Assembly (NCBI GenBank): GCA_019694355.1
Contig: JAIBCB010000001.1
Location: 649,001-713,000 of the forward strand
DNA: 64,000 nt
Source of the DNA: Pyrinomonadaceae bacterium
Lineage (GTDB): Bacteria > Acidobacteriota > Blastocatellia > Pyrinomonadales > Pyrinomonadaceae
Reading direction: 5' to 3'
In this document: one piece after another, positions 1-64,000 of the stretch
How the letters are laid out: every line of letters begins with the position of its first letter
Numbering within the stretch: position 1 is the stretch's first letter
Notes under the pieces: model-generated
Seen by the model: the letters and a program-made list of their open reading frames with translations, nothing else
Database searches by the model: none
What the model was told of the DNA's origin: nothing
Translations under genes and position numbers: made by a program

Positions 1-1
1 G

Positions 2-343
2 TTGAAAGGCCGTTTTGAAGGCATTTCGATCCGCGTTCCGACCCCGAATGTCTCAATTGTTGACGTCGTATTCAATGTCGACAAGGCGACCACAAAGGAC
101 GAGGTCAACAATGCATTCCGTGAGGAGGCAGCAGGCCGCTTGAAAGGCATCCTGTCGGTCAGCGACGAGCCGCTCGTTTCGATCGACTATCGCGGCAACT
201 CGCACTCCTCGATCGTTGATTCCGAATACACGACCGTCCTGGACGGCAATACGATCAAGGTTCTGTCGTGGTATGACAACGAATGGGGCTATTCGTGCCG
301 TGTGCGCGACCTTGTCCGCTATATCGCATCGAAGGGTATCTAA
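2..343 (+). CDS. gap: Glyceraldehyde-3-phosphate dehydrogenase, C-terminal part (5' end outside the window)
   Basis: This is the last 113 codons of a GAPDH, the glycolytic enzyme that oxidises glyceraldehyde-3-phosphate to 1,3-bisphosphoglycerate with NAD(P). The reading frame is open to the left edge, so the true start and the catalytic cysteine lie outside. The C-terminal family signature is visible: a WYDNEWGYS motif near the end and the preceding segment with RVPTPNVS. It is followed by pgk, the next pathway enzyme, and then tpiA, a typical glycolytic gene run. The first codon in the window happens to be TTG but should not be taken as a start. Confidence 0.95.
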   Translation: MKGRFEGISIRVPTPNVSIVDVVFNVDKATTKDEVNNAFREEAAGRLKGILSVSDEPLVSIDYRGNSHSSIVDSEYTTVLDGNTIKVLSWYDNEWGYSCRVRDLVRYIASKGI

Positions 344-374
344 GGGGGCCGCTATTGGCAAAAAGGAAACCTTA

Positions 375-464
375 ATGAAGTTTTTTAAGATCTCCATCTC
401 CTTCTTGATGGCGGCGGCATTTTTGTCGGCCGCCATCGATGTCTCTGACCAGAAAGGGACATAA
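375..464 (+). CDS. Possible 29-residue hydrophobic peptide between gap and pgk
   Basis: A short ORF starts with ATG 9 bases after an AAGGAAA ribosome-binding-like stretch and ends 14 bases before pgk. The peptide begins MKFFKISISFL and resembles a single signal or membrane segment. There is nothing to compare it with. It may be a small leader whose translation reaches pgk, or just chance in the intergenic space. I do not recognise it. Confidence 0.2.
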   Translation: MKFFKISISFLMAAAFLSAAIDVSDQKGT

Positions 465-478
465 CACTTTAACGATCA

Positions 479-1723
479 ATGCAGAAGAAAACGATAAAAG
501 ATATCGATGTAGATGGACAGCGTGTTTTCGTAAGGGTCGATTTCAACGTTCCCGTGAACAATGGCGCTGTTACGGACGATACCCGAATCCGTGCGGCAAT
601 TCCGACTATTCGCGATCTTGCTGGGCGCGGTGCAAAAGTGATCCTCGCTTCGCATCTAGGACGTCCACTCAAGGAGCAAAAAAAAGCAGAAGAAGCGGGG
701 AAGCCGTTCGACCCTGAGAAGTTCTCGCTTCAACCCATATTTAACAGGTTGAAAGAATTGACCAGCGATATCCCTGAGGTCAAGAGCCTCGCTTTTGCGC
801 CTAATTGCATAGGCGACGTTGTTCTGCAGGCCGCTAATGCTCTTGGTGAAGGCGATGTCCTGCTGCTCGAGAATCTCCGTCTCCATGCCGGCGAAGAGAA
901 GAATGACGAGAAGTTTGCGGCGAATCTTGCGTCGCTTTGCGATATCTACGTTAACGATGCGTTCGGAACTGCCCATCGAGCACACGCATCCACGGAAGGA
1001 ATCACACATTTTGTCGAGACGTGCGTCGCCGGGCTTTTGATGGAAAAGGAACTTGATTATCTTGGGCGTGTCCTCAATGCTCCGGAGCGTCCGTTTGTTG
1101 CGATCCTTGGCGGTGCAAAAGTATCGGACAAGATCCCCGTGATCGATTCGCTGATCGAACGCAAAGTGGACAAATTGCTTATCGGTGGTGCGATGGCATA
1201 CACCTTTTTCAAAGCGAACGGCTACACCGTCGGCAAGTCCCTCGTCGAGAACGATAAGCTTGAAACGGCAAGAGAGATCGAGGCACGAGCAAAGGAAGCG
1301 AATGTCGAGTTGCTGCTGCCGACAGACCACCAAGTGGTTGACAGCGCTGATCCGCTCAATTCGCAAAAGACGATCCCGATAGATTTTACGAACGCGGGCC
1401 ATGTCGGCCTCGATATAGGCATCGAGACCGCGGCCATTTTCGCGAATGCTCTCGACGGTGCAAAGACGATCGTTTGGAATGGCCCAATGGGAATGTTCGA
1501 GGAGAAGCCTTTCGATCAAGGGACCATCGCGGTCGCGAAGGCAGTTGCAGAGGCGACCGACAATGGTGCGATCTCGATCGTTGGTGGAGGCGATTCAGTC
1601 GCGGCAATAAAACAGGCAGGTTTGGAAGGCCATATTTCACACATTTCAACCGGCGGTGGCGCTACTCTCGAGTTTCTCGCAGGCGATGTTTTGCCCGGTG
1701 TCGCCGCTTTGGATGATAACTGA
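479..1723 (+). CDS. pgk: Phosphoglycerate kinase
   Basis: A cytosolic glycolytic enzyme that transfers the acyl phosphate of 1,3-bisphosphoglycerate to ADP. The length is 414 aa, slightly longer than the common 390-400. The N-terminal substrate domain carries RVDFNVP near residue 20 and the SHLGRP loop near residue 58. The nucleotide domain carries ILGGAKVSDK near residue 203, the WNGPMGMFE segment near residue 333 and the glycine-rich GGGDS and STGGGA motifs near the C-terminus. It sits between gap and tpiA, so it is probably co-transcribed. The ATG is chosen because the MQKKTIKDIDVDG start matches the family; the ribosome-binding site is weak and rather distant. Confidence 0.97.
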   Translation: MQKKTIKDIDVDGQRVFVRVDFNVPVNNGAVTDDTRIRAAIPTIRDLAGRGAKVILASHLGRPLKEQKKAEEAGKPFDPEKFSLQPIFNRLKELTSDIPEVKSLAFAPNCIGDVVLQAANALGEGDVLLLENLRLHAGEEKNDEKFAANLASLCDIYVNDAFGTAHRAHASTEGITHFVETCVAGLLMEKELDYLGRVLNAPERPFVAILGGAKVSDKIPVIDSLIERKVDKLLIGGAMAYTFFKANGYTVGKSLVENDKLETAREIEARAKEANVELLLPTDHQVVDSADPLNSQKTIPIDFTNAGHVGLDIGIETAAIFANALDGAKTIVWNGPMGMFEEKPFDQGTIAVAKAVAEATDNGAISIVGGGDSVAAIKQAGLEGHISHISTGGGATLEFLAGDVLPGVAALDDN

Positions 1724-1734
1724 CCTAATATCGG

Positions 1735-2601
1735 ATGAAACTTGACCTAAAGCTTGAGTTGAAGAATGTTTTCCTGATCCTTGTGGGAATTTTTCTCGCG
1801 GGTATGGGGATCAAAGGCTTCTTGCTTTCCAGCAACTTCATCGATGGCGGCGTTACCGGAATTTCGATGCTTATTTCCGGCGTTTCCGGGTTTTCTCTTC
1901 CGATCCTGGTCGCGGTCCTCAACTTGCCGTTCGTGGTTGTTGGTTATTACCAGCTTGGCCTTAGATTTGGCATTAAAAGCGGCCTTGGGATACTTGGACT
2001 ATCGCTTTGCATCGCCTTTGTTAATTTTCCGGACGTTACGCCGGACAAACTTCTGACGGCGATCTTTGGAGGCCTGTTTATTGGCGCAGGGATCGGTCTT
2101 GCGATCCGTGGCGGTGCGGTCCTCGACGGCACCGAGATCGCGGCATTGCTCGTCAGCAGACGCGTATATATCCTGAACGTTGGGGATGTCATTCTTCTGC
2201 TCAATGTTCTTATATTCGGAGCAGCCGCGATCTTTTTAGGGATCGGGCCTGCATTGTATTCGATCCTCACGTATGCTGCTGCAACTAAGGCCATCGACTT
2301 TTTGCTTCATGGGTTTGAGGAATACACGGCCGTAACGATCGTCTCTCAGCACTACGAAGAGATCCGCGAGGTCATCATACAAAAATTGCGGCGGGGCGTG
2401 ACCGTGTTCAAAGGCGGGGGCGGACTCGGCGCGCACGGTGAGAAAGCGGAGGATCGAGAGATCCTGTACTGTGTCGCAACCAGGCTTGAGATCGGGATCA
2501 TAAAAGCTGCCGTCAAAAAAGTTGACAACGCCGCCTTTATAACAACACATACACTCAACGACGTTGACGGAGGATTGCTCAAGCGCAATCTGCTCCACTG
2601 A
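1735..2601 (+). CDS. YitT-family membrane protein (DUF161/DUF2179)
   Basis: A 288-residue integral membrane protein of the YitT family, for which no transport substrate is established. The first 190 residues contain about five hydrophobic spans with the family's LLSSNFIDGGVTGIS segment near residue 30 and a GLAIRGGAVLDGTE segment near residue 120. The last 90 residues form the soluble C-terminal DUF2179-type domain, with a GVTVFKGGGG motif. It starts 12 bases after pgk and ends 7 bases before tpiA, so it lies inside the glycolytic transcript, but I see no reason in the sequence to give it a glycolytic role. Confidence 0.85.
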   Translation: MKLDLKLELKNVFLILVGIFLAGMGIKGFLLSSNFIDGGVTGISMLISGVSGFSLPILVAVLNLPFVVVGYYQLGLRFGIKSGLGILGLSLCIAFVNFPDVTPDKLLTAIFGGLFIGAGIGLAIRGGAVLDGTEIAALLVSRRVYILNVGDVILLLNVLIFGAAAIFLGIGPALYSILTYAAATKAIDFLLHGFEEYTAVTIVSQHYEEIREVIIQKLRRGVTVFKGGGGLGAHGEKAEDREILYCVATRLEIGIIKAAVKKVDNAAFITTHTLNDVDGGLLKRNLLH

Positions 2602-2607
2602 AATCTT

Positions 2608-3363
2608 ATGAGAAAGCCAATTATCGCCGGTAACTGGAAGATGTATAAGCTGCTTGGCGAGGCGGTCGAAACTGCCCTCGCTCTCAAGCCGCTGGTCGCG
2701 AACGCAAATCAATGCGAGGTCGTGATCGCTCCTGTCTTTACTGCGGTGAAAACCGTAGCGGACAGGCTCGAAGGCTCTAATATCAGCGTTGCGGCTCAGG
2801 ATTGTGCGACTCAGAACACGTTCGGGGCACTCACGGGCGAGGTCGCCCCTATTATGTTGAAAGATGCTGGCTGCAAGTACTGCATCATCGGACATTCGGA
2901 ACGGCGGCAATTCTTTGGTGACACTGATGATTCGGTGAATCTAAAGACGAAAGCGGCTCTGGAAGCTGGTCTCAAAGCAATTGTCTGCGTCGGCGAATCC
3001 TTGTCGGAGCGGGAATCGGGCAATGCCGAAAATGTTGTAGGCCGACAGCTTTCTGCCGGGCTTTCCGGTTTGACAGTGGACGAGATGAACCGTATCATAA
3101 TCGCTTACGAGCCTGTCTGGGCGATCGGCACGGGTAAGACCGCGACGCCTGCACAGGCTCAAGAAATGCACAGCCACATCCGCGGTGTCGTCGGAAAAGA
3201 TCACGGCGATGACGTTGCGGCCTCGGTTCGGATCCTCTACGGCGGTTCGGTCAAACCTGAGAATATTGCTGAGTTGATGGATCAGCCGGATCTGGACGGA
3301 GCTTTGGTTGGCGGTGCGAGTCTCGATGCTGAAAGTTTTGCGAAGATCGTGAACTACAAGTAA
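2608..3363 (+). CDS. tpiA: Triosephosphate isomerase
   Basis: Interconverts dihydroxyacetone phosphate and glyceraldehyde-3-phosphate in the cytosol. It has 251 residues, the normal length for a TIM barrel. Conserved elements are the N-terminal GNWKMYK with the substrate-binding Asn and Lys, the electrophilic His in CIIGHSERR near residue 95, the catalytic Glu in [13 protein letters not shown] near residue 168, and the phosphate-binding LYGGSVKP and GALVGGASL loops near the end. The gene follows the YitT-like gene by 7 bases. Confidence 0.98.
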
Positions 3364-3386
3364 ACGGGACGGGAGTTGATAGAAAG

Positions 3387-3803
3387 TTGCTATACGTACT
3401 TTACATTTTATTTTTCATCTCGTGCGTAGTGCTTGTTGGTGCGGTGCTTTTGCAACCCGGTAAAACGGACGCCGGTGCATTGTTCACGAGCAATATTTCG
3501 AGTTCTGCGTTGACGCCGAGAGGCACGACGACGATCCTTTCGAAGATCACGATCGTTGCCGCCGTGGTCTTTATGATCTCGGCCCTGCTGATCTCGATGC
3601 CTGCGTTCAACGGTAATGTTTCCGTGCTGTCTGCAAACCCTGAGACGCCTGCGGAAGCTCCGGCGTCGACGGCAGCCAACTCGAACGCGAATGAAGAACC
3701 CGCGGCTCCGGCAGCCAATACGGCGACCGAATCAGCACCAGCGGCAAATGCCAACGCGGCCGCACCTGCTGCGAACATGAACGCAGCACCGGCCAATAAG
3801 TAG
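3387..3803 (+). CDS. secG: Preprotein translocase subunit SecG with Ala/Asn/Pro-rich tail
   Basis: SecG is the small two-span accessory subunit of the SecYEG channel. Residues 1-25 and about 52-72 are hydrophobic spans, and the conserved LLQPGKTDAGALF loop lies between them. The start is a TTG preceded by GGGAG at 3371; no ATG fits. From about residue 83 the protein carries a 55-residue low-complexity tail made mostly of Ala, Asn, Pro and Glu, which most SecG proteins lack; similar tails occur in the lipoproteins of this window. The tpiA-secG-tRNA-Leu order is common in bacteria. Confidence 0.92.
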   Translation: MLYVLYILFFISCVVLVGAVLLQPGKTDAGALFTSNISSSALTPRGTTTILSKITIVAAVVFMISALLISMPAFNGNVSVLSANPETPAEAPASTAANSNANEEPAAPAANTATESAPAANANAAAPAANMNAAPANK

Positions 3804-3829
3804 TGTTAGGCCGTATTTTGAAAATTTAA

Positions 3830-3914
3830 GCTCAGGTGGCGTAATTGGTAGCCGCGCACGTTTGAGGGGCGTGTGGAGCGATCCGTGCGAGTTCGAGTCT
3901 CGCCCTGAGCACCA
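3830..3914 (+). tRNA. tRNA-Leu (anticodon GAG)
   Basis: The seven-base acceptor stem GCTCAGG (3830-3836) pairs with CCTGAGC (3904-3910), followed by discriminator A and an encoded CCA. The anticodon stem CACGT/GCGTG flanks loop TTGAGGG, giving anticodon GAG, which reads the Leu codon CTC. A long variable arm with a GGA/TCC hairpin is present, as expected for class II tRNA-Leu, and the T arm is GCGAG-TTCGAGT-CTCGC. Confidence 0.95.
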
Positions 3915-3923
3915 TTTCAAGAC

Positions 3924-3956
3924 AAAGAGCAGGTCGTATTTAGCGGCCTGCTCTTT
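3924..3956. terminator. Bidirectional hairpin between tRNA-Leu and argB
   Basis: Ten-base arms AAAGAGCAGG and CCTGCTCTTT are separated by 13 bases. The A-rich left and T-rich right edges allow intrinsic termination in both directions, serving the secG/tRNA-Leu transcript from the left and the arginine operon, whose last codon abuts the hairpin at 3957, from the right. Confidence 0.8.
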
Positions 3957-4844
3957 CTATTTGACGATCATCGTTCCAGTGCCCTCGTCAGTGAAGACCT
4001 CGGCAAGCACAGCATTCGCCTTTTTACCGTCTATCACGTGCGCCGTATGCACGCCGCGTTCGATGAGCGAAATAAGACTCTCAAGTTTGGGGATCATCCC
4101 GCCGGTAGCCTTGCCGGACTCTATAAGATCCCGCGCGTCTGCGATCGGAAGCCGTGAGATCTTCGTTGATGGCTCGTTTGGATCCAGATAGATCCCGTTA
4201 ACATCTGAGAGCAAAATGAGCTTCTCGGCTTTTAGGGCTACTGCTATCTCCGCCGCGATCGTGTCGGCATTTATGTTGAAGACCTGGCCGTGATCGTCTG
4301 CTCCAAGAGAAGAAAGCACGGGAAGGTAGCCGTTACCAAGCATCACTTCGATCAGCGAAGCATCGATCTTCACGACATCGCCGACGTGGCCGAAGTCCAC
4401 GACGTTCGTTTCTCCGGTCGCCCGATCAAGGACGCTTTTCGGCGGACGCTTTTCCGCGGTCAAAACTCCGCCGTCAACTCCCGATAAACCAACGGCCTTT
4501 ATTCCGCGACGACGAAACTGTGCCAAGATCTCTGTGTTGATCTTGCCGCGAAAGACCATCTTTGCGAGTTCAAGGGTCTCGTCATCAGTTACTCGGCGAC
4601 CTCCGATAACTTTCTGGATCACGCCTAGTTTTTCGGCCATTTCCGTGAGCTGTTTGCCGCCGCCATGCACAACGCACACTCGAATGCCAACTTCATGCAG
4701 GAGGCCTATCTCTTCGGAGAGGGAAGCGAGATTTTCGGCCTCTTCGGTTATCTTGCCTGAAAACTTGATGACGAAGGTCGTCCCTGCAAACCGCTGAATA
4801 TACGGCAGAGCCTCGCGAAGCAGATCTAATGATTCGATTTCCAT
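3957..4844 (-). CDS. argB: N-acetylglutamate kinase (or N-acylglutamate kinase)
   Basis: Phosphorylates the gamma-carboxylate of N-acetyl-L-glutamate, the second step of acyl-protected arginine synthesis. The 295-residue sequence has the amino-acid-kinase-fold features of the family: KFSGK near residue 28, VVHGGGKQL near residue 59, GLSGVDGG near residue 119, and the FNINADTIAAEIA segment near residue 190 with the substrate-binding Asn. It is the last gene of the operon and begins 5 bases after argF'. Because the neighbouring carbamoyltransferase acts on N-acylated ornithine, the acyl group used here could be acetyl or another group. Confidence 0.93.
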   Translation of the reverse strand: MEIESLDLLREALPYIQRFAGTTFVIKFSGKITEEAENLASLSEEIGLLHEVGIRVCVVHGGGKQLTEMAEKLGVIQKVIGGRRVTDDETLELAKMVFRGKINTEILAQFRRRGIKAVGLSGVDGGVLTAEKRPPKSVLDRATGETNVVDFGHVGDVVKIDASLIEVMLGNGYLPVLSSLGADDHGQVFNINADTIAAEIAVALKAEKLILLSDVNGIYLDPNEPSTKISRLPIADARDLIESGKATGGMIPKLESLISLIERGVHTAHVIDGKKANAVLAEVFTDEGTGTMIVK

Positions 4845-4849
4845 AGCAA

Positions 4850-5842
4850 TTATTTCACCAACGCAGCAAGTATCGCTTTCTGAATGTGAAGCCGGTTCTC
4901 GGCCTCATCGATCACCACAGAACTAGCGGAATCAAGAACAGCGTCCGTGACGATCACGTTCCGCCGAACAGGAAGGCAGTGCATAAAAATGCCGTTTGCA
5001 GTTCGGGCCATCTTCTCTGAGTTTACGATCCAGCGATCACGAAGCTGAGGGTCGGGCACGGCGGCCTCACTTCCGTAAAATGACGGCGGAGCCCAACTCT
5101 TCGCATAAACAACGTCAGCATCGTCAAATCCGATGGCGGAATCATTGACAACCTGAACGCTGCCGCCTGCAAGTTCGGCCGAACTTCTTACTTGCATCAT
5201 TAGTTCCGGGTCAAGATCGTAGCCTTCCGGGTAAGCGATCGTGAGATCGTGTCCCATTTGTGCCGCGGCAAGCGCAAAACTATTGGGTACCGCCATAGGA
5301 AGTGCCTTTGGATGCCACGCCCACGTTAAAAGAACCTTCTTCTTGACCTCACCGAAGCGCTCCCGGATCGTCTGCATATCCGCCATTGCCTGACACGGAT
5401 GATGCATTGCAGATTCAAGGTTGATCACCGGGACGCTTGAATATTTAGAGAATGCTTTCAATACAGGATCGGTTCGCTCGAGCTCCCAGTCCTTCAGTGT
5501 GGCAAAAGTTCGAACGCCGATCGCCGAGACATACCGGCTGAGGACGCGAACAAATTCTGCGATGTGTTCGGTTCTATCGCCGTCCATCACTGCGTTGTCG
5601 ATGTACTCGATCGACCAAGAGGTCGAGCCCGGTTCGATGAGGACAGGATTTCCCCCAAGTTCGAATACCGCGATCTGCATTGAGGCTCGTGTCCGGAGCG
5701 AAGGGTTGAGGAAAACGAGAGCTACGGACCGCCCCGAGAGCTCATTGGACACGCGTCGCTCAGCCTTGAACGCCATGGCCGTGGAAATCAATTCGCGAAG
5801 CTCGTCGCTTGAGAGGTCTGCTGTCGAAAGAAAATGTGTCAT
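4850..5842 (-). CDS. argF': N-acylornithine carbamoyltransferase (AOTCase/SOTCase type)
   Basis: Transfers a carbamoyl group to N-acylated ornithine rather than free ornithine. At 330 residues it shows carbamoyl-phosphate motif SLRTR near residue 48 and HPCQ near residue 147. It also has the family-specific HPKALPMAVPNSF loop near residue 177, HCLP near residue 288, and the C-terminal ENRLHIQKAI segment, whose Lys is the carboxylated lysine of acetylornithine carbamoyltransferase. From memory of the characterised enzymes, the DGDxxEH loop carries Glu in the N-acetyl enzyme and Pro in the N-succinyl enzyme; here the residue is Thr91, so the acyl preference cannot be read off. The start overlaps the end of argD by 4 bases, suggesting translational coupling. 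Confidence 0.9.
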   Translation of the reverse strand: MTHFLSTADLSSDELRELISTAMAFKAERRVSNELSGRSVALVFLNPSLRTRASMQIAVFELGGNPVLIEPGSTSWSIEYIDNAVMDGDRTEHIAEFVRVLSRYVSAIGVRTFATLKDWELERTDPVLKAFSKYSSVPVINLESAMHHPCQAMADMQTIRERFGEVKKKVLLTWAWHPKALPMAVPNSFALAAAQMGHDLTIAYPEGYDLDPELMMQVRSSAELAGGSVQVVNDSAIGFDDADVVYAKSWAPPSFYGSEAAVPDPQLRDRWIVNSEKMARTANGIFMHCLPVRRNVIVTDAVLDSASSVVIDEAENRLHIQKAILAALVK

Positions 5843-7002
5843 CGGTTCAACGCCTCCGCAAAAAGGGCGATCTCACTTTCTGAAACATTCAGGGGCGGAA
5901 GGAGCCTGAGCACGTTCGGGTCGCTGCTTAACCCTGTAATGATCTTTTCGCCTAGCAGCTTCTGATAGACCGGACGTGCCCCATTTTCGAACTCAATGCC
6001 GAGAAGGCAGCCCTTTCCATGGACAGCCTTCACATCTGCATTGGAGGCACACGCATCACGAACCCATTTTTCGATGTTTCGAGCATTCTCGGTCAGGCCG
6101 TCAGCCTCGATAACGTCAAGCGTCGCCTTTACCGCTGCCATCGCAACCATTCCGCCACCAAACGTTGTACCCAGGTCATTCTCTTTGATCGATCGCGCAA
6201 GCTCTTCCGAAACCAGACAAGCACCAACCGGAATACCGCTCCCAAGAGCCTTGGCAAGCGAAACAACGTCCGGCACTACCTCACCCGCAGCCTTGCTGCC
6301 GGCAAAGAACCATTCACCCGTTCTGCCGATACCGGTCTGGACCTCGTCGAAGATAAGTGCCGCGCCGACCTCATCGCATTTCTGCCTCAGGCTTTTAAAG
6401 AATTCAGGCGAGGCTTCGCGGACACCTGCCATAGATTGTATCGGCTCGATCAGAACCCCTGCCGTTTCTGTATCGATCACCGAGTCGATAGAGTCGATGT
6501 TGCCAAATTCCGCTTCGACGTGGTCGGGGACGTTCGGCTCACCGAGCGTTCGATATTTGCCCAAAAAAGTTGCTGAGATCGAGTCGGCCGTGCGGCCATG
6601 AAAGCCTTTCGCGAACGACACGATCTTCGACCTGCCTGTCGCAAGGCGTGCTATTCGCATCGCGTTCTCGTTCGCTTCCGTTCCTGAGTTGCAGAAAAAA
6701 GCTTTCGCCAGTGGTTCCGGCGCTATCGAAACAAGTGTTGCAGATGCCTTCGCTCGGATATCGGAATAGACAACATTCGAATAGAACATCAGCTTGTCCG
6801 CTTGCTCAGCGATGGCCCTCACGACTTCAGGGTGTGAATGCCCAACGGCACAAACAGCATGTCCGCCGTAAAGGTCAAGATATGTTTCGTTCTCGGATGT
6901 CCAAACCCACGGTCCGCGCCCGCGAACGATCGCAAGGTCAAGCTTTGAGTAGGTTGTCAGTTGGAACTCTTGTTCGTTTTCAAGTATTTCTTGAGTTGTC
7001 AT
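5839..7002 (-). CDS. argD: Acetylornithine aminotransferase
   Basis: A PLP-dependent class III aminotransferase that converts N-acetylglutamate semialdehyde to N-acetylornithine. It has 387 residues. Conserved segments are NSGTEANE near residue 102 (phosphate binding), FDEVQTGIGRTG near residue 220 and SLAKALGSGIP near residue 247 with the PLP lysine. The gene directly follows argC and overlaps argF' by 4 bases. A role in lysine synthesis as well is possible, as for many ArgD enzymes, but nothing here tests that. Confidence 0.94.
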   Translation of the reverse strand: MTTQEILENEQEFQLTTYSKLDLAIVRGRGPWVWTSENETYLDLYGGHAVCAVGHSHPEVVRAIAEQADKLMFYSNVVYSDIRAKASATLVSIAPEPLAKAFFCNSGTEANENAMRIARLATGRSKIVSFAKGFHGRTADSISATFLGKYRTLGEPNVPDHVEAEFGNIDSIDSVIDTETAGVLIEPIQSMAGVREASPEFFKSLRQKCDEVGAALIFDEVQTGIGRTGEWFFAGSKAAGEVVPDVVSLAKALGSGIPVGACLVSEELARSIKENDLGTTFGGGMVAMAAVKATLDVIEADGLTENARNIEKWVRDACASNADVKAVHGKGCLLGIEFENGARPVYQKLLGEKIITGLSSDPNVLRLLPPLNVSESEIALFAEALNR

Positions 7003-8037
7003 TTATGGATTTGTGCCCGGAAAAAGCAAGCCGGTCGCTTCGTCTAGGCCGAACATAATGTTCATATTTTGGATGGCCTGGCCTGCCGCACCTTTCACAA
7101 GGTTGTCGAGGGCAGAGAAGACCGCGATCATTTTTCCGGACGAGTGGACTGCGATGTCACAGAAATTTGTCATTTTCACCCAGTTGATGTCGGGCGAACC
7201 TTCGACTACACGAACAAACCGTCGACCGGAGTAGTATTCGGAGAAGATCTCGTTCAGTTCTTGAGTCGGGACTTCACGCTCCGTTTCTGCATAACAGGAA
7301 GCGAAGATCCCTCGTGAAACGGGCATGCTGTGTGTCATAAAAACTAGAGACGATGTGATCGACCCAACTCGCGACAGGCATTGTTCGATCTCCGGTAAGT
7401 GCTGATGCGTAAAGGGTTTGTAGGCGTAGAACGAATTCGACCGTTGCGGGTGATGCGTATTTGCAGCTGCTTTTGCACCAGAGCCGGATGAGCCGGTCTT
7501 TGCGTCAACGATCACTTTTCCGACGGCTAACTTGTTCGATACCAACGGAGCAAGAGCAAGGATCGTCGCCGTGGCAAAACAGCCGGGATTGGCTATGAAC
7601 TGTGCTTCGGCTATTTCATCGCGAAATAACTCCGGTACGCCATAAGTGAATTCTTTTTGGAGCCCGACAGCGGTCTGCTTTCGTCCATAGGCCGATTCAA
7701 ATACCTCAGGATCATCAAGCCTGAAGTCTCCTGAAAGGTCAATGACCTTTGTCGTTTCGGCGAGCGTACCGACAAGCGACATCGCCGCTCCATGCGGCAT
7801 GGCAAAGAACGCAACATCGACCTGCGGCAACTCGGCTAGGTTCTCCGGAGTTGCGGAGAAACTCAAGTCGGTAAAACCGAGAAGATTCTTGTGTACAGCG
7901 GCGACCTTTTTACCTGCGTGTTCATTTGCGGTCACATACGAGATCTCTGCGTTCGGATGGAACAACAGTAATCTTAGAAGTTCACTGCCGCCGTATCCCG
8001 AGCCGCCGAGGATACCGATCTTGATCTTGTTCAGCAT
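7003..8037 (-). CDS. argC: N-acetyl-gamma-glutamyl-phosphate reductase
   Basis: An NADPH-dependent reductase of the third arginine step. The protein has 344 residues. It has the N-terminal Rossmann motif GILGGSGYGGSELLRLL and the active-site NPGCFATA near residue 152, whose Cys forms the thioester. A His-containing HQHLPEIEQ segment near residue 215 is the usual substrate-binding part. The start overlaps the end of the upstream P-loop gene by 7 bases, so the two are translated together. Confidence 0.95.
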   Translation of the reverse strand: MLNKIKIGILGGSGYGGSELLRLLLFHPNAEISYVTANEHAGKKVAAVHKNLLGFTDLSFSATPENLAELPQVDVAFFAMPHGAAMSLVGTLAETTKVIDLSGDFRLDDPEVFESAYGRKQTAVGLQKEFTYGVPELFRDEIAEAQFIANPGCFATATILALAPLVSNKLAVGKVIVDAKTGSSGSGAKAAANTHHPQRSNSFYAYKPFTHQHLPEIEQCLSRVGSITSSLVFMTHSMPVSRGIFASCYAETEREVPTQELNEIFSEYYSGRRFVRVVEGSPDINWVKMTNFCDIAVHSSGKMIAVFSALDNLVKGAAGQAIQNMNIMFGLDEATGLLFPGTNP

Positions 8038-9080
8038 ATGGCCGCCCCCGGCTTACCGAATTGTGAGGCGAGAGCAAAGAGACGAGCTCCATCATTTCGA
8101 GCGTTTGCTGCGTCAAGGCCGAACCGTTCGCGGATCGATGCCTCGCCCATTTGCGAATCGGTAACTGAACCGGAGATGATGTCCGGCTTAAGGCCAAAAT
8201 CTTCCAAGACCACAATGCCGCCGACCACTCCGACAAAGTCTGACGCGCAAAAGACGATCTTCTTGACCGCGGCCATCACTTTCGAAGAACTGAGCAGCTT
8301 CTCGACGGAGTAGCCTCCCATTACGCCGTCGCCCAACTCGGCCACTATCAGATCAGGCGAAAGGGAATTGACAAAATTAAAGGCCCCGATCGCAACCTCT
8401 TCAAGATCGTCACGGCCGACCGTCGATGGAAGGCCAAAATCGAGAAAGCTGACAGTGGCGAATGCACCGTTGTCCTGCATTTCCAAGGTATCGCGGAGGC
8501 AGGCAACACCCGTGAGCTTAACGCCGGCGACATTAAGGCCGCTAAGGGAAGCCTCGCGAATGATCTCTGCAACGGCGACCGTCTTACCCGAATTCATACA
8601 GGTCCCCGCAACAAGAATGATCGGAGCCGAAACTGACATTTCGTGCCCTTTGGGTAAGGCGGTTGCAGCGAGATCCAGCCCTTGCCCGTCTTTGTCGCAA
8701 ACAGCACCAAGCACCTCGACATCCACAACAGTACCGAGCGACGAGTGGACACCCGTGCGCTTTCCGATCACGCCTCCTAAATTCAGGATCGAGAGTTGAT
8801 CCCCACCCGCCACAGTCTCGGGGACTTCGCCGACAATACCCTTAAGAGCGCGTCGCTCTCCGAGAACACCACAAATAATGCTGTCCTTCTTGATGCGAGC
8901 TAGACGCCCGGTTGGTGTTTCAAGCATTCCATATGAGCGGCTGTCGTTCAGAGCACGAACGGCAACGAGGTCTCCCACTTTTGCCTTTCGGAGGGTCGGA
9001 TCGACCATCGCGGAACGCCCAACGCCCGATCTGCCGGTAACCGACGCCAAAAGATCAAATTCAACTTCTTGCAGATTCAT
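8031..9080 (-). CDS. P-loop NTPase-like protein embedded in the arginine operon
   Basis: A 349-residue protein of unassigned function. Residues 1-130 look like a small beta-rich domain. From about residue 150 there is a P-loop AGTCMNSGKT, followed by ELGDGVMGGY near residue 245, in the style of the dethiobiotin-synthetase/cobyrinate-synthetase-like P-loop folds and DUF1611 proteins. It overlaps argR by 4 bases at its start and argC by 7 bases at its end, so it is an integral operon member. Its place suggests a role in arginine or N-acyl amino acid metabolism, perhaps ATP-dependent ligation. That is inference from context only. Confidence 0.6.
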   Translation of the reverse strand: MNLQEVEFDLLASVTGRSGVGRSAMVDPTLRKAKVGDLVAVRALNDSRSYGMLETPTGRLARIKKDSIICGVLGERRALKGIVGEVPETVAGGDQLSILNLGGVIGKRTGVHSSLGTVVDVEVLGAVCDKDGQGLDLAATALPKGHEMSVSAPIILVAGTCMNSGKTVAVAEIIREASLSGLNVAGVKLTGVACLRDTLEMQDNGAFATVSFLDFGLPSTVGRDDLEEVAIGAFNFVNSLSPDLIVAELGDGVMGGYSVEKLLSSSKVMAAVKKIVFCASDFVGVVGGIVVLEDFGLKPDIISGSVTDSQMGEASIRERFGLDAANARNDGARLFALASQFGKPGAAIC

Positions 9081-9505
9081 TGCTCTTCGATTCCTCCAAA
9101 CAAGCTTTTGAGCCGTTTCGCGATGCGGCTTCGATCGGCGGTGGTTCGCACGGCGATAAAGATCGTATCGTCACCGGCAAGCGTTCCCGCGATCTCAACG
9201 AGATTTGCCTTATCGATCTCGACTGCGATCGCGGACGCTATGCCGGGGAGACAACGAAGGATCAGGAGGGAATCGCCCGAAGTAAGCAGCGTGATCGGCC
9301 CAAAGTTTTGGGCGGTCTTGCCGGCGATCGTGTACCGGCCTTCACGTTTTGCAATACCAAGTTCATGAAGGTCGCGTGAAACGCTTGCCTGCGTGACAGA
9401 AAAGCCCGCGGAGGTCAGGTCCGCGACCAATTCAGCCTGGTTCGCGATCGGCCTCTCGGTGATCGTGTCTAAAATGAAGTTATGTCGAGCTTCTTTCGAA
9501 ATCAT
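9077..9505 (-). CDS. argR: Arginine repressor ArgR
   Basis: A 142-residue hexameric arginine-responsive repressor. The N-terminal winged helix has the ATQASVSRD-like pattern seen here as VTQASVSRDLHELGI near residue 38. The C-terminal oligomerisation and arginine-binding domain includes GDDTIFIAVRT near residue 110. It is the first gene of the operon. There is no ribosome-binding site upstream of the ATG, and ARG-box-like palindromes start four bases before it, so the mRNA may be leaderless. Confidence 0.93.
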   Translation of the reverse strand: MISKEARHNFILDTITERPIANQAELVADLTSAGFSVTQASVSRDLHELGIAKREGRYTIAGKTAQNFGPITLLTSGDSLLILRCLPGIASAIAVEIDKANLVEIAGTLAGDDTIFIAVRTTADRSRIAKRLKSLFGGIEEQ

Positions 9506-9508
9506 TAC

Positions 9509-9541
9509 TGCATATTATGCATACTGTCTGCATAATATGCA
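9509..9541 (-). promoter_or_regulatory. Tandem ARG-box-like palindromes overlapping the arg operon promoter
   Basis: Two 13-base palindromes, TGCATATTATGCA at 9509-9521 and TGCATAATATGCA at 9529-9541, are centred 20 bases apart, close to two helical turns. This is the spacing of paired ARG boxes bound by an ArgR hexamer. They lie immediately before the argR ATG at 9505 and contain the AT-rich hexamers that could serve as the -10 element, so binding would block the promoter directly. The exact site sequence differs from the enteric consensus. Confidence 0.75.
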
Positions 9542-9590
9542 ATACAGAAGATGCGAATTTTCCGTGAATCCGCAATATCGGCGAGATCGT

Positions 9591-10775
9591 TTAGAAAATG
9601 GCGAGTTTTATGCGGAGATATTTTTTCGGATTTGCGCGGAAATCCTTTAGGAGTTGAGTGCCTTCACCGGTGAACGTGGCGACATTGTTAGCCGTTTGAT
9701 TAACGCTATTGTAAAGGGTCTCGTCGGTAATGAATTTGCCTAGCGTGCCTTTTCCGGCCTGTGCATCGCTCAGGATCGCTTCGATACGGCCAGCGGTCGA
9801 ATTAAAACGTTCAAGAGCAGACCGCGTGTCCTCGTAAACCTTGTCGTCCGTCAAAAGCTTTCCGAGTGTGCCCTTGCCTGCACGAAGGTCAGCGGTAATG
9901 GCCTTGAAGTCTTCGGTGATCTTGCGAAGATCGCTCACCGCGGCTCGCGTTTCATTATAGAGAGCGTCATCATTTACGATCTTGCCGGCCGAGCCTTTTC
10001 CTGCACGGATATCGCTTGAGATCGCTTCGAGGCTTGCAGCGGTCTTGGCCAAGCTGTCGTAGAGCTTTGGATCGTTGACCAACTTTCCGGCACTGCCCTG
10101 ACCCGAATTGATCTTATCGATCGTCGCCTGTAAGCGCTTCATTGTTTCCTTCGTCTCGGCAACTGCTCCGTCAAGATTGTTGTAAAGGGCATCATCGTTC
10201 ACGACCTTTCCGAGCGTGCCTTCGCCCGTATTTGCCTTGTTGAGTATCTCGTTCGCTGGGATGGCCAGCTTGTTGATCTGTTTTAGAAGGTCGTTGCCCG
10301 TCGCCGTCAGTTGGTTCATCGAGATCGCGGTCGATGCTTCAAGAACGAAATTCTCACCTACGGCGTTTCCTTTCTCGGTGCCGGGCGTGATGTTGATCAT
10401 CTTCTCGTTACCAAGAACGGACGTAGCGATGAGTTGTGCGGTTGAATCCGTTCGGATCATCTCGTCGATCGGCTGTCCCTGGATCTGACGCGAAACAGAA
10501 AGCGTTGCCTCGATCCGATTGCCGTCCGGAGTATCCGAGGGAAGGAATTTCACATCCACCACCTTACCGATAGAAACACCCGCAAGCTGAACGTCGGCCG
10601 CGGGGTGCAGGCCATCGGCAGAGACAAAACGTGCCTTTAACGCGAACTTCTTCTCGAAGGGGTTAAAGTCGCCACTTGAATTCAACACCAAATAACCGAG
10701 GACCAGCAAGGCCGCGAGGACAAAGATGCCGACGCGGAGTTCACTAAATTTGATCCTCTGTCTCGTTCTTGGCAT
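9591..10775 (-). CDS. mlaD: MlaD/MCE-family lipid transport protein
   Basis: The periplasmic lipid-binding subunit of an Mla-type ABC system, anchored by one N-terminal membrane span (about residues 14-32). The MCE domain follows (about 40-120), with the family's ADVQLAGVSIGKV segment near residue 60. The C-terminal half holds five spaced repeats of a G-x-G-(T/S)-x-GK-x(3)-D-x(2)-(L/V)Y pattern, near residues 184, 225, 259, 300 and 341, probably in a long helical region. The gene is last in an operon with mlaF (6 bases) and mlaE. No MlaB/MlaC partner is present nearby. Confidence 0.85.
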   Translation of the reverse strand: MPRTRQRIKFSELRVGIFVLAALLVLGYLVLNSSGDFNPFEKKFALKARFVSADGLHPAADVQLAGVSIGKVVDVKFLPSDTPDGNRIEATLSVSRQIQGQPIDEMIRTDSTAQLIATSVLGNEKMINITPGTEKGNAVGENFVLEASTAISMNQLTATGNDLLKQINKLAIPANEILNKANTGEGTLGKVVNDDALYNNLDGAVAETKETMKRLQATIDKINSGQGSAGKLVNDPKLYDSLAKTAASLEAISSDIRAGKGSAGKIVNDDALYNETRAAVSDLRKITEDFKAITADLRAGKGTLGKLLTDDKVYEDTRSALERFNSTAGRIEAILSDAQAGKGTLGKFITDETLYNSVNQTANNVATFTGEGTQLLKDFRANPKKYLRIKLAIF

Positions 10776-10781
10776 AGCTCT

Positions 10782-11633
10782 TTATCTACCGGTGATAAAC
10801 CGATGAATATAAGGGTCTTTTGAGAGCTTCAGCTCTTCGTCCGTCCCGTCGAAGATGATATTGCCCTGTTTGATCATCATCACTTTTGTATTGATGATGC
10901 AAAGCTTATCGCCTTCTTGTTCAAAGAACACCTGTCCTTCGCCGTCAACGATAGCATATTCCGACGAAAGATATTTTAGGTTATTCATCTCATGTGTGAC
11001 AAAAATGGATGAGACACCTTCAAGGTCACGGAGCTTTATCGCCAGTTCACAGATCGTCCGGGCCGTTGGCGGATCAAGTCCGGCGGTCGGTTCGTCAAAA
11101 AGAACGATCGACGGACTGCCTACGAGTGCACGAGCTATACCGACGCGACGCCTCATTCCGCCGGAAAGTTCGATAGGCATCTTGTCTATCGCATCTTCCA
11201 GATCGACGAACCGGAGCATTCGTATGACTTCGTGCTCGATCTCGTCATCGTCGATACCTTCCTCGGCCAGACGATATGCTACGTTGTCATAGACCGACAA
11301 GGAATCAAAGAGAGCACCTTCTTGGAAGACCATCCCGATCTTCTTGCGCATCTCGGTCAACTCCTGCTCATCGGCATTCGTGATGTCCTCACCATCGACA
11401 AGGACGGTTCCCGCATCCGGGCGCAGAAGTCCGAGTATGAGCTTTATGATGGTAGATTTTCCGCTGCCGGAGCCGCCGAGAACGATCTTCGTCTCGCCGC
11501 GGCGAACCGTAAAGTTGATGGCGTCAAGGATCACGCGATCGTCGAATGCGAGATCGACATCCCGAAACTCGATCGCCGGGACGATCGGTGAGATAGGCGA
11601 TTGCTGCCGAGATATGGTCTCCGTCTCGAACAT
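10782..11633 (-). CDS. mlaF: Mla-type ABC transporter ATP-binding protein
   Basis: A 283-residue cytoplasmic ATPase that powers phospholipid transport with MlaE. Walker [10 protein letters not shown] near residue 54, the [15 protein letters not shown] signature near residue 157 and Walker [15 protein letters not shown] near residue 175 are complete, with the switch His in FVTHEM near residue 213. It overlaps the last base of mlaE and lies 6 bases before mlaD. Confidence 0.92.
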
Positions 11634-12403
11634 TAGAACAGCGTGTTGCCAAAAAATCCCTGCAAAACCTTTGATAGAAAGAAATCGGCGATGATCACCG
11701 TGATCGATGAGAGCACGACCGCATCGGTCGTTGACTTACCGACACCGACAGTGCCGCCCTGTGTCGTCAGGCCTTTGTGACACGAGATCAATCCGATGAT
11801 GAAACCAAACGCGAGCGGTTTGATGACCCCGCCGATAATATCCTGGATCGTAATTCCGGCCCGCAAACTCGTAATATACGTATTCGCATCCAACGCGTAA
11901 AGATACCTCGCAATGATCCCGCCGCCGATCAGGCCAAAAACGTCTGCCGCTACTGTCAGCAGCGGAAGCGTCACAACAAGAGCGATCACACGCGGCGTAA
12001 CAAGCTTTCGTGCGGGAGAAGTGCCAAGTGCTCGCATCGCGTCGATCTGCTGTGACACTACCATCGAACCAAGTTCTGCCGAGATCGCAGAACCAACACG
12101 TCCCGCGACCATTAGGGCACAAAGGACAGGGCCAAGCTCGCGGATAAGCGTGATCGCAACGCTTTGCCCGGCACTGCTCTGGGCTCCGTAGTATTCGAGC
12201 GTAGGATAAGCCTGCAGGATCAACACGCAGCCCGTAAAGAATCCCGTAAGGCTCACGATCGCGAGCGAACCGACGCCGATCGAATCCATCTGTCTGATCA
12301 TCTCGTCGAAATAGCGCGGCTGCTTTCGAAGGCCGCGCAGCATTCGCCAGAACAGGAACGATATATCCTGCAGTTCAACAAGAAAGCGTGAAAATGGATT
12401 CAT
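11633..12403 (-). CDS. mlaE: MlaE-type ABC transporter permease
   Basis: A 256-residue integral inner-membrane permease of the MlaE/YrbE family with about five spans. Family hallmarks are [11 protein letters not shown] near residue 58, the [18 protein letters not shown] segment near residue 90 with the conserved Glu-Leu-Gly-Pro, and an EQIDAL-like motif seen as [11 protein letters not shown] near residue 117. It is the first gene of the mlaEFD operon. The 160-base region upstream carries no gene. Confidence 0.92.
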
Positions 12404-12562
12404 CGAGCGTGCTGATAGCCAAGCGTCTGGATCTACAACTCTTGGTTCAAAGCATTATAGCCTGTAAGGCCTGCCAGCGGTAGCGTTGCCCGTCAATAAA
12501 AATGGCCGCTCGAACTTTGAGATTTCGTGCAGCCTTTAAGGGCAATCGTATTCGGATAAGCC

Positions 12563-13126
12563 TTATTGAGGTTTTGCCGGACGTACGGCCGGACGTTGAA
12601 GCTGACGCTCCTGGCGACGCTGCATCCGTTGGATCACAGGCCGAGCAACCGGCCTGTCGGGGTTCGCTTCGCGCAATTTCTTCTCGGCGGCAAACCTCTT
12701 ACGCAGATTTCGAAAACTATCGAGCTGCGTCGGCGTGAGTATTTTGCGAATATTCACCTCATTCTCAAATCGAAGCCGCTGCATTTCGGCCTGAGCCTTC
12801 TGTACGTCCGCAAGGCGCAAACCGTATGTATATTCATCGAACACATCCGCGTAGATCGCAGCGTCGAGGGCCTTCATTGCGTCGTGAAAGGTCTTTTGCG
12901 CAGCTTGCATAAGCGGCTTCCGCGTCTTATTCATTTCGCGAAGCCGATCTTTTTGCTCCTCGGTAAGGCCGAGAGCCTGCATTATCGCCTGTCCCTTGTC
13001 CACTGCTTTGGCAGGAAGAGGCTCGCGGGCAAGCGGTTGCGGGACGACCTGGCTCCTTGCGGCCGACACCATAACGACCAGGGAACACGCGGCGATCAAA
13101 AAATGGACTGAGATCTTTAGTTTCAT
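12563..13126 (-). CDS. Spy/CpxP-like periplasmic protein
   Basis: A secreted protein of 187 residues when started at the ATG that begins the signal peptide MKLKISVHFL; an upstream in-frame ATG at 13153 overlaps the anti-sigma gene and seems less likely. The mature part is helical and charged, with two LTxxQ motifs (LGLTEEQKDRL near residue 55 and LTPTQLDSF near residue 130), the signature of the Spy/CpxP chaperone and metal-stress family. The C-terminus is rich in Arg, Pro and Gln. It is third in the run with the ECF sigma factor and anti-sigma gene, so envelope stress control is likely. Confidence 0.65.
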   Translation of the reverse strand: MKLKISVHFLIAACSLVVMVSAARSQVVPQPLAREPLPAKAVDKGQAIMQALGLTEEQKDRLREMNKTRKPLMQAAQKTFHDAMKALDAAIYADVFDEYTYGLRLADVQKAQAEMQRLRFENEVNIRKILTPTQLDSFRNLRKRFAAEKKLREANPDRPVARPVIQRMQRRQERQLQRPAVRPAKPQ

Positions 13127-13139
13127 AGCGCTAGCGAAT

Positions 13140-13853
13140 TTAATCTTCGTCATCCTCAGCGAAAAGATCGGTCAAACGAAGCGAGCGATCCCTGGTTTCG
13201 GACATCTCGCCAAAGAGCTCCTCAGGCACGGCCTTTTGGGGTGATGTATTTGTCGCAACGACACCGCTCTGAGACGGGGCGCTCATTTTTCGCATAATGC
13301 GCGATCGTTGGACGCCTTGTGGCCGCGTGGATCGATCTGATACCGCCTTCGCCGCCGGCATTTGTTCCTTTGCGATCGTCGATCTCGCTTCTTCAGCCGG
13401 TGCCGGCTCTGCAACTTGCGCTGTCGATGTTGCTGCCGGCACAGCAGGAGTATCAACCGATCTCGCAACTTGAGGCTGCGAAGCATTGCCGTTAAGGATG
13501 AAATAGAGGCCGATCGCTGACCCGACCAACAAAGTCGCAGCAGCGGCAGCATAAATTGGCTGGCGGAAGAGGCCTAGAATGATCGCGAAAATACCGGGCG
13601 TCAATTGTGACGCGGTCTGGGTGGAGAAGCGCGGCGTCACAAGCGGGTCAAATGCCGCGGAACGCCATTCTCTAACAGCAAGACTCGAAGAAGATAAAGC
13701 CGCAACCTCGTCGGAACAGATCTCGCACGCAGCAAGATGTGTCTCAAAGGCATTCTTCGCGGTGTTCGTCAGCTCGTCATACACGAAGTCGAGCACTTGG
13801 CCGGAATAGCCGCAATCCTGCATTTTATTCTCGTTATGAGCCATCTCACTCAC
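13140..13853 (-). CDS. Membrane-anchored zinc-finger anti-sigma factor
   Basis: A 237-residue protein with an N-terminal ZAS/zf-HC2 type anti-sigma domain, recognisable by the H-x(3)-C-x(2)-C motif in THLAACEICS near residue 38. A single membrane span follows near residues 95-115, then an Ala/Pro/Ser-rich extracytoplasmic part. It begins 15 bases after the ECF sigma gene and presumably holds that sigma factor inactive at the membrane until a stress signal removes it. Confidence 0.8.
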   Translation of the reverse strand: MSEMAHNENKMQDCGYSGQVLDFVYDELTNTAKNAFETHLAACEICSDEVAALSSSSLAVREWRSAAFDPLVTPRFSTQTASQLTPGIFAIILGLFRQPIYAAAAATLLVGSAIGLYFILNGNASQPQVARSVDTPAVPAATSTAQVAEPAPAEEARSTIAKEQMPAAKAVSDRSTRPQGVQRSRIMRKMSAPSQSGVVATNTSPQKAVPEELFGEMSETRDRSLRLTDLFAEDDED

Positions 13854-13868
13854 ATCCTTCTCGCAAAC

Positions 13869-14489
13869 CTAAACGACCTCGACCGAAATGTGTTCGAGTC
13901 GTAATTTCAACTGTTTCAATGCCGTGTAAAGGCGGCTTTTTACCGTACTGAGCGGAAGTTCGAGCGTGTCGGCGATCTCTTGGAACGTCATTTCTTCAAA
14001 TTCCTTCATCACGATCACTTCCCGCAGTTCCGATGGCAGGGCACCTACGGCCTGCCTGACCAATCTCAATCGCTCGCCTTTTTCAGCGATATTCTTTGGC
14101 GAACCCGACGCTGAAGCAATGAACACCCTCGATTCCGCCTCGTCGTCATCGCTCAAATACTCTTCTGAACGCGACTTCTGACGCCTTTTTACAGTCAAAC
14201 ACTGGTTCACTGCGATCCGATGCAGCCACGACGAGACCTTTGCGTCGCCTCGGAACCTCGCGATATTGCGGTAGGCGCTGATGAACGCCTCTTGCGCAGC
14301 GTCTCTCGCTTCGTCCTCACGGCCGAGCATACCGAAGCACAGGGCGAAGATCTTTCGCTCCCAGCGCCGTACGATCTCCCCGAAAGCTTCGGGGTCGTCT
14401 CGTACCGCCAATTCGACAAGCTGCTCATCCGCAAGCTCTTTAAACATCAAACTCGTCGCAACAGCGAGTTTCGCCTCAAAATCGGCCAT
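13869..14489 (-). CDS. ECF-family RNA polymerase sigma factor (RpoE-like)
   Basis: A 206-residue group 4 sigma factor. Region 2 covers about residues 25-95, with EAFGEIVRRWERKIFALCFGM and DEARDAAQEAFISAYRNI. Region 4 covers about 140-195, with LPSELREVIVMKEFEEMTFQEIA and LPLSTVKSRLYTALKQL forming the -35-binding helix-turn-helix. Its neighbour is a ZAS anti-sigma factor. The first ATG used (MADFEAKL) gives a short N-terminal extension; the Met 15 codons further in is also possible. Confidence 0.9.
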   Translation of the reverse strand: MADFEAKLAVATSLMFKELADEQLVELAVRDDPEAFGEIVRRWERKIFALCFGMLGREDEARDAAQEAFISAYRNIARFRGDAKVSSWLHRIAVNQCLTVKRRQKSRSEEYLSDDDEAESRVFIASASGSPKNIAEKGERLRLVRQAVGALPSELREVIVMKEFEEMTFQEIADTLELPLSTVKSRLYTALKQLKLRLEHISVEVV

Positions 14490-14585
14490 CTTGGCCGTAC
14501 TTCATGCGGAACCTCTCCGCACACAGTCATTTAGACGGCGAAAGCGCTGAAATAGTCTTAATAATAGCTGAAAATTTGTCGGATG

Positions 14586-15200
14586 TTAGCCCAATTCGAT
14601 GGATTCCCGGTGGATGTCCGTCGAAGCCAGAACTTTCGGTCGGAGCTGATGAAAATCGACGTGGCCGTGCGCAAGGTTAGCTAGGCTTTTGAGGGTGATC
14701 GAATGCTGGCTTCCTTTACGGGCGTCAAGAACTGCCGTCGGCAAAACGAAGAACTGCCATTGATCTAAGTATAGCGGATCAATTACTTCTTGCTCAGTAG
14801 GAGCAAGCAAGCAAAAGACGTAAACGTCCGCCTGACGTTGGGTTTCGTTTGCCTGTCGATTGCTATCGGAGTCCCAAGCACGAGTTTTCGGTACCCTAAA
14901 ACTGATCTTAGAGAGGCGGTCCTGCCGCCAACTTTGGATGTATGCAGCCGATTTTACCTCGACCTTGATACCTTCCGGGGTCGTGAGATCGTAAGCTCCC
15001 CATTCCTCCCTCACGGGGTCGAGAGGAATTTCGAGAGCCACGGCAACGATGAACTCTGCGAGCACACCGCGGGTAGCATTACTGAGAAGATCTGACGAAC
15101 TCCAACGCCAAAAGTCCAATACGCTAAACCCAAGCTCTTTCCCTTCAGAAACCAGTCGCTCTTGACCAGATTTAGGCTTAGCAACAATTCGAGGAAACAT
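14586..15200 (-). CDS. Uncharacterised protein with a PD-(D/E)XK nuclease-like core
   Basis: A 204-residue protein from ATG at 15200; the open frame runs further upstream but there overlaps proS in another frame, and codon use and composition change at this ATG. The segment AYDLTTPEGIKVEVKSAAYIQ near residues 78-98 has the Asp...Glu-Val-Lys spacing of restriction-endonuclease-like folds, preceded by a helical region GVLAEFIVAVAL. It starts 22 bases after proS. Function unknown; nuclease activity is an inference from the motif. Confidence 0.65.
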   Translation of the reverse strand: MFPRIVAKPKSGQERLVSEGKELGFSVLDFWRWSSSDLLSNATRGVLAEFIVAVALEIPLDPVREEWGAYDLTTPEGIKVEVKSAAYIQSWRQDRLSKISFRVPKTRAWDSDSNRQANETQRQADVYVFCLLAPTEQEVIDPLYLDQWQFFVLPTAVLDARKGSQHSITLKSLANLAHGHVDFHQLRPKVLASTDIHRESIELG

Positions 15201-15222
15201 TGGCAACACTAACTCTAATTTC

Positions 15223-16695
15223 TCAATACGCCCTTGCGAAGACCACGCGGCGATTCGATGGCTGGCCGGTGAGGATGCACTTGCCGTTTTCCTCTGGCGC
15301 GTCGAGCGGGATGCAGCGGATCGTGGCTTTTGTTTGTTCCTTGATCTTTTCCTCGGTCTCGGCAGTGCCGTCCCAATGGGCGAGCAGAAAGCCACCCGCC
15401 TCGATCTTCTCGACGAATTCGTCCCACGTGTCCACGCGGAAGGTGTGTTCCTCACGGAAGGTGAGCGCTTTCTGGTAGATATTCGCTTGGATCTCGTCAA
15501 GAAGGTTCTGAATATACTCGACGATCCCCTCGAGCGGGCGTGATTCTTTGCCAAGAGTGTCGCGGCGTGCGACCTCGATCGTTCCGGCCTCGAGATCACG
15601 CTTGCCAAGAGCAAGACGAACGGGAACGCCCTTGAGTTCGTACTCGGCAAACTTCCAGCCCGAACGCTGCTTGTCGTCGTCATCGTATTTCACGGAAATC
15701 CCCGCGGCTTTCAGCTTTTCGACGATCGGATCGACTACCTTCGAGATCTCTGCAAGGTCTTCAGGAGACTTATGTATCGGCACGATCACAACCTGGGTCG
15801 GAGCGAGCTTCGGAGGCAGGACGAGGCCATTGTCGTCCGAGTGAGCCATGATCAAAGCCCCCATCAGCCGCGTCGAAACGCCCCAACTCGTCGCCCACGC
15901 ATATTCGAGTTCGTTCTCTTTGTTTACAAACTTCACGTCGAAGGCCTTTGCGAAATTCTGCCCAAGGAAATGCGAAGTGCCTGATTGCAGGGCTTTTCCG
16001 TCCTGCATCATTGCCTCAATACAGTAGGTTTCTTCGGCTCCAGCAAAGCGTTCGGCAGGCGATTTGTACCCTTTTACGACAGGCAAGGCGATCCAATTCT
16101 CAGCAAAATCCGCATAAACGCCAAGCATCCGCTCGGTCTCCTCGATCGCTTCTTGCTTCGTCGCATGAGCAGTATGGCCTTCTTGCCAGAGAAACTCAGC
16201 GGTACGCAGGAAAATTCGCGTACGCATCTCCCAACGAACGATATTCGCCCACTGGTTCACGAGAATCGGGAGATCGCGCCAGGATTGGATCCAACCGCGA
16301 TAGGCGTTCCAAATGATCGCTTCAGAAGTCGGCCGAATGATCAGCTCTTCTTCGAGCTTTGCCGTCGGATCGACTATCAGGCCCGGCCCGTCAGGATTGT
16401 TCTTTAGGCGGTAGTGCGTAACTACGGCACATTCTTTAGCAAAACCCTCGGCGTGTTCCTCTTCTTTTTCGAGAAAGGACTTCGGCACAAAAAGAGGGAA
16501 ATAGGCGTTCTGGTGCCCGGTTGCCTTGAACATATCGTCAAGAGCCCTCTGCATTTTTTCCCAGATGGCGAACCCATACGGCTTGATGACCATGCAGCCG
16601 CGAACTGCGGAATTCTCAGCGAGGTCTGCCCGCTTTACGATCTCGTTGTACCAGTCGGAATAGTTCTCCGAACGCTTTGGAAGTGCTTTGCTCAT
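15223..16695 (-). CDS. proS: Prolyl-tRNA synthetase (archaeal/eukaryal type)
   Basis: Charges tRNA-Pro. With 490 residues, no editing insertion and a zinc-ribbon-like C-terminal domain (Cys residues near 455 and 470) ending in a Tyr, it belongs to the ProS type 3 group. Class II motifs are visible: the [15 protein letters not shown] segment near residue 30, [10 protein letters not shown] near residue 121 and the HTAHAT loop near residue 155. The start at 16695 (MSKALPKR) is preferred over an upstream ATG at 16731, because the family begins about there. It is divergent from the proline dehydrogenase gene. Confidence 0.95.
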
Positions 16696-16829
16696 AAAAG
16701 AAATTGCCGCTTCGGCGAAAACCTTAATCATAAGCGAATCGGCCTAAGACAACAACGAGCGAAAGTAAGGAAATTAAACGGTGCCGGTCGATTTTGCGTT
16801 CCGCGGCTTTGTGCTAACATTTCAGCTTT

Positions 16830-18005
16830 ATGGTCGAATATCGTCTAGATTTTCGCGATAGCGAAACGGCGTTTGCCGACAAGTCTGATTCGGAGCTGAA
16901 AGAGAAATATCGTCTCTTTAGAATGCTCAACTCTCCCTTTCTCAATGCCCTTGGCACCAAAGCGACAAAGCTTGGGCTTTCGATCGGCCTTCCGATAAAA
17001 GGGCTAATCAAATCGACGATCTACAAGCAGTTCTGCGGCGGCGAGTCGATACCGGAATGTGATCCGGTCATCGAAAAGCTCGGCAAGTCGAATGTAGGCA
17101 CGATCCTCGATTACGCGATCGAAGGGAAGTCCACCGAAGAGGATTTTGAAGCGACCAAGAACGAGATCATTCGCACGATCGAACGGGCGAAAGGGGATCC
17201 GAACATTCCGTTCTCCGTCTTTAAGGTCACAGGCATCGCACCGATCGGTACCCTCGAAAAAATGAGCGCGAAGAAGAAGCTCGACGCAAAGGCCGGTGCC
17301 AAATGCGAACGTATCTACACTCGAGTATCTGAGATCTGCGAGGCTGCCCACAATGCAGGCCAGCCGCTCTTTATCGATGCTGAGGAGACCTGGATACAAG
17401 ATGCTATCGATCGCCTTGCGACCGAGATGATGCAGCGTTTCAACCAGACGAAGCCGGTCGTTTACAACACTCTTCAGATGTATCGAACCGACCGTCTCCA
17501 ACATCTCAAGGCGGCCCGCCGAGCCGCGCAAGACGCCGGCTATATTTACGCGGTCAAACTCGTTCGCGGTGCATATATGGAAAAGGAACGAGAGCGAGCC
17601 GAGGAAATGGGCTACCCCTCACCGATCCATGCGACCAAGAAAGAGACCGATGCCGACTATAATGCAGCTCTTGAGTATTGTATGAAGCATTTTGAGGATA
17701 TGGCGTTCGTCACCGCAACCCATAATGTGAAGAGCACGCGACGGGTCGCCGATGCAATGCTTGACGCGAACATTCAACCGGATCATCCGCACGTTTTCTT
17801 TTCGCAGCTTTACGGTATGGGCGACAATATCTCGTATGTGCTCTCGAAAAATGGCTTCAATGTCTCAAAGTATGTGCCTTACGGCCCTGTCCAGGAAACT
17901 GTCCCGTATTTGATGCGTCGAGCCGAAGAGAATTCATCGGCCGCCGGGCATATGAGCCGTGAACTTGAGCTTATCGCCGAAGAGATGAAGCGCCGCGGCC
18001 TTTAG
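16830..18005 (+). CDS. putA-like (PRODH): Proline dehydrogenase
   Basis: A monofunctional FAD-dependent proline dehydrogenase of 391 residues that oxidises proline to pyrroline-5-carboxylate and feeds the respiratory chain. The barrel signature KLVRGAYMEKER lies near residue 242. FVTATHNVKS near residue 297 and the C-terminal PYLMRRAEEN segment near residue 363 hold the substrate-binding arginines. It is transcribed away from proS, so the two proline genes share an intergenic region of 134 bases. Confidence 0.92.
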   Translation: MVEYRLDFRDSETAFADKSDSELKEKYRLFRMLNSPFLNALGTKATKLGLSIGLPIKGLIKSTIYKQFCGGESIPECDPVIEKLGKSNVGTILDYAIEGKSTEEDFEATKNEIIRTIERAKGDPNIPFSVFKVTGIAPIGTLEKMSAKKKLDAKAGAKCERIYTRVSEICEAAHNAGQPLFIDAEETWIQDAIDRLATEMMQRFNQTKPVVYNTLQMYRTDRLQHLKAARRAAQDAGYIYAVKLVRGAYMEKERERAEEMGYPSPIHATKKETDADYNAALEYCMKHFEDMAFVTATHNVKSTRRVADAMLDANIQPDHPHVFFSQLYGMGDNISYVLSKNGFNVSKYVPYGPVQETVPYLMRRAEENSSAAGHMSRELELIAEEMKRRGL

Positions 18006-18020
18006 GTTCAATTCGCTGCT

Positions 18021-18503
18021 ATGTTCTGTCCAAAATGCGGCGGTGCCGACCAAACGCCTGAAACATATTGCCGACGCTGCGGCATCTTTCTGCCCGATCT
18101 CAATAATCCGAAGAAAAAGCCCACCACTCCGATCCAGAATCTCAATGTAAATGCGGTTCTAAGCGCGTTGACCGTGGTCGCTTCGGCGACGCTTGCGGTC
18201 TTGCTTTACGCGATATTGGGGTTTCGTGATGACACACATCCGCTGATCTACATCACGGCCGCCTTCCTTATCGCGATCACCGCTTGGAATATTCAAACTT
18301 TCTGGCGGACGATGCTTCTTCGGCGACAGCTAAAACGTCCAACGCCGGAGGACCAAGGCTTCGAACAAGCTCAAGTTTCGCAAAGTGTGCCAGCCGTGGA
18401 GTTACCGCCCGCAAACTTTGAGGATATGGCGCCGCCGAGCGTCGTTGACGCAACTACGCGGCATCTGGAGACGGGCAAGATCTTAACGAAATCCAAGCAA
18501 TAG
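18021..18503 (+). CDS. Zinc-ribbon membrane protein, function unknown
   Basis: A 160-residue protein that starts with a zinc ribbon (MFCPKCGGAD, then CRRCG about 13 residues later). Two hydrophobic spans follow near residues 48-67 and 75-93, then a polar tail. It lies 15 bases after the proline dehydrogenase gene on the same strand. Its last 21 bases overlap the end of the converging gene on the other strand. I do not recognise a specific family. Confidence 0.65.
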   Translation: MFCPKCGGADQTPETYCRRCGIFLPDLNNPKKKPTTPIQNLNVNAVLSALTVVASATLAVLLYAILGFRDDTHPLIYITAAFLIAITAWNIQTFWRTMLLRRQLKRPTPEDQGFEQAQVSQSVPAVELPPANFEDMAPPSVVDATTRHLETGKILTKSKQ

Positions 18504-18842
18504 GCGAATCGAAATATTCGAAACGGAGCGATCAGAGCTCTCGCGCCACGTGTTCAGTGGTGCGAGGTCGTCGTCAGAAAGCGGTTGATTTGCGAGCGGT
18601 GCCGTCTGTGTGCTCTGAAACGCTCGCTCGGTAAGTGCGGCGTGAGGAAGGACCTTCTTGAAGCTGCCGGGCGAATCGAGAGCGGCTTCCGCCGATTCGA
18701 CATCGGGGAAGAATTCGCTATATCCGGCGAGGTGCCAAATGCGGCCGTCATCTGTTTCATCGATCGCTAAAAGCCTTAGCAACGCGAAAGCTGACTCCAA
18801 TTGATACACCAAAAAATCTCCGGCCCGATAGCTCTGCGACAT
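18483..18842 (-). CDS. Small conserved-looking hypothetical protein
   Basis: A soluble protein of 119 residues from the ATG at 18842 (125 from 18860). The N-terminal half, from AGDFLVYQLESAFALLRLL through IWHLAGYSEFF, has the alternating pattern of a compact folded domain, and the frame keeps normal codon use. The C-terminal end overlaps the convergent upstream gene by 21 bases. No function can be assigned. Confidence 0.5.
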   Translation of the reverse strand: MSQSYRAGDFLVYQLESAFALLRLLAIDETDDGRIWHLAGYSEFFPDVESAEAALDSPGSFKKVLPHAALTERAFQSTQTAPLANQPLSDDDLAPLNTWRESSDRSVSNISIRLLLGFR

Positions 18843-18870
18843 ATACTGCAAAAATAACACAAAAAGGGGC

Positions 18871-18916
18871 TTGACAATAGTGCTATACTTATATTGTCGT
18901 GTGCAACATATGTTGC
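18871..18916 (+). promoter_or_regulatory. Promoter-like element with a 14-base palindrome before the thiolase gene
   Basis: A perfect TTGACA (18871-18876) is followed by AT-rich hexamers (TATACT, TATATT, TATTGT), none at the ideal 17-base spacing. Just downstream lies the perfect palindrome GCAACATATGTTGC (18903-18916), placed like an operator near the transcription start. The remaining 208 bases to the thiolase start at 19125 carry no convincing gene and would form a long 5' leader. Confidence 0.4.
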
Positions 18917-19124
18917 CGCGGTGGAAATATGAACTCCAGGATGCTGGATCATTTCCTAATTTTTGAACGACGGTGGTGGGGCACAGTTGAGCTTTTAAGG
19001 CATTTTGGGGCGGCGTGCCTCATTCAACGAAAATTCGGAGCCTTGGCGGACAATGCATTCACGGCGACTTTTGGTAGAATTAGAGTTTGTTCCACATACG
19101 AAATTCATAAAGGACCTTACGTAA

Positions 19125-20315
19125 ATGGCAGATAAAGAGGCAGTTATTCTAAGTGCGGCAAGAACGCCGACAGGCAAATTTCAAGGACTCTTACAGGGCT
19201 TTACCGCTCCTGATCTTGCGGCCCATGCGATCAAGGCGGCATTGGAGCGAGCGAACGTCGCTCCCGAGAAGATCGACGAGGTCATCCTCGGCTGTGTCGT
19301 TCAGGCCGGGATCGGCCAGGCTCCTGCTCGTCAGGCCGCGTTGAAGGCCGGGCTTCCGCCGGAAGTTTCGGCACTCACGATCAATATGGTTTGCGGGTCG
19401 GGTTTGCGAGCCGTAGCATTGGCGGCTCAAGCGGTCTTGTTGGGCGATTCTGAATACGTGGTTGCCGGCGGCATGGAGTCGATGTCGAACATTCCGTATG
19501 CGATGCCCGGTGCTCGCGATGGCTATCGAATGGGGAATCAGACCGTTGTTGACCTGATGATCAACGATGGCCTTTGGTGTCCTTTCGAGAATTGGCATAT
19601 GGGCAATACGGGTGAGGTCGTGGCAGAAAAATACCAGATCACGCGTGGCGATCAGGACGAATATGCGTTCGGCTCGCACCGAAAGGCGGCCGAGGCTCAG
19701 GCTGCGGGCCGCTTTAAGGATGAGATCGCCCCGATCGAGATACCGCAGAGAAAGGGCGATCCGATCGTGCTCGACTACGACGAACCTGTTCGGCCTGAGA
19801 CGACCGTTGAAACGCTCGCAAAGCTCAAGCCCGCATTCAAACGCGATGGCGGAACGGTTACGGCAGGAAATGCACCGGGCGTCAACGATGGTGCGTCAGC
19901 CGTGGTCGTCACTTCGGCTGAGAACGCAAAAGCCGCAGGTGTCGAGCCTCTTGCCCGCATCGTCGCCTCAGCAACCTCTGGCATTGAGCCGAAGCTCATT
20001 ATGATGGCGCCGGTCGTGGGCGTTAAGAAGGTTCTCGCAAAGGCCGGTTGGGAGATGAAAGACGTCGATCTTTTTGAGCTCAACGAGGCATTTTCGGTTC
20101 AGGCTCTCGGCGTGATGAAAGAACTTGGACTTGATGTTGCAAAGGTCAACGTGAACGGCGGTGCCGTCGCACTTGGCCACGCGATCGGGAATTCGGGTTC
20201 GCGTGTTCTGACAACGCTGCTTCACGAAATGAAGCGACGCAACGTCAAACGCGGTGTCGCGGCACTCTGCCTCGGCGGCGGTAATTCGGTCGCAATGGCC
20301 GTCGAACGTGATTAG
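19125..20315 (+). CDS. Acetyl-CoA C-acetyltransferase (thiolase)
   Basis: A cytosolic thiolase of 396 residues that condenses or cleaves acetoacetyl-CoA. The acylated Cys lies in [11 protein letters not shown] near residue 89, the His in [16 protein letters not shown] near residue 352, and the second Cys in [11 protein letters not shown] near residue 384. The last motif carries Asn where many thiolases have Met. AAAGGA precedes the ATG. With the 3-hydroxybutyryl-CoA dehydrogenase 0.6 kb downstream it forms a short-chain acyl-CoA module; biosynthetic or degradative direction cannot be told. Confidence 0.92.
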
Positions 20316-20372
20316 TTCGATTTCCTGCAACTTGCCGTTCGCCGGCGACGTTCATTTTATCGGAGGGATCTT

Positions 20373-20840
20373 ATGATGACTGCACCAGATCACAATCGTC
20401 TTGTTGGCATATTTCTGATGGTTCATGGCGGCATGCAGGCCCTTATCCTGCTGCTCCTTAGTTTCGTTTACGGCCTTATGGGACTCGCCATGATGGCCAG
20501 CGGCGGAGGGGATGGTGGTCCGATCGCTGTCGGGCTGATCTTCATCGTTATGGTTGTGATCCTACTGTGCGTTGCGGCGGTATTTTGCGGATCCCAAATA
20601 CTTGGCGGCTACAAGCTTCTGAAGCAGAAGCCGAATGCACGGACCTGGGGTATTATCGGAAGTATCGTTGCGGTCTTGTCGTTTCCGCTCGGCACTGCCG
20701 TCGGTGTTTACGCGATGTGGTTTCTCTTTGGAGATATGGGCAAACAGTTTTATTTGCGGCCCGGAATGCCATATTCAACACCGCGTTCGCGCGACTTCGA
20801 TTATCAGCAGCAGCCTCCGCCGCCGAATAGTTGGCAATAG
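20373..20840 (+). CDS. Small multi-span membrane protein
   Basis: A 155-residue protein with about four hydrophobic spans (near residues 10-35, 45-75, 80-100 and 105-125) and a short Pro/Gln-rich tail. A GGAGG ribosome-binding site precedes the ATG at 20373. It lies between thiolase and 3-hydroxybutyryl-CoA dehydrogenase on the same strand. No family is recognised. Confidence 0.65.
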   Translation: MMTAPDHNRLVGIFLMVHGGMQALILLLLSFVYGLMGLAMMASGGGDGGPIAVGLIFIVMVVILLCVAAVFCGSQILGGYKLLKQKPNARTWGIIGSIVAVLSFPLGTAVGVYAMWFLFGDMGKQFYLRPGMPYSTPRSRDFDYQQQPPPPNSWQ

Positions 20841-20876
20841 GAGGATCTTCGACTTCGGCATTTTTTTTCTGGAGCC

Positions 20877-20909
20877 GGGCGATCTTTGCAAGCGTTTGAA
20901 AGATCGCCC
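20877..20909 (+). terminator. Stem-loop between membrane protein and dehydrogenase genes
   Basis: Eleven-base arms GGGCGATCTTT and AAAGATCGCCC with an 11-base loop. There is no immediate T tract, though T-rich runs lie at 20861-20868 upstream and about 20 bases downstream. It could end the upstream transcript or act as an RNA-stability element. Confidence 0.45.
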
Positions 20910-20945
20910 AACTAGTATTAGATACGATTTTTTGTCTTGAATATT

Positions 20946-21794
20946 ATGAATCAAACTATTGGCGTCATCGGCGCCGGAACAATGGGAAACGGCATCGCAC
21001 AAACCGCAGCCTCTGCGGGGTTTGCTGTCGTGATGTGCGATGTTTCTGCGGACTTTGTCGAACGCGGCGTCGCAAATATCGGTAAGAGTCTCGACCGTTT
21101 TGTTAAGAAGGAAACGATGACCGAGGCACAAAAAGGCGAGATCCTTGGCCGGATAACAACGACAACGAGCCTTGATGATCTGGCAAAATGTTCGCTGGTC
21201 GTTGAGGCCGCGACAGAGAACTTCGACATCAAGAAGCAGATATTCGAGCAGCTCGATTCGATCTGCCAGCCGGATGCGATCCTTTCCAGCAACACGTCGT
21301 CGATCTCGATCACCAAGATCGCTGCCGCAACGAAACGCCCGGACAAGGTCATCGGGATGCACTTCTTTAATCCCGTCCCGTTGATGAAGCTTGTCGAGGT
21401 CATCCGCGGTATCGCAACAAGTGACGAGACCTATGCGAAGGTCAAGGAAGTTTCCGAGAAGCTCGGCAAAGTTCCGGTCGAATGCAACGATTATCCCGGT
21501 TTTGTCTCGAATCGAGTGCTGATGCCGATGATAAACGAGGCAGTTTTCGCCCTCCATGAAGGTGTCGCGACCAAGGAGGCGATCGACGAGATAATGAAGC
21601 TTGGAATGAACCATCCGATGGGACCGCTCACGCTCGCAGACTTCATCGGCTTAGATGTTTGCCTTGCAATACTTAATGTACTACATGAAGGTCTTGGCGA
21701 TCCGAAATATCGTCCTTGCCCGCTCCTGAAGAAGTATGTCGATGCCGGCTGGTTAGGGCGTAAGAGCGGCAAAGGCTTTTACGATTATCAGTAG
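20946..21794 (+). CDS. 3-hydroxybutyryl-CoA dehydrogenase
   Basis: An NAD(P)-dependent dehydrogenase of 282 residues that interconverts acetoacetyl-CoA and 3-hydroxybutyryl-CoA. The N-terminal Rossmann motif is [14 protein letters not shown]. The catalytic region includes the Ser/Asn in SSNTSS near residue 115 and the His in GMHFFNPVP near residue 138. The C-terminal domain contains [15 protein letters not shown]. The ATG at 20946 is chosen because it puts the Rossmann motif at the expected position; a TTG three codons earlier is the other option. Confidence 0.93.
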
Positions 21795-21799
21795 AGTTT

Positions 21800-22564
21800 A
21801 TGAGATCGAGCTTTCGTCTATCCGGCGTTATGGCATTTGTTTGCGGGCTTTGTGCCTTTGCTTTTGCGCAAGGCCCGCAGCTTTCGGCTGAAAGGTCGCT
21901 TGCAGGCTTTTCCTACAAAGAGCTGGTCGAAAATGCGGCGCCGGATGCAAAGGGATTGCCATTGATCATTGCTCTCCATTGGAGCGGCTCTTCGCCTGAA
22001 GAATTTGCCGGGTATGTTTCCGGAAATAAACTGCCGGTCAGGATCTTGCTGCTGAAAGGAAGATATGCACATCCGCGCGGAGGAAACTCGTTCTACGTGA
22101 CGAAGCCGGTTCGCTATTACGATATGTCTGCGGACGAGAAGTTGGCGAATCTGAATAAAGAGGCCACGGCACTGTCTGCATTTATCAAGGCGGCCGCGAA
22201 ACAATACAAGCCTCGCCAGAAGCCGATCATCACCGGTGCCTCGCAAGGCGGCGACCTCAGCTATGCGATCGCCATGCTTTACCCGAGACTGATTGCGGCG
22301 TCATTTCCGATGCTGGCCACATTTGATGAGCGAATACTTCCCAAATACTTGCCGCGGCAGGCTCCTCCAATTTACGTTCTTCACGGAACTGCCGATAAGA
22401 TCGTGCCGCTATCGACCGCAGAAGGACACGTCAAGGCCTTAAAGTGTGTCGGCTATACGATTGATCTAAAGTCATACGATGGCATTGGCCACGATATCTC
22501 TGAAGGAATGAAAGCTGATCTTCTTGCTGAGATCGCGGCCGTCCTATCGCCCGCAAACAAGTAA
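21800..22564 (+). CDS. Secreted alpha/beta hydrolase (carboxylesterase/phospholipase type)
   Basis: A 254-residue protein with an N-terminal signal peptide ending near QG at residue 25. The serine hydrolase elbow is ITGASQGGDL near residue 148, the acid lies in VLHGTADKIVP near residue 195 and the His in GIGHDISEG near residue 230. It lacks a recognisable lid, and its natural ester substrate is unknown. It follows the dehydrogenase gene by 5 bases and is probably co-transcribed. Confidence 0.75.
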   Translation: MRSSFRLSGVMAFVCGLCAFAFAQGPQLSAERSLAGFSYKELVENAAPDAKGLPLIIALHWSGSSPEEFAGYVSGNKLPVRILLLKGRYAHPRGGNSFYVTKPVRYYDMSADEKLANLNKEATALSAFIKAAAKQYKPRQKPIITGASQGGDLSYAIAMLYPRLIAASFPMLATFDERILPKYLPRQAPPIYVLHGTADKIVPLSTAEGHVKALKCVGYTIDLKSYDGIGHDISEGMKADLLAEIAAVLSPANK

Positions 22565-22598
22565 TAGATCGCTTTACCGTACCGTCGGCCTGAAACTA

Positions 22599-24356
22599 AT
22601 GCATCGGAACCTACGCTCATTTATTGATACGCTTCGACGCGAGAACGAGATCGTCGAGATCTCGGCCGAGGTCGATCCGTATCTTGAGATCGCAGAGATC
22701 CATCGAAGAGTGATCGAGGAAGGCGGAAAGGCGTTGCTCTTCCGGAATGTTAAGGGGGCAAAGTTTCCGCTAGCGACCAATCTGTTTGGCACCGTTCGTC
22801 GGATCGAACTCGCATTCGGTCCGCGTCCGCTCGAGTTCGTAAAGCGCGCGGTCGAGGCGGCGGAAACGCTTGTTCCGCCGACGCTTTCAAAACTGTGGGG
22901 CTTTCGAGACATTGGATTTGCCGGCTTGAAGATCGGGACAAGGACCGTCGGATCAGGGGCAGTCCTAGAACAGCGTCAGAAAGAAGCGAATCTCGAAGAA
23001 ATTCCGCTTCTCCAGCTTTGGCCGGACGACGGCGGACATTTCTTCACGCTTCCGCTTGTTTATACCGAGAGCCCGACGACCGGGAAGCCGAACCTTGGCA
23101 TCTACAGAATGCAGCGTTACGACGCCGGGACGACCGGTATGCACTGGCAGATCGGCAAGGGCGGTGGATTTCACTATCACGAAGCAGAGCAACGAGGAGA
23201 AGCGTTGCCGGTAACGGTCTTCAACGGCGGGCCGCCCGCCTTGATCCTCTCTGCGATCGCGCCTTTGCCCGAAGGCATCTCGGAACTGATGCTCGCGTCG
23301 CTGCTTGTCGGTGAGAAGATCTCCTTGCTCCGCGATCCGTTAGGTGATCCGCATCGCAGGCTGATCGCCGAAGCTGACTTTGCGATCATCGGGCGCGTTA
23401 ACCCTCGAGAACGTCGTCCTGAAGGGCCTTTTGGCGATCATTACGGCTATTATTCGCTTACGCACGATTATCCGATCTTTCACGCGGACGCCGTATTTCA
23501 TCGTAAAGACGCGATCGCCACGGCGACGGTGGTCGGTAAACCGAGACAGGAAGATTTTTTCATCGGTGACTATCTGCAGGAACTTCTTTCGCCCCTCTTT
23601 CCCCTCGTAATGCCTGCGGTTCGCGATCTTTGGAGCTACGGCGAGACGGGATTCCATTCGCTTGCGGCCGCGGTCGTAAAAGAGCGATATGGCCGGGAAG
23701 CTCTCTCGGCGGGATTTCGCATACTCGGCGAAGGGCAATTGACGCTGACGAAATTTCTACTTTTGACGGACTCTCCGCAGGCTCTGCGAGATTTCAAGCC
23801 GCTATTTGAGCACATTCTCGAACGAGTCGATTGGCGTACAGATCTGCACATCTTTTCGCGGACCGCGTTCGACACTCTCGATTATGCGAGCGGAAAGATC
23901 AATCACGGCAGCAAAGCGATCTTGATGGGCGTTGGTGAAAAGAGGCGTGAGCTGCCGTCGGAATTTCGTGGAGAATTGCTGCCGAACATCCGTGCTGCAG
24001 AACCTTTCTGCCGTGGCTGCCTGGTGCTTGAAGGCGAGAGTTTTGAGAATGATGCGGACCTGGCGAAGAAGGTCGCGGCCGATCCACGGTTCGCCGAATG
24101 GCAGATGATCGTGCTCCACGATCGGATCGAATACGCCCGCTCGGCCGAGAAATTCCTTTGGGCGACGTGGACGCGTTTTGACCCCGCACGCGATATTTTT
24201 TCGGCGGAGACAAAGCTTGAAAGGAATCATATCTCGTACTCAGGGCCGTGCGTGATCGACGCCCGTATGAAGCCGTGGTACCCGGCCGAGGTTGAGCCGC
24301 ATCCCGACACGGTAAAGCTGGTCGATCGACGCTGGCAAGAATACTTCCCTAAATAG
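22599..24356 (+). CDS. ubiD-like: UbiD-family decarboxylase
   Basis: A 585-residue decarboxylase of the prenylated-FMN-dependent UbiD family, longer than the roughly 490 residues of enteric UbiD. The active-site region NPRERRPEGPFGDHYGYY near residue 263 holds the two conserved Glu residues of the family's E-R-E set, and MHWQIGKGGGFHYHEAE near residue 170 is the cofactor-binding part. An upstream in-frame ATG at 22524 lies inside the preceding gene, so the start at 22599 is preferred. Possible roles are quinone biosynthesis or aromatic acid decarboxylation. No UbiX partner is in the window. Confidence 0.85.
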   Translation: MHRNLRSFIDTLRRENEIVEISAEVDPYLEIAEIHRRVIEEGGKALLFRNVKGAKFPLATNLFGTVRRIELAFGPRPLEFVKRAVEAAETLVPPTLSKLWGFRDIGFAGLKIGTRTVGSGAVLEQRQKEANLEEIPLLQLWPDDGGHFFTLPLVYTESPTTGKPNLGIYRMQRYDAGTTGMHWQIGKGGGFHYHEAEQRGEALPVTVFNGGPPALILSAIAPLPEGISELMLASLLVGEKISLLRDPLGDPHRRLIAEADFAIIGRVNPRERRPEGPFGDHYGYYSLTHDYPIFHADAVFHRKDAIATATVVGKPRQEDFFIGDYLQELLSPLFPLVMPAVRDLWSYGETGFHSLAAAVVKERYGREALSAGFRILGEGQLTLTKFLLLTDSPQALRDFKPLFEHILERVDWRTDLHIFSRTAFDTLDYASGKINHGSKAILMGVGEKRRELPSEFRGELLPNIRAAEPFCRGCLVLEGESFENDADLAKKVAADPRFAEWQMIVLHDRIEYARSAEKFLWATWTRFDPARDIFSAETKLERNHISYSGPCVIDARMKPWYPAEVEPHPDTVKLVDRRWQEYFPK

Positions 24357-25249
24357 TGCCTGAATTTTCCCGAAAAAATGTCCTGCTTTTTACTGCCCTG
24401 CTTGTATTGGCGGCGGCTCTATGCGTCGCGTACGGCTATTTCATCGAACCGCATCGACTTGTTATTACCAGGCAGAACCTGGCTTTACCGAACTGGCCGG
24501 CGCAGCTTGACGGTTACAAGATCGTCGCGATCGGCGACATTCACGCCGGATCGAACGGCGTCGATGACGCGAAGCTGCGTCGCATCGTCGCAGAAACCAA
24601 TGCTCTGAAGCCGAACCTGATCGTCCTTCTCGGTGACTACGTATCTGAGAAAAATGAGACCGAACTACGTATGCCGATCTCAGAGATCGCTGACGGGCTC
24701 GTGGGGCTTTCGGCGCCGGATGGTGTGCTCGCAGTGCTCGGCAATCACGACGGTTTCTCTTGTCCGAGCTGCATAAAGAAAGAGTTCGAGCGGGTTGGGA
24801 TCAAGGTGCTCGACAACACCGTCGCACCGGTAACTACTGCGAACGGCGGACGGTTTCGCGTTATCGGCCTGCCCGATCATATGCAGCTGACCTATTGGAA
24901 GGTCTTTTCCGACAACGCGAAACGAGCCCTTGCACCGACAGAAGATCAAGGCCCGGTGATAGCACTCGAGCACAGCCCGGATATTCTTGAGGTGATCACG
25001 GGCGATCTGATGATCTCAAAAGATCTCTCGCTGATCCTTGCCGCACACACGCACGGCGGTCAGGTGCGTTTTCCGATACTTGGTGCACCGATCGTGTCAT
25101 CGAGCTACGGCCAGAAATACACACGCGGGCTGATCAAGCAGAACGGCGTGCAAATGTTCGTAACATCCGGCATCGGTGAGAGCATTTTGCCGTTTCGCTT
25201 TCTTGTCCCGCCCGAGATCGCAGAACTCACGCTGTCGCGAGGCAAATAG
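24356..25249 (+). CDS. Membrane-anchored metallophosphoesterase (YkuE-like)
   Basis: A 297-residue calcineurin-like phosphoesterase behind one N-terminal membrane span (about residues 8-28). Metal-binding motifs are in order: GDIHAG near residue 60, LLGDYV near residue 90, LGNHDGF near residue 128 and the LAAHTHGGQV near residue 228. The start is a GTG that shares its G with the TAG stop of the ubiD-like gene, so translation is coupled. The substrate is not predictable; relatives act on nucleotides or UDP-lipids. Confidence 0.85.
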   Translation: MPEFSRKNVLLFTALLVLAAALCVAYGYFIEPHRLVITRQNLALPNWPAQLDGYKIVAIGDIHAGSNGVDDAKLRRIVAETNALKPNLIVLLGDYVSEKNETELRMPISEIADGLVGLSAPDGVLAVLGNHDGFSCPSCIKKEFERVGIKVLDNTVAPVTTANGGRFRVIGLPDHMQLTYWKVFSDNAKRALAPTEDQGPVIALEHSPDILEVITGDLMISKDLSLILAAHTHGGQVRFPILGAPIVSSSYGQKYTRGLIKQNGVQMFVTSGIGESILPFRFLVPPEIAELTLSRGK

Positions 25250-25321
25250 AATTATTGGACACTGCGAGAGAAATTGCCTACTATTTGTTCGATTCTTTAT
25301 TACAAAAACTTGGAGGGTTTA

Positions 25322-26092
25322 GTGAGAAAACTGAAGAACTTTTTATCATTTTCTGCCGTTGTGCTTGTCACGTCGGCACTCGCCGCCTGCGGCGCTCTCG
25401 GATCAAAGACGTCAGAGAACGCCCCGGCAAAACCTGCACCCGAAAGTAAGAGCCCTGCACCGGTCGCGCAGAATTCACCTGCGAATGACGCACAGCGATC
25501 GATCGCCGGAGACTATACGGTCACGGGCTCGAATGTCGATGGGCAAGGCAGATACGAAGGCAGTCTAACGATCACACCGCGCGACGATGTCTATCAATTC
25601 TCATGGCTAAGCGGCGGTAAGAGCTCAGACGGCGTTGGCGTGATGACGGGCAACAAGGTTGCGGTCGCTTTTACGGAAGGGACGGACGGCAAAGGCTGCG
25701 GCGTTGTGCTCTACAAGATCCTGCCGAATGGCGATCTGGATGGTAAGGCCGGCTACTGGGGCGTGAATACGTCCGAGGGCGAGACGGGAAAACGCACAAA
25801 GGGCACCGACCTCGACGGCGAATATGCCATCTCGGGCAAAAATACCGATGGCCAATCGTACGACGGTACGCTGAAGGTCGCAAAAGACGGCGATGGATAC
25901 AGCTTTCAATGGAACACCGGCTCCGTCCTGAAGGGCTTCGGTATTCGCCAGGGCGATACAGTGAGCGTCGGTATCGGCGGACCGCAGTGCTCCTTCGTCT
26001 CGTACGAGATCAAGGCCGACGGCACGCTCGAAGGAAAATGGGGCGGCCAGACGTCAAAAAGCTTCGGTACAGAGGTCGCAAAGAAGAAGTGA
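25322..26092 (+). CDS. Lipoprotein with a duplicated beta-strand domain
   Basis: A 256-residue lipoprotein starting at a GTG with GGAGG at 25312. The signal peptide ends in the lipobox LAACG near residue 20, followed by an Ala/Pro/Ser-rich linker. Two homologous copies of an 80-residue domain follow: GDYTVTGSNVDG...YEGSLTI...YQFSW, and GEYAISGKNTDG...YDGTLKV...YSFQW. The repeat looks like a small beta-barrel. No family function is known to me. The upstream in-frame ATG at 25274 is less likely because it gives no clean signal peptide. Confidence 0.7.
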   Translation: MRKLKNFLSFSAVVLVTSALAACGALGSKTSENAPAKPAPESKSPAPVAQNSPANDAQRSIAGDYTVTGSNVDGQGRYEGSLTITPRDDVYQFSWLSGGKSSDGVGVMTGNKVAVAFTEGTDGKGCGVVLYKILPNGDLDGKAGYWGVNTSEGETGKRTKGTDLDGEYAISGKNTDGQSYDGTLKVAKDGDGYSFQWNTGSVLKGFGIRQGDTVSVGIGGPQCSFVSYEIKADGTLEGKWGGQTSKSFGTEVAKKK

Positions 26093-26102
26093 TCAACTAA
26101 CG

Positions 26103-26135
26103 CGAGGCTCCATTTCTGTGTGAAAGGGAGCCTCG
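26103..26135. terminator. Intrinsic terminator after the lipoprotein gene
   Basis: Nine-base arms CGAGGCTCC and GGAGCCTCG are separated by 15 bases, followed by a short T run. It lies between two convergent genes and can stop transcription in the plus direction. Confidence 0.75.
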
Positions 26136-26168
26136 ATCCGTTTTGGTGTTCGCCTCAGACCGCCGAAC

Positions 26169-27440
26169 TCATCTCAACATTTTGCGCACATCTTTTAAGT
26201 CTCCGTCATTCGGTGCCGGCTTTAGGCCGAGGATCTTGCACATAATGTTATAGACCTCGATATTCGCAAAAGGTTCGGCAACATATCCGCGTTTGAACGC
26301 CGGCCCGTGAGCGATAAATAGAGCGCCCATCTCCTGATAACGGTTATCGTAGCCGTGTCCGCCCCGCGGCTGTTCAAGGTCGGCCATATCCTTTGTCGAG
26401 TTGGCATATCTCGCGTGGGTCGTAACGACATGTCCGATCTCGGTCGAGCACACTATCGGTGCGATGCGCTCTCCGTCGTTGTAATGCAGCCGTTCGGGAA
26501 GTTCGCCCTTCTTCCAGCAGGTGGCGAACGGCATTTTCTTTAGCTGCGCGTAAACATAATCGAGCTTGCCTTCCTTCGGGAAGATCTGATTGATCTCGTT
26601 CGTATAAAGTATGCGGTCGGTATCGTTCTTGATGTCGATAAAATCGTCGATGAAGGCGACCTTACGAAGATCTACTGCGGCCATTCCGTGATCGGAGACG
26701 ACGATAATGTTCACCTTGTCGGCAATTCCTCGTCTTGCGAGGCCCCGCACGAGACGGGCGATGTAGTCATCGTCGTTGAGAGCGGCATAACGAGTCTCTT
26801 CGGCGTCCGGACCGAATTCGTGCCCCGCGTCATCCGTGTCGGAGAAGTACATCGTAATGATCGTCGGCCTTTCTTTGACAGGAAGATCGAGCCAGGAGAG
26901 GACGCCGTCCACGCGCATCTGCGGCGGAACCTTACCATTGTAGGATCTCCAATATTTAGGGTGCACTCCCATGACCGGCGCTTCGGAGCCGACATAAAAA
27001 TAAGAAGCGGCGATCTGCCCCTGTTTCTGTGCGGTCACCCATATCGGTTCGCCGAGCCACCAACGCCCGTCCTGCACCTTCGTACGGTCGCCGATCGTGA
27101 ACGTCGTGCCGAAGCCCCAGACATTATTATCAACAATGCCGTGATGTTCGGGATAAAGGCCGGTCGCGATCGTGTAATGGTTCGGGAAGGTCTTGGTCGG
27201 GAACGACGGGATCATCCATTTCGCCCGAACGCCCATGCGTGCGAGCTGCTTCAACTCCGGCGTGTCGAACTTGTCGACATAGTCGTACCGAAAGCCGTCT
27301 AGCGAGATCAAGATGACCGTCGGCTTGAGGTCTCGGATACGTTTTTGCGCAAACGCACCGGAAACCAACACCCCGATCACCAACAGCAACACCGCGATCT
27401 TTGGGCGGCAGGCCAAATATCTCATCGAAATATTCCTCAT
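26169..27440 (-). CDS. Secreted type I phosphodiesterase/nucleotide pyrophosphatase (alkaline phosphatase superfamily)
   Basis: A 423-residue exported enzyme with a signal peptide ending near AFA-Q at residue 32. Metal and catalytic residues follow the ENPP pattern: ISLDGFRYDY near residue 45, the nucleophilic Thr in PTKTFPNHY near residue 82, MYFSDTDDAGHEFG near residue 197, VVSDHGM near residue 248 and the late His in RGGHGYDN near residue 360. It should hydrolyse nucleotide or phospho-diester substrates in the periplasm. The start at 27440 could be replaced by the ATG 5 codons later. Confidence 0.88.
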   Translation of the reverse strand: MRNISMRYLACRPKIAVLLLVIGVLVSGAFAQKRIRDLKPTVILISLDGFRYDYVDKFDTPELKQLARMGVRAKWMIPSFPTKTFPNHYTIATGLYPEHHGIVDNNVWGFGTTFTIGDRTKVQDGRWWLGEPIWVTAQKQGQIAASYFYVGSEAPVMGVHPKYWRSYNGKVPPQMRVDGVLSWLDLPVKERPTIITMYFSDTDDAGHEFGPDAEETRYAALNDDDYIARLVRGLARRGIADKVNIIVVSDHGMAAVDLRKVAFIDDFIDIKNDTDRILYTNEINQIFPKEGKLDYVYAQLKKMPFATCWKKGELPERLHYNDGERIAPIVCSTEIGHVVTTHARYANSTKDMADLEQPRGGHGYDNRYQEMGALFIAHGPAFKRGYVAEPFANIEVYNIMCKILGLKPAPNDGDLKDVRKMLR

Positions 27441-27562
27441 TGTTTGAAATTCAAGAGAATGATAACCGAATCAGACCGCAAAGCGGAAACTGCTGACGGC
27501 AGATTCACTTCTGCCTCGTTGTACTGCCTCAGAGAATCATCTTTCAGCCTCGATGGATATAT

Positions 27563-27814
27563 TTAGTAGAGGAGTGCCCTGACGACCACATAGACGAAAG
27601 TGGCAACGCCGAAGGACATAAGCAGGATTCCACCAATCAGCGCGTCAGCCCTCTTTTTGCCCGGTGGATAAAGAAAATCGTAAAGTCGGCTATCGATCCG
27701 GTCAGTGTCTTCTTTCCAAGTAGGCAGCGTCTTTCCATACCTGATCGTAAAGAAGCCAACTATCACCATAAGAATCGATATGAGGAAGGTCAAAAACATC
27801 AGAAGTATGGTCAT
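27563..27814 (-). CDS. Small two-span membrane protein
   Basis: An 83-residue protein with hydrophobic spans at about residues 2-22 and 58-80, joined by a charged loop containing LYDFLYPPGKKRADAL. It is 14 bases after the next gene upstream on the same strand, and the two form a small pair in the outermost module of the asnS-linked region. No family is recognised. Confidence 0.6.
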   Translation of the reverse strand: MTILLMFLTFLISILMVIVGFFTIRYGKTLPTWKEDTDRIDSRLYDFLYPPGKKRADALIGGILLMSFGVATFVYVVVRALLY

Positions 27815-27828
27815 TCTAGTTCGACGTC

Positions 27829-28089
27829 CTATCTACCCATCAAGTTATTGATGCCGTACCAGGGAAGCACAAGAACACCGATTCCGCCAACGACGACGCA
27901 CCACCAAGCTAGGCCCGATCCGCTGAGTTTCTTTCCCGATCTTGAAATCTGGATAAAAGCCTTGATCCCGATCGCTAACGCTATAAGAGAGCCGATTCCG
28001 CCTAGCCACACTATCGAGAATGCGAAGCCAGTGGTCAACGACCTAGAAAGTCGTATTTGTTCATCCAGCAATGCCTTCTCTTCGTCCAT
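27829..28089 (-). CDS. Small two-span membrane protein
   Basis: An 86-residue protein with spans at about residues 22-45 and 60-80. Its ATG lies only 3 bases after the TAG that ends a diverged copy of the asnS 3' end (28093-28172), so the gene sits exactly where an asnS-linked downstream gene would start. Function unknown. Confidence 0.6.
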   Translation of the reverse strand: MDEEKALLDEQIRLSRSLTTGFAFSIVWLGGIGSLIALAIGIKAFIQISRSGKKLSGSGLAWWCVVVGGIGVLVLPWYGINNLMGR

Positions 28090-28092
28090 TGG

Positions 28093-28172
28093 CTATGGCT
28101 TCAGCCTAAACAACATTCGGGGGAATGGAAATGTTTCGCGGACGCGTGTTCGATGCCGTCTATCCATGCGGT
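28093..28172 (-). repeat. Diverged third copy of the asnS 3' end (copy C)
   Basis: This 80-base stretch matches the last 26 codons of asnS at the protein level: TAWIDGIEH, then after a 2-base insertion VRETFPFPRMLFRLKP and a stop. The true asnS reads [25 protein letters not shown]. Most changes are silent or conservative, which suggests it served as a working asnS end in another lineage before arriving here. Confidence 0.8.
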
Positions 28173-28180
28173 GGTTCATT

Positions 28181-28273
28181 TCAAACGTCGATCTCCGAAG
28201 GCTTCAGGATCACGACCTTGCCGTCACGTTTTCCTGCTCCATTCGGCCCGGCGATGACAATGACGTTCGGCAT
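28181..28273 (-). pseudogene. Remnant of a zeta-toxin-like P-loop kinase
   Basis: A 30-codon frame begins MPNVIVIAGPNGAGK, the N-terminal Walker A segment typical of zeta-toxin/AAA proteins, but breaks off at the Gly-Lys; the next residues are RDGKVVILKPSEIDV and then a stop. The catalytic body is missing, most simply by an internal deletion. The start is 4 bases after the stop of the preceding lipoprotein-like gene. Confidence 0.6.
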
Positions 28274-28276
28274 AGT

Positions 28277-28732
28277 TTACCGCGGGCGGTTGTACAACAT
28301 TCCCCCAGGTGGAGCCTTTTCATCAATTATGCCACTCCGAAGTCGGATGTTTATTTCCCGATTGTCTACAGTTACGGGACTTTGAACAATTGGTTCGCTT
28401 TTGGCTTCAAGGAACTCAACGTAAAGAGTCTCAGCGTCATACCAACGAAGATTCACGCCGTATGCTTGCTCGTTACGTACAGCACCGTATATCGATGCGG
28501 ACTTGACACCAGAATCATATACCCCACCTTCCGGCACCAAGAAGACTTCATATCCAAAGGAGGTCGTTGCACCGCCATTAGTTTCAACCAAGACCGCATC
28601 TACATTACCGCCCGGTGATGTTATACGTGCGACCTCATCTCTACTAAGTTCCCCAGCAATACTAAAACAGCCAGCGTTGATTACGACAACAGCGCATATC
28701 AACCAGATCCTACCGATATGATTAGCATTCAT
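28277..28732 (-). CDS. Putative lipoprotein in the asnS hotspot
   Basis: A 151-residue protein with an N-terminal hydrophobic segment ending in VINAGC, a slightly atypical lipobox at residue 22. The mature part looks beta-rich and ends with a Pro/Gly tail. The ATG begins 1 base after the TAA stop that closes asnS copy B, and its AT bases belong to the repeated core. Codon use is more AT-rich than in the flanking housekeeping genes. Function unknown. Confidence 0.6.
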   Translation of the reverse strand: MNANHIGRIWLICAVVVINAGCFSIAGELSRDEVARITSPGGNVDAVLVETNGGATTSFGYEVFLVPEGGVYDSGVKSASIYGAVRNEQAYGVNLRWYDAETLYVEFLEAKSEPIVQSPVTVDNREINIRLRSGIIDEKAPPGGMLYNRPR

Positions 28733-28780
28733 ATTACGGCTTTAAGCGATAGAGCATTCTCGGAAACCGAATTGTCTCGC
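28731..28780 (-). repeat. Second copy of the asnS 3' end (copy B)
   Basis: Fifty bases match the true asnS end (29485-29534) at 46 positions, covering the last 15 codons, the stop and 3 further bases. The match stops sharply on both sides. In frame it reads [14 protein letters not shown] then stop. Together with copy A it brackets the VapBC pair in direct orientation. Confidence 0.9.
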
Positions 28781-28797
28781 AATCGAAGCAGCACGTG

Positions 28798-29193
28798 TTA
28801 CCAACACACCTGAACTAGATTCGACTCGGTAATAGCAACGTCTTTCGTGATCAGCGGCAGATCCAATTCCGCGGCGGCAGCGACGATGATGTTGTCAAAC
28901 GGGTCGCGGTGCACACCGTAGCCGGTTGCTCGATGAATTTGGTCGATCGTTAAGGGAGATAGCTCAATTCCGTCTATCGACAGAACGTCTTCGGCCCACT
29001 GGTCAAAACGTCTGGCCAATCGCACGCGGCCAAGTTTTTCAAGGATCGCAATTTCCAAAAAAACAACAGCCGGAATGTAAACAAGGGTCTCGGCCGTTTT
29101 TGTCTTTGCAAATATGTCGCGAATCCGATCGGAAAGTTTGGAATTATCTCCGTTGATGTACCAAAGCAACGGATGGGTGTCGGTTACGAACAT
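28798..29193 (-). CDS. vapC: PIN-domain ribonuclease toxin (VapC-like)
   Basis: A 131-residue PIN-domain protein. Acidic metal-binding residues are in place: Asp in TDTHPLLWY near residue 5, Glu in VVFLEIAIL near residue 47, Asp in HRDPFDNIIVAAA near residues 96-100, and Asp in PLITKD near residue 118. VapC toxins cleave tRNA or rRNA and are held by their cognate antitoxin. Its ATG directly follows the stop of the antitoxin gene, and the pair fills the gap between asnS copies A and B. Confidence 0.85.
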   Translation of the reverse strand: MFVTDTHPLLWYINGDNSKLSDRIRDIFAKTKTAETLVYIPAVVFLEIAILEKLGRVRLARRFDQWAEDVLSIDGIELSPLTIDQIHRATGYGVHRDPFDNIIVAAAAELDLPLITKDVAITESNLVQVCW

Positions 29194-29436
29194 CTATTTG
29201 TTCAGTTCCTTGGCAGAACGTTCTATCGAATCCCTGAACATCTCAGAGATCTTAGCACTGCCTTCTTCAAGGTCACCGATGATCTCAGCACTTCCGACGA
29301 GCTCAAAAGACTCCGCATTATCTTCCGTTTCATCCAGAATGGTCACCAAAGCTCGGTGCCGCCGTCGCAGCGAAACCTTTTCTTTCAGAACGACCCGACC
29401 TACCGGATCGATTGTTGCTTCGACTGTCTCAAGCAT
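29194..29436 (-). CDS. vapB: VapB-like antitoxin
   Basis: An 80-residue protein with an N-terminal beta-rich segment (VEATIDPVGRVVLKE) of the sort found in AbrB-like or related DNA-binding antitoxins, and an acidic helical C-terminus for toxin binding. It lies 52 bases downstream of asnS, directly upstream of the toxin gene, with GGGGTGAG before the ATG. Both cofunction as a type II toxin-antitoxin pair. Confidence 0.75.
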   Translation of the reverse strand: MLETVEATIDPVGRVVLKEKVSLRRRHRALVTILDETEDNAESFELVGSAEIIGDLEEGSAKISEMFRDSIERSAKELNK

Positions 29437-29487
29437 ATTCTCACCCCGCTGTAATCTTACCGCTAATGAGGAATTTAACCAACGATA

Positions 29488-30798
29488 TTACGGCTTTAGG
29501 CGATACAGCATTCTCGGAAAGGGAATTGTCTCGCGGACGTGTTCGATGCCGGCCATCCAGGCGGTGCAGCGTTCGATGCCCATACCGAATCCTGCGTGCG
29601 GGACGCTGCCGTAACGCCGCAGGTCGAGGTACCATTCGAAGGCCTCGCGTGGAAGGTTGTGCGATTCGAGCTGAGCTTCGAGATATTCGAGCGAGGCGGC
29701 ACGTTCGCCGCCGCCGATGATCTCGCCGTAGCCTTCGGGAGCGAGCAGATCGATGCCGAGGGCGGTCTCCGGCCGGTCTTTGTCCACCTCGAAATAGAAT
29801 CCCTTGATCGCCGTCGGAAAATGGTGCACAAAGACGGGTTTGCCGTGGCGATTCGAAAGATACGTCTCGTCCGGAGCACCAAAGTCGCCGCCCCATTCGA
29901 AATCGTTCTCAAGCTCGCCGGCCGCGTGGCCTTCTTTGAGCATCTTGACGGCGTCATCGTAATGCAGACGCGGGAATGGTGCGGAGATGGCCTCGAGTTT
30001 CGTGATATCGCGTTCGAGCGTCTTGAGTTCTTCCTGTCTGTCGGTGAGAACCCGCTCGACGATCGCGAGGATGAGGCCTTCGCCGAGGTCCATCATATCC
30101 TCGTAGCTCGCATAAGCGACCTCGGGTTCGACCATCCAGAACTCCGTAAGGTGACGCCGCGTCTTTGATTTTTCTGCGCGGAACGTCGGGCCGAATGCGT
30201 ACGACCTTCCGAACGCGGCGGCGGTCGCTTCGTTGTAGAGTTGGCCGCTCTGGGTGAGATATGCCTTGTCGTCGCCGAAATAATCCACCTCGAAGAGCGT
30301 CGTCGTGCCTTCGCAGGCCGCAGGCGTAAAGATCGGCGTGTCGGCGAGCGTGAATCCGTTATCGTCGAAGAAATCGCGCGTCGCCTTGATGACCGTATGG
30401 CGAATTTTCAGGACGGCGTGCTGTTTTTTCGAGCGTATCCAAAGATGGCGGTTGTCCATCAGGAATTCGGTGCCGTGCTCTTTCGGAGTGATCGGGTAAT
30501 CGTGCGAATTCTGCACGATCTCGAGGCCGGTAACGTCGAGTTCGACGCCGATCGAGGATCGCGTATCTTCCTTGACGGTGCCCGTAACGATGATCGAGGA
30601 TTCTTGCCCGACGGAGTTGGCCGCCTCGAAAAGTTCTTCGCTGTTCGGGCGAAAAACGACGCACTGCACGATGCCGGTGCCGTCCCTCAACTGCAAAAAG
30701 ACGAGCTTGCCGCTCGAACGTTTGTTATAAAGCCAGCCCTTGAGCGTCACGCTTTCGCCGATGCGGCCCTTAAGTTCGTTGATGTAAGTTTGCGCCAT
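29488..30798 (-). CDS. asnS: Asparaginyl-tRNA synthetase
   Basis: A class IIb synthetase of 436 residues that charges tRNA-Asn. The N-terminal OB-fold (about residues 1-105) has [24 protein letters not shown]. Class II motif 2 lies near [21 protein letters not shown] at residues 208-228, and motif 3 in [13 protein letters not shown] near residue 405. Asp-type enzymes differ in the region around motif 2, so Asn specificity is favoured. Its last 50 bases (29485-29534) are repeated twice further downstream, marking an integration or recombination hotspot. Confidence 0.95.
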
Positions 30799-30899
30799 AA
30801 CGTATAAAGGGAAAGTTTAGCGATTCTCGCGAAAAAAAGAAAAAGGCCGCGTCGCGCACCTGTCAGAACCGCGAGCGATAGCGGCGTGTCCGTAACCCG

Positions 30900-30955
30900 C
30901 ACGTGAGTAAGGGCTCAGTACGGCTTCGATCAAACGTCGAGCCCTTACTAACGTG
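30900..30955. repeat. Long inverted repeat in the asnS-amgK intergenic region
   Basis: Seventeen-base arms CACGTGAGTAAGGGCTC and GAGCCCTTACTAACGTG pair with one mismatch around a 22-base loop. It resembles a REP/REPIN-type mobile palindrome rather than a terminator, since no T tract follows. No coding gene occupies this intergenic region (30799-31338). Confidence 0.7.
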
Positions 30956-30981
30956 CCGGCTACAGACACCGATGGCGGACA

Positions 30982-31044
30982 TTCGAAGAATTGTGTCGGT
31001 AATTCAAAGAATTCTCGCGGGCGTTCAAAGAATTGTGCCGACAA
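30982..31044. repeat. Three tandem 21-base repeats
   Basis: Three units start at 30982, 31003 and 31024, each beginning TTC(G/A)AAGAATT. Read on the minus strand they spell a seven-residue repeat of the form FFE-x-P-x-x inside a 75-codon frame that runs back to 30817. The frame may be an accident of the 21-base period. Three units are too few for a CRISPR array and there are no spacers. Confidence 0.6.
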
Positions 31045-31110
31045 TTCCCTGATCGCTCGCTGCGATTCGTTCCGATCTCTTCTTGATTCTTTGATCTTCG
31101 TTCGAGCTTA

Positions 31111-31244
31111 ACCACGCCGTTTACGGCGTGGTCTGCGTTCAGATAAATTCGCCGAGGGCGTTCACGCCGTTTTATTCAGAGTTAAAAGCCCGTGAACGGG
31201 CTAAAACAAATTTCCCGACGCCTACCACGCCATAAATGGCGTGG
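31111..31244. repeat. Cluster of REP-like palindromes
   Basis: Three short palindromes lie within 134 bases: ACCACGCCGT-TT-ACGGCGTGGT (31111-31132), AGCCCGT-GA-ACGGGCT (31187-31202) and CCACGCCAT-AA-ATGGCGTGG (31225-31244). The first and third are variants of one family. They look like passively mobilised REP elements; the only REP-type transposase in the window (48.7 kb) is flanked by different palindromes. Confidence 0.75.
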
Positions 31245-31338
31245 CCAAGCTAAAACAAAGAATCATCTTTTACTTTCGATCAGCTTAATCGAACGCCCGA
31301 CCGCACCGCGCTGTGGCAATTCCGAGACGGGAAGCGAA

Positions 31339-32349
31339 TTATTGTGATGCGGCGTCGATCTCGCGTCTCAGGATCGTGCAGAGTGTCGGGAATGTGCGGA
31401 GGTTGCCGGCCGAGCGTAGGACGATGCGGAACATCGGGACGATGAAGGGTATGAAATGAGTTTTGCCGCGGACGGCGGACTGATATGAGAACGTGCCGAC
31501 CGCCTTGAGGCAGCGTTGGAGCGTCTGAAGGCGAAATTCCGCCGCGAACTCGGCTTCGTCGATCCGCGGAAGCCCGAGCGCAACGCGAAGGTCGAGAAAA
31601 TACCGACGCTTCCCGGCAAGCCACTCGGTTGACGGCGGCTCAGTAATGCGATCGAGCAGGAAAGACACGAGATCGTAGGCGACAGAACCGATACGCGCGT
31701 CCTGATGGTCGATGATCCGCATCTTCTTCTCCCGGTCGATCATAAGATTCGCCGCGTGAAAGTCTCGATGACAAAGCACCGTCGCACGCGCGGCGAGTTC
31801 GCGTGCAAGGTAGGCGAATTCATCCGTCAGGCAGCGGTCTTCACTCTCGGAAAGCGGGCGGTTCGCATATGTTTCAAAATAATGCGTCTTGAAAAAGTCC
31901 AGCTCCCACAACAATTTCTCTTCGTCAAAGCTCAGACGCGACGCGATCGAGTCCGTCTCAAACGCAAGAGGCGTCGCGCGTTGGATGTGGACGATCAACG
32001 CGATGGCTTCATCGACGAGGCGAGCGGCGCGTTCCTCGCTCTGCGTGGTCAGATAGTCCCGCAGAACGACATCGCCGAGATCTTCCTGCACGATCACACC
32101 CAATTCGCCGTCAACCGCATACAATTCCGCGACAGGAAGGTCGGCTCGAAGGAATAACGCCGTCACATCGACGTAATTATGCTCTTCTTCGAGAAATGCT
32201 TCGGGATAGACGCACGCGACCGCCGACACATCGCCCCAGGTGATGCGGAAATATTCGCGCGTCGAAGCGTCGGCAGAAAGTGCCTCGATCTCGCTCTGAA
32301 TTTCGTTCTTCGCGAGAAATGCGTTGAGTTTGTCGGCGAGTTTCGTCAT
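31339..32349 (-). CDS. amgK-like: Aminoglycoside-phosphotransferase-fold sugar kinase (AmgK-like)
   Basis: A 336-residue cytoplasmic kinase with SADASTREYFRI near residue 25 (glycine-rich-loop region of the family), the catalytic LCHRDFHAANLMID loop near residue 195 and the metal-binding IDHQDARIG near residue 214. Paired with a nucleotidyltransferase gene that ends 1 base before it, it resembles the AmgK-MurU cell-wall recycling pair, which phosphorylates the anomeric position of MurNAc/GlcNAc and makes UDP-MurNAc. The substrate is inferred from the pairing. Confidence 0.75.
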   Translation of the reverse strand: MTKLADKLNAFLAKNEIQSEIEALSADASTREYFRITWGDVSAVACVYPEAFLEEEHNYVDVTALFLRADLPVAELYAVDGELGVIVQEDLGDVVLRDYLTTQSEERAARLVDEAIALIVHIQRATPLAFETDSIASRLSFDEEKLLWELDFFKTHYFETYANRPLSESEDRCLTDEFAYLARELAARATVLCHRDFHAANLMIDREKKMRIIDHQDARIGSVAYDLVSFLLDRITEPPSTEWLAGKRRYFLDLRVALGLPRIDEAEFAAEFRLQTLQRCLKAVGTFSYQSAVRGKTHFIPFIVPMFRIVLRSAGNLRTFPTLCTILRREIDAASQ

Positions 32350-33327
32350 CTAGTCGATCGGGACAATGTAGTTGTCTTCTTGAAAGTAACCCTTTTGAGC
32401 CTTCGGCGGCTCCTCTTTGCAGCTTCTCATAACATCGGCACGCACGACGACCGAGTTCTCGATCTTTGCACCCGACGCGATCCGAACGCCGTCGGCAAGC
32501 ACCGAACGTCGGACGAACGCACCGCCTTCGACGCTGACGCGATCCCACAAGATCGAGTCCTGAACTTTGGCATCGGCGGCCAGCACACAGCCTTCGCCGG
32601 AGACGATTCCGCCTTCGCTGCCCGACATCGCAAGACTGATGTCGAGATAACGCCGAAGCGTCGAGATCTCGTACCAGCGGGCGTCGGTCACGAACGCGTT
32701 GATCCGCTCGCCTTGCTCCAAGGCAGGCCGATAAAATATCGGAACGATGTCCGAATAGACACCGCGAGGTATCCGATCAAAAACGCGGGGCTCGAGTATT
32801 TGAATGCCGGTGAACATCAGCGGAATTTCGCCGGCCTTCGGCTGAACATTCGCGAGCTCGCTAAAACCTGTAACGCTGCCGCCGCTTGTTTCGACGGTCG
32901 TAAACTTCTCATTTGCCGCATTCGGCCGCAAGACCATCGTTGCGACCGCGCCGCTTTCTTTATGCGCCTCGATCGCGGCCGCAATATCGATGTCCGTTAT
33001 GATCTTTCCGTTGATAACGACGAACGTGTCGTCCTCAAGCAGTTCGCGCGCGTTGTCGAGAGCACCTGCCGTCCCCAGAATGTCGGGTTCTTCGACCGAG
33101 TATTGAATATTTACGCCGAACGCCGAGCCGTCACCTAGCGCATTCTTCACAGAATCAGGCTGGTGATGCAGGTTGACGACGACATCGTCGATGCCGAACC
33201 GCGAAAGGTATTCTGCAACATAGCCAACGACCGGCTTACCCAAAAAAGGGATCGCCGGCTTTGTTCGGTCGATAGTTAATGGAAAAAGCCGTGTGCCGAA
33301 GCCCGCGGCGAGGATCATCGCTTTCAT
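32350..33327 (-). CDS. murU-like: Sugar-1-phosphate nucleotidyltransferase (MurU-like)
   Basis: A 325-residue enzyme with the nucleotide-binding AAGFGTRLFPLT near residue 7, the EPDILGTAGAL substrate loop near residue 80 and the metal Asp in FVVINGKIITDID near residue 105, where Gly-Lys replaces the commoner Gly-Asp. The catalytic domain ends near residue 230; the last 80 residues form a left-handed beta-helix-like tail that the short MurU proteins lack. It is followed directly by the AmgK-like kinase. Confidence 0.75.
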   Translation of the reverse strand: MKAMILAAGFGTRLFPLTIDRTKPAIPFLGKPVVGYVAEYLSRFGIDDVVVNLHHQPDSVKNALGDGSAFGVNIQYSVEEPDILGTAGALDNARELLEDDTFVVINGKIITDIDIAAAIEAHKESGAVATMVLRPNAANEKFTTVETSGGSVTGFSELANVQPKAGEIPLMFTGIQILEPRVFDRIPRGVYSDIVPIFYRPALEQGERINAFVTDARWYEISTLRRYLDISLAMSGSEGGIVSGEGCVLAADAKVQDSILWDRVSVEGGAFVRRSVLADGVRIASGAKIENSVVVRADVMRSCKEEPPKAQKGYFQEDNYIVPID

Positions 33328-33455
33328 CCAGTTCTCGTCTAGTTGGAAATGATTTTAGCTCATTCGCGGAACGGTACGAAAATGGACGGGCCGCTTTTAT
33401 TGTGACACCGACAGTGTATAGTTTAATCACCCGTGGCCGCACGGGCCGCTTCTAA

Positions 33456-34838
33456 ATGACGACCTATAGTTCCGACAAGAACCGGCCGCTCGAGATATTC
33501 GGTTGGGTGATGTACGACTGGGCGAACCATGCGTTCTTCGCCGTCGTGCTCGGGGTGCTCGTCGGGCCGTATCTCACCGAACTCGCACAAACAACGGTCG
33601 GAGAGAATGGTGCGGTCATCTCGATCGGCGGCTATCCGCTCGTTACGGCAAAATCGCTGTTCTCGTATTCGGTCGGGATCTCGGTATTCCTTCAGGTATT
33701 CTTCCTCCCTGTGCTCGGCGCGATCGCTGATTATACGCATCTCAAAAAGGCCTTTATGGCGGCATTCTGCTATCTAGGCTCTTTCGGCTGCGTCCTGCTA
33801 TATTTCGCCCAGGATGATCTTTACTTATTCGGAAGCGTCGCATTCATCCTCGCGAACTTGAGTGCCGGTGCTTCTATCGTCTTCTTCAACTCATTTCTGA
33901 ACGATATCGCCACCGAAGACCGGCGAGACCGCGTTTCGAGCTGGAGCTTTGCTGTCGGCTATGCCGGAGCGACCACGACACTCATTTTGAGCTTTCTCCT
34001 GCTGTTGAACGCAACGCGGTTGGGAATCTCGACCGAATACGCAGTACGGATCTGTCTGCTCGCGTCAGGTATCTGGTGGGCGGGATTCTCAGTGATCTCG
34101 TTCATGCTTTTGAAGAATCGCCAGCCGGTTCGGACTCCTCCGGAAGGCAAGTCGATCATCATCGCCGGTCTTGGCGAGGTCGTCGATACATTCAAGGAGC
34201 TTGTTCGCCTCAAGTACACGCTGAGATTCCTGATCGCCTATTTGATCTACAATGACGGCATCCAGACCGTCATCACGATGGCCGGTGTGTTCATCACGCA
34301 GGAACTTTTCATTGCAAAAGGCTTGCCGGACGACCGGACCGTCCTAATAACGGCAATTTTGATCGCCCAGATAGTGGCGATCTTCGGCTCGCTGGCGCTT
34401 GAGCGCGTATCGCGCCTGACCTCGACGAAGACGGCGATCTTGATCTCCCTCGCGATCTGGTCTGCGATCGTGATCTACGGCTATCTTTCCCTTGAGAACG
34501 TGACGGAAGCCTATATTATGAGCGCCGCAATCGGCTTTGTCCTCGGCGGATCACAAGCCCTTTCACGCTCGCTGTTTTCGCGGATGATCCCAAGCGGAAG
34601 GGAATCGGCGTTCTTCGGGATCTATGCCATTTCGGAACGCGGCACGTCTTGGCTCGGCCCGATCGCATTCGGTCTCGTGGCTCAGATGACGAACTCCTAT
34701 CGGCCCGCGATACTGGCGTTGATCGTGTTCTTTCTCGTCGGCGGTATATTGCTGCTGCTGACCGACACAAAACGGGCGATACACGAAGCCGGCAACCTCA
34801 CTTCAGCTGAAGCCGCGAACCGGCCGGCCGAAATTTAG
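33456..34838 (+). CDS. UMF1/Atg22-like MFS transporter
   Basis: A 460-residue polytopic membrane protein with about 12 spans. The N-terminal FGWVMYDWANHAFFAVV segment is the signature of the UMF1 (Atg22-like) branch of the major facilitator superfamily. FLNDIATEDRRDRVSSWSFAVGYAG near residue 150 matches the conserved loop between spans 4 and 5. The transported substrate is unknown. It diverges from the MurU-like gene. Confidence 0.88.
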   Translation: MTTYSSDKNRPLEIFGWVMYDWANHAFFAVVLGVLVGPYLTELAQTTVGENGAVISIGGYPLVTAKSLFSYSVGISVFLQVFFLPVLGAIADYTHLKKAFMAAFCYLGSFGCVLLYFAQDDLYLFGSVAFILANLSAGASIVFFNSFLNDIATEDRRDRVSSWSFAVGYAGATTTLILSFLLLLNATRLGISTEYAVRICLLASGIWWAGFSVISFMLLKNRQPVRTPPEGKSIIIAGLGEVVDTFKELVRLKYTLRFLIAYLIYNDGIQTVITMAGVFITQELFIAKGLPDDRTVLITAILIAQIVAIFGSLALERVSRLTSTKTAILISLAIWSAIVIYGYLSLENVTEAYIMSAAIGFVLGGSQALSRSLFSRMIPSGRESAFFGIYAISERGTSWLGPIAFGLVAQMTNSYRPAILALIVFFLVGGILLLLTDTKRAIHEAGNLTSAEAANRPAEI

Positions 34839-34898
34839 AACTTCGCACTCGAACCCGATCAGAGAAACGTCTATTATCTATATTTCGGAGGAATGTTT

Positions 34899-35801
34899 AT
34901 GAAATGTCCCAAGTGTACGATGGATGTTCGTGATGACGCGAAATTCTGCGGCTCGTGCGGCTTCACGATCGTGATGGCCGAACCCGTTGTTGCGGCACCA
35001 ACACAGCCGATCCAACCGCCTCCCGTGCCTACGGCCATGCCGCCGGCGAACGGAGCCTTCAATTTTGATTCGGATGGCCGCGGCCAGGGCTCCGGATATA
35101 GCTGGACCATCGAACACCAAGGGGCGTTTGCACTTGCAGTGATCAATCTTGCTCCCGAGCAGGCCATCGCGGCAGAGGCCGGTGCGATGGTATCGATGTC
35201 ATCAAACGTTGATCTTTATTCCGAGATGAAAGGTGGTGTTTTCGGCGCCTTAAAACGTGCGGTGGGCGGCGAATCTGCGTTCGTCTCGACGTTTACCGCA
35301 AGAGGCGGTCCGGGCGAGGTCACGTTCGCCCCTGGAGCACCCGGCGATGTCGCAGGTATCGAAATGCGCGGTCAATCGTTTGCGGTGCAGTCGAGTTCTT
35401 ATCTAGCGGGCGACACTTCGTTAACGGTCGATACGAAATTCGGCGGTGCGAAAAGCTTCTTCGGCGGCGAAGGGCTTTTTGTTCTGCAGGTATCGGGCAC
35501 CGGCCTTCTGCTCGTTTCATCGTTCGGGGCGATCCATCGGAAAGTGCTCCGACCCGGTGAACAATATGTCGTCGATACGGGACATTTGGTAGCCTGGGAG
35601 GCACAGATGCAGTATCACCTCAGAAAAGCCTCGAAGAGCGGCTATTTTAGGAGTTTCCTGAGTGGAGAAGGAATGGTCGCCGAGTTCGTCGGTCCGGGAG
35701 AGATCCTGATCCAGACACGCAATTTAGCTGCCTTCGCCGGGCTTTTGAAGCCATTCTTCCCGTCGCAAGGCGGCGGTGGAGGCTTTAGCTTCGGAAGTTA
35801 G
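34899..35801 (+). CDS. AIM24/TIGR00266-family protein with an N-terminal zinc ribbon
   Basis: A 300-residue protein. The zinc ribbon KCPKC...CGSCG covers residues 2-24, a Pro-rich linker follows, and an AIM24-type beta-helix-like domain covers about residues 65-290, with EAGAMVSMS near residue 90 and the closing GPGEILIQTRN near residue 268. The ATG at 34899 is preferred to the one at 34893, because GGAGGA is optimally placed for it. AIM24 relatives are linked to membrane organisation in mitochondria; the bacterial role is unclear. Confidence 0.85.
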   Translation: MKCPKCTMDVRDDAKFCGSCGFTIVMAEPVVAAPTQPIQPPPVPTAMPPANGAFNFDSDGRGQGSGYSWTIEHQGAFALAVINLAPEQAIAAEAGAMVSMSSNVDLYSEMKGGVFGALKRAVGGESAFVSTFTARGGPGEVTFAPGAPGDVAGIEMRGQSFAVQSSSYLAGDTSLTVDTKFGGAKSFFGGEGLFVLQVSGTGLLLVSSFGAIHRKVLRPGEQYVVDTGHLVAWEAQMQYHLRKASKSGYFRSFLSGEGMVAEFVGPGEILIQTRNLAAFAGLLKPFFPSQGGGGGFSFGS

Positions 35802-35842
35802 CATTGGAACTCTGCTTTTGATTTTATCGGTCAGGTAAGAAG

Positions 35843-37573
35843 TTGGTATCACCCCTAAAGAATGAATTGCGGGCAAGTTATGCCGGACGCTCGGTCTCTC
35901 ATGGCCGGGCGGTCGGCAAAGCCCTTCATATTGTCGGCCGAAAGAGGCAATACTTCCGAGCCGAGATCGTCGAAAGCCGTGTTGAAAACGAAATTGCCCG
36001 ATTTCGTGCCGCGGTAACATACTCGGCCGAGCAATTAGAAGCCCTGATCGCGAAGCCGCCGACGCCGAATGCGGCGGATATTTTTGACGCCCATCTTTTG
36101 ATCTTAGAAAGCTCTTCGTTCCTCGATGCGGTAGAGGAAGTAATAAGGCACGATCTCGTGACTGCCGAATGGGCAACGAAGACAGTTACCGAGAAGCTCG
36201 TGTCGTCTCAGAGAGCCTCATCCGACCAGCATCTTCGGCAAAAGGCGGTCGATATCGAGGATGTTTCCGAGCGTGTCGCAAATGCTCTCGCGGGCGGGCA
36301 ATCACCGCTTCCGCCGCTTCCTCCGAATACGGTGTTGGTGGCGACCGAGCTTTTTCCATCCACCCTGATGGAATTTGCGGATACGCCGCCGGTCGCGATC
36401 ATCACGGAACGCGGCGGTTGGACGTCGCACACATTCATCTTGGCCCGTGAGAGCGGCATTCCTGCCGTCTCCGGCATCAAACGCGTGAACAGACGGTTTG
36501 ATGACGGCGATATCGTGATCGTCGATGGCGACCACGGGACCGTAACGGTTGCCTCGGAGGAGGATCTCGAGGTTTCGTCTACAGGTGCTGTGGACCTCGG
36601 AGCGGCGGCATTTGGGACCTGGGAGACCGATGATTCGACCGAGCCCGGATTTCGCCTCTACGTCAACGTTGACAGCACCGCGAAAGTGTCCCGTGCCGTG
36701 GAAAAAGGAGCGGCAGGCATTGGCCTTCTTCGTTCTGAATATCTGTTTCCGGGAATAAAGGGCTGGCCTGACGAAGAGCGGCAGTTTCAGGCCTATAAGG
36801 CTGCTTCCGAAGCGGCCGATGGGCTCGAGGTGCGGATCCGAACATTCGATTTCGACCTTGACCAAGTCTCTTTTGGGGGACGCGAACCGGAGAAGAACCC
36901 GGCGCTCGGAATGCGAGCTGTCCGGCTCGGCCTCGCACGGGAACGAAGTTTTCGGACGCAGCTTCGGGCGATATTGCGGGCAAATACTAACGGCAATATT
37001 TCGATCATTCTGCCGATGATCGCCGGCGTTCAGGATCTAAAACAGGTTCGCAGCCTGATCGACGACGAATTCAGCAGATTGGAAGGGGTTAAATTTCCGA
37101 AGATAGGAGCTATGATCGAGTTGCCCTCGGCAGTGCTCGTGATCGATCAGATACTCAAGTACGTGGACTTCCTATCAGTCGGAACGAACGACCTTGTTCA
37201 ATACACGCTGGGCGTCGATCGCGACGACGAGATGGTCTCGGATTGGTATCAGTCGCTTCATCCGGCAGTACTCCGCTCTATCCAGATCCTTATCGAGTCA
37301 GCGAAGAAGGCGGGAAAACCGGTCTCCTTGTGCGGTGAAATGGCCGGGCTGCCTTTCTATATACCGCTCCTGGTCGGCCTTGGCGCTGATGAATTCAGCA
37401 TAAAGCTCTCGTCATGGTCAGCTGTCCGACGTATTCTCAGAAGCGTTGAAAAGACGCAGGCCGAGGAGATCGTACGCGTTGTGAAAGAACTCGACACGGC
37501 ACAGGCCGTTGAAGAGGCTCTCGCGGCGGCGTATCGCACATATTGGCCTGATCTTCAGCTTGCGCGAACATAA
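35843..37573 (+). CDS. ptsI: Phosphoenolpyruvate-protein phosphotransferase (enzyme I-like)
   Basis: A 576-residue enzyme I that takes phosphate from PEP onto a His and passes it to HPr. The phospho-His lies in GGWTSHTFILARESGIP near residue 194. The PEP-binding barrel contains GLLRSEYLF near residue 297 and the SVGTNDLVQYTLGVDR signature near residue 445, with CGEMAG near residue 498. The start is TTG with AGGTAAGAAG just before it. No HPr or enzyme II genes lie in the window, so it may serve a regulatory phosphotransfer chain. Confidence 0.9.
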   Translation: MVSPLKNELRASYAGRSVSHGRAVGKALHIVGRKRQYFRAEIVESRVENEIARFRAAVTYSAEQLEALIAKPPTPNAADIFDAHLLILESSSFLDAVEEVIRHDLVTAEWATKTVTEKLVSSQRASSDQHLRQKAVDIEDVSERVANALAGGQSPLPPLPPNTVLVATELFPSTLMEFADTPPVAIITERGGWTSHTFILARESGIPAVSGIKRVNRRFDDGDIVIVDGDHGTVTVASEEDLEVSSTGAVDLGAAAFGTWETDDSTEPGFRLYVNVDSTAKVSRAVEKGAAGIGLLRSEYLFPGIKGWPDEERQFQAYKAASEAADGLEVRIRTFDFDLDQVSFGGREPEKNPALGMRAVRLGLARERSFRTQLRAILRANTNGNISIILPMIAGVQDLKQVRSLIDDEFSRLEGVKFPKIGAMIELPSAVLVIDQILKYVDFLSVGTNDLVQYTLGVDRDDEMVSDWYQSLHPAVLRSIQILIESAKKAGKPVSLCGEMAGLPFYIPLLVGLGADEFSIKLSSWSAVRRILRSVEKTQAEEIVRVVKELDTAQAVEEALAAAYRTYWPDLQLART

Positions 37574-37645
37574 TTCTAGAAAAATCCGCCTTATAGGTAT
37601 TTAATTTGACCAGGAATGGGCCTCGAACCCTTAATGTTTGGTCAA

Positions 37646-38197
37646 ATGCGAAAGATCTTGGTACTTTTTGTGGCTTTGTTGACGCTGTCTGTGGTCGGAC
37701 TGGCCCAGAACGAGACTGAAAAGTACACGATCGGTGTTGGAGACACGCTCAGGATCGACGTACCCGGGCTTTTCGGTGCCCCGCAGGAGAAGGCCGTCCG
37801 CAGAGACGGCACCCTAGATCTCCCGATCGCCATTGAACCGATTCTCGTCGCGGGACGAACCACGGACGAGATCTCCGCACTCGTAAAGAAGTTCGCCGCA
37901 GCCTTCGGCGACCTTAATGCAACGGTTTCGGTGGTCCGCTACTCGAGCCATCCGGTCGCAGCAACGGGTAGTTTGGCCGAGCCCGGGATCAAGTATTTAA
38001 CGCGAGATGCCGTACCCGTTTACGTATTTAGAGCGATCGCGATACCAAACCAGAATGCTGATGGCGTTGAGATCCAACGTTCGAACGGCGGCACGATCGC
38101 ATGCCGTTTCGACGAATGCGAATCGCAAAAGGTATTGATCCGTTCCGGAGACGCCGTAAAGTTTACGTCAAATGCCGGCGTGGCAAAGATAAATTAG
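37646..38197 (+). CDS. Polysaccharide-export-type protein with SLBB/poly_export domain
   Basis: A 183-residue exported protein. A signal peptide ends near GLAQ at residue 23 and is followed by YTIGVGDTLRIDVPG, the N-terminal signature of Wza-like poly_export domains. The fold seems to be one export domain with a single extra strand region, much shorter than Wza. No capsule genes lie nearby. The ATG at 37646 gives the cleanest signal peptide; the frame is open from 37616. Confidence 0.65.
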   Translation: MRKILVLFVALLTLSVVGLAQNETEKYTIGVGDTLRIDVPGLFGAPQEKAVRRDGTLDLPIAIEPILVAGRTTDEISALVKKFAAAFGDLNATVSVVRYSSHPVAATGSLAEPGIKYLTRDAVPVYVFRAIAIPNQNADGVEIQRSNGGTIACRFDECESQKVLIRSGDAVKFTSNAGVAKIN

Positions 38198-38264
38198 CGC
38201 TAAACGTGTTTGACAAGATTCAATCAGGGGTTGATTTTTGTTATACTCAGTTTGCCTTTTAGCT

Positions 38265-38665
38265 ATGGGGCATACCGGACGGTCGCTGGGATCTCGGTCT
38301 CAGAGGAAAGTCCGAACACCAAAGGGCAGCGAGCCGGATAACGTCCGGGCACTCGTTCTATGCGAGTGACGACAAGTGCAACAGAGAATAGACCGGCCCG
38401 AAAGGGTGATGGGTGAAACGGTGAGGTAAGAGCTCACCGGCATCGGTGGTAACACACGATGGCCAGGCAAACTCCTCGTGGTGCAAGACCAAATAGGGAA
38501 ACGCGATCGGGCTGCCCGTCCGAGCGTCGGCTTTGGCCGGCAGCGTTTCCGGGTAGGTCGCTTGAGCCGTTCGGTAACGGACGGCCTAGATGAATGATCG
38601 TCATCGGCGAGCAGTCCGAAAGGAAACCTCGGCGATACAAAATTCGGCTTATAGGTATGCCTCAT
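38265..38665 (+). ncRNA. rnpB: RNase P RNA (bacterial type A)
   Basis: The catalytic RNA that trims tRNA 5' ends. The P1 helix is formed by a 12-base 5' arm (38265-38276) and a matching 3' arm (38654-38665) with one G-U pair. Universally conserved elements are present in order: GAGGAAAGTCCG near 38303, ACAGAGAATAGACCG near 38381, GGTGAGGTAAGAGCTCACCGG near 38419, and the 3' strand of P4 near 38630-38650. End points follow the P1 helix and may be off by a few bases. Confidence 0.95.
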
Positions 38666-38734
38666 AGCAATAAAAAGGCGCATCCGGTTTCGGACGAGAC
38701 CGCGGCCAGAACTAGGAGCAACTCACACAAACTT

Positions 38735-39007
38735 ATGGCAAATAGAAAAGGAGTCTTTATTGGGGCGTATGTTCCCAATGAACTGAAAGAGTCACTGAGA
38801 CGGCGAGCCGCCGGCGAACATCGAACTCTTTCGCAGGAGATCACGAGAATTCTTATTGAAGCGGTCCACGGCAAGGGTTTGCCCGCTGGAAGTGTCGATC
38901 GTCGTACGGAAACTACGATTCCGCGTCGCCGGGCAACAGATCCGCCGATCAGACGGCGGGCCGAAGATCTGCCGTATATTGACGGGGACCATCGCAAAGC
39001 GAAATAG
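38735..39007 (+). CDS. Arc-type ribbon-helix-helix protein
   Basis: A 90-residue protein. Residues 8-45 (GVFIGAYVPNELKESLRRRA, then TLSQEITRILIEAV) have the beta-strand plus two-helix pattern of Arc-like DNA-binding domains. The C-terminal half is Arg-rich and disordered. The frame is open upstream into rnpB, but the ATG at 38735 with AGGAG 16 bases before it gives a normal domain start. It could be an orphan antitoxin or regulator; no toxin is adjacent. Confidence 0.55.
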   Translation: MANRKGVFIGAYVPNELKESLRRRAAGEHRTLSQEITRILIEAVHGKGLPAGSVDRRTETTIPRRRATDPPIRRRAEDLPYIDGDHRKAK

Positions 39008-39110
39008 CTCAAGTCCGAATCAAAGGTGTCGAGTGGATTGCTCCATTTCCGTGGGGTAATTTCGCTCGGCACTTTCGCTTTAGCCCGACCGCTTTAGTAA
39101 GATTTAGCTA

Positions 39111-39851
39111 ATGAATTCGAAGGCGATAACAGTTGCGATCGTGGTCGGGCTCCTTGGCCTGGTGATCGGGTTTGTGACGGCGAACAGCATTAATAGAAGC
39201 GAGATGAATTCGCTCCGGATGCAGGCACAGGCCGCGCCGCCCGCGAATGGTGCCCCGCAGAAGCCCGGTGATTTCACGCTCGATCCCGAAGAGCTTAAGG
39301 CGAAGATCGCCCAAGCGGATGCGGCACCCGACGATTTTGATTTTCAGAAGAGCCTTGGCGGAGCGCTTTATCGCTACGCGACGATGAAAAAGGATACCGC
39401 ACTTCTGGATGATGCAGCTCGTATCCTCGAACGTGCAAACAATCTCAAGCCAAAAGATTATGCGGTGATCGTCGACCTTGGAAATGCCTATTTCGACTCG
39501 GGTTTTTTCAAGAAGGATCCTGCAGTGATGAAAAAGGCTCGCGCAACCTACGAAAAGGCCATTGCAGAGAAACCGGATGACGCCGATGTACACGCCGACT
39601 ATGCATTGACCTTTTTTCTGGACGATCCGCCGGACCTCGCTCGTGCGGTCGCCGAATTCCAGAAAGCGCTGAAAACGAATCCTAAGCAGGAAAGAGCGTT
39701 GCAGTATCTTGCACAAACGTACATCCGTCAAGGCGATTTCGACAAAGCAAAGAAGACCGCAGATGAGCTTCGCGGCATAAACAGCAATAACGAAGCCCTG
39801 CCGCTGCTCGATTCGCAGATCGAAAAGAAGGCGGCCCAGCCGATCCAATGA
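39111..39851 (+). CDS. Membrane-anchored TPR protein
   Basis: A 246-residue protein with one N-terminal membrane span (about residues 5-25) and at least three tetratricopeptide repeats between residues 75 and 235, such as ALYRYATMKKD, AYFDSGFFKKDPAVMKKA and ALQYLAQTYIRQGDFDKAK. Probably a periplasmic scaffold. It overlaps the start of the next gene by 4 bases. The opposite strand also lacks stops over nearly the same span, which is a codon-bias shadow. Confidence 0.8.
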   Translation: MNSKAITVAIVVGLLGLVIGFVTANSINRSEMNSLRMQAQAAPPANGAPQKPGDFTLDPEELKAKIAQADAAPDDFDFQKSLGGALYRYATMKKDTALLDDAARILERANNLKPKDYAVIVDLGNAYFDSGFFKKDPAVMKKARATYEKAIAEKPDDADVHADYALTFFLDDPPDLARAVAEFQKALKTNPKQERALQYLAQTYIRQGDFDKAKKTADELRGINSNNEALPLLDSQIEKKAAQPIQ

Positions 39852-40141
39852 GAGAAGCGGCGTTTATTCTTTTTGTTCTTTTTCTGCTGTTTGGGCTAAC
39901 AGCTCTGAGATATCGCAAGCAGATCGCGGGCATCCTCGCTCTTGGACGAACACTTAAGGAAATGAAGGAGAATGCGCGGAGTGATCATCCGGCCGAGCAA
40001 ATAAACGATCAAGCGTCGCGCGAGCTTCGATCGTGTGCTGGCTGCGGAACCTGGATCGACACGTCCGCTGCGATCAAGTTCGACCGAAATACTTTCTATT
40101 GTTCAAAAGAATGCGTTCAGCGTTCGATGGCCTCAGCTTAA
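39848..40141 (+). CDS. Small membrane protein with a PP0621-like zinc motif
   Basis: A 97-residue protein with one N-terminal span, a basic linker and a C-terminal cysteine motif: CAGCGTWI near residue 63 and YCSKECVQR near residue 84. The CxxC...CSxxC arrangement matches the PP0621/MYND-like zinc-binding family. It is coupled to the TPR gene by a 4-base overlap and meets the prepilin peptidase gene tail to tail, also overlapping by 4 bases. Confidence 0.7.
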   Translation: MREAAFILFVLFLLFGLTALRYRKQIAGILALGRTLKEMKENARSDHPAEQINDQASRELRSCAGCGTWIDTSAAIKFDRNTFYCSKECVQRSMASA

Positions 40142-41025
40142 TAGAACTGCCCGAGATACCAACCGATAAGACGGTCACCAAAAAGAAGCGAAAAGATCGC
40201 ACCGATGCCTAAGAAGATGCCGAAAGGTATCTGTGTCTGCAGATCTTTGTCCTTGTTCTTTAGCATAAGGCCGATGCCCGCAACCGCACCTGAAAACGCA
40301 CCTAAGAAGATCGTTAGGAGCGTCAGTCTCCAGCCGAGCAAAGCACCGATGCCGAGTAGGAGTTTTACATCGCCAAGCCCCATTGCATCGACCTTTCTTA
40401 ATACTTTCCAAAGGACACCGATCGCCCAGAGCGAACCGCCGCCGATGACCGCTCCAAAGAGAGCACCGGCCAAGCTGATCATCCACGGTGAGAGCCCGGC
40501 GAACTCGAGGCCGCTGATCGGGGTGACTTTGGTGTCGGCAAAATAGCTGTTTCCAAACGCAAGCGGATAGGCAACTCGAACGATCAACGCGATCACAAAG
40601 AGCGGATACGTGATCACGTTCGGCAAGATCATATTGTCCGCGTCAATGAAGATCAGGGCTATCATCGTCGCAGTAAAGACGAGGGCGATCGGCAGATACG
40701 CGGTCAGGCCGATCTGCCATAAAACGCAGACAAAAAGCAAGGCTGTCAGCAGTTCGATCGCCGGATATCGCCATGAGATCGGTGCCTTGCAGCTCGCGCA
40801 TTTGCCGCCGAGGATCACCCATCCAAAGATCGGAATGTTGCAGTAGAAGGGGATCGAGTTGCCGCATTTCGGGCAGGCCGATGAGGTCAGGAGCGACTTT
40901 TCCGCCGGAACCCGGTAGATAACGACATTCAAGAAACTGCCGATACAGGCACCGATGATAAAGACAAGGATGTAGATCGCGAGGCCATTTGCATCGAGCG
41001 TGGCCGCAAAGAGAGCGTGTGTCAT
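40138..41025 (-). CDS. pilD: Prepilin peptidase / N-methyltransferase (A24)
   Basis: A 295-residue inner-membrane aspartyl protease that cleaves and methylates type IV prepilins. The N-terminal methylase part holds two CxxC pairs, CPKCGN near residue 53 and CASCKAP near residue 78. Catalytic Asp residues are in FIDADNMILPN near residue 128 and MGLGDVKLLLG near residue 216. About eight spans. No pilin genes lie in the window. Confidence 0.93.
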   Translation of the reverse strand: MTHALFAATLDANGLAIYILVFIIGACIGSFLNVVIYRVPAEKSLLTSSACPKCGNSIPFYCNIPIFGWVILGGKCASCKAPISWRYPAIELLTALLFVCVLWQIGLTAYLPIALVFTATMIALIFIDADNMILPNVITYPLFVIALIVRVAYPLAFGNSYFADTKVTPISGLEFAGLSPWMISLAGALFGAVIGGGSLWAIGVLWKVLRKVDAMGLGDVKLLLGIGALLGWRLTLLTIFLGAFSGAVAGIGLMLKNKDKDLQTQIPFGIFLGIGAIFSLLFGDRLIGWYLGQFY

Positions 41026-41206
41026 TTATGAAGAAGGCGCCGCTAAAGCAAGAAATGCTCCGAGCCGGCAGTCCGGCTTTGCCATTCACAGTTTACTTCA
41101 ATTATTTGCGGAATGGATATTTATTCTCAAAATCCTTGCGAGGCCTTCGTCTTCTGCCTTAGAATACAAGCGCTAGCAATCATCCTGACGCGAGGAATCT
41201 TTTACC

Positions 41207-43165
41207 TTGAAGCCCACAAATATCGCCGACCCTGAATACTTTCACAAAGTCGTTGACTGTCAGTATGCATGCCCTTCGCATACGCCTGTACCGCAGTATA
41301 TCCGTTTGATCGCCGAAGGCCGATACACCGAGGCCTATATGATCAACTGGGACTCGAACGTCTTCCCGGGAATCCTGGGAAGAACCTGCGATCGCCCATG
41401 CGAACCGGCATGCCGCCGTGGACGCATCGACGAAGAACCGGTCGCGATCTGCCGCTTGAAGCGCGTTGCTGCGGATAATCGCGACGAGGTCAAGCATTTG
41501 ATGCCGAAGGCTCCATTCACACCTAACGGCAAGAAGATCGCTCTCATTGGCGGCGGTCCGGCATCACTGACGGTCGCCCGCGATCTCGCACCGCTTGGCT
41601 ACGAGATCCATTTGTTTGACGAACAGTTCAAGGGCGGCGGCTTTATGCGTTCTCAAATACCGTCGTTTCGCCTGCCGGAATCGGTTCTTGACGAAGAGGT
41701 CAACTACATCCTCGACCTTGGCATTCACACTCATTTCAAACACTACGTTTCCTCGCTAAAGGACGTACTTGACGCGGGCTACGATGCAGTATTCGTCGGG
41801 ACGGGCGCACCGCACGGACGCGAGTTGAAGATTCCCGGACGCCAGGAAGGCGACGACAATATCCATATCGGGATCAACTGGCTCGCGAGCGTTGCTTTCG
41901 AGCACACGAACAAGATCGGTAAGACGGTGATCGTCCTTGGCGGCGGCAACACGGCAATGGATTGCTGCCGAACCGCACGTCGGCTTGGCGGCGAGGACGT
42001 AAAGGTGATCGTCCGCTCGCCTTTTGAGTCAATGAAGGCAAGTCCTTGGGAAAAAGAGGACGCGATGCACGAGGATATCCCGATCATTGACAATCACGTT
42101 CCGAAATCCTTTGTGATCGAGCATGCGGCGGATTGCGACGGCAGCTGCTCGGTCGAAAGAGAGACGCGCGGAAAGGGAACTGACCCCGGAATTCCGGATC
42201 CGAGTGCCGGCCGCGGCCAGACCGGGGATCTGCCTGCACCAGTTGAATCTACGAAACCAGCCTGCAAACTTACCGGCGTAATGTTCGAAAAGGTCAAGGC
42301 TGTTTATGACGAGAATGGAAAGCGTTCGCTCGTCCCGACGGGGGAACCTGAGGTTTTTTATCCAGCAGACGACGTCCTGGTCGCGATCGGACAAGAGAAC
42401 GCCTTTCCGTGGATCGAACGCAATCTCGGTGTGGATTTTGACAAGTGGGAAATGCCGGTCGTCGATAGGACAACATTCCAATCGACGAACCCGAAGGTCT
42501 TCTTCGGCGGTGATGCCGCCTTTGGGCCGGAGAACGTGATCACGGCCGTTGCACACGGCCACCAGGCCGCGATCTCAATGGACCTCTTTTGCAAAGGTGA
42601 GAACGTTCTCACAAATCGCCCGCCGCCGTTCGTCAATCTTCACTCGATGAAGATGGGAATCCACGAATGGGCGTACGACAGCAAGATCGACGAATACGAT
42701 CGCCTCGTCGTCCCACAGGCTCCGAAAACAAAGACACTCACGAACCGTAAGCAAGAGGTCGAGCTTGGTTTTGATCCGCTTGCGGGCTACGAAGAGGCCC
42801 AACGCTGTCTGAACTGCGACGTTCAGACCGTCTTCGATGCTCCGAAATGCATCGAGTGCGACGCCTGCGTCGATATCTGTCCGACGAGCTGCATTTCGTT
42901 CATTCCCGACGGCAATGAAACCGATCTCCGCAGCCGCACGAAGGTTCCTGCACTCAACCTAAAACAAGACATCTACGTCCAGGATGGCCTCAAGACCGGC
43001 CGCGTCATGGTCAAGGACGAAGACGTCTGCCTCCACTGCGGCCTCTGCGCCGAACGCTGCCCCACCGCCGCCTGGGATATGCAAGCCTTCTGGTACAACG
43101 TCACCAAGGCCGGCCACGTCAAATACGGTCAGATGGTGCAAATTGAAAAGAATGGCCACGGATGA
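41207..43165 (+). CDS. GltD-like NAD(P)H flavo-iron-sulfur oxidoreductase with C-terminal ferredoxin domain
   Basis: A 652-residue protein of the glutamate-synthase small-subunit family, starting at a TTG with CGAGGA 11 bases earlier. N-terminal Cys motifs (DCQYACPSHTPVP and CDRPCEPACRRG) bind Fe-S clusters. ALIGGGPASLTVARDLA near residue 112 binds FAD and IVLGGGNTAMDCCRTARRL near residue 247 binds NAD(P)H. The C-terminus adds two 4Fe-4S motifs, CIECDACVDICP and CLHCGLCAERCP. A hydrophilic insertion lies near residues 305-350. Such proteins often partner KorAB as ferredoxin-NAD(P) oxidoreductases; korA lies 16 kb downstream here. Confidence 0.85.
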   Translation: MKPTNIADPEYFHKVVDCQYACPSHTPVPQYIRLIAEGRYTEAYMINWDSNVFPGILGRTCDRPCEPACRRGRIDEEPVAICRLKRVAADNRDEVKHLMPKAPFTPNGKKIALIGGGPASLTVARDLAPLGYEIHLFDEQFKGGGFMRSQIPSFRLPESVLDEEVNYILDLGIHTHFKHYVSSLKDVLDAGYDAVFVGTGAPHGRELKIPGRQEGDDNIHIGINWLASVAFEHTNKIGKTVIVLGGGNTAMDCCRTARRLGGEDVKVIVRSPFESMKASPWEKEDAMHEDIPIIDNHVPKSFVIEHAADCDGSCSVERETRGKGTDPGIPDPSAGRGQTGDLPAPVESTKPACKLTGVMFEKVKAVYDENGKRSLVPTGEPEVFYPADDVLVAIGQENAFPWIERNLGVDFDKWEMPVVDRTTFQSTNPKVFFGGDAAFGPENVITAVAHGHQAAISMDLFCKGENVLTNRPPPFVNLHSMKMGIHEWAYDSKIDEYDRLVVPQAPKTKTLTNRKQEVELGFDPLAGYEEAQRCLNCDVQTVFDAPKCIECDACVDICPTSCISFIPDGNETDLRSRTKVPALNLKQDIYVQDGLKTGRVMVKDEDVCLHCGLCAERCPTAAWDMQAFWYNVTKAGHVKYGQMVQIEKNGHG

Positions 43166-43488
43166 GGCTTTACATCGACACGTCGATGGTTTGTAGAGGG
43201 TTGCCGCACACGCTTAAGATCTTGTTGGCATTAGCGATGACGCTCGTCGTCCTCTCGATCGGCGCCGCCCTTTTGATGCGATTCACAATGTACGCCAGCA
43301 GCGGTCTGGGAACTCTTGGCGTAATCATTTTTATGGTCGTTGCCTTGCCGACAGTCGTTTTATGCCTCGTCACTTGTGGACTATGCATATTTCAGAGGAA
43401 CCGCCAAAAATCTAACAACCGTACAACCCTTAAGTGTGTTCCCAGGACAAATCAGAAAACTGATCGCAGCGATGAATATGGCGCTTGA
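43162..43488 (+). CDS. Small hypothetical membrane protein, possibly a composite frame
   Basis: A 108-residue frame whose ATG overlaps the TGA of the upstream gene. Two hydrophobic spans lie near residues 20-42 and 48-72. It begins MRLYIDTS, the way some PIN-domain proteins start, but no PIN domain follows. The last 20 codons run in another frame over the reductase remnant at 43451, so the 3' end may be accidental. The rest of this 436-base interval (43166-43601) holds only that remnant. Confidence 0.35.
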   Translation: MRLYIDTSMVCRGLPHTLKILLALAMTLVVLSIGAALLMRFTMYASSGLGTLGVIIFMVVALPTVVLCLVTCGLCIFQRNRQKSNNRTTLKCVPRTNQKTDRSDEYGA

Positions 43489-43507
43489 CGGGTTTTGCGA
43501 CAACCCT
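43451..43507 (+). pseudogene. Remnant of a RibD-C/dihydrofolate-reductase-like gene
   Basis: A short stretch translates as IRKLIAAMNMALDGFCDNP, the N-terminal strand and loop of the bacterial RibD-C family, where proteins typically start MRKLI-x(4)-SLDGF. The start codon and everything after this segment are missing. The full-length-like relative at 48116 shows the same opening, so this is probably a decayed fragment of another family member. Confidence 0.55.
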
Positions 43508-43601
43508 CACTTGTTGAAGCCACGACGCTTTTATAAGATGTCCATACTTCGCCCTAACGAAATTTTACAAGCCGTTTTACCAAGCGAGTACAAGAACAAG
43601 T

Positions 43602-44831
43602 ATGAGGATCGGATCAATTATATTGGCTTTTTTGCTTTTGATCGTTTCAGCTGCCGCGCAATCGCCAAACGATATCACATCTTTGCTGGAAAAAGGTGAC
43701 ACCGATGGTGCCTTGGCAAAGATAGACGCCGCGTTAAAGACCAAGCCGAATGATCAGAATTTATTGACGCAAAAGATCCGCGTTCTTGTTATCAAAAAAC
43801 AATACGCCGAAACCGAATTACTTGCCGGTAGATTGCTCGCCCATAACCCGAAGAATAAGATCGCTCTAAATGCTCGCGGCGTTGCAAAACGCGACGGAAA
43901 AAAGGATCACGCAGGTGCTCTTGCCGATTTTGACAAGGCTCTCGCGATCGACCCGGAGTATCCGCAAGCTTCATACAATCGGGCATTAACGCTCTTTTAC
44001 GGAAAGCTGGGCAAGAAGAGCGAGGCATTGGACGCCTTTTCCTATGCGATAGAGATCAACTCGGAAAATGCGACAGCCCGTTCTCTTCGCGGCCGTTTGT
44101 ACAATGAATTCGGCAGATACAAACTCGCGCTTCTTGATCTCAACAAAGCTCTGTCGATCAATAAGGCTCTGCCCGCCTATGCAGACCGTGCCTACGCTGG
44201 GCTTTTGCTTTATGTTACCGGCGAAAGATCGCTGCTGCCGGAAGTCGCGAAAGATGTTGATGTCGCTTTGCAGGCCGATTCGTCAAACGGAACGGCACTT
44301 GCGATCCGAGCCCTTGTCAAAGTTACGCGCAGCGACAACGTAGGGGCTGTGGCAGACGCGCAAAAGGCATTGCAGATCGACGCGAACAATTACCTTGCGC
44401 ACATCGCAAATGGCTACGTTAAAGATTCAAACAAAGACATCGTCGGAGCTTTCAACGATTTCGAAGCTGCTTTCAAAATAGTGCCGAACAATATTTGGGC
44501 CATGGAGGAATATCTTAAAGCGGCTGAACGAGCGAAAGAAACATACCCGAAAGCAGAAGCCGCCTATCGCGAACAGTTTGCCCGAAAGATCAAAAATAGC
44601 CGCGATAAAGTCGAACTTTTGAAACTCGCCCTCGAGGATGAACCTTGGGATTACGAAGCCTATAGCAGACTTGATAACACGTGGACAGACCTTTATCGAT
44701 TGCTGCGCAAGACTGACGAGAAAGCCCTCAATCCACCTGAACAGGCGGCTGAAATGAAGGCGATCAGAAATTACTGGTACGGCCTCCATGCGAAAATGCC
44801 GAAGAATGTTTGCGTCGCGTTGACCAAATAG
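43602..44831 (+). CDS. Exported TPR protein, N-terminal part up to an in-frame TAG
   Basis: A 409-residue protein with a signal peptide ending near SAAAQ at residue 20 and about eight tetratricopeptide repeats (for example DFDKALAIDPEYPQASYNRAL near residue 108 and DAQKALQIDANNYLAHIANG near residue 252). After ALTK it stops at TAG (44829-44831). The same frame continues without stops for another 242 codons to 45560, starting SYFDLDENGFYSDAR. The protein may thus be a truncated piece of a 652-residue gene. Confidence 0.75.
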   Translation: MRIGSIILAFLLLIVSAAAQSPNDITSLLEKGDTDGALAKIDAALKTKPNDQNLLTQKIRVLVIKKQYAETELLAGRLLAHNPKNKIALNARGVAKRDGKKDHAGALADFDKALAIDPEYPQASYNRALTLFYGKLGKKSEALDAFSYAIEINSENATARSLRGRLYNEFGRYKLALLDLNKALSINKALPAYADRAYAGLLLYVTGERSLLPEVAKDVDVALQADSSNGTALAIRALVKVTRSDNVGAVADAQKALQIDANNYLAHIANGYVKDSNKDIVGAFNDFEAAFKIVPNNIWAMEEYLKAAERAKETYPKAEAAYREQFARKIKNSRDKVELLKLALEDEPWDYEAYSRLDNTWTDLYRLLRKTDEKALNPPEQAAEMKAIRNYWYGLHAKMPKNVCVALTK

Positions 44832-44897
44832 AGTTATTTTGACCTCGACGAGAATGGCTTTTATAGCGATGCCAGAAAAAAAACCGACCGTACGAAA

Positions 44898-45560
44898 TTG
44901 AATTACCTTGAAGGCGAACTCGCAAATTTCGACGGCACGAACGGAGCCGAATGTGCCGCACGCATCGCCCTATCCATAGCCGAGATCTATCAGACGCCTT
45001 ATTCGCCTGAAAAGAATTTTGATCTTGCAAAACAATTTGCCGAACGGTCAAAGCAGATAAAATCCGACCTCAAAAACGACCCGAACATCATTTCGGGTGC
45101 CGGTTCGAACGCCGAAGAATCGCTCAAGAACACAGAATATTGGAAGATTCAGGACGATGCCTGGAAAAAAGACCTTGAGCGAATGAAGCAGAGCGGGACA
45201 TCGTCTGCCGAAGGTTCCACAGGCCGTCGGCGAAGCGGCATCGATCCCGCTAAAGAAAAGGCCGCGATTAACGCCTATGAACGTGTGCACCCGCAGATCG
45301 AACGCCTCGCCGAACAGGTCATCAGCGCGGCCGGCAAAGTTCAGAGCGGCGGTTCGTTGTCTTTTACATTCCGAGGCACAAGACAGCGTATAACCAATCT
45401 TCAGCGTCAAATGGTCGATATATATTACAAGTTCATTGCGGTGCACGGCCCGAATTTACCGGATTCACTCCTCAACCATCTCCGATCGGATGTTCGCCGC
45501 GTAGGCAACCTCCGTAACGACCTCGTGTCGGGCGAAGTTTACTCCGGCCAAGACCGGTGA
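44898..45560 (+). CDS. C-terminal continuation of the TAG-interrupted TPR protein
   Basis: A 220-codon frame starting with TTG, in the same frame as the preceding TPR gene. The 22 codons before it (44832-44897) are also open, so the natural reading is a downstream part of that gene cut by one TAG rather than an independent gene. Composition is charged and helical, with a possible coiled-coil or helix bundle near residues 130-210. No start signal suits the TTG well. Function unknown. Confidence 0.45.
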   Translation: MNYLEGELANFDGTNGAECAARIALSIAEIYQTPYSPEKNFDLAKQFAERSKQIKSDLKNDPNIISGAGSNAEESLKNTEYWKIQDDAWKKDLERMKQSGTSSAEGSTGRRRSGIDPAKEKAAINAYERVHPQIERLAEQVISAAGKVQSGGSLSFTFRGTRQRITNLQRQMVDIYYKFIAVHGPNLPDSLLNHLRSDVRRVGNLRNDLVSGEVYSGQDR

Positions 45561-45656
45561 GGCCGTCGATCGCTGCATCAATCGCTGCATCATCTAACAT
45601 TCCCGCGCAAATAGACCTTCAAAAAATCTTACGAAACCATTCGGTTGCACTTGACA

Positions 45657-45678
45657 TATGCAACCGTTCGGTTGCATA
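45657..45678 (+). promoter_or_regulatory. Operator palindrome upstream of the arsR-like gene
   Basis: Ten-base arms TATGCAACCG and CGGTTGCATA flank a TT centre, with a further half-site CGGTTGCA at 45642-45649. TTGACA (45651-45656) abuts the palindrome and CATACT-like bases follow it, so a bound regulator would cover the -35/-10 spacer. This fits autorepression by the ArsR-type protein encoded 16 bases downstream. Confidence 0.75.
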
Positions 45679-45693
45679 CTGAGTTTCGTTGTG

Positions 45694-46020
45694 ATGAAAC
45701 GAGACATTTTTCAAGCAATTGCAGACCCGACTCGGCGGGCGATCATCGCATTGATCGCTATTCAGGCAATGACGCCGAATGCGATCGCGGAGAATTTTCA
45801 AACAACGCGTCAGGCGGTTTCGAAGCATTTGCGGATACTGACCGAATGCGAGCTTGTCACACAAGAGAGTCGGGGCCGGGAAATTTACTACACGCTCGAG
45901 ATCAAAAAGATGAAAGAGATCGACGAATGGTTAGAGCAGTATAGAAAGATCTGGGAGAGCCGTTTTGACCAGCTCGACCACGTTCTCGCTGTGCTAAAAC
46001 AAGAAAAACGAAAGGCATGA
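45694..46020 (+). CDS. ArsR/SdpR-family transcriptional repressor
   Basis: A winged-helix regulator of 108 residues from the ATG at 45694 (120 from 45658, but that start lies in the operator). The fold is marked by [14 protein letters not shown] at the N-terminus and the recognition helix [19 protein letters not shown]. No metal-binding Cys pair is visible, placing it with SdpR/YczG-type ArsR proteins. The next gene encodes an SRPBCC (AHSA1-like) protein, the partner usually found with this type. Confidence 0.88.
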
Positions 46021-46037
46021 TCTTGATTTCTCTGCAT

Positions 46038-46088
46038 CTCTGCGGCTTGGCGGGAGGAATCTTCCCGCAGAGACGCAATGCCGCAGAG
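46038..46088. repeat. Nested inverted repeat between arsR and SRPBCC genes
   Basis: Outer arms CTCTGCGGC and GCCGCAGAG enclose inner arms GCGGGA and TCCCGC, giving a two-part hairpin. The CTCTGC/GCAGAG style is typical of short dispersed intergenic repeats in several phyla. There is no T tract, so it is not a standard terminator. Confidence 0.55.
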
Positions 46089-46110
46089 GAAAGAAAAATG
46101 AGAATTGAAT

Positions 46111-46605
46111 ATGGAATTTATTGTAAACAAAGAGACTAAGACGGTCTCGATCACGAAAGAATTTGCGGCCGGGCTTGATCTGGTTTGGGATGCATACACA
46201 AAAGCCGAGTTGCTTGACCAATGGTGGGCGCCGAAGCCGTTCATCTCACGGACGAAAATTCTCAATTTCGAGGTCGGCGGACGTAGATTTTATGCGATGG
46301 TTGGCCCGGACGGCGGCGAACGCTGGGCGGTTCAGAAATATACATCGATCACGCCGAAAACCAATTTCAAATTCTTCAACGCCTTTGCCGACGCCGACGA
46401 GAATCTTCAGCTTCCGGGCTCGGACTGGAATTTCGACTTCACCGATCAAGGCGAGACGACCACGGTCAGCGTCTCGATCTACAACGAGTCCCTGGAACGA
46501 ATGGAGATGATACTCGCAAGCGGATTCACCGAGGGTGTGAAAGTGCAGCTGCAGAATCTGGAAGAGCTATTGGCGACTCTATCAGCCTCGAAGCGAGCAG
46601 CGTAA
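46111..46605 (+). CDS. SRPBCC / AHSA1-like protein
   Basis: A 164-residue protein with the Bet v1-like hydrophobic-ligand pocket fold. It has [21 protein letters not shown] near the N-terminus, the conserved WWAPKPF motif near residue 39, and [19 protein letters not shown] as the long C-terminal helix. Genes of this family commonly follow an ArsR gene, as here. The ligand is unknown. The ATG at 46111 is chosen over one 2 codons earlier. Confidence 0.85.
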
Positions 46606-46611
46606 GATCGG

Positions 46612-46657
46612 GCCACGAATGCACGAATAGAAATGCCTAAATTTGTGTATTCGTGGC
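46612..46657. repeat. Inverted repeat before the DUF1801 gene
   Basis: Nine-base arms GCCACGAAT and ATTCGTGGC with a 28-base loop. It resembles a dispersed intergenic palindromic repeat. It could also end the SRPBCC transcript, although no T tract follows. Confidence 0.5.
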
Positions 46658-46678
46658 TTACTGATCCTTAACTATTAC

Positions 46679-47107
46679 ATGAACGTAAAACAACAGATCA
46701 AAGCCCACATCTCGATCTTGCCGGAGCCAAAACGCTCCGAGATGCAGGCGTTGAACGACCTCATTTTGGGCGTAAAGCCGGATTGCAAATTGTGGTTTCT
46801 TGATGGGAAGGACGACACGGGCAAGGTCGTTTCGAACCCAAGTATCGGCTATGGATCTCGCCCGCACAAATACGCCGACGGATCGACCCGAGAGTTTTAT
46901 CAGATCGGCCTCAGCGCCAACAAAAGCGGCATCTCGGTCTATATCCTCGGTATCGACAACAAGAAATACCTCGCCGAAACCTACGGAACTGAACTCGGCA
47001 AAGCAACCGTCACCGGCTATTGCATCAGGTTCAAGAAACTGGATGACATCAGCCTTGATGTCCTTAATGCCGCAATAAAGTTTGGGTTTGAGACTCAGGA
47101 TGAATGA
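46679..47107 (+). CDS. DUF1801-like protein
   Basis: A 142-residue protein starting MNVKQQIKAHISILPEPKR. The order of secondary-structure-rich segments, with KPDCKLWFLDGKDD near residue 35 and FYQIGLSANKSGISVYILG near residue 72, matches the DUF1801/YdhG-like fold. These proteins are widespread and of unknown role, and sometimes sit near ArsR/SRPBCC pairs. The ATG at 46679 is used rather than an earlier in-frame start, because the family begins here. Confidence 0.7.
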   Translation: MNVKQQIKAHISILPEPKRSEMQALNDLILGVKPDCKLWFLDGKDDTGKVVSNPSIGYGSRPHKYADGSTREFYQIGLSANKSGISVYILGIDNKKYLAETYGTELGKATVTGYCIRFKKLDDISLDVLNAAIKFGFETQDE

Positions 47108-47199
47108 GGTTGAGCTGGGTGTAAAAAGAGGTAGTCGGGCATTTTGCGACTAGCAACATCTACTAGGATGGCTAAAAGAACAAAACGAGAGGACTTCGC

Positions 47200-48084
47200 A
47201 TGAGAAAAATTATCGTTCCAACATTTCTGCTGTTTTCTATACTCGCCTTAGCCATCGCCAGCTTCGCTCAGAACGACAAGGGGGAAAAGGAATTTCGAGC
47301 CTTTCTCGCCAACTTTGAAAGAGCTGTTTCGGGACGTGATATTAGTTTTCTCGAACGAGTAATGCCGGATGATTATGTTCGCACCGGCGCAAACGGCAAG
47401 ATGACGGATCGCGCGCGTCTCTTGAAATATTTTGCGCAGCAAAAGGCCAAACCAACCTTTCGCTACATATCCCTGAAACATCCAAATATGAAAGTGCGAG
47501 TTGTCGGTAATATGGCCCTTGTCACGAACGATTGGATAGCTGAGACAACTTCTTCCGAAACATTCGGCGCCGAATCCATGACGGACAAGGGAAGGTACAC
47601 CGGCGTTTTTGAAAAACGTAACGGACGATGGATGGTAATTGCGGAACACGACTCCGAGCAATTACACGACGATGAGTGGATCGTATCTTCGGTCACCAAA
47701 GCAGGCCGTGAGTACAACGAACTGATGAAACGACTCAAGAGTGGCCGCCCCTACGCCGAGTTAGAAAGTTCCGGTGATCTCGCGGCACTGGACCGAGTCC
47801 TCGCCGATGAATACACATACACGGGTCGCGACGGCGAGTTCTTCAATAAGGCCGAAAGTCTGGAGAGTTACAAATCTAATCAGATCAAGATCGAGTCCGC
47901 AGAGTTTCTAGAACAAAATGTGCGAGCGATCGAAAACAATGCCGCGATCGAGACCGGAAAGATCAGGTACGTAGGAACGAATGCGGGTAAGCCATTCGAT
48001 ATCACGAAACGCTACACAACTACTTGGGTTTTTTACGGACGCTGGCAAATCACCGCTGATCATACGTCGGCTGTTAGGCGGTGA
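47200..48084 (+). CDS. Exported protein with two SnoaL-like (DUF4440) domains
   Basis: A 294-residue protein with a signal peptide ending near SFAQ at residue 24 and two NTF2-like domains, about residues 30-150 and 165-290. Each has the LERVMPDDYVRTGANG / LDRVLADEYTYTGRDG pattern in its first third, showing an internal duplication. Such domains bind small ligands or are catalytic; nothing more specific can be said. GAGAGGAC precedes the ATG. Confidence 0.8.
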   Translation: MRKIIVPTFLLFSILALAIASFAQNDKGEKEFRAFLANFERAVSGRDISFLERVMPDDYVRTGANGKMTDRARLLKYFAQQKAKPTFRYISLKHPNMKVRVVGNMALVTNDWIAETTSSETFGAESMTDKGRYTGVFEKRNGRWMVIAEHDSEQLHDDEWIVSSVTKAGREYNELMKRLKSGRPYAELESSGDLAALDRVLADEYTYTGRDGEFFNKAESLESYKSNQIKIESAEFLEQNVRAIENNAAIETGKIRYVGTNAGKPFDITKRYTTTWVFYGRWQITADHTSAVRR

Positions 48085-48115
48085 CGACCAGCGTTGAAAT
48101 GTTGAGAAAGAACTA

Positions 48116-48616
48116 ATGAGAAAAATAATTGCATGTGAATTTTTGACGCTTGATGGCGTGATACAGAATGAGGAGAATGACGGCGATGGGTTCAAGCATC
48201 GCGGGTGGTTTTTTGGCTATGCCGACGAGGCGACCGGAGCGGTGGTGCAGGAGCGGCTGGCGAAACCGGTGGATCTGCTGTTGGGGCGCAAGACCTTTGA
48301 CAAATTTGAAGAGTATTGGCCGACACATTCGAATTTCTGGCCGAACTGTATGACCGCAACAAAGTACGTCGCCTCGAACACGCGTGACTCAAGCGATTGG
48401 CAGCCAAGCATTTTCCTGAGCGGCGATCTTGCGGAAAATGTAAGGAAGCTGAGGCAAACGAACGGCCCCGATCTGCACGTAATGGGAAGCGCCGATATGC
48501 TCCAGACACTTCTTCGCAATGATCTCGTCGATGGACTTGACCTGATGATCTTCCCCATCACGCTCGGCCCCGATGAGAAAAACGGCGGCGGGCCGCAGAT
48601 AGAAGAGGATGAGTAA
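48116..48616 (+). CDS. RibD-C/dihydrofolate-reductase-like protein, probably truncated at the C-terminus
   Basis: A 166-residue frame of the YyaP/RibD-C type: [10 protein letters not shown] at the N-terminus, [16 protein letters not shown] near residue 55, and [33 protein letters not shown] near residues 120-152. The family normally goes on for about 20 more residues with a G-K-x-LF segment; here an unrelated [10 protein letters not shown] tail leads to a stop, 32 bases before the first palindrome of the transposase element. The 3' end has probably been replaced. Confidence 0.7.
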
Positions 48617-48647
48617 TTACCATTTTCAACACATCATGCGCATCAGA

Positions 48648-49276
48648 GTCCCCGAAGGGGACAAATGAAATAGCGTCGGGAGAATCCCGACGAAACGTTG
48701 CATATTTATAGAATCGTCCCTGTAAGGGACAAGCAAAACATGGCACAGACGCTATTCCAAAGCTATTTCCACATAGTCTTTTCGACGAAAAACCGCTTCG
48801 ATTTTATTCAGCCGGAGATCGAGGATGAATTGTTCGCCTACATCGGTGGGATCGTCAAAGGCTTCGACGCCAAACTATTGACCGCAGGAGGCGTCGCGAA
48901 TCATGATCATTTGTTGATATCAATGGGCAAGAATCATCTCGTTCCGAATTTGATAGGAGCCGTAAAACGCGGCAGCTCCAAATGGGTAAAGACCAAAGGA
49001 GGTATGTATTCGAAATTCGCTTGGCAAGACGGCTACTCGGCGTTCTCGGTTGGCTTTTCTCAGATCCCAGTTGTCGAGAAATATATTGCGAACCAAAAGG
49101 AGCATCACAAGAAGCACTTATTCGAGGACGAAATGCGCGGTTTCTACCGTAAATACAAGATCGATTTTGATGAGAAATATGTTTGGGACTGATTCGTCCC
49201 TTTCAGGGACGGGCGTCATTTGCGATCGTGTCGTCGGGTGTTACCCGACGCTATTGAATATGTCCCTTTCAGGGAC
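48648..49276 (+). mobile_element. REP-flanked IS200-like transposase unit (REPtron)
   Basis: A transposase gene is bracketed by three palindromes on each side. Left: GTCCCCGAAGGGGAC (48648-48662), CGTCGGG-agaat-CCCGACG (48674-48692), GTCCCTGTAAGGGAC (48716-48730). Right: GTCCCTTTCAGGGAC (49196-49210), CGTCGGG-tgtta-CCCGACG (49232-49250), GTCCCTTTCAGGGAC (49262-49276). The A-B-A order on both sides is symmetrical. Confidence 0.88.
48740..49192 (+). CDS. IS200/REP-associated tyrosine transposase
   Basis: A 150-residue Y1 transposase. The metal-binding pair lies in [13 protein letters not shown] near residue 55, with Asp between the two His where a hydrophobic residue is usual. The nucleophilic Tyr lies in [14 protein letters not shown] near residue 114, the typical Y-I-x-x-Q-x-x-HH arrangement. 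It sits inside a symmetrical set of REP palindromes. The ATG at 48740 starts [14 protein letters not shown], matching the family; an upstream in-frame start lies in the palindromes. Confidence 0.85.
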
Positions 49277-49289
49277 TTCCACCACTAAA

Positions 49290-50150
49290 ATGAAAATGTC
49301 TGCTTTTATTCTGATGATGCTTCTGGTGAGCGTCGTTTCCGCGCAGCAGAAACCGACGACCGGTTATGCGCCTGTGAATGGGTTGAGGATGTATTACGAG
49401 ATTCACGGAAGCGGGGATCCGGTGGTGTTGCTGCATGGGGCGTTCATGGCGATCTCGGACGACAACTGGAGCGTGTTGATCAAAGAACTCGCCAAGACGC
49501 GGAAAGTGATCGCGGTCGATATGCAGGGCCATGGGCGGACGGCGGATATCAAGCGTGATATTACTTACGAAAATCTGTCGGATGATGTTGCCGCGTTGCT
49601 CGATTATCTGAAGATCGAACGTGCGGATGTCGTCGGCTACAGCCTCGGCGGCGGAACTGCGATGATGTTCGCGATCCGCCATCCGGAAAAGGTTCGAAAG
49701 GTCGTCAGCCTCTCGCATCCGATCCGTCGTGACGGTTGGGTCAAAGAAGCGAACGACTTCTGGCCAAACTTCACCGTGGAGATGATGAAAGGCACGCCAG
49801 CCGAAACCGAAAGGGAAAAGGTTAACCCAGTGCCTGGCAGTTTTCCCGCATTCTTCGCTCACATAAAAGCCGCAGCGATGAGACCGTGGGATTTCGGCGC
49901 CGACAAATTCAAAGCGACCAAGGCGCCGATGTTCCTCATATTCGGCGATGCCGACGGCGTACGGATCGAGCACATCGCGGAAATGTACAGCCTCAAGGGC
50001 GGCGGCCACATCCACGGCGACATGATGCCGCGGTCGGAATCGCGGCTCGCCATCATCCCCAACACAACGCACGTTGGACTTATGAGCCGTATGGCAACAA
50101 TCGTCCCGATGATCAACGACTTCCTAGACGCAATGCCGCAGAAGAAGTAG
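49290..50150 (+). CDS. Exported alpha/beta hydrolase
   Basis: A 286-residue protein with a short signal peptide ending near SAQ at residue 19. The fold shows [12 protein letters not shown] near residue 50 (oxyanion region), the nucleophile elbow [11 protein letters not shown] near residue 118, the acid in [12 protein letters not shown] near residue 223 and the His in TTHVGLM near residue 264. The start follows the last transposase palindrome by 13 bases, so its promoter region has been replaced by the element. The longer frame from 49050 lies in the transposase gene and is not used. Confidence 0.8.
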
Positions 50151-50178
50151 GCGGCAACATTCGCGGTAGAATAAACCT

Positions 50179-50613
50179 CTACCGACGCATCAGTTGCCCG
50201 ACGCCCGCCGTTATGAGGAGGATCAGCTTTATTGCTTCGAACGCGATGAAGGCTAGGTGAAGGCGGCCCTTAGGTGGATTCTCTCCGGCGATGACGGCGT
50301 TGGCACGGCGGACGAGATTCGGGAGCAGCCAGATAGTTTGTACGGCCAGCAACACGACGACCACAACGAGTAAATACAGCGGCCATTCGAACGACGGCCT
50401 CACTATCGCGGCGTAAGCGACCACTACGGCCGCAAAAACGATCTCGAGCCGATTGAGGGCAGTGAAAACGCGCTTGCCGATGCCCAAGCCAAGAGCCGGT
50501 GTTATTCCCGGAGCCCGGAACTTGAGCGGCGCCTCAATGAATGAGATCGCAAGGATCATTCCGGCCCAAAAGAATGCAATTGCAATGACCATAACTTGTT
50601 GAACGCGTCGCAC
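50179..50613 (-). CDS. Four-span membrane protein
   Basis: A 144-residue hydrophobic protein with spans near residues 5-25, 55-75, 78-98 and 120-140. The first span is followed by IEAPLKFRAPGIT, a conserved-looking periplasmic loop. It is convergent with the hydrolase gene. No specific family is recognised, although small DUF4149-like proteins have a similar layout. Confidence 0.65.
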   Translation of the reverse strand: MRRVQQVMVIAIAFFWAGMILAISFIEAPLKFRAPGITPALGLGIGKRVFTALNRLEIVFAAVVVAYAAIVRPSFEWPLYLLVVVVVLLAVQTIWLLPNLVRRANAVIAGENPPKGRLHLAFIAFEAIKLILLITAGVGQLMRR

Positions 50614-50690
50614 GAAAACTTACGCGTTCATCTCTTCTACAAAAAATCTCTGTTTCCAAATTACCGTATCAGCTCAGCGCGGTGCAAAAT

Positions 50691-50704
50691 ATGATTAAGG
50701 TCAT
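50691..50704 (+). promoter_or_regulatory. Imperfect FNR-type box upstream of the Crp/Fnr gene
   Basis: ATGATTAAGGTCAT has four-base arms ATGA and TCAT, with the fifth arm base mismatched, at the spacing of the FNR consensus TTGAT-N4-ATCAA. It lies 45 bases before the ATG of the Crp/Fnr regulator, consistent with autoregulation. The better site is at 58825. Confidence 0.45.
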
Positions 50705-50748
50705 AGGACGCTGATCTTTGCCGATCAAGCAAATTGACCGCGGGGCAA

Positions 50749-51423
50749 ATGACAAGATCGAACAATCCTTCTCGGGTCAATCCAATTCTCGCAACCGCGA
50801 GTCAAGAACTTAGAGACAATCTGACTTCGCACGGTAACCACCGTCATTATTTTCCGAACGAAGAACTTTTCGCCGTTGGGGAAGAGGCCGACTATCTCCC
50901 GATCATATTGAACGGCCGCGTCAAGATGGTGCAGTTTCCGGAACCGGGAAAGGAAGTGATAATCGGGGTCTTCGGTGCCGGTGAGATGTTCGCCGTTCCT
51001 CCGGTCGTCGATGGTGACGTTTATCCTGCGTCGGCGTATGCCCTCGAAGAGTCTGAGATCTTGTTGCTCCACCGCGACGATGTCTTCAAGCTTCTTGAGA
51101 AATCGCCAGAATTCACTCTGGCACTGTTACGTTGGATGTCGTCGATGCTTCGGCAAAAGACTGCGTTGATAAGGACCCTTGCGGGTGGTTCCGCCGAACA
51201 AAGGATCGCCGGCGTGCTGATCCGATTGTTTACGGCATCAAGCGACGAACCGCCGCACAAGGTGAAACTTCGGCGCGAAGACATCGCCAGGATGGCCGGC
51301 CTTACTACCGAAACGGCGATCAGGACGATACGACATTTGGCTGCGATCGGCGATATTCGGATCGTGCGCGGCAAGATCCTGATCGACTCGATCGATGGAC
51401 TGTCATCCCACCTCAAAGGTTGA
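50749..51423 (+). CDS. Crp/Fnr-family transcriptional regulator
   Basis: A 224-residue regulator. The cyclic-nucleotide-binding-like beta barrel covers about residues 15-125 and the dimer helix 125-150. The winged helix includes LRREDIARMAGLTTETAIRTIRHL near residue 180, whose recognition helix resembles FNR/DNR proteins. There are no N-terminal Cys residues for a 4Fe-4S cluster, so it is not a classic O2-sensing FNR; a haem- or NO-sensing DNR-like or CRP-like mode is possible. It lies 238 bases upstream of the molybdoenzyme operon and faces the same way. Confidence 0.88.
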   Translation: MTRSNNPSRVNPILATASQELRDNLTSHGNHRHYFPNEELFAVGEEADYLPIILNGRVKMVQFPEPGKEVIIGVFGAGEMFAVPPVVDGDVYPASAYALEESEILLLHRDDVFKLLEKSPEFTLALLRWMSSMLRQKTALIRTLAGGSAEQRIAGVLIRLFTASSDEPPHKVKLRREDIARMAGLTTETAIRTIRHLAAIGDIRIVRGKILIDSIDGLSSHLKG

Positions 51424-51498
51424 CATTTTTGTAAGGTTTCAACCGCCGCATTGGAACTGTAACTCAATGAAAAATAAGCACTTCTTAAGATACAAGTT

Positions 51499-51521
51499 GG
51501 ACAAATTTATGATGTTTGTCC
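51499..51521 (+). promoter_or_regulatory. Inverted repeat upstream of the cytochrome b/molybdoenzyme operon
   Basis: Seven-base arms GGACAAA and TTTGTCC flank 9 bases. It lies 140 bases before the first gene of the operon, in a 237-base intergenic region with no gene. The nine-mer GGACAAATT recurs at 58842, right after the FNR-type box before korA, hinting at a shared control site. Confidence 0.45.
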
Positions 51522-51660
51522 TATTTGGTTCTTCGCCTAAAGTGGTATATAAGTAAGTGTAGAATCTGTTCTTTGGAAGCTGTCAGTCCCGGATCGATCC
51601 GACCAATTCGGATCATTTGTTTCAAGGTTTGTCCTGCCAAAGAGCAGGAGGGAGCGCAAA

Positions 51661-52749
51661 ATGGAGGCACGGCAAACTCCGCAGAAGCTTAATTATAAGA
51701 ACCCGACCATAATTGGCCTGGTCTCATCTATCGTCCTTACCGCCCTAGTCATTATCGGTTCTCGAAATCTAGAGAATTTCGATTCAGCCCTTTTTGGATA
51801 CACGATCGCAAGCATCGTCGCCTTCGGCGCGATCGCTTTCCGGTATGCGGTGTGGCTCCAAAGGCCGGCAACAAGGATCTATTTCAAGCGAGGCCTTCAA
51901 CTTTTCTTCAACAGAAAGAAGTTAGGCAAGAATGCAAAGAGTGCGGTCGGAAGTATCGCAACGAATCTCGTAGAGCAGCGCTTTATCTTCAAACGCGCAC
52001 GACAGCGTTGGATAATGCACTTTTTCATTATGTGGGGCTGTATCCTTGCGGCAGCTATCACGTTTCCTCTCGTCTTTGGTTGGGTGCATTTTACGCTTGA
52101 AGGCGATATGGGCTATCGGGCTCACCTCTTTGGCTTTCCGCTCATTCTTATGAACGGGCGAAGCCTGATCGCGTGGATCACATTCCACGGGCTCGATATC
52201 TCGGCCGTGATGGTGATGATCGGGTGTGCGATCGCGATCCAAAGGCGTTTGAACGACCGCGGAGCTATCGCGTTGCAGCAATTCCTGCTTGATTTCGTGC
52301 CGCATCTTCTGCTCATTGCGATCTCGGTCTCCGGCCTGATGCTGACGGCTTCAAGCCTCTGGTTCCAAGGCTATATGTATTCTTTCATATCGCTTTCGCA
52401 CCAAGCTCTTGTTGTAATGACGCTCTTTTTCCTGCCTTTCGGAAAGCTCTTTCATATCGTTCAGAGACCGGCCTCCGTCGGAGTGGAACTCTATCAGAAT
52501 CGTTCGGCAGAAATGGAACAAGCTGTTTGTCCTCGCTGCAGATCAAGTTTTGTTGGAAAAATGTGGATGGATGACCTCAAAAAGCTCGTCGATGAGCTTG
52601 GTTATGATTACCGCCTGAAGAATGGCCACACGCTGCAGGATTATTGTCCGCGCTGTAAACGCGTAATGCGCGGTCTTGCATACGCCAAGGCTCCGGACAA
52701 GGCTGAACCTGTATTTTTCGGTGCCAGAGTTGGAGGACCGAATGTCTAA
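51661..52749 (+). CDS. Cytochrome b-like membrane subunit with a C-terminal zinc ribbon
   Basis: A 362-residue integral membrane protein with about six spans. His residues in or near spans (WIMHFF near residue 119, TFHGLDI near 177, VPHLLLI near 217, LSHQALVV near 247 and GKLFHIVQRP near 262) can supply haem b ligands in the manner of NarI/HdrE-type subunits. The last 80 residues are soluble and carry two CPRC motifs (near 286 and 328), a rubredoxin-like zinc or iron site. Its end overlaps the molybdoenzyme gene by 8 bases. Predicted job: quinol-linked electron transfer. Confidence 0.75.
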   Translation: MEARQTPQKLNYKNPTIIGLVSSIVLTALVIIGSRNLENFDSALFGYTIASIVAFGAIAFRYAVWLQRPATRIYFKRGLQLFFNRKKLGKNAKSAVGSIATNLVEQRFIFKRARQRWIMHFFIMWGCILAAAITFPLVFGWVHFTLEGDMGYRAHLFGFPLILMNGRSLIAWITFHGLDISAVMVMIGCAIAIQRRLNDRGAIALQQFLLDFVPHLLLIAISVSGLMLTASSLWFQGYMYSFISLSHQALVVMTLFFLPFGKLFHIVQRPASVGVELYQNRSAEMEQAVCPRCRSSFVGKMWMDDLKKLVDELGYDYRLKNGHTLQDYCPRCKRVMRGLAYAKAPDKAEPVFFGARVGGPNV

Positions 52750-54976
52750 AGTTGAGAATCTTAGCGAAATAATTGAGAAATACGGCCCGCATCTTTATGA
52801 TGCGCCGATCGATGGTTGGCATGCTGATCGAAAGATCGACCGTGCCGTACCAACGCACTGCCCATACTGCGGTGTACAGTGCGGAATGAACTTGCTGGTG
52901 TCGGATGAGCAGGTCGTTGGATTTGAACCGCGATATGATTTCCCGGTCAACGAAGGCAAGCTTTGCCCAAAAGGTGTCACGGCCTATCTTCAAACCCATC
53001 ACCCTGATCGTCTGCTTTACCCGCTCGTTAAGAAGAATGGTGTCTTTGAGCGTGCGACTTGGGATGATGCCCTCGACCTCGTTGTTTCGCGAATAAAGGA
53101 GATCCAGGCGAAATACGGAAAGAATGCAATCGGCGTTTATTCCGGATCTTCCTTGACGACCGAAAAGACCTATGTGATGGGCAAGTTTGCCCGGATCGGC
53201 CTCGGTACACGCTATGTCGATTACAACGGCCGGTTGTGCATGGTCAGCGCCGCTGCCGGAAACAACAAAGCGTTCGGTGTTGATCGCGTTGCAAACTCTT
53301 GGGACGATATTCCGCTTGCCGAGGTCTTGATGATCGCCGGGTCGAATTGCGCGGAGACGTTCCCGATTCTCAATAAATATCTTTGGCAGCAACGCGACAA
53401 TGGAGGCCGCTGGATCGTCATCGACCCGCGAGCAACCGCGACCGCTCGCCAAGGCGATATCCACCTCCAACTGAAGCCGGGAACGGACGTTGCGGTCGCG
53501 AACGGCCTCCTAAATGTCATCATTCGCGAAGGCCTTATCGACGAGGAATTCATCTCCAAGCACACAAACGACTGGGATGCGGTGAAAGCGGTCATCGATA
53601 AATATCCGCCTTCGAAAGCGGGAGAGCTGTCCGGAATCGATCCGGCCAAGATCGAGAAGGCCGCGATCCTTTACGGCCAAGCTCGAACGGGAATGATCCT
53701 CCACGCCCGCGGTATCGAGCATCATTCGAACGGCGTTGACAACGTCTTGAGCTACATAAATATTGTTCTTGCAACAGGCAAGATAGGCGAGCCTGGCCGG
53801 GGCTACGGAACAATTACCGGACAGGGCAACGGCCAAGGCGGTCGCGAACATGGCCAAAAGGCGGACCAACTGCCCGGCCAGCGTTCGATGACGAACCCCG
53901 AGGATCGCAAGTATATGTGCGAGTTCTGGGGGCTGCCGGAAGATGAGCTTCCAGAAGCCGGAGTTTCCGTCGTCGAAATGTACGAAAAGATGCGGGAAGG
54001 CGAGATCAAAGGGCTTATTTCCACGTGCAATAACGGCATGGTCTCACTGCCCGACGTGAATGCGATCCGCCAATCGCTCGAGGGCCTCGAGTTTTATGTA
54101 AATATCGATTTCTTTATGTCTGAGTCTTCGAGGTTTGCAGATGTCGTTCTGCCGACGACTACGTGGGCTGAAGATGAGGGAGTAACGGCAAGCGCTGAAG
54201 CTCGTGTCGTAAAGATCAACAAGGCTATTGATCCCGTCGGCGAATCAAAACCCGATTGGTGGATAGCGAAAGAGATTGCTCGTCGGATGGGACGCGAGAA
54301 GTACTTTAAGTTCGACACTCCGCGTGAGATATTTGACGAACTTCGGGCAGCTTCTAAAGGCGGAAAAGCTGATTATTATGGGATCACATACGAAAAGATC
54401 GACGCTCAGAACGGTGTAATGTGGCCGTGTCCCACGGAAGAAAGTAAGGGAACGCCCCGAATGTTCGAGGACAAAAAGTTCTATCACCCCGACGGAAAGG
54501 CCAAATTTTTTGCGATCGAATACAAGGGCCCGGCCGAGGTGCCTGATGAAGAGTATCCGCTTGCACTAACGACCGGACGCGTAGTCTATCAGTATCTTTC
54601 GGGGAACCAAACGAGGCGTATCGGCTTCCTCGTTCAGCAGTGTCCCGAGCCATACGTCGAGATCCATCCGGAGACAGCTGCGAAGATGGGAATCACAGAT
54701 GGCGAAAACGTCAAGGTTATTTCGAGACGCGGAGAAGGCATCTTTCCGGCACTCGTTGTCAAAACGATCCGTAAGGATACAATATTCATTCCATACCATT
54801 GGGGAGATGCCAAGGCCGCGAATCTTCTTACCAACGCAAAGCTTGATCCGGTGTCGAAGATACCGGAATTCAAGGCGTGCGCAGCGAAGATCGAGAAGAT
54901 CGGATCGCGGGAACTTCCTATTTTGGGAGCATCACGCAGAGGCTCGAGTTTAAGCGAAGCTCAAAGGGGGAAATAA
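52742..54976 (+). CDS. Molybdopterin oxidoreductase of the NasA/NarB (nitrate reductase) type
   Basis: A 744-residue Mo-bis-MGD enzyme with no signal peptide, so cytoplasmic. The 4Fe-4S motif CPYCGVQCGM, completed by KLCPKG 27 residues later, is at residues 40-78. NGRLCMVSAAAG near residue 163 provides a Cys Mo ligand as in Nas/Nap nitrate reductases, and GQGNGQGGREHGQKADQ near residue 362 is a cofactor-binding loop. No nitrite reductase is nearby. The start at 52742 (MSKVENLSEI) replaces a longer frame from 52676 that overlaps the upstream gene. Nitrate is the best substrate guess, unproven. Confidence 0.85.
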   Translation: MSKVENLSEIIEKYGPHLYDAPIDGWHADRKIDRAVPTHCPYCGVQCGMNLLVSDEQVVGFEPRYDFPVNEGKLCPKGVTAYLQTHHPDRLLYPLVKKNGVFERATWDDALDLVVSRIKEIQAKYGKNAIGVYSGSSLTTEKTYVMGKFARIGLGTRYVDYNGRLCMVSAAAGNNKAFGVDRVANSWDDIPLAEVLMIAGSNCAETFPILNKYLWQQRDNGGRWIVIDPRATATARQGDIHLQLKPGTDVAVANGLLNVIIREGLIDEEFISKHTNDWDAVKAVIDKYPPSKAGELSGIDPAKIEKAAILYGQARTGMILHARGIEHHSNGVDNVLSYINIVLATGKIGEPGRGYGTITGQGNGQGGREHGQKADQLPGQRSMTNPEDRKYMCEFWGLPEDELPEAGVSVVEMYEKMREGEIKGLISTCNNGMVSLPDVNAIRQSLEGLEFYVNIDFFMSESSRFADVVLPTTTWAEDEGVTASAEARVVKINKAIDPVGESKPDWWIAKEIARRMGREKYFKFDTPREIFDELRAASKGGKADYYGITYEKIDAQNGVMWPCPTEESKGTPRMFEDKKFYHPDGKAKFFAIEYKGPAEVPDEEYPLALTTGRVVYQYLSGNQTRRIGFLVQQCPEPYVEIHPETAAKMGITDGENVKVISRRGEGIFPALVVKTIRKDTIFIPYHWGDAKAANLLTNAKLDPVSKIPEFKACAAKIEKIGSRELPILGASRRGSSLSEAQRGK

Positions 54977-55630
54977 ATGCAGGAAACGATGTTCGTCGAT
55001 CCGCAGCGATGTATTGGCTGCCGATCTTGTGTGGCTGCATGTCGAGAGTGCTCGACCCACAAAGGCTACTCGATGATCTTTGTTGATTTTTTCGATCGCG
55101 GCGAAACCACGGCGACGATGCCCACGATCTGTATGCACTGCGCCGAGCCGACCTGTGCTCAAGTCTGTCCCGCGGATGCGATCAAACAGAATGAGGACGG
55201 TGTCGTAATGACCGCTCTAAAACCGCGTTGTCTCGACTGCCGCAATTGCGTAAATGCCTGTCCGTTCGGAGTGCCGAAATACAACTCGGCGATGCACCTT
55301 CAGATGAAATGCGATATGTGCTACGACCGTTCATCAGAAGGCTTGAAGCCTATGTGTGCAAGCGTCTGTCCGACCGGGGCCCTTACATTTGGTAAGTACG
55401 AAGATGTCGTGCCCCTACGCCGGACGAAACCGGTTAACATCCATTACTTCGGCAATCAAAAGGTCGAAACCAAAGTTTATTTAATGATGCCGACAAACCA
55501 CACGGATGCGATCCAGGTTGACGGCGATACGGAATTTGAAGAGCATCTCTCAGCGAAGGCCGGTGATGAGGCTTCGTGGCTAGAGAGCGAGATGGGGGAA
55601 ACGGATAACTCAAATGAGTTCCGATCTTAG
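54977..55630 (+). CDS. Four-cluster ferredoxin-type electron-transfer subunit
   Basis: A 217-residue protein of the NarH/DmsB/NrfC style with four Cys motifs: CIGCRSCVAAC near residue 12, CMHCAEPTCAQVCP near 52, CLDCRNCVNACP near 85 and CDMCYDR...CASVCP near 114-134. It should carry electrons between the membrane subunit and the molybdoenzyme. The gene begins directly after the molybdoenzyme stop. The acidic last 50 residues are extra to the family core. Confidence 0.88.
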   Translation: MQETMFVDPQRCIGCRSCVAACRECSTHKGYSMIFVDFFDRGETTATMPTICMHCAEPTCAQVCPADAIKQNEDGVVMTALKPRCLDCRNCVNACPFGVPKYNSAMHLQMKCDMCYDRSSEGLKPMCASVCPTGALTFGKYEDVVPLRRTKPVNIHYFGNQKVETKVYLMMPTNHTDAIQVDGDTEFEEHLSAKAGDEASWLESEMGETDNSNEFRS

Positions 55631-55645
55631 GGAGAATGCAGTGAT

Positions 55646-56203
55646 ATGGCGGCTTCAGATGTAACAACATGTCCTATCTCGGATGAGTTGGACGTACGCA
55701 AGGCGACGGATTCTTATCAAGCTGAGTTTCCGTATAATCGGGATGCCGAGTCCGAGGTCACTCGGCGGGAGTTCTGCAATTTCCTGGTACTCGCGTCAGG
55801 CACATTCTTCGTTGGCACGGTCGGATTCTCGGCGAAATCAGCATTTGATGCCGCTAAGGAACGAGTTCTAGCACCGGCGGCCATCGAAGGTGCGGAGAAT
55901 CTTGCGCCGGGATCGTCCCTTAACTTTTCGTACCCTCGTCCAGAAGATACAGCGATCTTGGTCCGCACTTCATCGGGCGATTTTAAGGCTTACGGTCAAA
56001 AATGCACTCACCTTTCGTGCCCCGTCTATTATTCGAAAGAGCACAAACGTCTCGAATGCCCGTGCCACGAAGGCGGCTTTAGCGAGACGACGGGTGAGGT
56101 GCTATACGGACCGCCTCCAAGGCCGCTCGATAAGATCGATGTCGAGCTTCGCGACGGTAAGGTGGTAGCATTCAATAGGGAGGTTCGTGGAAATGAGGTC
56201 TAA
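55646..56203 (+). CDS. Rieske 2Fe-2S protein with a Tat-like membrane anchor
   Basis: A 185-residue protein. A cytoplasmic N-terminus is followed by TRREFCNFL near residue 39, a twin-arginine-like start of one membrane span (about 45-62). The Rieske motifs CTHLSC near residue 119 and CPCHEGGF near residue 139 give the Cys-His/Cys-His cluster ligands. Export by Tat would put the cluster outside the membrane, opposite the cytoplasmic molybdoenzyme. It starts 15 bases after the ferredoxin gene. Confidence 0.85.
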   Translation: MAASDVTTCPISDELDVRKATDSYQAEFPYNRDAESEVTRREFCNFLVLASGTFFVGTVGFSAKSAFDAAKERVLAPAAIEGAENLAPGSSLNFSYPRPEDTAILVRTSSGDFKAYGQKCTHLSCPVYYSKEHKRLECPCHEGGFSETTGEVLYGPPPRPLDKIDVELRDGKVVAFNREVRGNEV

Positions 56204-56489
56204 ACCCGCAAGATCAGTTGGCTTTAGTAACCCGAATCGTCCGGTATCAAGAGGCAGGAGGTCGGTCGCTCAAGCCCGCCTTGCCCTTTTGGTCATGATC
56301 AATATCGCTCAAATGTGGGTGTTGGCGGCCGCGGTTGAAGCGGGCCTCGCACACGAGGTCGATCACCTCCTGCCGCTTAGTCTTGCTTCGGCAGTATGTT
56401 TCTTTATCTCTCTCACAATATTCTTTTGGTGGAAGCCGGTTGGCATCACCAAGCGAAGTATAAATGAAACAAAAGGTTCACGATTTTGA
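56193..56489 (+). CDS. Small two-span membrane protein of the operon
   Basis: A 98-residue protein with a basic N-terminus and two spans near residues 30-52 and 60-82. GGGAGG at 56176 fits the ATG at 56193 better than a GTG two codons earlier. It overlaps the Rieske gene by 11 bases and the DUF3565 gene by 26, so it is translated as part of the operon. Likely an assembly or anchor subunit; no family known to me. Confidence 0.7.
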   Translation: MRSKPARSVGFSNPNRPVSRGRRSVAQARLALLVMINIAQMWVLAAAVEAGLAHEVDHLLPLSLASAVCFFISLTIFFWWKPVGITKRSINETKGSRF

Positions 56490-56667
56490 ATTGGACGACG
56501 AAGGCCATTGGATGGCCAAACTCTCCTGCGGTCACTATCAACACGTTAGGCATGATCCACCGCTGCGTGTGCGAGAATGGGTGCTTACAAGCGAAGGCCG
56601 CCTCAGCCGGGTCGGTCAAGAGCTTAATTGTATAAAGTGTGACAACGACCAACCCCGCGACTTCTGA
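56464..56667 (+). CDS. DUF3565-family protein
   Basis: A 67-residue protein with the DUF3565 pattern: DDEGHWMAKLSCGHYQHVRHDPP in the first half and a closing CIKC motif. CGH-QHVRH and CxxC suggest a metal site. Function unknown. It overlaps the small membrane gene before it and the channel gene after it, each in a different frame. Confidence 0.8.
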   Translation: MKQKVHDFELDDEGHWMAKLSCGHYQHVRHDPPLRVREWVLTSEGRLSRVGQELNCIKCDNDQPRDF

Positions 56668-57727
56668 GAAAGAAGAAACGGCTCCTCGCCACGGCCGCTT
56701 TATGCGTGCCGCGGCAGATCTTTTCCCCGGATATTTTTCGATGGTGATGGCTACCGGGATAACCTCGGTCGCCGCGAACCTAATGGGTTATCCGGGAATT
56801 GGCTGGGGCCTTCTTTATGTAAACATCATGGCTTTTGCCGTCCTGGCCGTCCTCTTCATAACCCGTATCATCTTCTTTTTCGACCGGATCGAAAAAGATC
56901 TGATCGATCACCTGCGAGGGCCGGGTTTTTTGACCGTGGTTGCGGGCTGCTGCGTTCTTGGCAGTCAACTCATCCTCGTCGCAGAAAGCTACGCTCCTGC
57001 AGTTTACTTCTGGGTGATCGGCTTTGTTCTCTGGATCATCATTACGTATGCATTTTTTACGGCGATGACGATCCGCGAAGGGAAGCCGCCGCTAGAGAAA
57101 GGGATCAGCGGCACTTGGCTGATCGCGACCGTTGCCACTCAGTCAGTTTCCGTGCTCGGCACGCTGCTAGCAGCCCATTACCGCACTTACAGTCACGAAT
57201 TTTTGTTCTTTACACTCTGTATGTTTTTTACGGGGTGTATGCTCTACCTGATCCTGATCACGCTGATCTTTTATCGCTTCACCTTTCTTGAGATCACGCG
57301 CGAAAACCTGGGGCCGCCATACTGGATCAATATGGGAGCCGTGGCAATAACCACCCTTGCAGCCTCACGGCTGATCTTGGCGGGAAATGAGTTTCATTTG
57401 ATCGGCGAGTTAGTGCCGTTCCTAAAAGGATTTACGCTCTTCTTCTGGGCGGCCGGAACCTGGTGGGTCCCGTTGCTTGTCATCCTTGGCCTCTGGCGGC
57501 ATCTCTACAAGAAACTGCCCATTCGATACGATCCGCAGTATTGGAGCATGGTGTTTCCCTTGGGAATGTACACCGTCTGCACCTTCCAGCTATCGAAGGC
57601 TCTCGACTTTCCATCGTTGATGCTGATCCCAAAGATAGTCGTCTATGTCGCCCTGTTCGCGTGGACCGCTGTCTTCATTGGATTGATCTACACCCTGGCA
57701 AACAGCTTCTCGTCGAAAAGGGACTAG
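56639..57727 (+). CDS. TDT/SLAC1-family (TehA-like) anion channel
   Basis: A 362-residue membrane protein with about ten spans. DLFPGYFSMVMATGITSVA near residue 28 and the following layout match the TehA/Mae1/SLAC1 transporter family, whose members pass anions such as sulfite, malate, chloride and nitrate. The start is a GTG that overlaps the DUF3565 gene by 29 bases. As the last gene of a molybdoenzyme operon it could move the enzyme's anionic substrate or product. Confidence 0.85.
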   Translation: MTTTNPATSEKEETAPRHGRFMRAAADLFPGYFSMVMATGITSVAANLMGYPGIGWGLLYVNIMAFAVLAVLFITRIIFFFDRIEKDLIDHLRGPGFLTVVAGCCVLGSQLILVAESYAPAVYFWVIGFVLWIIITYAFFTAMTIREGKPPLEKGISGTWLIATVATQSVSVLGTLLAAHYRTYSHEFLFFTLCMFFTGCMLYLILITLIFYRFTFLEITRENLGPPYWINMGAVAITTLAASRLILAGNEFHLIGELVPFLKGFTLFFWAAGTWWVPLLVILGLWRHLYKKLPIRYDPQYWSMVFPLGMYTVCTFQLSKALDFPSLMLIPKIVVYVALFAWTAVFIGLIYTLANSFSSKRD

Positions 57728-57752
57728 AACGAATCATTCAGAAAAGAAAAAT

Positions 57753-57788
57753 GGCGTCTTTCACTCCGTGGAGCAGAGGAAAGACGCC
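57753..57788. terminator. Hairpin between the channel gene and the RIC gene
   Basis: Ten-base arms GGCGTCTTTC and GAAAGACGCC around a 16-base loop lie between two converging genes. An A-rich run precedes it on the left, which is a T run for transcription from the right, so it may terminate both. Confidence 0.65.
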
Positions 57789-57821
57789 CAGGCTTCATTG
57801 GCAGAGGGGAGAAACTGAAAC

Positions 57822-58694
57822 CTAATGTTCGCAGCCGCAGCCGCAGGAATGAACTTGAGCATGGCCGTGGGAGTGCACGTGCGATTGCTCGTGCGAGTGG
57901 GAGAATTCGTGACCATGCTCATGGACGCCACAAGCCTGTTCTTGAAGAGCCCTGGCATCCGATACTGAACCGCTATCTTCCATCTCGATAGCCTTTGGGA
58001 AAAGGATGTTGTTTTCGAGATGAATATGTTGATGAAGATCCTTTTCAAGGCCTTCAATTGCAGCAAAAACCGTCTTGTATTTAAAACATGCGTCCGGCGG
58101 GATCTCTAAGTTATTAGTGAGATCACGGATCTCTTGAAGCATTTCCGCCGCCCTATCGTGGTCGCTGACCATAACTGCTATCGGGTTTCGCGTAGTGCCA
58201 AACGGTGCCGGCGGCCGCGGCATTCCGAAATTGAATGAGCTCTCCATCAGCGAAATGTAAGGGAAGAGCATTCGCTCCTCTCGCTGCATATGGACCTCCA
58301 TCTCGCTCTTGAGCTCAGAAAAGACCCGATTGACCTCAAATAGTTCCGGATGATTGCCTCCGTGCACAGTGCAAACTCTGTTTAGGAGGGCAGCGATACG
58401 ATCCATTTCCTCCCGAGTGAAATTGTGGTGACAGCGGACGATATGATCCGAAAGGGCAGAAAGCGACATATTGGCAAAATCAAGCTCGACAGCCTCACCG
58501 TTCTGCGGTTTGGCCTCCTCGGCAGCCAAAAGATCAGACAACTCCGTAAGGGTGACGCCCTTCATTTCGCAAGCCTCGGCGATCGGCTTTTTACCGTGAC
58601 AACAATAGTCGATCCCTAATTTTTCAAAGACGCGTTTTGCCGGTGGGAATGTAACGGCATAATCTGCGACGGTTCGTGTAACATCAATTTGCAT
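57822..58694 (-). CDS. ric: Iron-sulfur cluster repair protein RIC (ScdA/YtfE/NorA) with a His-rich tail
   Basis: A 290-residue di-iron protein that repairs Fe-S clusters damaged by nitric oxide or oxidants. The N-terminal ScdA domain holds GIDYCCHGKKP near residue 28. The hemerythrin-like domain has its His/Glu ligands in VRCHHNFTREE near residue 88, MEVHMQREERMLFPYI near residue 132, VSDHDRAAEM near residue 174 and HIHLENNILFPKA near residue 222. From about residue 255 a tail with some ten His and four Cys follows, not usual in the family. It converges on the molybdoenzyme operon. Confidence 0.9.
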   Translation of the reverse strand: MQIDVTRTVADYAVTFPPAKRVFEKLGIDYCCHGKKPIAEACEMKGVTLTELSDLLAAEEAKPQNGEAVELDFANMSLSALSDHIVRCHHNFTREEMDRIAALLNRVCTVHGGNHPELFEVNRVFSELKSEMEVHMQREERMLFPYISLMESSFNFGMPRPPAPFGTTRNPIAVMVSDHDRAAEMLQEIRDLTNNLEIPPDACFKYKTVFAAIEGLEKDLHQHIHLENNILFPKAIEMEDSGSVSDARALQEQACGVHEHGHEFSHSHEQSHVHSHGHAQVHSCGCGCEH

Positions 58695-58824
58695 TATGAG
58701 TTCCTCTTTATCTTGCGATACCTTGCTTTATAGATCGCCAAAAAAATACTTCACATTCAGGGTCCGAATTCTATTATCCTGCGACCCGATAGTTGCAGTT
58801 TTCCAGATTTGCGGCCCCGCCAAT

Positions 58825-58838
58825 ATGATTTGAATCAT
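58825..58838. promoter_or_regulatory. FNR/DNR-type palindrome between ric and korA
   Basis: ATGATTTGAATCAT has perfect six-base arms around a TG centre and matches TTGAT-N4-ATCAA at 8 of 10 arm bases. It lies 131 bases before ric. GATAAT (58773-58778 on the minus strand) would put the site near -66 of a ric transcript. It lies 191 bases before korA. The regulator encoded at 50749 is the natural candidate. Confidence 0.6.
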
Positions 58839-59028
58839 AAAGGACAAATTATTTTTCGGAAATGCACATTTTGCTGTAAAACACCTTTGGTTTTGGTTGA
58901 TTTACCCCTAAAATCGATATTGATAAAGTGCGGAAGTGAATCGGTATCCTTTGGCCGTATCGAGAGTTGGATCGCCGTCTTCCATTTGTTCCGCAGGCAG
59001 TCAAACCAGTTTTTTAGAGAACCATAGA

Positions 59029-60951
59029 ATGACTAAGATCAATGATTTCGTAGTTCGCTTTGCGAATGTCAATGGGACAGGTTCGGCCTCGGCCAATGCG
59101 CTCTTCACACGTGCGGTCTTTCGAATGGGTGTGCCGGTTACGCCGAAGAACATTTTTCCTTCAAACATACAAGGCCTGCCCACTTGGTATGAGGTGCGTG
59201 TCTCTGAAAAGGGTTATCTAGGGCGACGTGAAGGGGTCGATCTCGTCGTCGCGGTCAATCCGCAGTCGATGAAAAAGGACTACGCGGATGTGCTGCCTGG
59301 CGGTTATTTCGTTTTTGACAGCTCAAAGCCTCTGCCACCGGGATATGACCGCGAGGACATCGAGCACATTGCGATCCCGCTGATGGAGCTTGCCAATGCG
59401 GAGTACACCGACGCACGGCAAAGGCAGCTTTTTAAGAACATTATTTACATTGGCGCTCTTGTCACTTTGTTCGACATTGAGTTTGCCGTCATAGAACAGC
59501 TTATCAGTGAGCAGTTTCGAGGAAAGGAGCGATTGATCGAGCCGAACATCAAAGCTCTGAGCATCGGAAAACAATGGGTTCTTGACAATATGAACCCAGA
59601 AACCTTCTCCCTGTCAGTAGAGCGTCGTGACCTTCTTAAAGGGAAGATCCTTTACAACGGGAACTCGGCTTGTGCCCTTGGGGCGATCTATGGCGGAGCA
59701 ACGGTTGCGGCGTGGTATCCGATCACCCCATCAACTTCTGTGGTCGATGCGTTCTCAAAATATGCGGGAAAGTATCGTGTTGACGCAGAGACAGGCAGGA
59801 ATAATTATGCGATCGTGCAAGCTGAGGATGAGCTTGCGGCGATCGGAATGGTCATGGGAGCATCTTGGAACGGAGCTCGTTCTTTTACCGCGACGAGCGG
59901 CCCCGGAGTTTCTTTAATGAGCGAATTCCTGGGCCTCGGATACTTCGCCGAGATCCCGACCGTACTCATTGACGTACAGCGAACCGGGCCTTCGACAGGG
60001 ATGCCGACCCGCACTCAGCAATCTGACCTGCTTTCAACCGCCTATGCTTCCCATGGTGATACGAAACATCCGCTCTTACTGCCGGCAACGCCGAAAGAAT
60101 GCTTCGAGATGACGGCGATGGCATTCGACCTGACGGAACGTTTGCAGACTCCTGTGATCGTCGTAACAGACCTTGACCTTGGGATGAATGACCATATAAC
60201 GGATGAGCTGACGTGGGATGATTCGAAGGTTTATGATCGCGGCAAAGTGCTTTCCGCCGAGCAACTCGATACTATCTACGGCGACGCGAATAACAATGGC
60301 GGCCCATCATCCCAGGGTGAAGGGCAGCTTACGGCCTTTAACGGCCGGTTTGGCCGCTACCTTGATGTTGATGGCGATGGCATCCCATTTCGAACCATTC
60401 CGGGGACGCATCCAAGTCGTGGGGCTTTTACAACCCGCGGTTCTTCTAGAGATGAGTACGCGATCTATACAGAAGACGGGGCTGCGTATAAAAGAAATGT
60501 CGATCGCCTTGCCCTAAAGTTCGATACCGCAAAAGAACTCGTTCCGCAGCCTGAGTTTATTGCGGCCGGGCAACGAGGCAGCACCTCGGAGGTCAGCAAG
60601 AACTCTAAAGACGGAATAATTTACTTTGGCACATCTACATACGCTGCAATGGAAGCTCTCGAGATGTTCGAACGAGAAGAGATCCACATAGACGCGATGC
60701 GACCGCGTGCGTTTCCATTCGGGAAAGCATTCACCGAATTTGTTGCAAGCCACGACCGCATCTTTGTCGTCGAACAAAATCGCGATGCACAGTTCCGCAG
60801 CCTGATGTTGATCGAACTTGGCATCGCTTCGTCAGAACGCCGAGTGTCACCAACGGGGTTGTCCGATAAACTGATCCCCGTCCTAAACTACGACGGCACG
60901 CCGATCACGGCAGATAATATTTACAGGCAGGTGAAAGAAGCTTTTCTGTGA
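59029..60951 (+). CDS. korA: 2-oxoacid:ferredoxin oxidoreductase, fused gamma-alpha subunit
   Basis: A 640-residue subunit of a 2-oxoglutarate- or pyruvate-type ferredoxin oxidoreductase. Residues 1-190 are the gamma domain (FANVNGTGSASANALFTRAVFRMG). The alpha domain from about residue 205 contains GNSACALGAIYGGA, AWYPITPSTS and the SGPGVSLMSEFLGLGYFAEIP segment near residue 288. ATG at 59029 gives the family start; the frame is open from 58936. The beta subunit begins at 63851, unusually far away. Confidence 0.9.
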   Translation: MTKINDFVVRFANVNGTGSASANALFTRAVFRMGVPVTPKNIFPSNIQGLPTWYEVRVSEKGYLGRREGVDLVVAVNPQSMKKDYADVLPGGYFVFDSSKPLPPGYDREDIEHIAIPLMELANAEYTDARQRQLFKNIIYIGALVTLFDIEFAVIEQLISEQFRGKERLIEPNIKALSIGKQWVLDNMNPETFSLSVERRDLLKGKILYNGNSACALGAIYGGATVAAWYPITPSTSVVDAFSKYAGKYRVDAETGRNNYAIVQAEDELAAIGMVMGASWNGARSFTATSGPGVSLMSEFLGLGYFAEIPTVLIDVQRTGPSTGMPTRTQQSDLLSTAYASHGDTKHPLLLPATPKECFEMTAMAFDLTERLQTPVIVVTDLDLGMNDHITDELTWDDSKVYDRGKVLSAEQLDTIYGDANNNGGPSSQGEGQLTAFNGRFGRYLDVDGDGIPFRTIPGTHPSRGAFTTRGSSRDEYAIYTEDGAAYKRNVDRLALKFDTAKELVPQPEFIAAGQRGSTSEVSKNSKDGIIYFGTSTYAAMEALEMFEREEIHIDAMRPRAFPFGKAFTEFVASHDRIFVVEQNRDAQFRSLMLIELGIASSERRVSPTGLSDKLIPVLNYDGTPITADNIYRQVKEAFL

Positions 60952-61214
60952 ACCCAGCGTGAAGGATCGACAGCAACAAATATCGTTCTTATCCCAAAGG
61001 CAAGTAATTTCAATGTCGTTTAAGGCACTGATGAAACTACGAACACCGATCATCGCACTCGTGTCGCGATCATTGCGATGCAGTTTGCGGTAGCTGCGGC
61101 GATATCGGAGTAGCAGAAAGCCGTGCACCGGAAGGCATATGCTTCAGATGACTGAAGGTATCATCACGCGATTTCTGAATGAAGGCCATCATGTGACCCG
61201 ACGTTAGATGCCTT

Positions 61215-62279
61215 TCACCCCGAACCTACAGCCTTACCAATACGATCTGAGATATTGAAGATCGACCGGACGGGGACTATGTTGAGAAGCTTATAGTTTC
61301 CTACCGCGGCCAACCCACTCGAAGCCATACAGCCGCATTGTGAGCAGTCAGGCGTACCGCCAAACTGGCAGGGAGTCACCTTGCTTTTCAGATCGGCCGT
61401 GTAATTCAAGGTTGTCCGAGAAAAGATGCATTCTTCCGGCGACCTCGGCGGTTCACGATAGCCGTTCGCAACACGATCAGGAAATAGCAGTTTCGGGAAT
61501 CGCTCGCGCAATTCGGTCATACTATTAATAAACTTCTCGCGAACTTCGGGCGATAATATTTCTACGTCAGTCGCGCCGAGCTGCGGCGTAAAGATGCTCA
61601 TCCATATCTGTCGAACCTCCTTACGGGCAGACCAAAACTCCATAAATTCTTCGAAGTATCCCGGGCTCTCCGCTGTCTGCGAGGTTGCTGTGCAGTGGAC
61701 AATTATGGAGTGTCCCTCTATATGTCGCAGAATACGTTCGTATGTCGCCGGTTTTCGTCGTTCGTCATGTTCCGGTTGGAGGCCGTCGATCGAAACGACT
61801 ATATATAGGCCCGGAATGTCCTTCCACTCGGCCGGGATCTCACGAACAGCGCTCGTCACGATCTGCACCACGATCCCTCTTTCCGACAGTTTAGGCAAAA
61901 GGACGTTCAGCTCGCGAAACCTCACAAGCGGTTCGCCGCCCACGATCGAAAGATGCAGCGGCTTATGCTGGTCAACGAGTGCGAGCACTTTCTCAACAAG
62001 GGCATCACCCTTATAGTCGCTGAGTTCGCGAAGCTGTCCCGCTCCGTTGAGATGTTCGGGCTCGTATGCATAGCAGCCTGGACACCGAAGAGGGCATTCG
62101 CGTGTGATCTCTATCGAGAGATTAGGATAGCGGCCTGAGAGGATCTTTCCCCAAGCACGAATGACATCAGATCTATTCAATAAGCCTCGCTGAAGGGCAT
62201 CGCCTGTGCAGACTGCGATCTTACGTATGCCCCTGATTTTCGGCCCACTGCCTGAGCCGTCCCTGATCAAAATAAACAA
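61215..62279 (-). CDS. Radical SAM protein
   Basis: A 354-residue radical SAM enzyme. The cluster motif CPLRCPGC lies in ITRECPLRCPGCYAY near residue 60, and the SAM-binding VGGEPLVRF near residue 113. The C-terminus has a Cys-rich TPDCSQCGCM segment, perhaps a remnant SPASM-like auxiliary site. It is on the opposite strand to korA and korB and lies between them. No peptide substrate or partner is visible. The substrate is unknown. Confidence 0.75.
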   Translation of the reverse strand: MFILIRDGSGSGPKIRGIRKIAVCTGDALQRGLLNRSDVIRAWGKILSGRYPNLSIEITRECPLRCPGCYAYEPEHLNGAGQLRELSDYKGDALVEKVLALVDQHKPLHLSIVGGEPLVRFRELNVLLPKLSERGIVVQIVTSAVREIPAEWKDIPGLYIVVSIDGLQPEHDERRKPATYERILRHIEGHSIIVHCTATSQTAESPGYFEEFMEFWSARKEVRQIWMSIFTPQLGATDVEILSPEVREKFINSMTELRERFPKLLFPDRVANGYREPPRSPEECIFSRTTLNYTADLKSKVTPCQFGGTPDCSQCGCMASSGLAAVGNYKLLNIVPVRSIFNISDRIGKAVGSG

Positions 62280-62360
62280 GCCGATGGCATAAGGCCGTTG
62301 GCAAAAAGAATCCCGGATGTCGTCTCACATGGGCTGAGGAGGGACCAATAATATTCTACA

Positions 62361-62591
62361 TTGCCGGAAGAGCATTTGCGACATTCGGTCTGTGACTTCT
62401 GCGGGCTCCCTGCAAAACCCGTGTCTAACCGCAGTTTGCGGACCAGGAATATCCCGGTCTTTGCTCGGCATTTGTGCGGGCTTGACTTTATTTACAGCGA
62501 GAGTATTCTTAGCGCATCTTCCCGCACAATAACTTGGCTGAAAGTGTCGATTGGGAGCCAGTCGAGACTGGCCATAAGTGTTTTTCCTTAA
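62361..62591 (+). CDS. Doubtful small ORF with a CxxC motif
   Basis: A 76-residue frame from a TTG in the 330-base stretch between the radical SAM and lipoprotein genes. It contains VCDFCGLPAKP, resembling the N-terminus of copper-type P-ATPases such as CcoI, but nothing of that protein follows. It may be a decayed fragment or chance. Nothing else in this stretch looks functional apart from the lipoprotein promoter region. Confidence 0.2.
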   Translation: MPEEHLRHSVCDFCGLPAKPVSNRSLRTRNIPVFARHLCGLDFIYSESILSASSRTITWLKVSIGSQSRLAISVFP

Positions 62592-62609
62592 ACTTTGAGG
62601 TGACCATTC

Positions 62610-63668
62610 ATGAAACGTTCAAGTTTAGCGATATTCCTTGCAGCTATGGCTTTGGGACTATCTGCTTGCGGAGCACCGGCCGCGAATTCGACGGCCAATA
62701 ACACTAACTCAAATAGCAGCGCAGCCAAGCCCGCGGCGGCTGCTCCAACCGCTGATGCCTTAATGGCTCTTGATAAGCAGTTTGGAGACGCGTGGGCAAA
62801 AGGCGATGCCAAGTTCTTTGAAGAGAACCTGTCTGACAAGTTCGTCGAGTTTTCAAGCGGCCATCGTGTCAATAAGGCCGAGCTCGTCAAGATGATCGCT
62901 GAAACCAAATGCGACGTTAAGTCACAATCGGGCGCCGAGCCGCAGATGTCCCGGATCGATGACAACACTTATGTCCTTAGCTATAAAAGCACCGTTGAGG
63001 GCACGTGCACCGGGAAAGACGGGAAGAGCATGAAGATTCCGAGCCCGACCCAGGCGGCGAGCGTATTCGTGCGAGACGGCGAAAAATGGAAACCTGTCTT
63101 CCATGGAGAAAACCTGATAATGGCGGCACCAGCCTCAGAGACCAGCGCCGTGCCGCCAACCGAAAAGAAGGCCGAACCCAAGGCAGCAGAGCCGAAGAAA
63201 GACGAGCCTAAGAAAGACGAAGCCAAAAAAACTGATTCTTCTACCGCCAACACAGCAGCACCTGCAGAGGCTTCAAAGGGCGATGCAAACACCGAAGCTC
63301 TAGGAAAGCTACATTCAAGCGGATGGGAGGCCTTTCGGAACAAGGATGCAAAATGGTTTGAGTCAAATACCACAAAGGATCTTTCCTTTGTTGACCCGGC
63401 CGGCGGTTGGCATTCCGGCCAGGCCGCGGTCATAAAGATCTGGACGGTGGATATGAAATGCGAAGGTATTACCAAGACCTCTTTCACCGACGCTTTCGCG
63501 TCAGCGGTATCGCCCACGGTAGAGATCCTAACGGGCAAAGGCGAAGCCGACGGAAGCTGTGACGGCCAAAAGAACGGCCCTCTCTACAACGTTGCCTTTT
63601 ATACCAAAGAAGGCGAGGCCTGGAAACTCGCCTTCATGTTTGAGGCTCTTCCTGAAAAGGGAGCATAG
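62610..63668 (+). CDS. Lipoprotein with two SnoaL-like domains
   Basis: A 352-residue lipoprotein with lipobox LSACG near residue 20, an Asn/Ala/Ser-rich linker, an NTF2-like domain near residues 50-170, a Lys/Glu/Pro-rich linker (KKDEPKKDEAKK) and a second NTF2-like domain near residues 230-350. The two domains share a WAKGDAKFFEENLSD / FRNKDAKWFESNTTK pattern, so it is an internal duplication. It lies between korA and korB and ends in a strong terminator. Function unknown. Confidence 0.8.
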   Translation: MKRSSLAIFLAAMALGLSACGAPAANSTANNTNSNSSAAKPAAAAPTADALMALDKQFGDAWAKGDAKFFEENLSDKFVEFSSGHRVNKAELVKMIAETKCDVKSQSGAEPQMSRIDDNTYVLSYKSTVEGTCTGKDGKSMKIPSPTQAASVFVRDGEKWKPVFHGENLIMAAPASETSAVPPTEKKAEPKAAEPKKDEPKKDEAKKTDSSTANTAAPAEASKGDANTEALGKLHSSGWEAFRNKDAKWFESNTTKDLSFVDPAGGWHSGQAAVIKIWTVDMKCEGITKTSFTDAFASAVSPTVEILTGKGEADGSCDGQKNGPLYNVAFYTKEGEAWKLAFMFEALPEKGA

Positions 63669-63691
63669 AACACCTGGCTTTTCCCTCCTTC

Positions 63692-63728
63692 GAAGCTGTC
63701 CGACGGAATCGGACAGCTTCATTTTTTT
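63692..63728 (+). terminator. Strong intrinsic terminator after the lipoprotein gene
   Basis: Perfect twelve-base arms GAAGCTGTCCGA and TCGGACAGCTTC with a CGGAA loop are followed by a run of seven T. It isolates the following korB gene from transcription through the lipoprotein gene, so korB needs its own promoter in the next 120 bases. Confidence 0.95.
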
Positions 63729-63850
63729 CTCCCTCAGCGGCCGTATCTAAGGCCTTTCATAAGCCGTATATGGTAGAATTTCATTGCATTAAGCTCTTCA
63801 AGCATGGTGTATTTAGCTTTCACGATCGCTTCGAAAGGCCACTTTCTTTT

Positions 63851-64000
63851 ATGACTTACCTAAGATCAAAATTTCGTCATCCTTCCTTGCCGAAGAATGA
63901 CCTTGGATACACGGTCGCTCACTACGAAGGAAATCTAAGCACACTCTGTGCCGGTTGTGGCCACGATTCGATCAATGCGTCGATCGTCGAGGCCTGCTGG
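63851..64000 (+). CDS. korB: 2-oxoacid:ferredoxin oxidoreductase beta subunit, N-terminal part (runs off the window)
   Basis: The first 50 codons of a KorB-type subunit, starting MTYLRSKFRHPSLPKNDLG. The segment LSTLCAGCGHDSINASIVEA is the conserved thiamine-diphosphate/cluster-binding N-terminus of the family (C-x-G-C-GH). The rest lies beyond the window. It is the natural partner of korA at 59029 but is separated from it by 2.9 kb. Confidence 0.88.
   Translation, partial: MTYLRSKFRHPSLPKNDLGYTVAHYEGNLSTLCAGCGHDSINASIVEACW

Follow-up and report, generated by a model that had tools for sequence, protein, structure and literature searches.

Toxin-antitoxin gene pairs have repeatedly settled directly behind asnS in one bacterial genus, leaving extra asnS tails

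Minimal mobile elements, as reportedly described by Saunders and Snyder in 2002, lie between conserved genes, lack mobility genes and are exchanged by recombination in their flanks. The excerpts of the published accounts on which we draw describe such elements in Neisseria as gene cassettes that are horizontally exchanged at fixed places (PMC2649163) and report, for restriction-modification genes, insertion with a long target duplication (Nobusato 2000, Furuta 2010; PMC1643837, PMC3874152). In similarly partial texts, the ssrA islands of Dehalococcoides have a 20-bp repeat, with CcrB-like serine recombinases on 16 islands and 15 islands without integration modules (PMC3146451), and the Maf and CDI toxins have alternative C-terminal cassettes, whereby displaced gene ends downstream can recombine back via a shared stretch (PMC4287609). 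The locus described here, the 3' end of asnS in one bacterial genus, resembles each of these systems in part. No prior report of it was found in the literature searched, in which coverage of subscription papers is mostly lacking.

The window analysed is a stretch of 64,000 nucleotides. Compared genomes are labelled G0xx or G1xx; G000 is the genome of the window, and its extra asnS ends, copies B and C, are also denoted G000B and G000C. The site comprises the following features, listed from asnS downstream.

29488..30798, minus strand: asnS, asparaginyl-tRNA synthetase, 436 aa (PF00152, E 2.6e-71; PF01336), with the variable site at its 3' end
29488..29559, minus strand: working asnS 3' end, the last 14 codons of which show anomalous codon usage genus-wide
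29488-29490, minus strand: asnS stop codon
29437..29487, minus strand: leader from asnS to vapB (spacing)
29194..29436, minus strand: VapB-like antitoxin, 80 aa, an open reading frame with 45-55% identity to counterparts of G020, G034, G023 and G062
28798..29193, minus strand: VapC-like PIN toxin, 131 aa (PF01850, E 2.2e-8), member of an asnS-linked clade
28734..28780, minus strand: copy B, extra asnS 3' end with terminal stop codon, beginning 17 nt past the vapC stop
28277..28732, minus strand: lipoprotein-like open reading frame, 151 aa, starting 1 nt past the copy B stop codon, with a lipobox-like VINAGC recognised by eye
28181..28273, minus strand: remnant of zeta and F5, a 30-aa open reading frame in which the zeta start is fused in frame to the tail of F5, its small partner (cf. 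the G003 zeta and the G017 F5)
28093..28173, minus strand: copy C, extra asnS 3' end with a decayed left side and a right flank in common with the G003 copy
27829..28089, minus strand: DUF4190-like gene, 86 aa, directly behind copy C (PF13828, E 4.9e-6; at 26.6 bits below the cut-off of 35)
27563..27814, minus strand: 83-aa open reading frame, another accessory gene, called from the frame alone, with no Pfam match
26169..27440, minus strand: phosphodiesterase gene (PDE), bounding the variable region on its right-hand side (PF01663, E 4.5e-90)

The tandem copies of the asnS terminus described in the first-pass annotation are confirmed: repeat and gapped searches place both downstream of asnS in the same orientation. 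The segment 29485-29534 recurs at 28731-28780 with 92% identity (46/50); in copy C, identity is 90% between 28145-28173 and 29538-29566, and 62% at 28090-28139, in the same register as 29485-29534. Gapped local scores are 78 for copy B and 111 for copy C, against best reverse-strand scores of 20-38 in 34 downstream regions, and the protein reading of copy C ends in ..RETFPFPRMLFRLKP and a stop. The VapBC pair that the same annotation placed between asnS and copy B is likewise upheld, by the PIN domain in the case of VapC; VapB, with no Pfam or NCBIfam match, is putatively so named from gene position and likeness to other asnS-linked small genes. The antitoxin gene also starts 46-59 nt past the last asnS codon in G020, G023, G034, G062, G008 and G011. 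A promoter in the leader is plausible to the eye alone, and a consensus scan of 29437-29487 returned no promoter-like site. The zeta remnant joins 15 residues from the N-terminus of a zeta toxin to 15 from the C-terminus of its small partner. No asnS end separates it from the lipoprotein-like gene, which has no Pfam match, so that not every arrival leaves an end. The single tRNA gene that ARAGORN predicts in the window (3830-3914) is far from the asnS site.

A profile of the 69-nt asnS end was searched in 119 genomes from the family, with strict filters under which weak copies can be lost. It detected the asnS end in 102 genomes and 16 extra copies in 13 genomes, all within 1.5 kb downstream of asnS and on its strand; the sole match away from asnS is weak (E 8.9e-4). 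One genome, G036, has no clear asnS. Direct repeats of the asnS 3' end border the modules, with the exception of the lipoprotein gene insertion; modules measure about 0.3-1.3 kb and repeats about 45-90 bp. The right edge of the repeat is the stop codon wherever this is intact, whereas the left edge varies, lying anywhere between about codons -14 and -45, although decay may have made the edges less sharp; a repeat of constant length centred on a single crossover would not look like this. Most loci of sufficient length share the order asnS, variable region, PDE, metallophosphatase and UbiD-like gene. Alternative cassettes occupy the space between two conserved genes, and no mobility genes accompany them, the exception seen being the IS200-like transposase of G005. 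Empty counterparts exist as well: asnS adjoins PDE in G026 and the DUF4190 gene in G007. Such empty and variably occupied sites in relatives bear out the claim of an accessory-gene hotspot. A scan of named genomes kept 80 loci, of which 1 was close, that of a Pyrinomonadaceae MAG (84%).

Of the 13 genomes with extra copies, 10 carry a toxin-antitoxin (TA)-type module or a remnant of one as cargo, the others being G005, G132 and G101. Before or between the copies lie VapBC (G000, G020 and G023), AF2212-like and MazF-like genes (G011 and G008), zeta with or without F5 (G003, G022, G017 and G032) or TA remnants (G000, G008 and G012). G005 combines its transposase with a VapB-like piece and G132 carries a YhcG-like nuclease, with no clear TA pair in either. 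A TA function of these modules is predicted from toxins of known TA families with a small gene upstream: the PIN domain of VapC exceeds the cut-off, the MazF-like match reaches 22.5 bits against a cut-off of 23.1, and the antitoxins of the asnS-linked pairs are unrecognised or just below cut-off. Judging from sequence similarity, the asnS-linked zeta and VapC clades appear, within the genus, only at asnS. In 41 genomes of the genus, all 14 zeta matches with at least 60% identity lie within 1.8 kb downstream of asnS; among the 4 asnS-linked VapC, the other three match that of the window at E 7e-32 or better, and all remaining VapC at 1.6e-14 or worse. Cargo labels are neither clearly clustered nor scattered along the asnS tree (label shuffles as clustered: zeta 175/500, VapBC 500/500, MazF-like 27/500).

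Outside the genus, 19 zeta loci (18 away from asnS and that of G105 at asnS) were scored for flanking repeats, and 4 exceeded the reverse-strand control (L162, 29 vs 24; L163, 94 vs 77; L166, 50 vs 43; L172, 33 vs 29). A candidate duplication of the asnS kind was rejected there: the two high scorers are long, GC-rich, poorly matched stretches, so that no asnS-like end duplication is seen at other zeta loci.

The displaced ends have diverged under coding constraint. In the 11 of 16 copies tested, extra copies differ from resident ends by 62 silent and 19 altered codons, against 64 altered codons expected under a neutral null (minimum 49 in 4000 runs) and 55.5 under an asymmetric null (minimum 42 in 1000 runs); since the divergence is mostly silent, most extra copies behave as displaced working ends. 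Individual silent/altered counts are 9/0 for G003, 6/0 for G132, 9/1 for G012 and 10/2 for G000C. The earlier suggestion that the copies probably came from other asnS genes is supported for most copies by their silent bias. It is also supported for copy C, which has 13 differences to its own asnS end and 8 to that of G030 (34 ends compared, and the nearest of 34 has an advantage), but little or not at all for copy B, which is closest to the asnS of its own genome (4 differences). The G020 copy has 3 differences to the G034 end and 13 to its own; the foreign-looking end here is the displaced copy, not the resident one, so the donor's end may be either.

The codon anomaly of the last 14 asnS codons is robust genus-wide as a contrast in Arg and Leu codons and weak as a drop in GC3, and suggests that a core gene can bear a distinct codon signature at its end. 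A divergence spike at the asnS end was rejected, as plain identity bins show none. An excess of silent divergence in the last 14 codons (70 vs 40.7 by local expectation) arises because a very conserved stretch just upstream sets the local expectation; it is gone with the gene-wide one (66 vs 57.9, in 12 near pairs) and is therefore not counted as evidence.

One species pair, G006 and G016, fits exchange by recombination in flanking conserved DNA, in agreement with the first-pass suggestion of homologous recombination as a possible mechanism. Identity between the two is 71-92% in asnS windows up to -340 and 96.4% from -330 to 0; past asnS, 857/860 positions are identical from 0 to +860, with 92% identity beyond. 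The common 1.2-kb tract consists of the asnS end and zeta. Its right breakpoint lies inside a downstream gene that both have, not in an asnS copy, so that a copy acting as an arm is not observed in this case. Both assemblies are MAGs in many pieces (540 and 580 contigs), with the tract on contigs of 4.2 and 3.5 kb. Chimeric assembly is thus possible, and the same caveat applies to a hybrid asnS in G023, in which a foreign body (9-16/30 nt alike in most windows, codons -51 to -230) is joined to last 40 codons of the genus type (27-30/30 nt alike).

We incline, if only slightly, towards viewing the region between asnS and PDE as a place where very small cassettes are exchanged. Many of these are TA modules, and the asnS end would be a portable arm for homologous recombination. 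Probably, the cassettes move between species by ordinary DNA recombination and not by a recombinase of their own. A full cassette would consist of TA genes followed by an asnS 3' end, the latter having at some point become attached to a TA module. DNA of a related species, taken up for example through natural transformation (ComEC is present in G000), would cross over within asnS, the left-hand arm, and again between the incoming asnS-end copy behind the TA genes, the right-hand arm, and the resident asnS end. This would place the TA module right behind an intact asnS, whatever gene follows, and displace one asnS end behind the module; repeated events would stack modules. Separately, the copies give only about 45-90 bp of imperfect homology, an observation against a portable arm. 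The first-pass scheme, in which each arrival brings a donor end with cargo and leaves the old end behind, holds insofar as most displaced ends behave as working ends; the lipoprotein gene without an end and the foreign-looking displaced copy of G020 depart from it. The stacking of modules by age that it proposes would fit the decayed inner remnants of G000 and G008. A further proposal, which we consider doubtful if possible, is that these are recombinase-free mobile cassettes: TA modules that would have taken over the 3' end of a single essential gene as their means of moving, this end serving as landing pad, right-hand arm and guarantee of an intact gene, with locus-locked families spreading among species and rewriting the last 14 asnS codons.

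Strict specificity for locus and orientation, a restored gene end and stacked repeats would also follow from site-specific integration, with the asnS 3' end as attB of a tyrosine recombinase encoded elsewhere and the cassettes as cis-mobilizable, att-bearing remnants accreting in tandem as at ssrA or rlmH. Tyrosine recombinases occur in 36/36 genomes searched. However, of the listed PF00589 matches on an asnS contig, none is closer to asnS than about 77 kb (asnS contigs are in many cases short), as the first-pass annotation would have it in noting no integrase in the region, and serine recombinases (PF00239) are absent from G000 and from the asnS contig in 41 genomes. The variable left edges of the repeats are unlike a fixed att core and favour homologous exchange, and hairpin folding of four strands of asnS ends is no better than that of shuffles (z -0.83, -0.48, 0.30 and 1.04). 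The latter result also disposes of an integron reading, in which the cassette-like anatomy had suggested attC. No viral contig bearing an asnS end was found: a degenerate pattern, applied with a viral or island carrier in mind, hit two viral contigs, in each case by chance and not within an asnS gene. Of 15 records from a phage collection, 7 matched at 64-73% identity, in unannotated entries for Listeria, Staphylococcus and Enterococcus, and 8 at 45%, within another gene. Altogether, we rate site-specific integration as unlikely.

Quite improbable, in our assessment, is insertion with a long target duplication as proposed for restriction-modification genes, whereby a TA module would copy about 60-90 bp of the resident gene end, with later divergence. 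Addiction-type cargo, a repeat of about 50-90 bp and the lack of mobility genes agree with it, as do the G022 copy, 2 silent changes from its resident end, and copy B at 4 nt. Both repeats should then derive from the resident target; yet the G020 copy is nearer the G034 end, and in the copies of G003, G012, G132, G000C, G005 and G020 altered codons are fewer than expected of an unconstrained duplicate (P <=0.009, asymmetric null). Under that null, the silent bias is not significant for G022 (P 0.14), G011 (P 0.19) and copy B, whose 2 silent and 1 altered changes are non-discriminating (P 0.07 and 0.18, the latter asymmetric). To an old, vertically inherited asnS-zeta arrangement with lineage-specific decay, occasional gene conversion and little mobility we assign the lowest probability. 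The restriction of the zeta clade to asnS within the genus, and its presence in G105, which belongs to a different genus, 12 bp past the last asnS codon, speak for such inheritance. Against it stand the differing gene orders (asnS-zeta-copy-DUF4190 in G003 vs asnS-DUF4190-zeta in G007), the differing right flanks of the extra copies, a zeta identity of only 62% between the near sisters G004 and G032, and the common tract of G006 and G016.

The asnS locus bears on the question of how chromosomal TA and defence modules travel when no mobile element carries them. Within a single genus it supplies numerous parallel cases, including empty, stacked and remnant sites and locus-restricted toxin clades, and the silent sites at the end of an essential gene are a natural readout of resident vs incoming DNA; exchange at this locus would make recombination-driven TA spread directly testable.

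Set against the excerpted accounts cited at the outset, the site is like minimal mobile elements in having alternative cassettes between two conserved genes and no mobility genes. It is unlike them in that many asnS cassettes close with a further copy of the 3' terminus of the gene on their left, so that a cassette need not share the right neighbour. With the restriction-modification insertions, as far as those excerpts describe them, it shares addiction-type genes, a target duplication of roughly 100 bp and the lack of a linked known mobile element; here, however, one gene end is struck repeatedly, and the asnS ends differ mostly silently, like two working alleles. As in the ssrA islands and SCC elements, tandem modules lie behind one essential gene, each bordered by its 3'-end repeat, but the asnS repeats are longer than the repeat given for the islands and vary at the left edge, the modules are small, and no recombinase is seen at the site. 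Finally, displaced gene ends downstream, together with toxin cargo, are in common with the Maf and CDI cassettes; in the available accounts of those systems the swapped end is the toxin domain, whereas at asnS it belongs to a housekeeping gene, the protein sequence of which is retained.

Two extra copies of the asnS 3' end, here copy B and copy C, lie downstream of asnS in the window, among the following features:

29488-30798, minus strand, asnS
51-nt leader directly downstream of asnS, before vapB
29436-29194, minus strand, vapB, downstream of the leader
29193-28798, minus strand, vapC, downstream of vapB
28780-28734, minus strand, copy B of the asnS end, downstream of vapC
28732-28277, minus strand, lipoprotein-like ORF, downstream of copy B
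28273-28181, minus strand, 30-aa ORF, the start of a zeta toxin fused to the end of its small partner
28173-28093, minus strand, copy C of the asnS end
28089-27829, minus strand, DUF4190-like gene, downstream of copy C
83-aa ORF between the DUF4190-like gene and PDE
27440-26169, minus strand, phosphodiesterase gene (PDE)

These repeats are far above chance, with gapped scores of 78 for copy B and 111 for copy C vs at most 38 on the reverse strand (34 such regions). Upstream of asnS, the window contains a 31-nt inverted repeat (30886-30916 and 30939-30969, 87%) followed by direct repeats with 21-nt spacing that contain AAGAATT (30975-31058). Many relatives carry lipoprotein-like genes of one family (272 aa in the window, 25274-26092) close to PDE, some with two copies and often bordering the variable region. 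Among named genomes, the closest asnS is that of a Pyrinomonadaceae MAG (84%), and the window would accordingly belong to this family of Acidobacteriota.

Searching with the AsnS protein produced a match in every one of 60 genomes, that of the window (G000) included, although G036 yielded a distant synthetase alone (28%). Downstream DNA was taken from 38 loci (one of them, L067, without the gene end), 5 further loci of the genus and 32 of the family. The R1 profile, built from the last 69 nt of asnS, matches 39 of 41 genus genomes and, under strict filters that lose some weak matches, 102 of the 119 family genomes, where it detects 16 extra copies in 13 genomes. Two copies are present in G000, G005 and G008, and one each in G003, G011, G012, G017, G020, G022, G023 and G032 as well as in G101 and G132, which belong to other genera. 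All 16 are on the asnS strand, at most 1.5 kb downstream of the gene. Away from asnS, R1 matches at E 0.001 or better only on G090:C7 (E 8.9e-4), with two more weak matches when the cut-off is E 0.01 (G033:C55 and G025:C46). Against a null maximum of 38, candidate decayed copies follow asnS in G021 (profile E 0.0064, gapped score 44), G004 (40, equalled by a second, chance-like match there) and G062 (39 vs 30 on the reverse strand).

Most loci that extend far enough have the gene order asnS, variable DNA, PDE, metallophosphatase and UbiD-like gene. Empty and variably occupied sites, which the first-pass annotation had proposed to look for behind asnS, do exist: the variable stretch ranges from almost nothing in G026, where PDE follows asnS, to about 7.8 kb in G030, and in G007 the DUF4190 gene begins at +9 from the last asnS codon. 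DUF4190 also stands directly after copy C in G000 and after the copy in G003, whereas PDE is directly downstream of the copy in G022 and G132; the same pattern therefore precedes different right-hand neighbours. Behind DUF4190 at the G007 locus lies a zeta gene with one in-frame TAG, possibly a broken toxin gene (G007:C21:171320-171877). The asnS match itself is interrupted in frame near residues 292-299 in G007 (L068) and G024 (L066), by about 21 aa in the former and by more in the latter.

As judged from gene content, 10 of the 13 copy-bearing genomes have cargo of toxin-antitoxin (TA) type, the other three being G005, G132 and G101. VapBC stands before or between copies in G000, G020 and G023, and also in G062 with its candidate decayed copy, and an AF2212-like gene with a MazF-like toxin does so in G011 and G008. 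In G017 a zeta toxin gene overlaps a small gene, F5, and in G003, G022 and G032 zeta precedes endings that look F5-like by eye. Three genomes keep remnants: G000 the fused zeta-F5 ORF, G008 an F5-like frame that lacks zeta, and G012 the first 11 zeta residues. The names are supported by PF06414 for zeta (E 2e-11), PIN for VapC (E 2.2e-8 and 5.5e-6) and, slightly below the family cut-off, PF02452 for MazF (E 1.4e-4); the AF2212-like match is also slightly below its cut-off, and domain searches recognised no family for F5 and VapB. The cargo of G005 (L046) is a VapB-like piece and, beside it in the first cassette, 326-769 downstream of asnS, an IS200-like Y1 transposase (PF01797, E 2.5e-21). G132, of another genus, has the same arrangement as the genus arrays with a nuclease as cargo (L174, 4500-5900: asnS, YhcG-like PDDEXK nuclease with DUF1016_N and YhcG_C, asnS end, PDE).

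The last cargo stop codon often abuts the copy, as does the F5-like stop in G003, G017, G022 and G032; the gap between the VapC stop and the copy is 17 nt in G000 (copy B) and a few nt in G020. In the seven zeta-first genomes (G003, G022, G021, G004, G032, G006 and G016), the zeta ATG ranges from a 1-nt overlap with the asnS stop to 3 nt past it, and for VapBC and the MazF-like pair the antitoxin gene starts 46-59 nt past the last asnS codon.

Particular toxin clades are tied to this site. Among the 41 genus genomes, all 14 zeta matches at least 60% identical to the G032 protein, our reference, are at most 1.8 kb downstream of asnS, and zeta pieces also occur there in G020 and G028; away from asnS, identity to the reference is at most 37%, except for a 30-residue piece in G005. 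Among 147 genomes of the class, G105, from another genus, has zeta 12 bp past the last asnS codon. The four intact asnS-linked VapC proteins share 43-75% mutual identity; the other three match that of the window at E 7e-32 or better, and the remaining VapC in the 41 genomes at E 1.6e-14 or worse. On these sequences, the cargo does not seem to follow the asnS phylogeny: G004 and G032 are near sisters, at 90.7% over the asnS bins compared, with zeta proteins only 62% identical, and G020 and G062 share 75% identity in VapC while their asnS partners differ, being G063 (support 92/96) and G005 (100/100), respectively.

The first-pass annotation proposed that the copies probably came from other asnS genes. 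We set 11 of the 16 copies against the resident end, the 3' end of the working gene, over the final 15 codons with the stop counted in (the first copies of G008 and G005 and those of G017, G023 and G101 were left out for indels or missing parts). The 102 nucleotide differences make 62 silent and 19 altered codons. Free drift of the copy predicts 64 altered codons (minimum 49 in 4000 runs), and a silent working end with a free copy predicts 55.5 (minimum 42 in 1000 runs).

Silent/altered codon changes, copy vs resident end
G003: 9/0
G132: 6/0
G012: 9/1
copy C: 10/2
G005: 6/4
G020: 6/3
G032: 5/3
G008: 3/1
Without discriminating power: G011, 4/4; copy B, 2/1; G022, 2/0

Among 34 genus asnS ends, the G020 copy differs at 3 positions from that of G034 and at 13 from its own, and the G003 copy at 4 from that of G030 and at 9 from its own; for copy B and the G022 copy, the own resident end is closest. 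Silent bias and nearest-end distances together indicate that most arrays combine ends derived from two working asnS alleles, and the copies mostly appear to be displaced working ends. This agrees with the earlier proposal for most arrays, and which end came in may vary between them.

The end of asnS also has a codon signature. Across 34 genes of the genus, AGG/AGA make up 65.5% of the 87 Arg codons at the last 14 positions vs 5.7% of the 753 elsewhere, and TTG/TTA make up 48.5% of 68 Leu codons vs 12.2% of 1252; the last 14-codon window ranks 1 of 191 for codon contrast. The corresponding values are 27.2 vs 11.5% (Arg) and 24.8 vs 21.7% (Leu) for asnS of named genomes (78 of 80 loci), 25.4 vs 17.0% and 21.1 vs 19.6% for 303 other long ORFs of these loci, and, for Arg and Leu pooled, 51/151 vs 20.8% in 34 family loci outside the genus. 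The signature is consistent with an exchange of ends as separate pieces, but the end may be under other constraints. Between near pairs, plain identity bins gave no rise in divergence at the end; silent differences in the last 14 codons exceeded a local expectation (70 vs 40.7) but showed no overall excess over a gene-wide one (66 vs 57.9, 12 pairs). Immediately upstream of the repeated end, at codons -15 to -56, synonymous sites are unusually conserved genus-wide (0.45-0.68 of expectation in three 14-codon windows), possibly through constraint, codon selection or homogenisation by recombination.

How might the ends be exchanged? The absence of an integrase from the region, reported in the first-pass annotation, seems to extend to the relatives. 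PF00589 has five matches in G000, none on the asnS contig, and among the matches listed for 36 genomes, those on asnS contigs are about 77 kb or farther from asnS; PF00239 is matched in 14 of the 41 genomes, but neither in G000 nor on any asnS contig, with the reservation that many asnS contigs are short, so that distance cannot always be judged. No folding of the asnS ends was found, and the left edge of a copy falls anywhere between about codons -14 and -45; the G132 copy also has internal deletions. The lack of a fold, the variable edges and the distant matches speak against a recombinase encoded by the element. Homologous recombination would account for the tract shared by G006 and G016. 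Their asnS genes have 71-92% identity in 60-column windows as far as -340 and 96.4% between -330 and the gene end (best left breakpoint -325); the DNA that follows is identical at 857 of 860 positions through zeta and 92% identical past +860. Both are MAGs (540 and 580 contigs), however, and chimeric assembly is possible.

G023, alone among the 41 genomes, has a hybrid asnS (G023:C1:1-711, L154), in which a distant AsnS body precedes a genus-type end, VapBC and a copy. Up to about codon -51, the body is mostly alike at 9-16 of 30 nt to the best of 34 genus genes (46-59% to genus proteins for the whole fragment, end included), vs 27-30 of 30 in the last ~40 codons; another contig of G023 holds, at its edge, the 5' portion of an ordinary genus-type asnS. 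The hybrid arose by recombination or is a chimera of MAG assembly; barring assembly error, it hints at recombination of a foreign asnS into the resident end, immediately upstream of the repeated piece. Given these hints and the evidence against an element recombinase, we favour, at slightly better than even confidence, cassettes that bring an asnS end along to serve as a portable homology arm. In this reading the copy itself would pair with the resident end, and uptake by transformation is plausible because ComEC is present in the genome of the window.

A literature search found no prior account of the asnS locus. Minimal mobile elements share with the asnS cassettes exchange at a fixed site (PMC2649163). 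They too lack mobility genes, but are not known to carry a gene end. Insertion with long target duplication shares addiction cargo and a repeat of ~100 bp (PMC1643837, PMC3874152), but the silent divergence of the asnS copies argues against simple target duplication in most of them. In structure, the stacked gene ends are matched best by the Dehalococcoides ssrA islands, although many of these bear serine recombinases and their repeat is 20 bp (PMC3146451). The Maf/CDI cassettes are a mechanistic analogue of the asnS arrays (PMC4287609).

Follow-up and report, generated by a model that had tools for sequence, protein, structure and literature searches.

The closest described counterparts of the operon analysed here, hereafter the cassette, are nitrate reductases. 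NasC of Bacillus subtilis (NF047855) resembles the cassette enzyme in its catalytic family, its Cys-Met active site, its predicted cytoplasmic location and a linked nitrate transporter. However, NasC has NasB and NirBD, whereas the partners in the cassette are a four-cluster ferredoxin, a cytochrome b of the NarI fold and a Rieske protein. The likeness to NarGHI lies in the NarI-fold cytochrome b, the four-cluster subunit, the proposed cytoplasmic site of nitrate reduction and the presence of NarK. The difference is that the catalytic subunit is of the NasC type (Cys ligand, 744 aa) rather than NarG (about 1220 aa), and that a Rieske protein, a ribbon and a DUF6755 protein are added. A Rieske protein and a cytochrome b are also found in one cluster in the haloarchaeal nitrate reductase (PMC4683180 and references therein). 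As we understand that system, it consists of a NarG-type enzyme outside the membrane with a bc-type cytochrome b, whereas the cassette enzyme is NasC-type, predicted to be inside, and accompanied by a NarI fold. In B. bataviensis, nasC occurs with a Rieske-type protein and HCP (PMC3475470), but that report mentions neither a cytochrome b nor a four-cluster ferredoxin and regards the enzyme as assimilatory.

Wells and colleagues concluded that the clade of NasA/NasC, AioA and NapA is never associated with canonical four-cluster or membrane-anchor subunits (PMC7331816), and NasA and NasC are exclusively assimilatory according to two phylogenomic surveys (PMC7331816, PMC10100899). Since such subunits and non-assimilatory roles are denied to NasC and NasA in these surveys, the cassette would be a new and widespread counter-example. 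According to the original prediction, no described complex of such composition was known, and none was found in the open-access full texts that were searched, the subscription literature being outside this search. The cassette, which is conserved across several phyla, most likely encodes a nitrate reductase of the NasC type that is linked to quinol and works in the cytoplasm. We assign a probability of roughly three in four to the reading that the product is a membrane-bound quinol:nitrate oxidoreductase whose active site lies in the cytoplasm.

The window is a stretch of 64,000 nucleotides from a Pyrinomonadaceae genome of 3.4 Mb that is 98.7% complete. At positions 51661–57727 it carries seven open reading frames, all on the forward strand and overlapping or abutting one another (gaps of at most 15 nt), at the positions and in the arrangement first described. 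The first (51661–52749) encodes the NarI-fold cytochrome b with a C-terminal CxxC...CPxC ribbon, which serves as the membrane anchor and presumably holds the quinol site. The ATG of the second gene, at 52742, lies within the first, giving an overlap of 8 nt; this gene (52742–54976) encodes the catalytic subunit, a NasC-type molybdoenzyme of 744 aa with a Cys-Met active-site signature and no twin-arginine signal. It is followed with no gap by a NarH/DmsB/HybA-type ferredoxin subunit for four [4Fe-4S] clusters (54977–55630; Fer4_11 and other families) and, after 15 nt, by a Rieske protein with an N-terminal membrane anchor and an invariant twin-arginine motif (55646–56203). The remaining genes overlap by 17, 26 and 29 nt, respectively: a small two-span membrane protein that is DUF6755-like (56187–56489), an accessory DUF3565 protein (56464–56667; 98.8 bits, cut-off 25) and a TDT/SLAC1-family anion channel in the slot of NarK (56639–57727; SLAC1 169.7 bits, cut-off 27.9). 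The molybdoenzyme, ferredoxin, Rieske, DUF3565 and SLAC1 assignments made from the letters were all recovered by Pfam and NCBIfam matches. The two-span protein is present with its two spans, but its match to DUF6755 (24.3 bits) is slightly below the cut-off of 27.

The core of the cassette consists of four genes in the order cytochrome b, molybdoenzyme, ferredoxin and Rieske. In a sample of 297 genomes from 166 genera of the phylum, the cytochrome b was present in 45 genomes and 23 genera, and the core was complete and in order in 33 of the 35 loci fetched. A scan of named genomes yielded at least 502 relatives, and the 80 loci that were kept include an Armatimonadota MAG as well as members of Acidobacteriota, Planctomycetota, Chloroflexota and Myxococcota. 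After removal of near-duplicates, such that the cytochromes b are less than 99% identical among themselves, the full core was found in 87 distinct chromosomal or MAG loci of Acidobacteriota, Planctomycetota, Chloroflexota and Myxococcota. This recurrence is far beyond chance for the gene set, and as many of the loci are MAG contigs, individual taxa may be mis-binned. Isolates that carry the cassette include Pyrinomonas methylaliphatogenes K22, Lacipirellula limnantheis and Deinococcus strains, and among the matches listed, those closest to the window by cytochrome b come from Acidobacteria MAGs (97%) and Pyrinomonadaceae MAGs. The Deinococcus plasmids carry, in this order, genes for cytochrome b, molybdoenzyme, ferredoxin, Rieske, DUF6755 (a gene left unnamed on one plasmid) and NarK.

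The co-occurrence of all seven families had been proposed as a check. The four-gene core is kept, but the channel and DUF3565 are exchangeable and DUF6755 is detected in about half of the loci (41 of the 87 with a full core, a lower bound as the gene is short). The conserved core thus comprises four genes, perhaps five, with the channel and DUF3565 as exchangeable accessories. The DUF3565 gene is confined to relatives of the window's family, and a 65-aa ORF that precedes the Deinococcus cassettes was discarded as a DUF3565 candidate, being by eye unlike the protein in the window. No mention of DUF3565 or DUF6755 was found in the open literature searched. Apparent fusions of cytochrome b to molybdoenzyme, molybdoenzyme to ferredoxin and ferredoxin to Rieske proved to be start-site run-ons or to lie in other frames, leaving NarK-cytochrome b as the sole real fusion. 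In the deposited records of the Deinococcus plasmids (L151, L152, L153) the cytochrome b is named "MFS transporter", a label that was perhaps carried over from the fusion proteins.

The molybdoenzyme contains the Pfam domains Molybdopterin, Fe4S4 and Molydop_binding. It had been labeled NasA/NarB-type, a name that gives way to NasC-type on the NCBIfam scores and the tree. The NasC model NF047855 scores 859 bits, under its cut-off of 1100, which is reached by no genome in the phylum sample, while NarG (TIGR01580) scores 58 bits vs a cut-off of 1084 and NapA 325 bits vs 904. The formate dehydrogenase alpha model TIGR01591, at 675.8 bits, is above its cut-off of 666.25. For calibration, reference formate dehydrogenases score 732–1064 with the latter model and 438–541 with the NasC model, and NirBD-linked NasA proteins score 429–502 and 358–434, respectively. 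Over the phylum sample the NasC scores are bimodal: the cassette enzymes and four other genes score 750 or more, and the rest 602 or less. Three of these four genes (L168, L169 and L170) adjoin NirB, the fourth being L171. Every cassette row has active-site motifs of the nitrate-reductase type, DYNGRLCM and (T/V)GQ(G/A)NGQGxRE. In formate dehydrogenases, by comparison, the Cys/Sec ligand is followed by His (Gln in one row) and RGQNNVQG is present in nearly all rows, so that two residues of catalysis, this His and the Arg of RGQNN, are Met and Thr in the enzyme of the window. The phylogeny comprised 67 rows and was built by a quick method with a midpoint root, several long reference branches and no B. 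subtilis NasC among the references; in it, 40 cassette enzymes form one clade (SH-aLRT 99) that is sister to NirBD-linked NasC (joint clade SH-aLRT 100), with the formate dehydrogenases next and NasA and NapA farther out.

A substrate for the enzyme is suggested by the transporter slot. In or beside the core, NarK was found in 38 of the 87 loci, TDT in 34, both in none and neither in 15, where 14.9 co-occurrences would be expected (Fisher p about 1e-12). NarK and cytochrome b form a single ORF in 19 loci, all on one branch. The best family for the cassette NarK is TIGR00886, at 191–278 bits and below the cut-off of 311.7. Nine of the 10 sampled phylum genomes with a TDT cassette lack NarK genome-wide (E 1e-25); the tenth, G115, encodes NarG at a further locus. 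In the window genome NarK is missing even at E 0.001, although a true NarG is encoded elsewhere in it. The channel is thus the obvious substitute for NarK, which would make nitrate or nitrite its substrate. The operon also lends itself well to testing whether SLAC1-type channels can transport nitrate or nitrite in bacteria. A PDB sequence search with the channel returned no relative. The Geothrix-like cassettes (L061–L069) have neither NarK nor TDT nearby, apart from a TDT gene on the other strand in L066, and several of these genomes have a NarG gene roughly 15–30 kb from the cassette.

The cytochrome b was matched by no Pfam family, that for bc-type cytochrome b included, and by NCBIfam only weakly, to QmoC; a Deinococcus relative narrowly misses the nitrate reductase gamma family (22.2 bits vs a cut-off of 22.9). 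PDB sequence searches with the single sequence or a profile found no relative, and a Foldseek search of the PDB with the AlphaFold model (pLDDT 81.5) gave chance-level matches, none of them significant. In a VIA-align comparison the model resembled EtfD (Z 12.1) and NarI (Z 9.7–9.9), the next row being at 6.3, and helical bundles reach middling Z by chance. H120, H247, H265, C290, C293 and C329 are kept in all 116 rows and C332 in 115. The spacing of 18 between H247 and H265 equals that between H187 and H205 in NarI. There is no clear equivalent of H66, the distal-heme ligand of NarI; H176 is a possible substitute, but it is missing from 10 of the 116 rows (kept in 106), so the fourth heme ligand is unsure and two hemes are not certain. 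The loop between helices 2 and 3 has a mean of 9.8 K/R vs 1.8 in loop 3-4, and by the positive-inside rule the charged loop and the C-terminal ribbon, which lie on the same side, would be in the cytoplasm. The ribbon might bind zinc, or else iron in a rubredoxin-like site within the electron path. The NarI-like subunit with a ribbon is thus supported by the model fold and by four near-invariant cysteines, as is the four-cluster ferredoxin by 16 cluster cysteines that, along with a further cysteine, are conserved in every row that has a residue at the position (98–99 rows).

For the Rieske protein, membrane anchoring had been proposed and agrees with the Pfam match and the N-terminal twin-arginine anchor. 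The RR of the RRxF motif is found in 96 of 96 rows ahead of a hydrophobic stretch, which fits insertion by the Tat system and a location on the outer face. The additional cysteines that form the disulfide in bc-type Rieske proteins are conserved in 95 rows; like the twin-arginine anchor, they are a feature of the bc1/b6f type.

The preferred reading starts from features read in the letters: the composition and order of the genes, the single clade, the active-site residues, the NarI-like model fold, the exchange and fusion of NarK and the missing assimilatory partners. From these we infer the subunit contacts, the direction of electron flow, energy conservation, the role of the Rieske protein and the channel substrate. 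The NarI-fold cytochrome b would oxidise quinol close to the outer side of the membrane, and the electrons would cross via its b-hemes to the ferredoxin subunit and run along its four clusters. They would then enter the NasC-type subunit through its N-terminal [4Fe-4S] cluster and reach the Mo cofactor, where nitrate would be reduced to nitrite in the cytoplasm. Protons would be freed outside and used inside, which would conserve energy in the manner of NarGHI. From its anchored position on the outer face, the Rieske protein would most likely gate or share quinol oxidation, and the TDT channel may bring nitrate in and/or let nitrite out, the job of NarK in sister operons. The original prediction of a quinol module of Rieske and cytochrome b that feeds a cytoplasmic reductase, with a channel for nitrate or nitrite, is largely supported and fits all the tests made, namely the exchange and fusion of NarK, the active site and the sisterhood with NasC. 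Besides the uncertain distal-heme ligand, the Foldseek result, the score with the formate dehydrogenase model and the Geothrix-like cassettes, two further points count against the reading: the core has no cytochrome c and thus no obvious partner for the Rieske protein, and some carriers (Pyrinomonas, Deinococcus) are aerobes.

One alternative is an assimilatory nitrate reductase that uses quinol instead of NADH or ferredoxin, its nitrite being handled by an assimilatory nitrite reductase encoded at some other locus; this would change the purpose of the enzyme but not necessarily the path of its electrons. The sisterhood with assimilatory NasC speaks for it, as do the aerobic carriers (Pyrinomonas, L103, and the Deinococcus plasmids), the published annotation in which the Pyrinomonas nitrate reductase is listed as assimilatory (PMC5900883), and a siroheme nitrite/sulfite reductase (NIR_SIR) in 16 of the 45 carriers. 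However, NIR_SIR is missing from the other 29 carriers, from each of the 13 genomes sampled within the window's genus and from the window genome, and it is not associated with the cassette (114 of 252 other genomes have it). The association is with the ammonifying nitrite reductase NrfA, which occurs in 28 of the 45 cassette genomes vs 49 of the 252 others (p 2e-8), counted per genome, and in 12 of 23 cassette genera vs 28 of 143 (p 0.003); this genus step, by which relatedness was handled, was applied to NrfA only. NarG shows a weaker association (11 of 45 vs 17 of 252). Some siblings encode NrfA in or beside the operon, in part directly after the cassette, and L036 has it next to the core; the earlier remark that no nitrite reductase is here holds for the operon and genome of the window but not in general. 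NIR_SIR, NrfA and NirS are all missing from the window genome, and none of its NirK matches exceeds the cut-off, so the enzyme would be expected to yield nitrite as the product there. The operon itself encodes no NirBD or NasB-type NADH partner; with the assimilatory partners missing, assimilation is unlikely in that genome. A second, separate NasC is found besides the cassette in G086 and G125, adjoining NirB and NirD in G086, which argues for a division of labour. Overall, an assimilatory role is unlikely.

Comparably doubtful is the idea of the same enzyme with the Rieske protein in another circuit, either passing one quinol electron to an outer acceptor (cytochrome c, NrfA) in a bifurcating manner or letting outer donors feed nitrate reduction. 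The bc-type extra cysteines, the predicted outer location and the co-occurrence of NrfA are in its favor, but the core encodes no outer acceptor and 17 of the 45 carriers are without NrfA. A NarI-type cytochrome is also known to have one quinol site, which we count against this circuit. A bolder extension, which we consider unlikely, is a further nitrate-reductase architecture spread over several phyla: a Nar/bc hybrid in which a NasC-type enzyme has turned respiratory through the NarI-fold/Rieske module and the Rieske protein bifurcates, sending one electron outward and one to nitrate.

It is very improbable that the complex is periplasmic and Aio-like, with the molybdoenzyme exported by attachment to a Rieske protein that bears the Tat signal. 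The Rieske profile is equally close to AioB (65.0 bits) and b6f Rieske (64.3 bits), and the twin-arginine motif is on the Rieske protein only, none having been seen at the N-terminus of the molybdoenzyme as read. However, the NarK or TDT of the operon and the NarK-cytochrome b fusion would be useless to a periplasmic reductase, and a cytoplasmic site is also suggested by the ancestry of NasC, which is cytoplasmic, by the NarI-like fold and by the ribbon. Least probable of all is a formate dehydrogenase passing electrons to the quinone pool, a reading strongly disfavoured despite the formate dehydrogenase model above its cut-off and the best solved relatives being formate dehydrogenases (the PDB matches included no NasC or NasA structure), since the NasC model gives the protein of the window the better score (859 vs 676) where true formate dehydrogenases reverse this order, both catalytic residues are replaced, and NarK is fused or exchanged in sister operons.

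If the preferred reading of a quinol-linked nitrate reductase is right, the consequences concern surveys of nitrate reduction. Nitrate respiration in Danish wastewater was judged by narGHI and napAB (PMC8100337), and the cassette is invisible to the standard markers narG and napA. As these markers miss it, the formate dehydrogenase model is passed and the cytochrome b is called a transporter, nitrate reduction in Acidobacteriota, Planctomycetota and others may be under-counted. In a survey of Acidobacteria, G. mallensis and strain KBS 96 were reported to reduce nitrate to nitrite with only nasA found (PMC5900883); the cassette is a testable explanation, if those strains carry it.

The surroundings of the operon gave some further observations. 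A Crp/Fnr-family gene upstream (50734–51423, forward strand) likely encodes the local regulator; it has no cysteines and is therefore not an Fe-S sensing FNR. No FNR box was found upstream of the operon, and the sole near-match nearby is at 56289 within the two-span gene, the number of matches being at chance level. Farther upstream, an ORF at 48698–49192 resembles by eye a REP-associated/IS200-type transposase. On the reverse strand, the operon adjoins a gene for a RIC/YtfE iron-sulfur repair di-iron protein (57822–58694; TIGR03652, 227 bits, cut-off 204.7) with a His/Cys-rich C-terminal tail, and RIC genes are frequent neighbors of the cassette, which fits nitrosative stress. At another locus (L070, G000:C1:735000-754500), some 46 kb away from the cassette, a cluster with NarGH adjoins a set that includes the ActB-like protein of alternative complex III; the genome has no NarK to serve this NarGH. 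Downstream in the window, at 59026–60951, is a gene for a 2-oxoacid:acceptor oxidoreductase alpha subunit (TIGR03710, 526 bits), which occupies the same place in the closest relatives.
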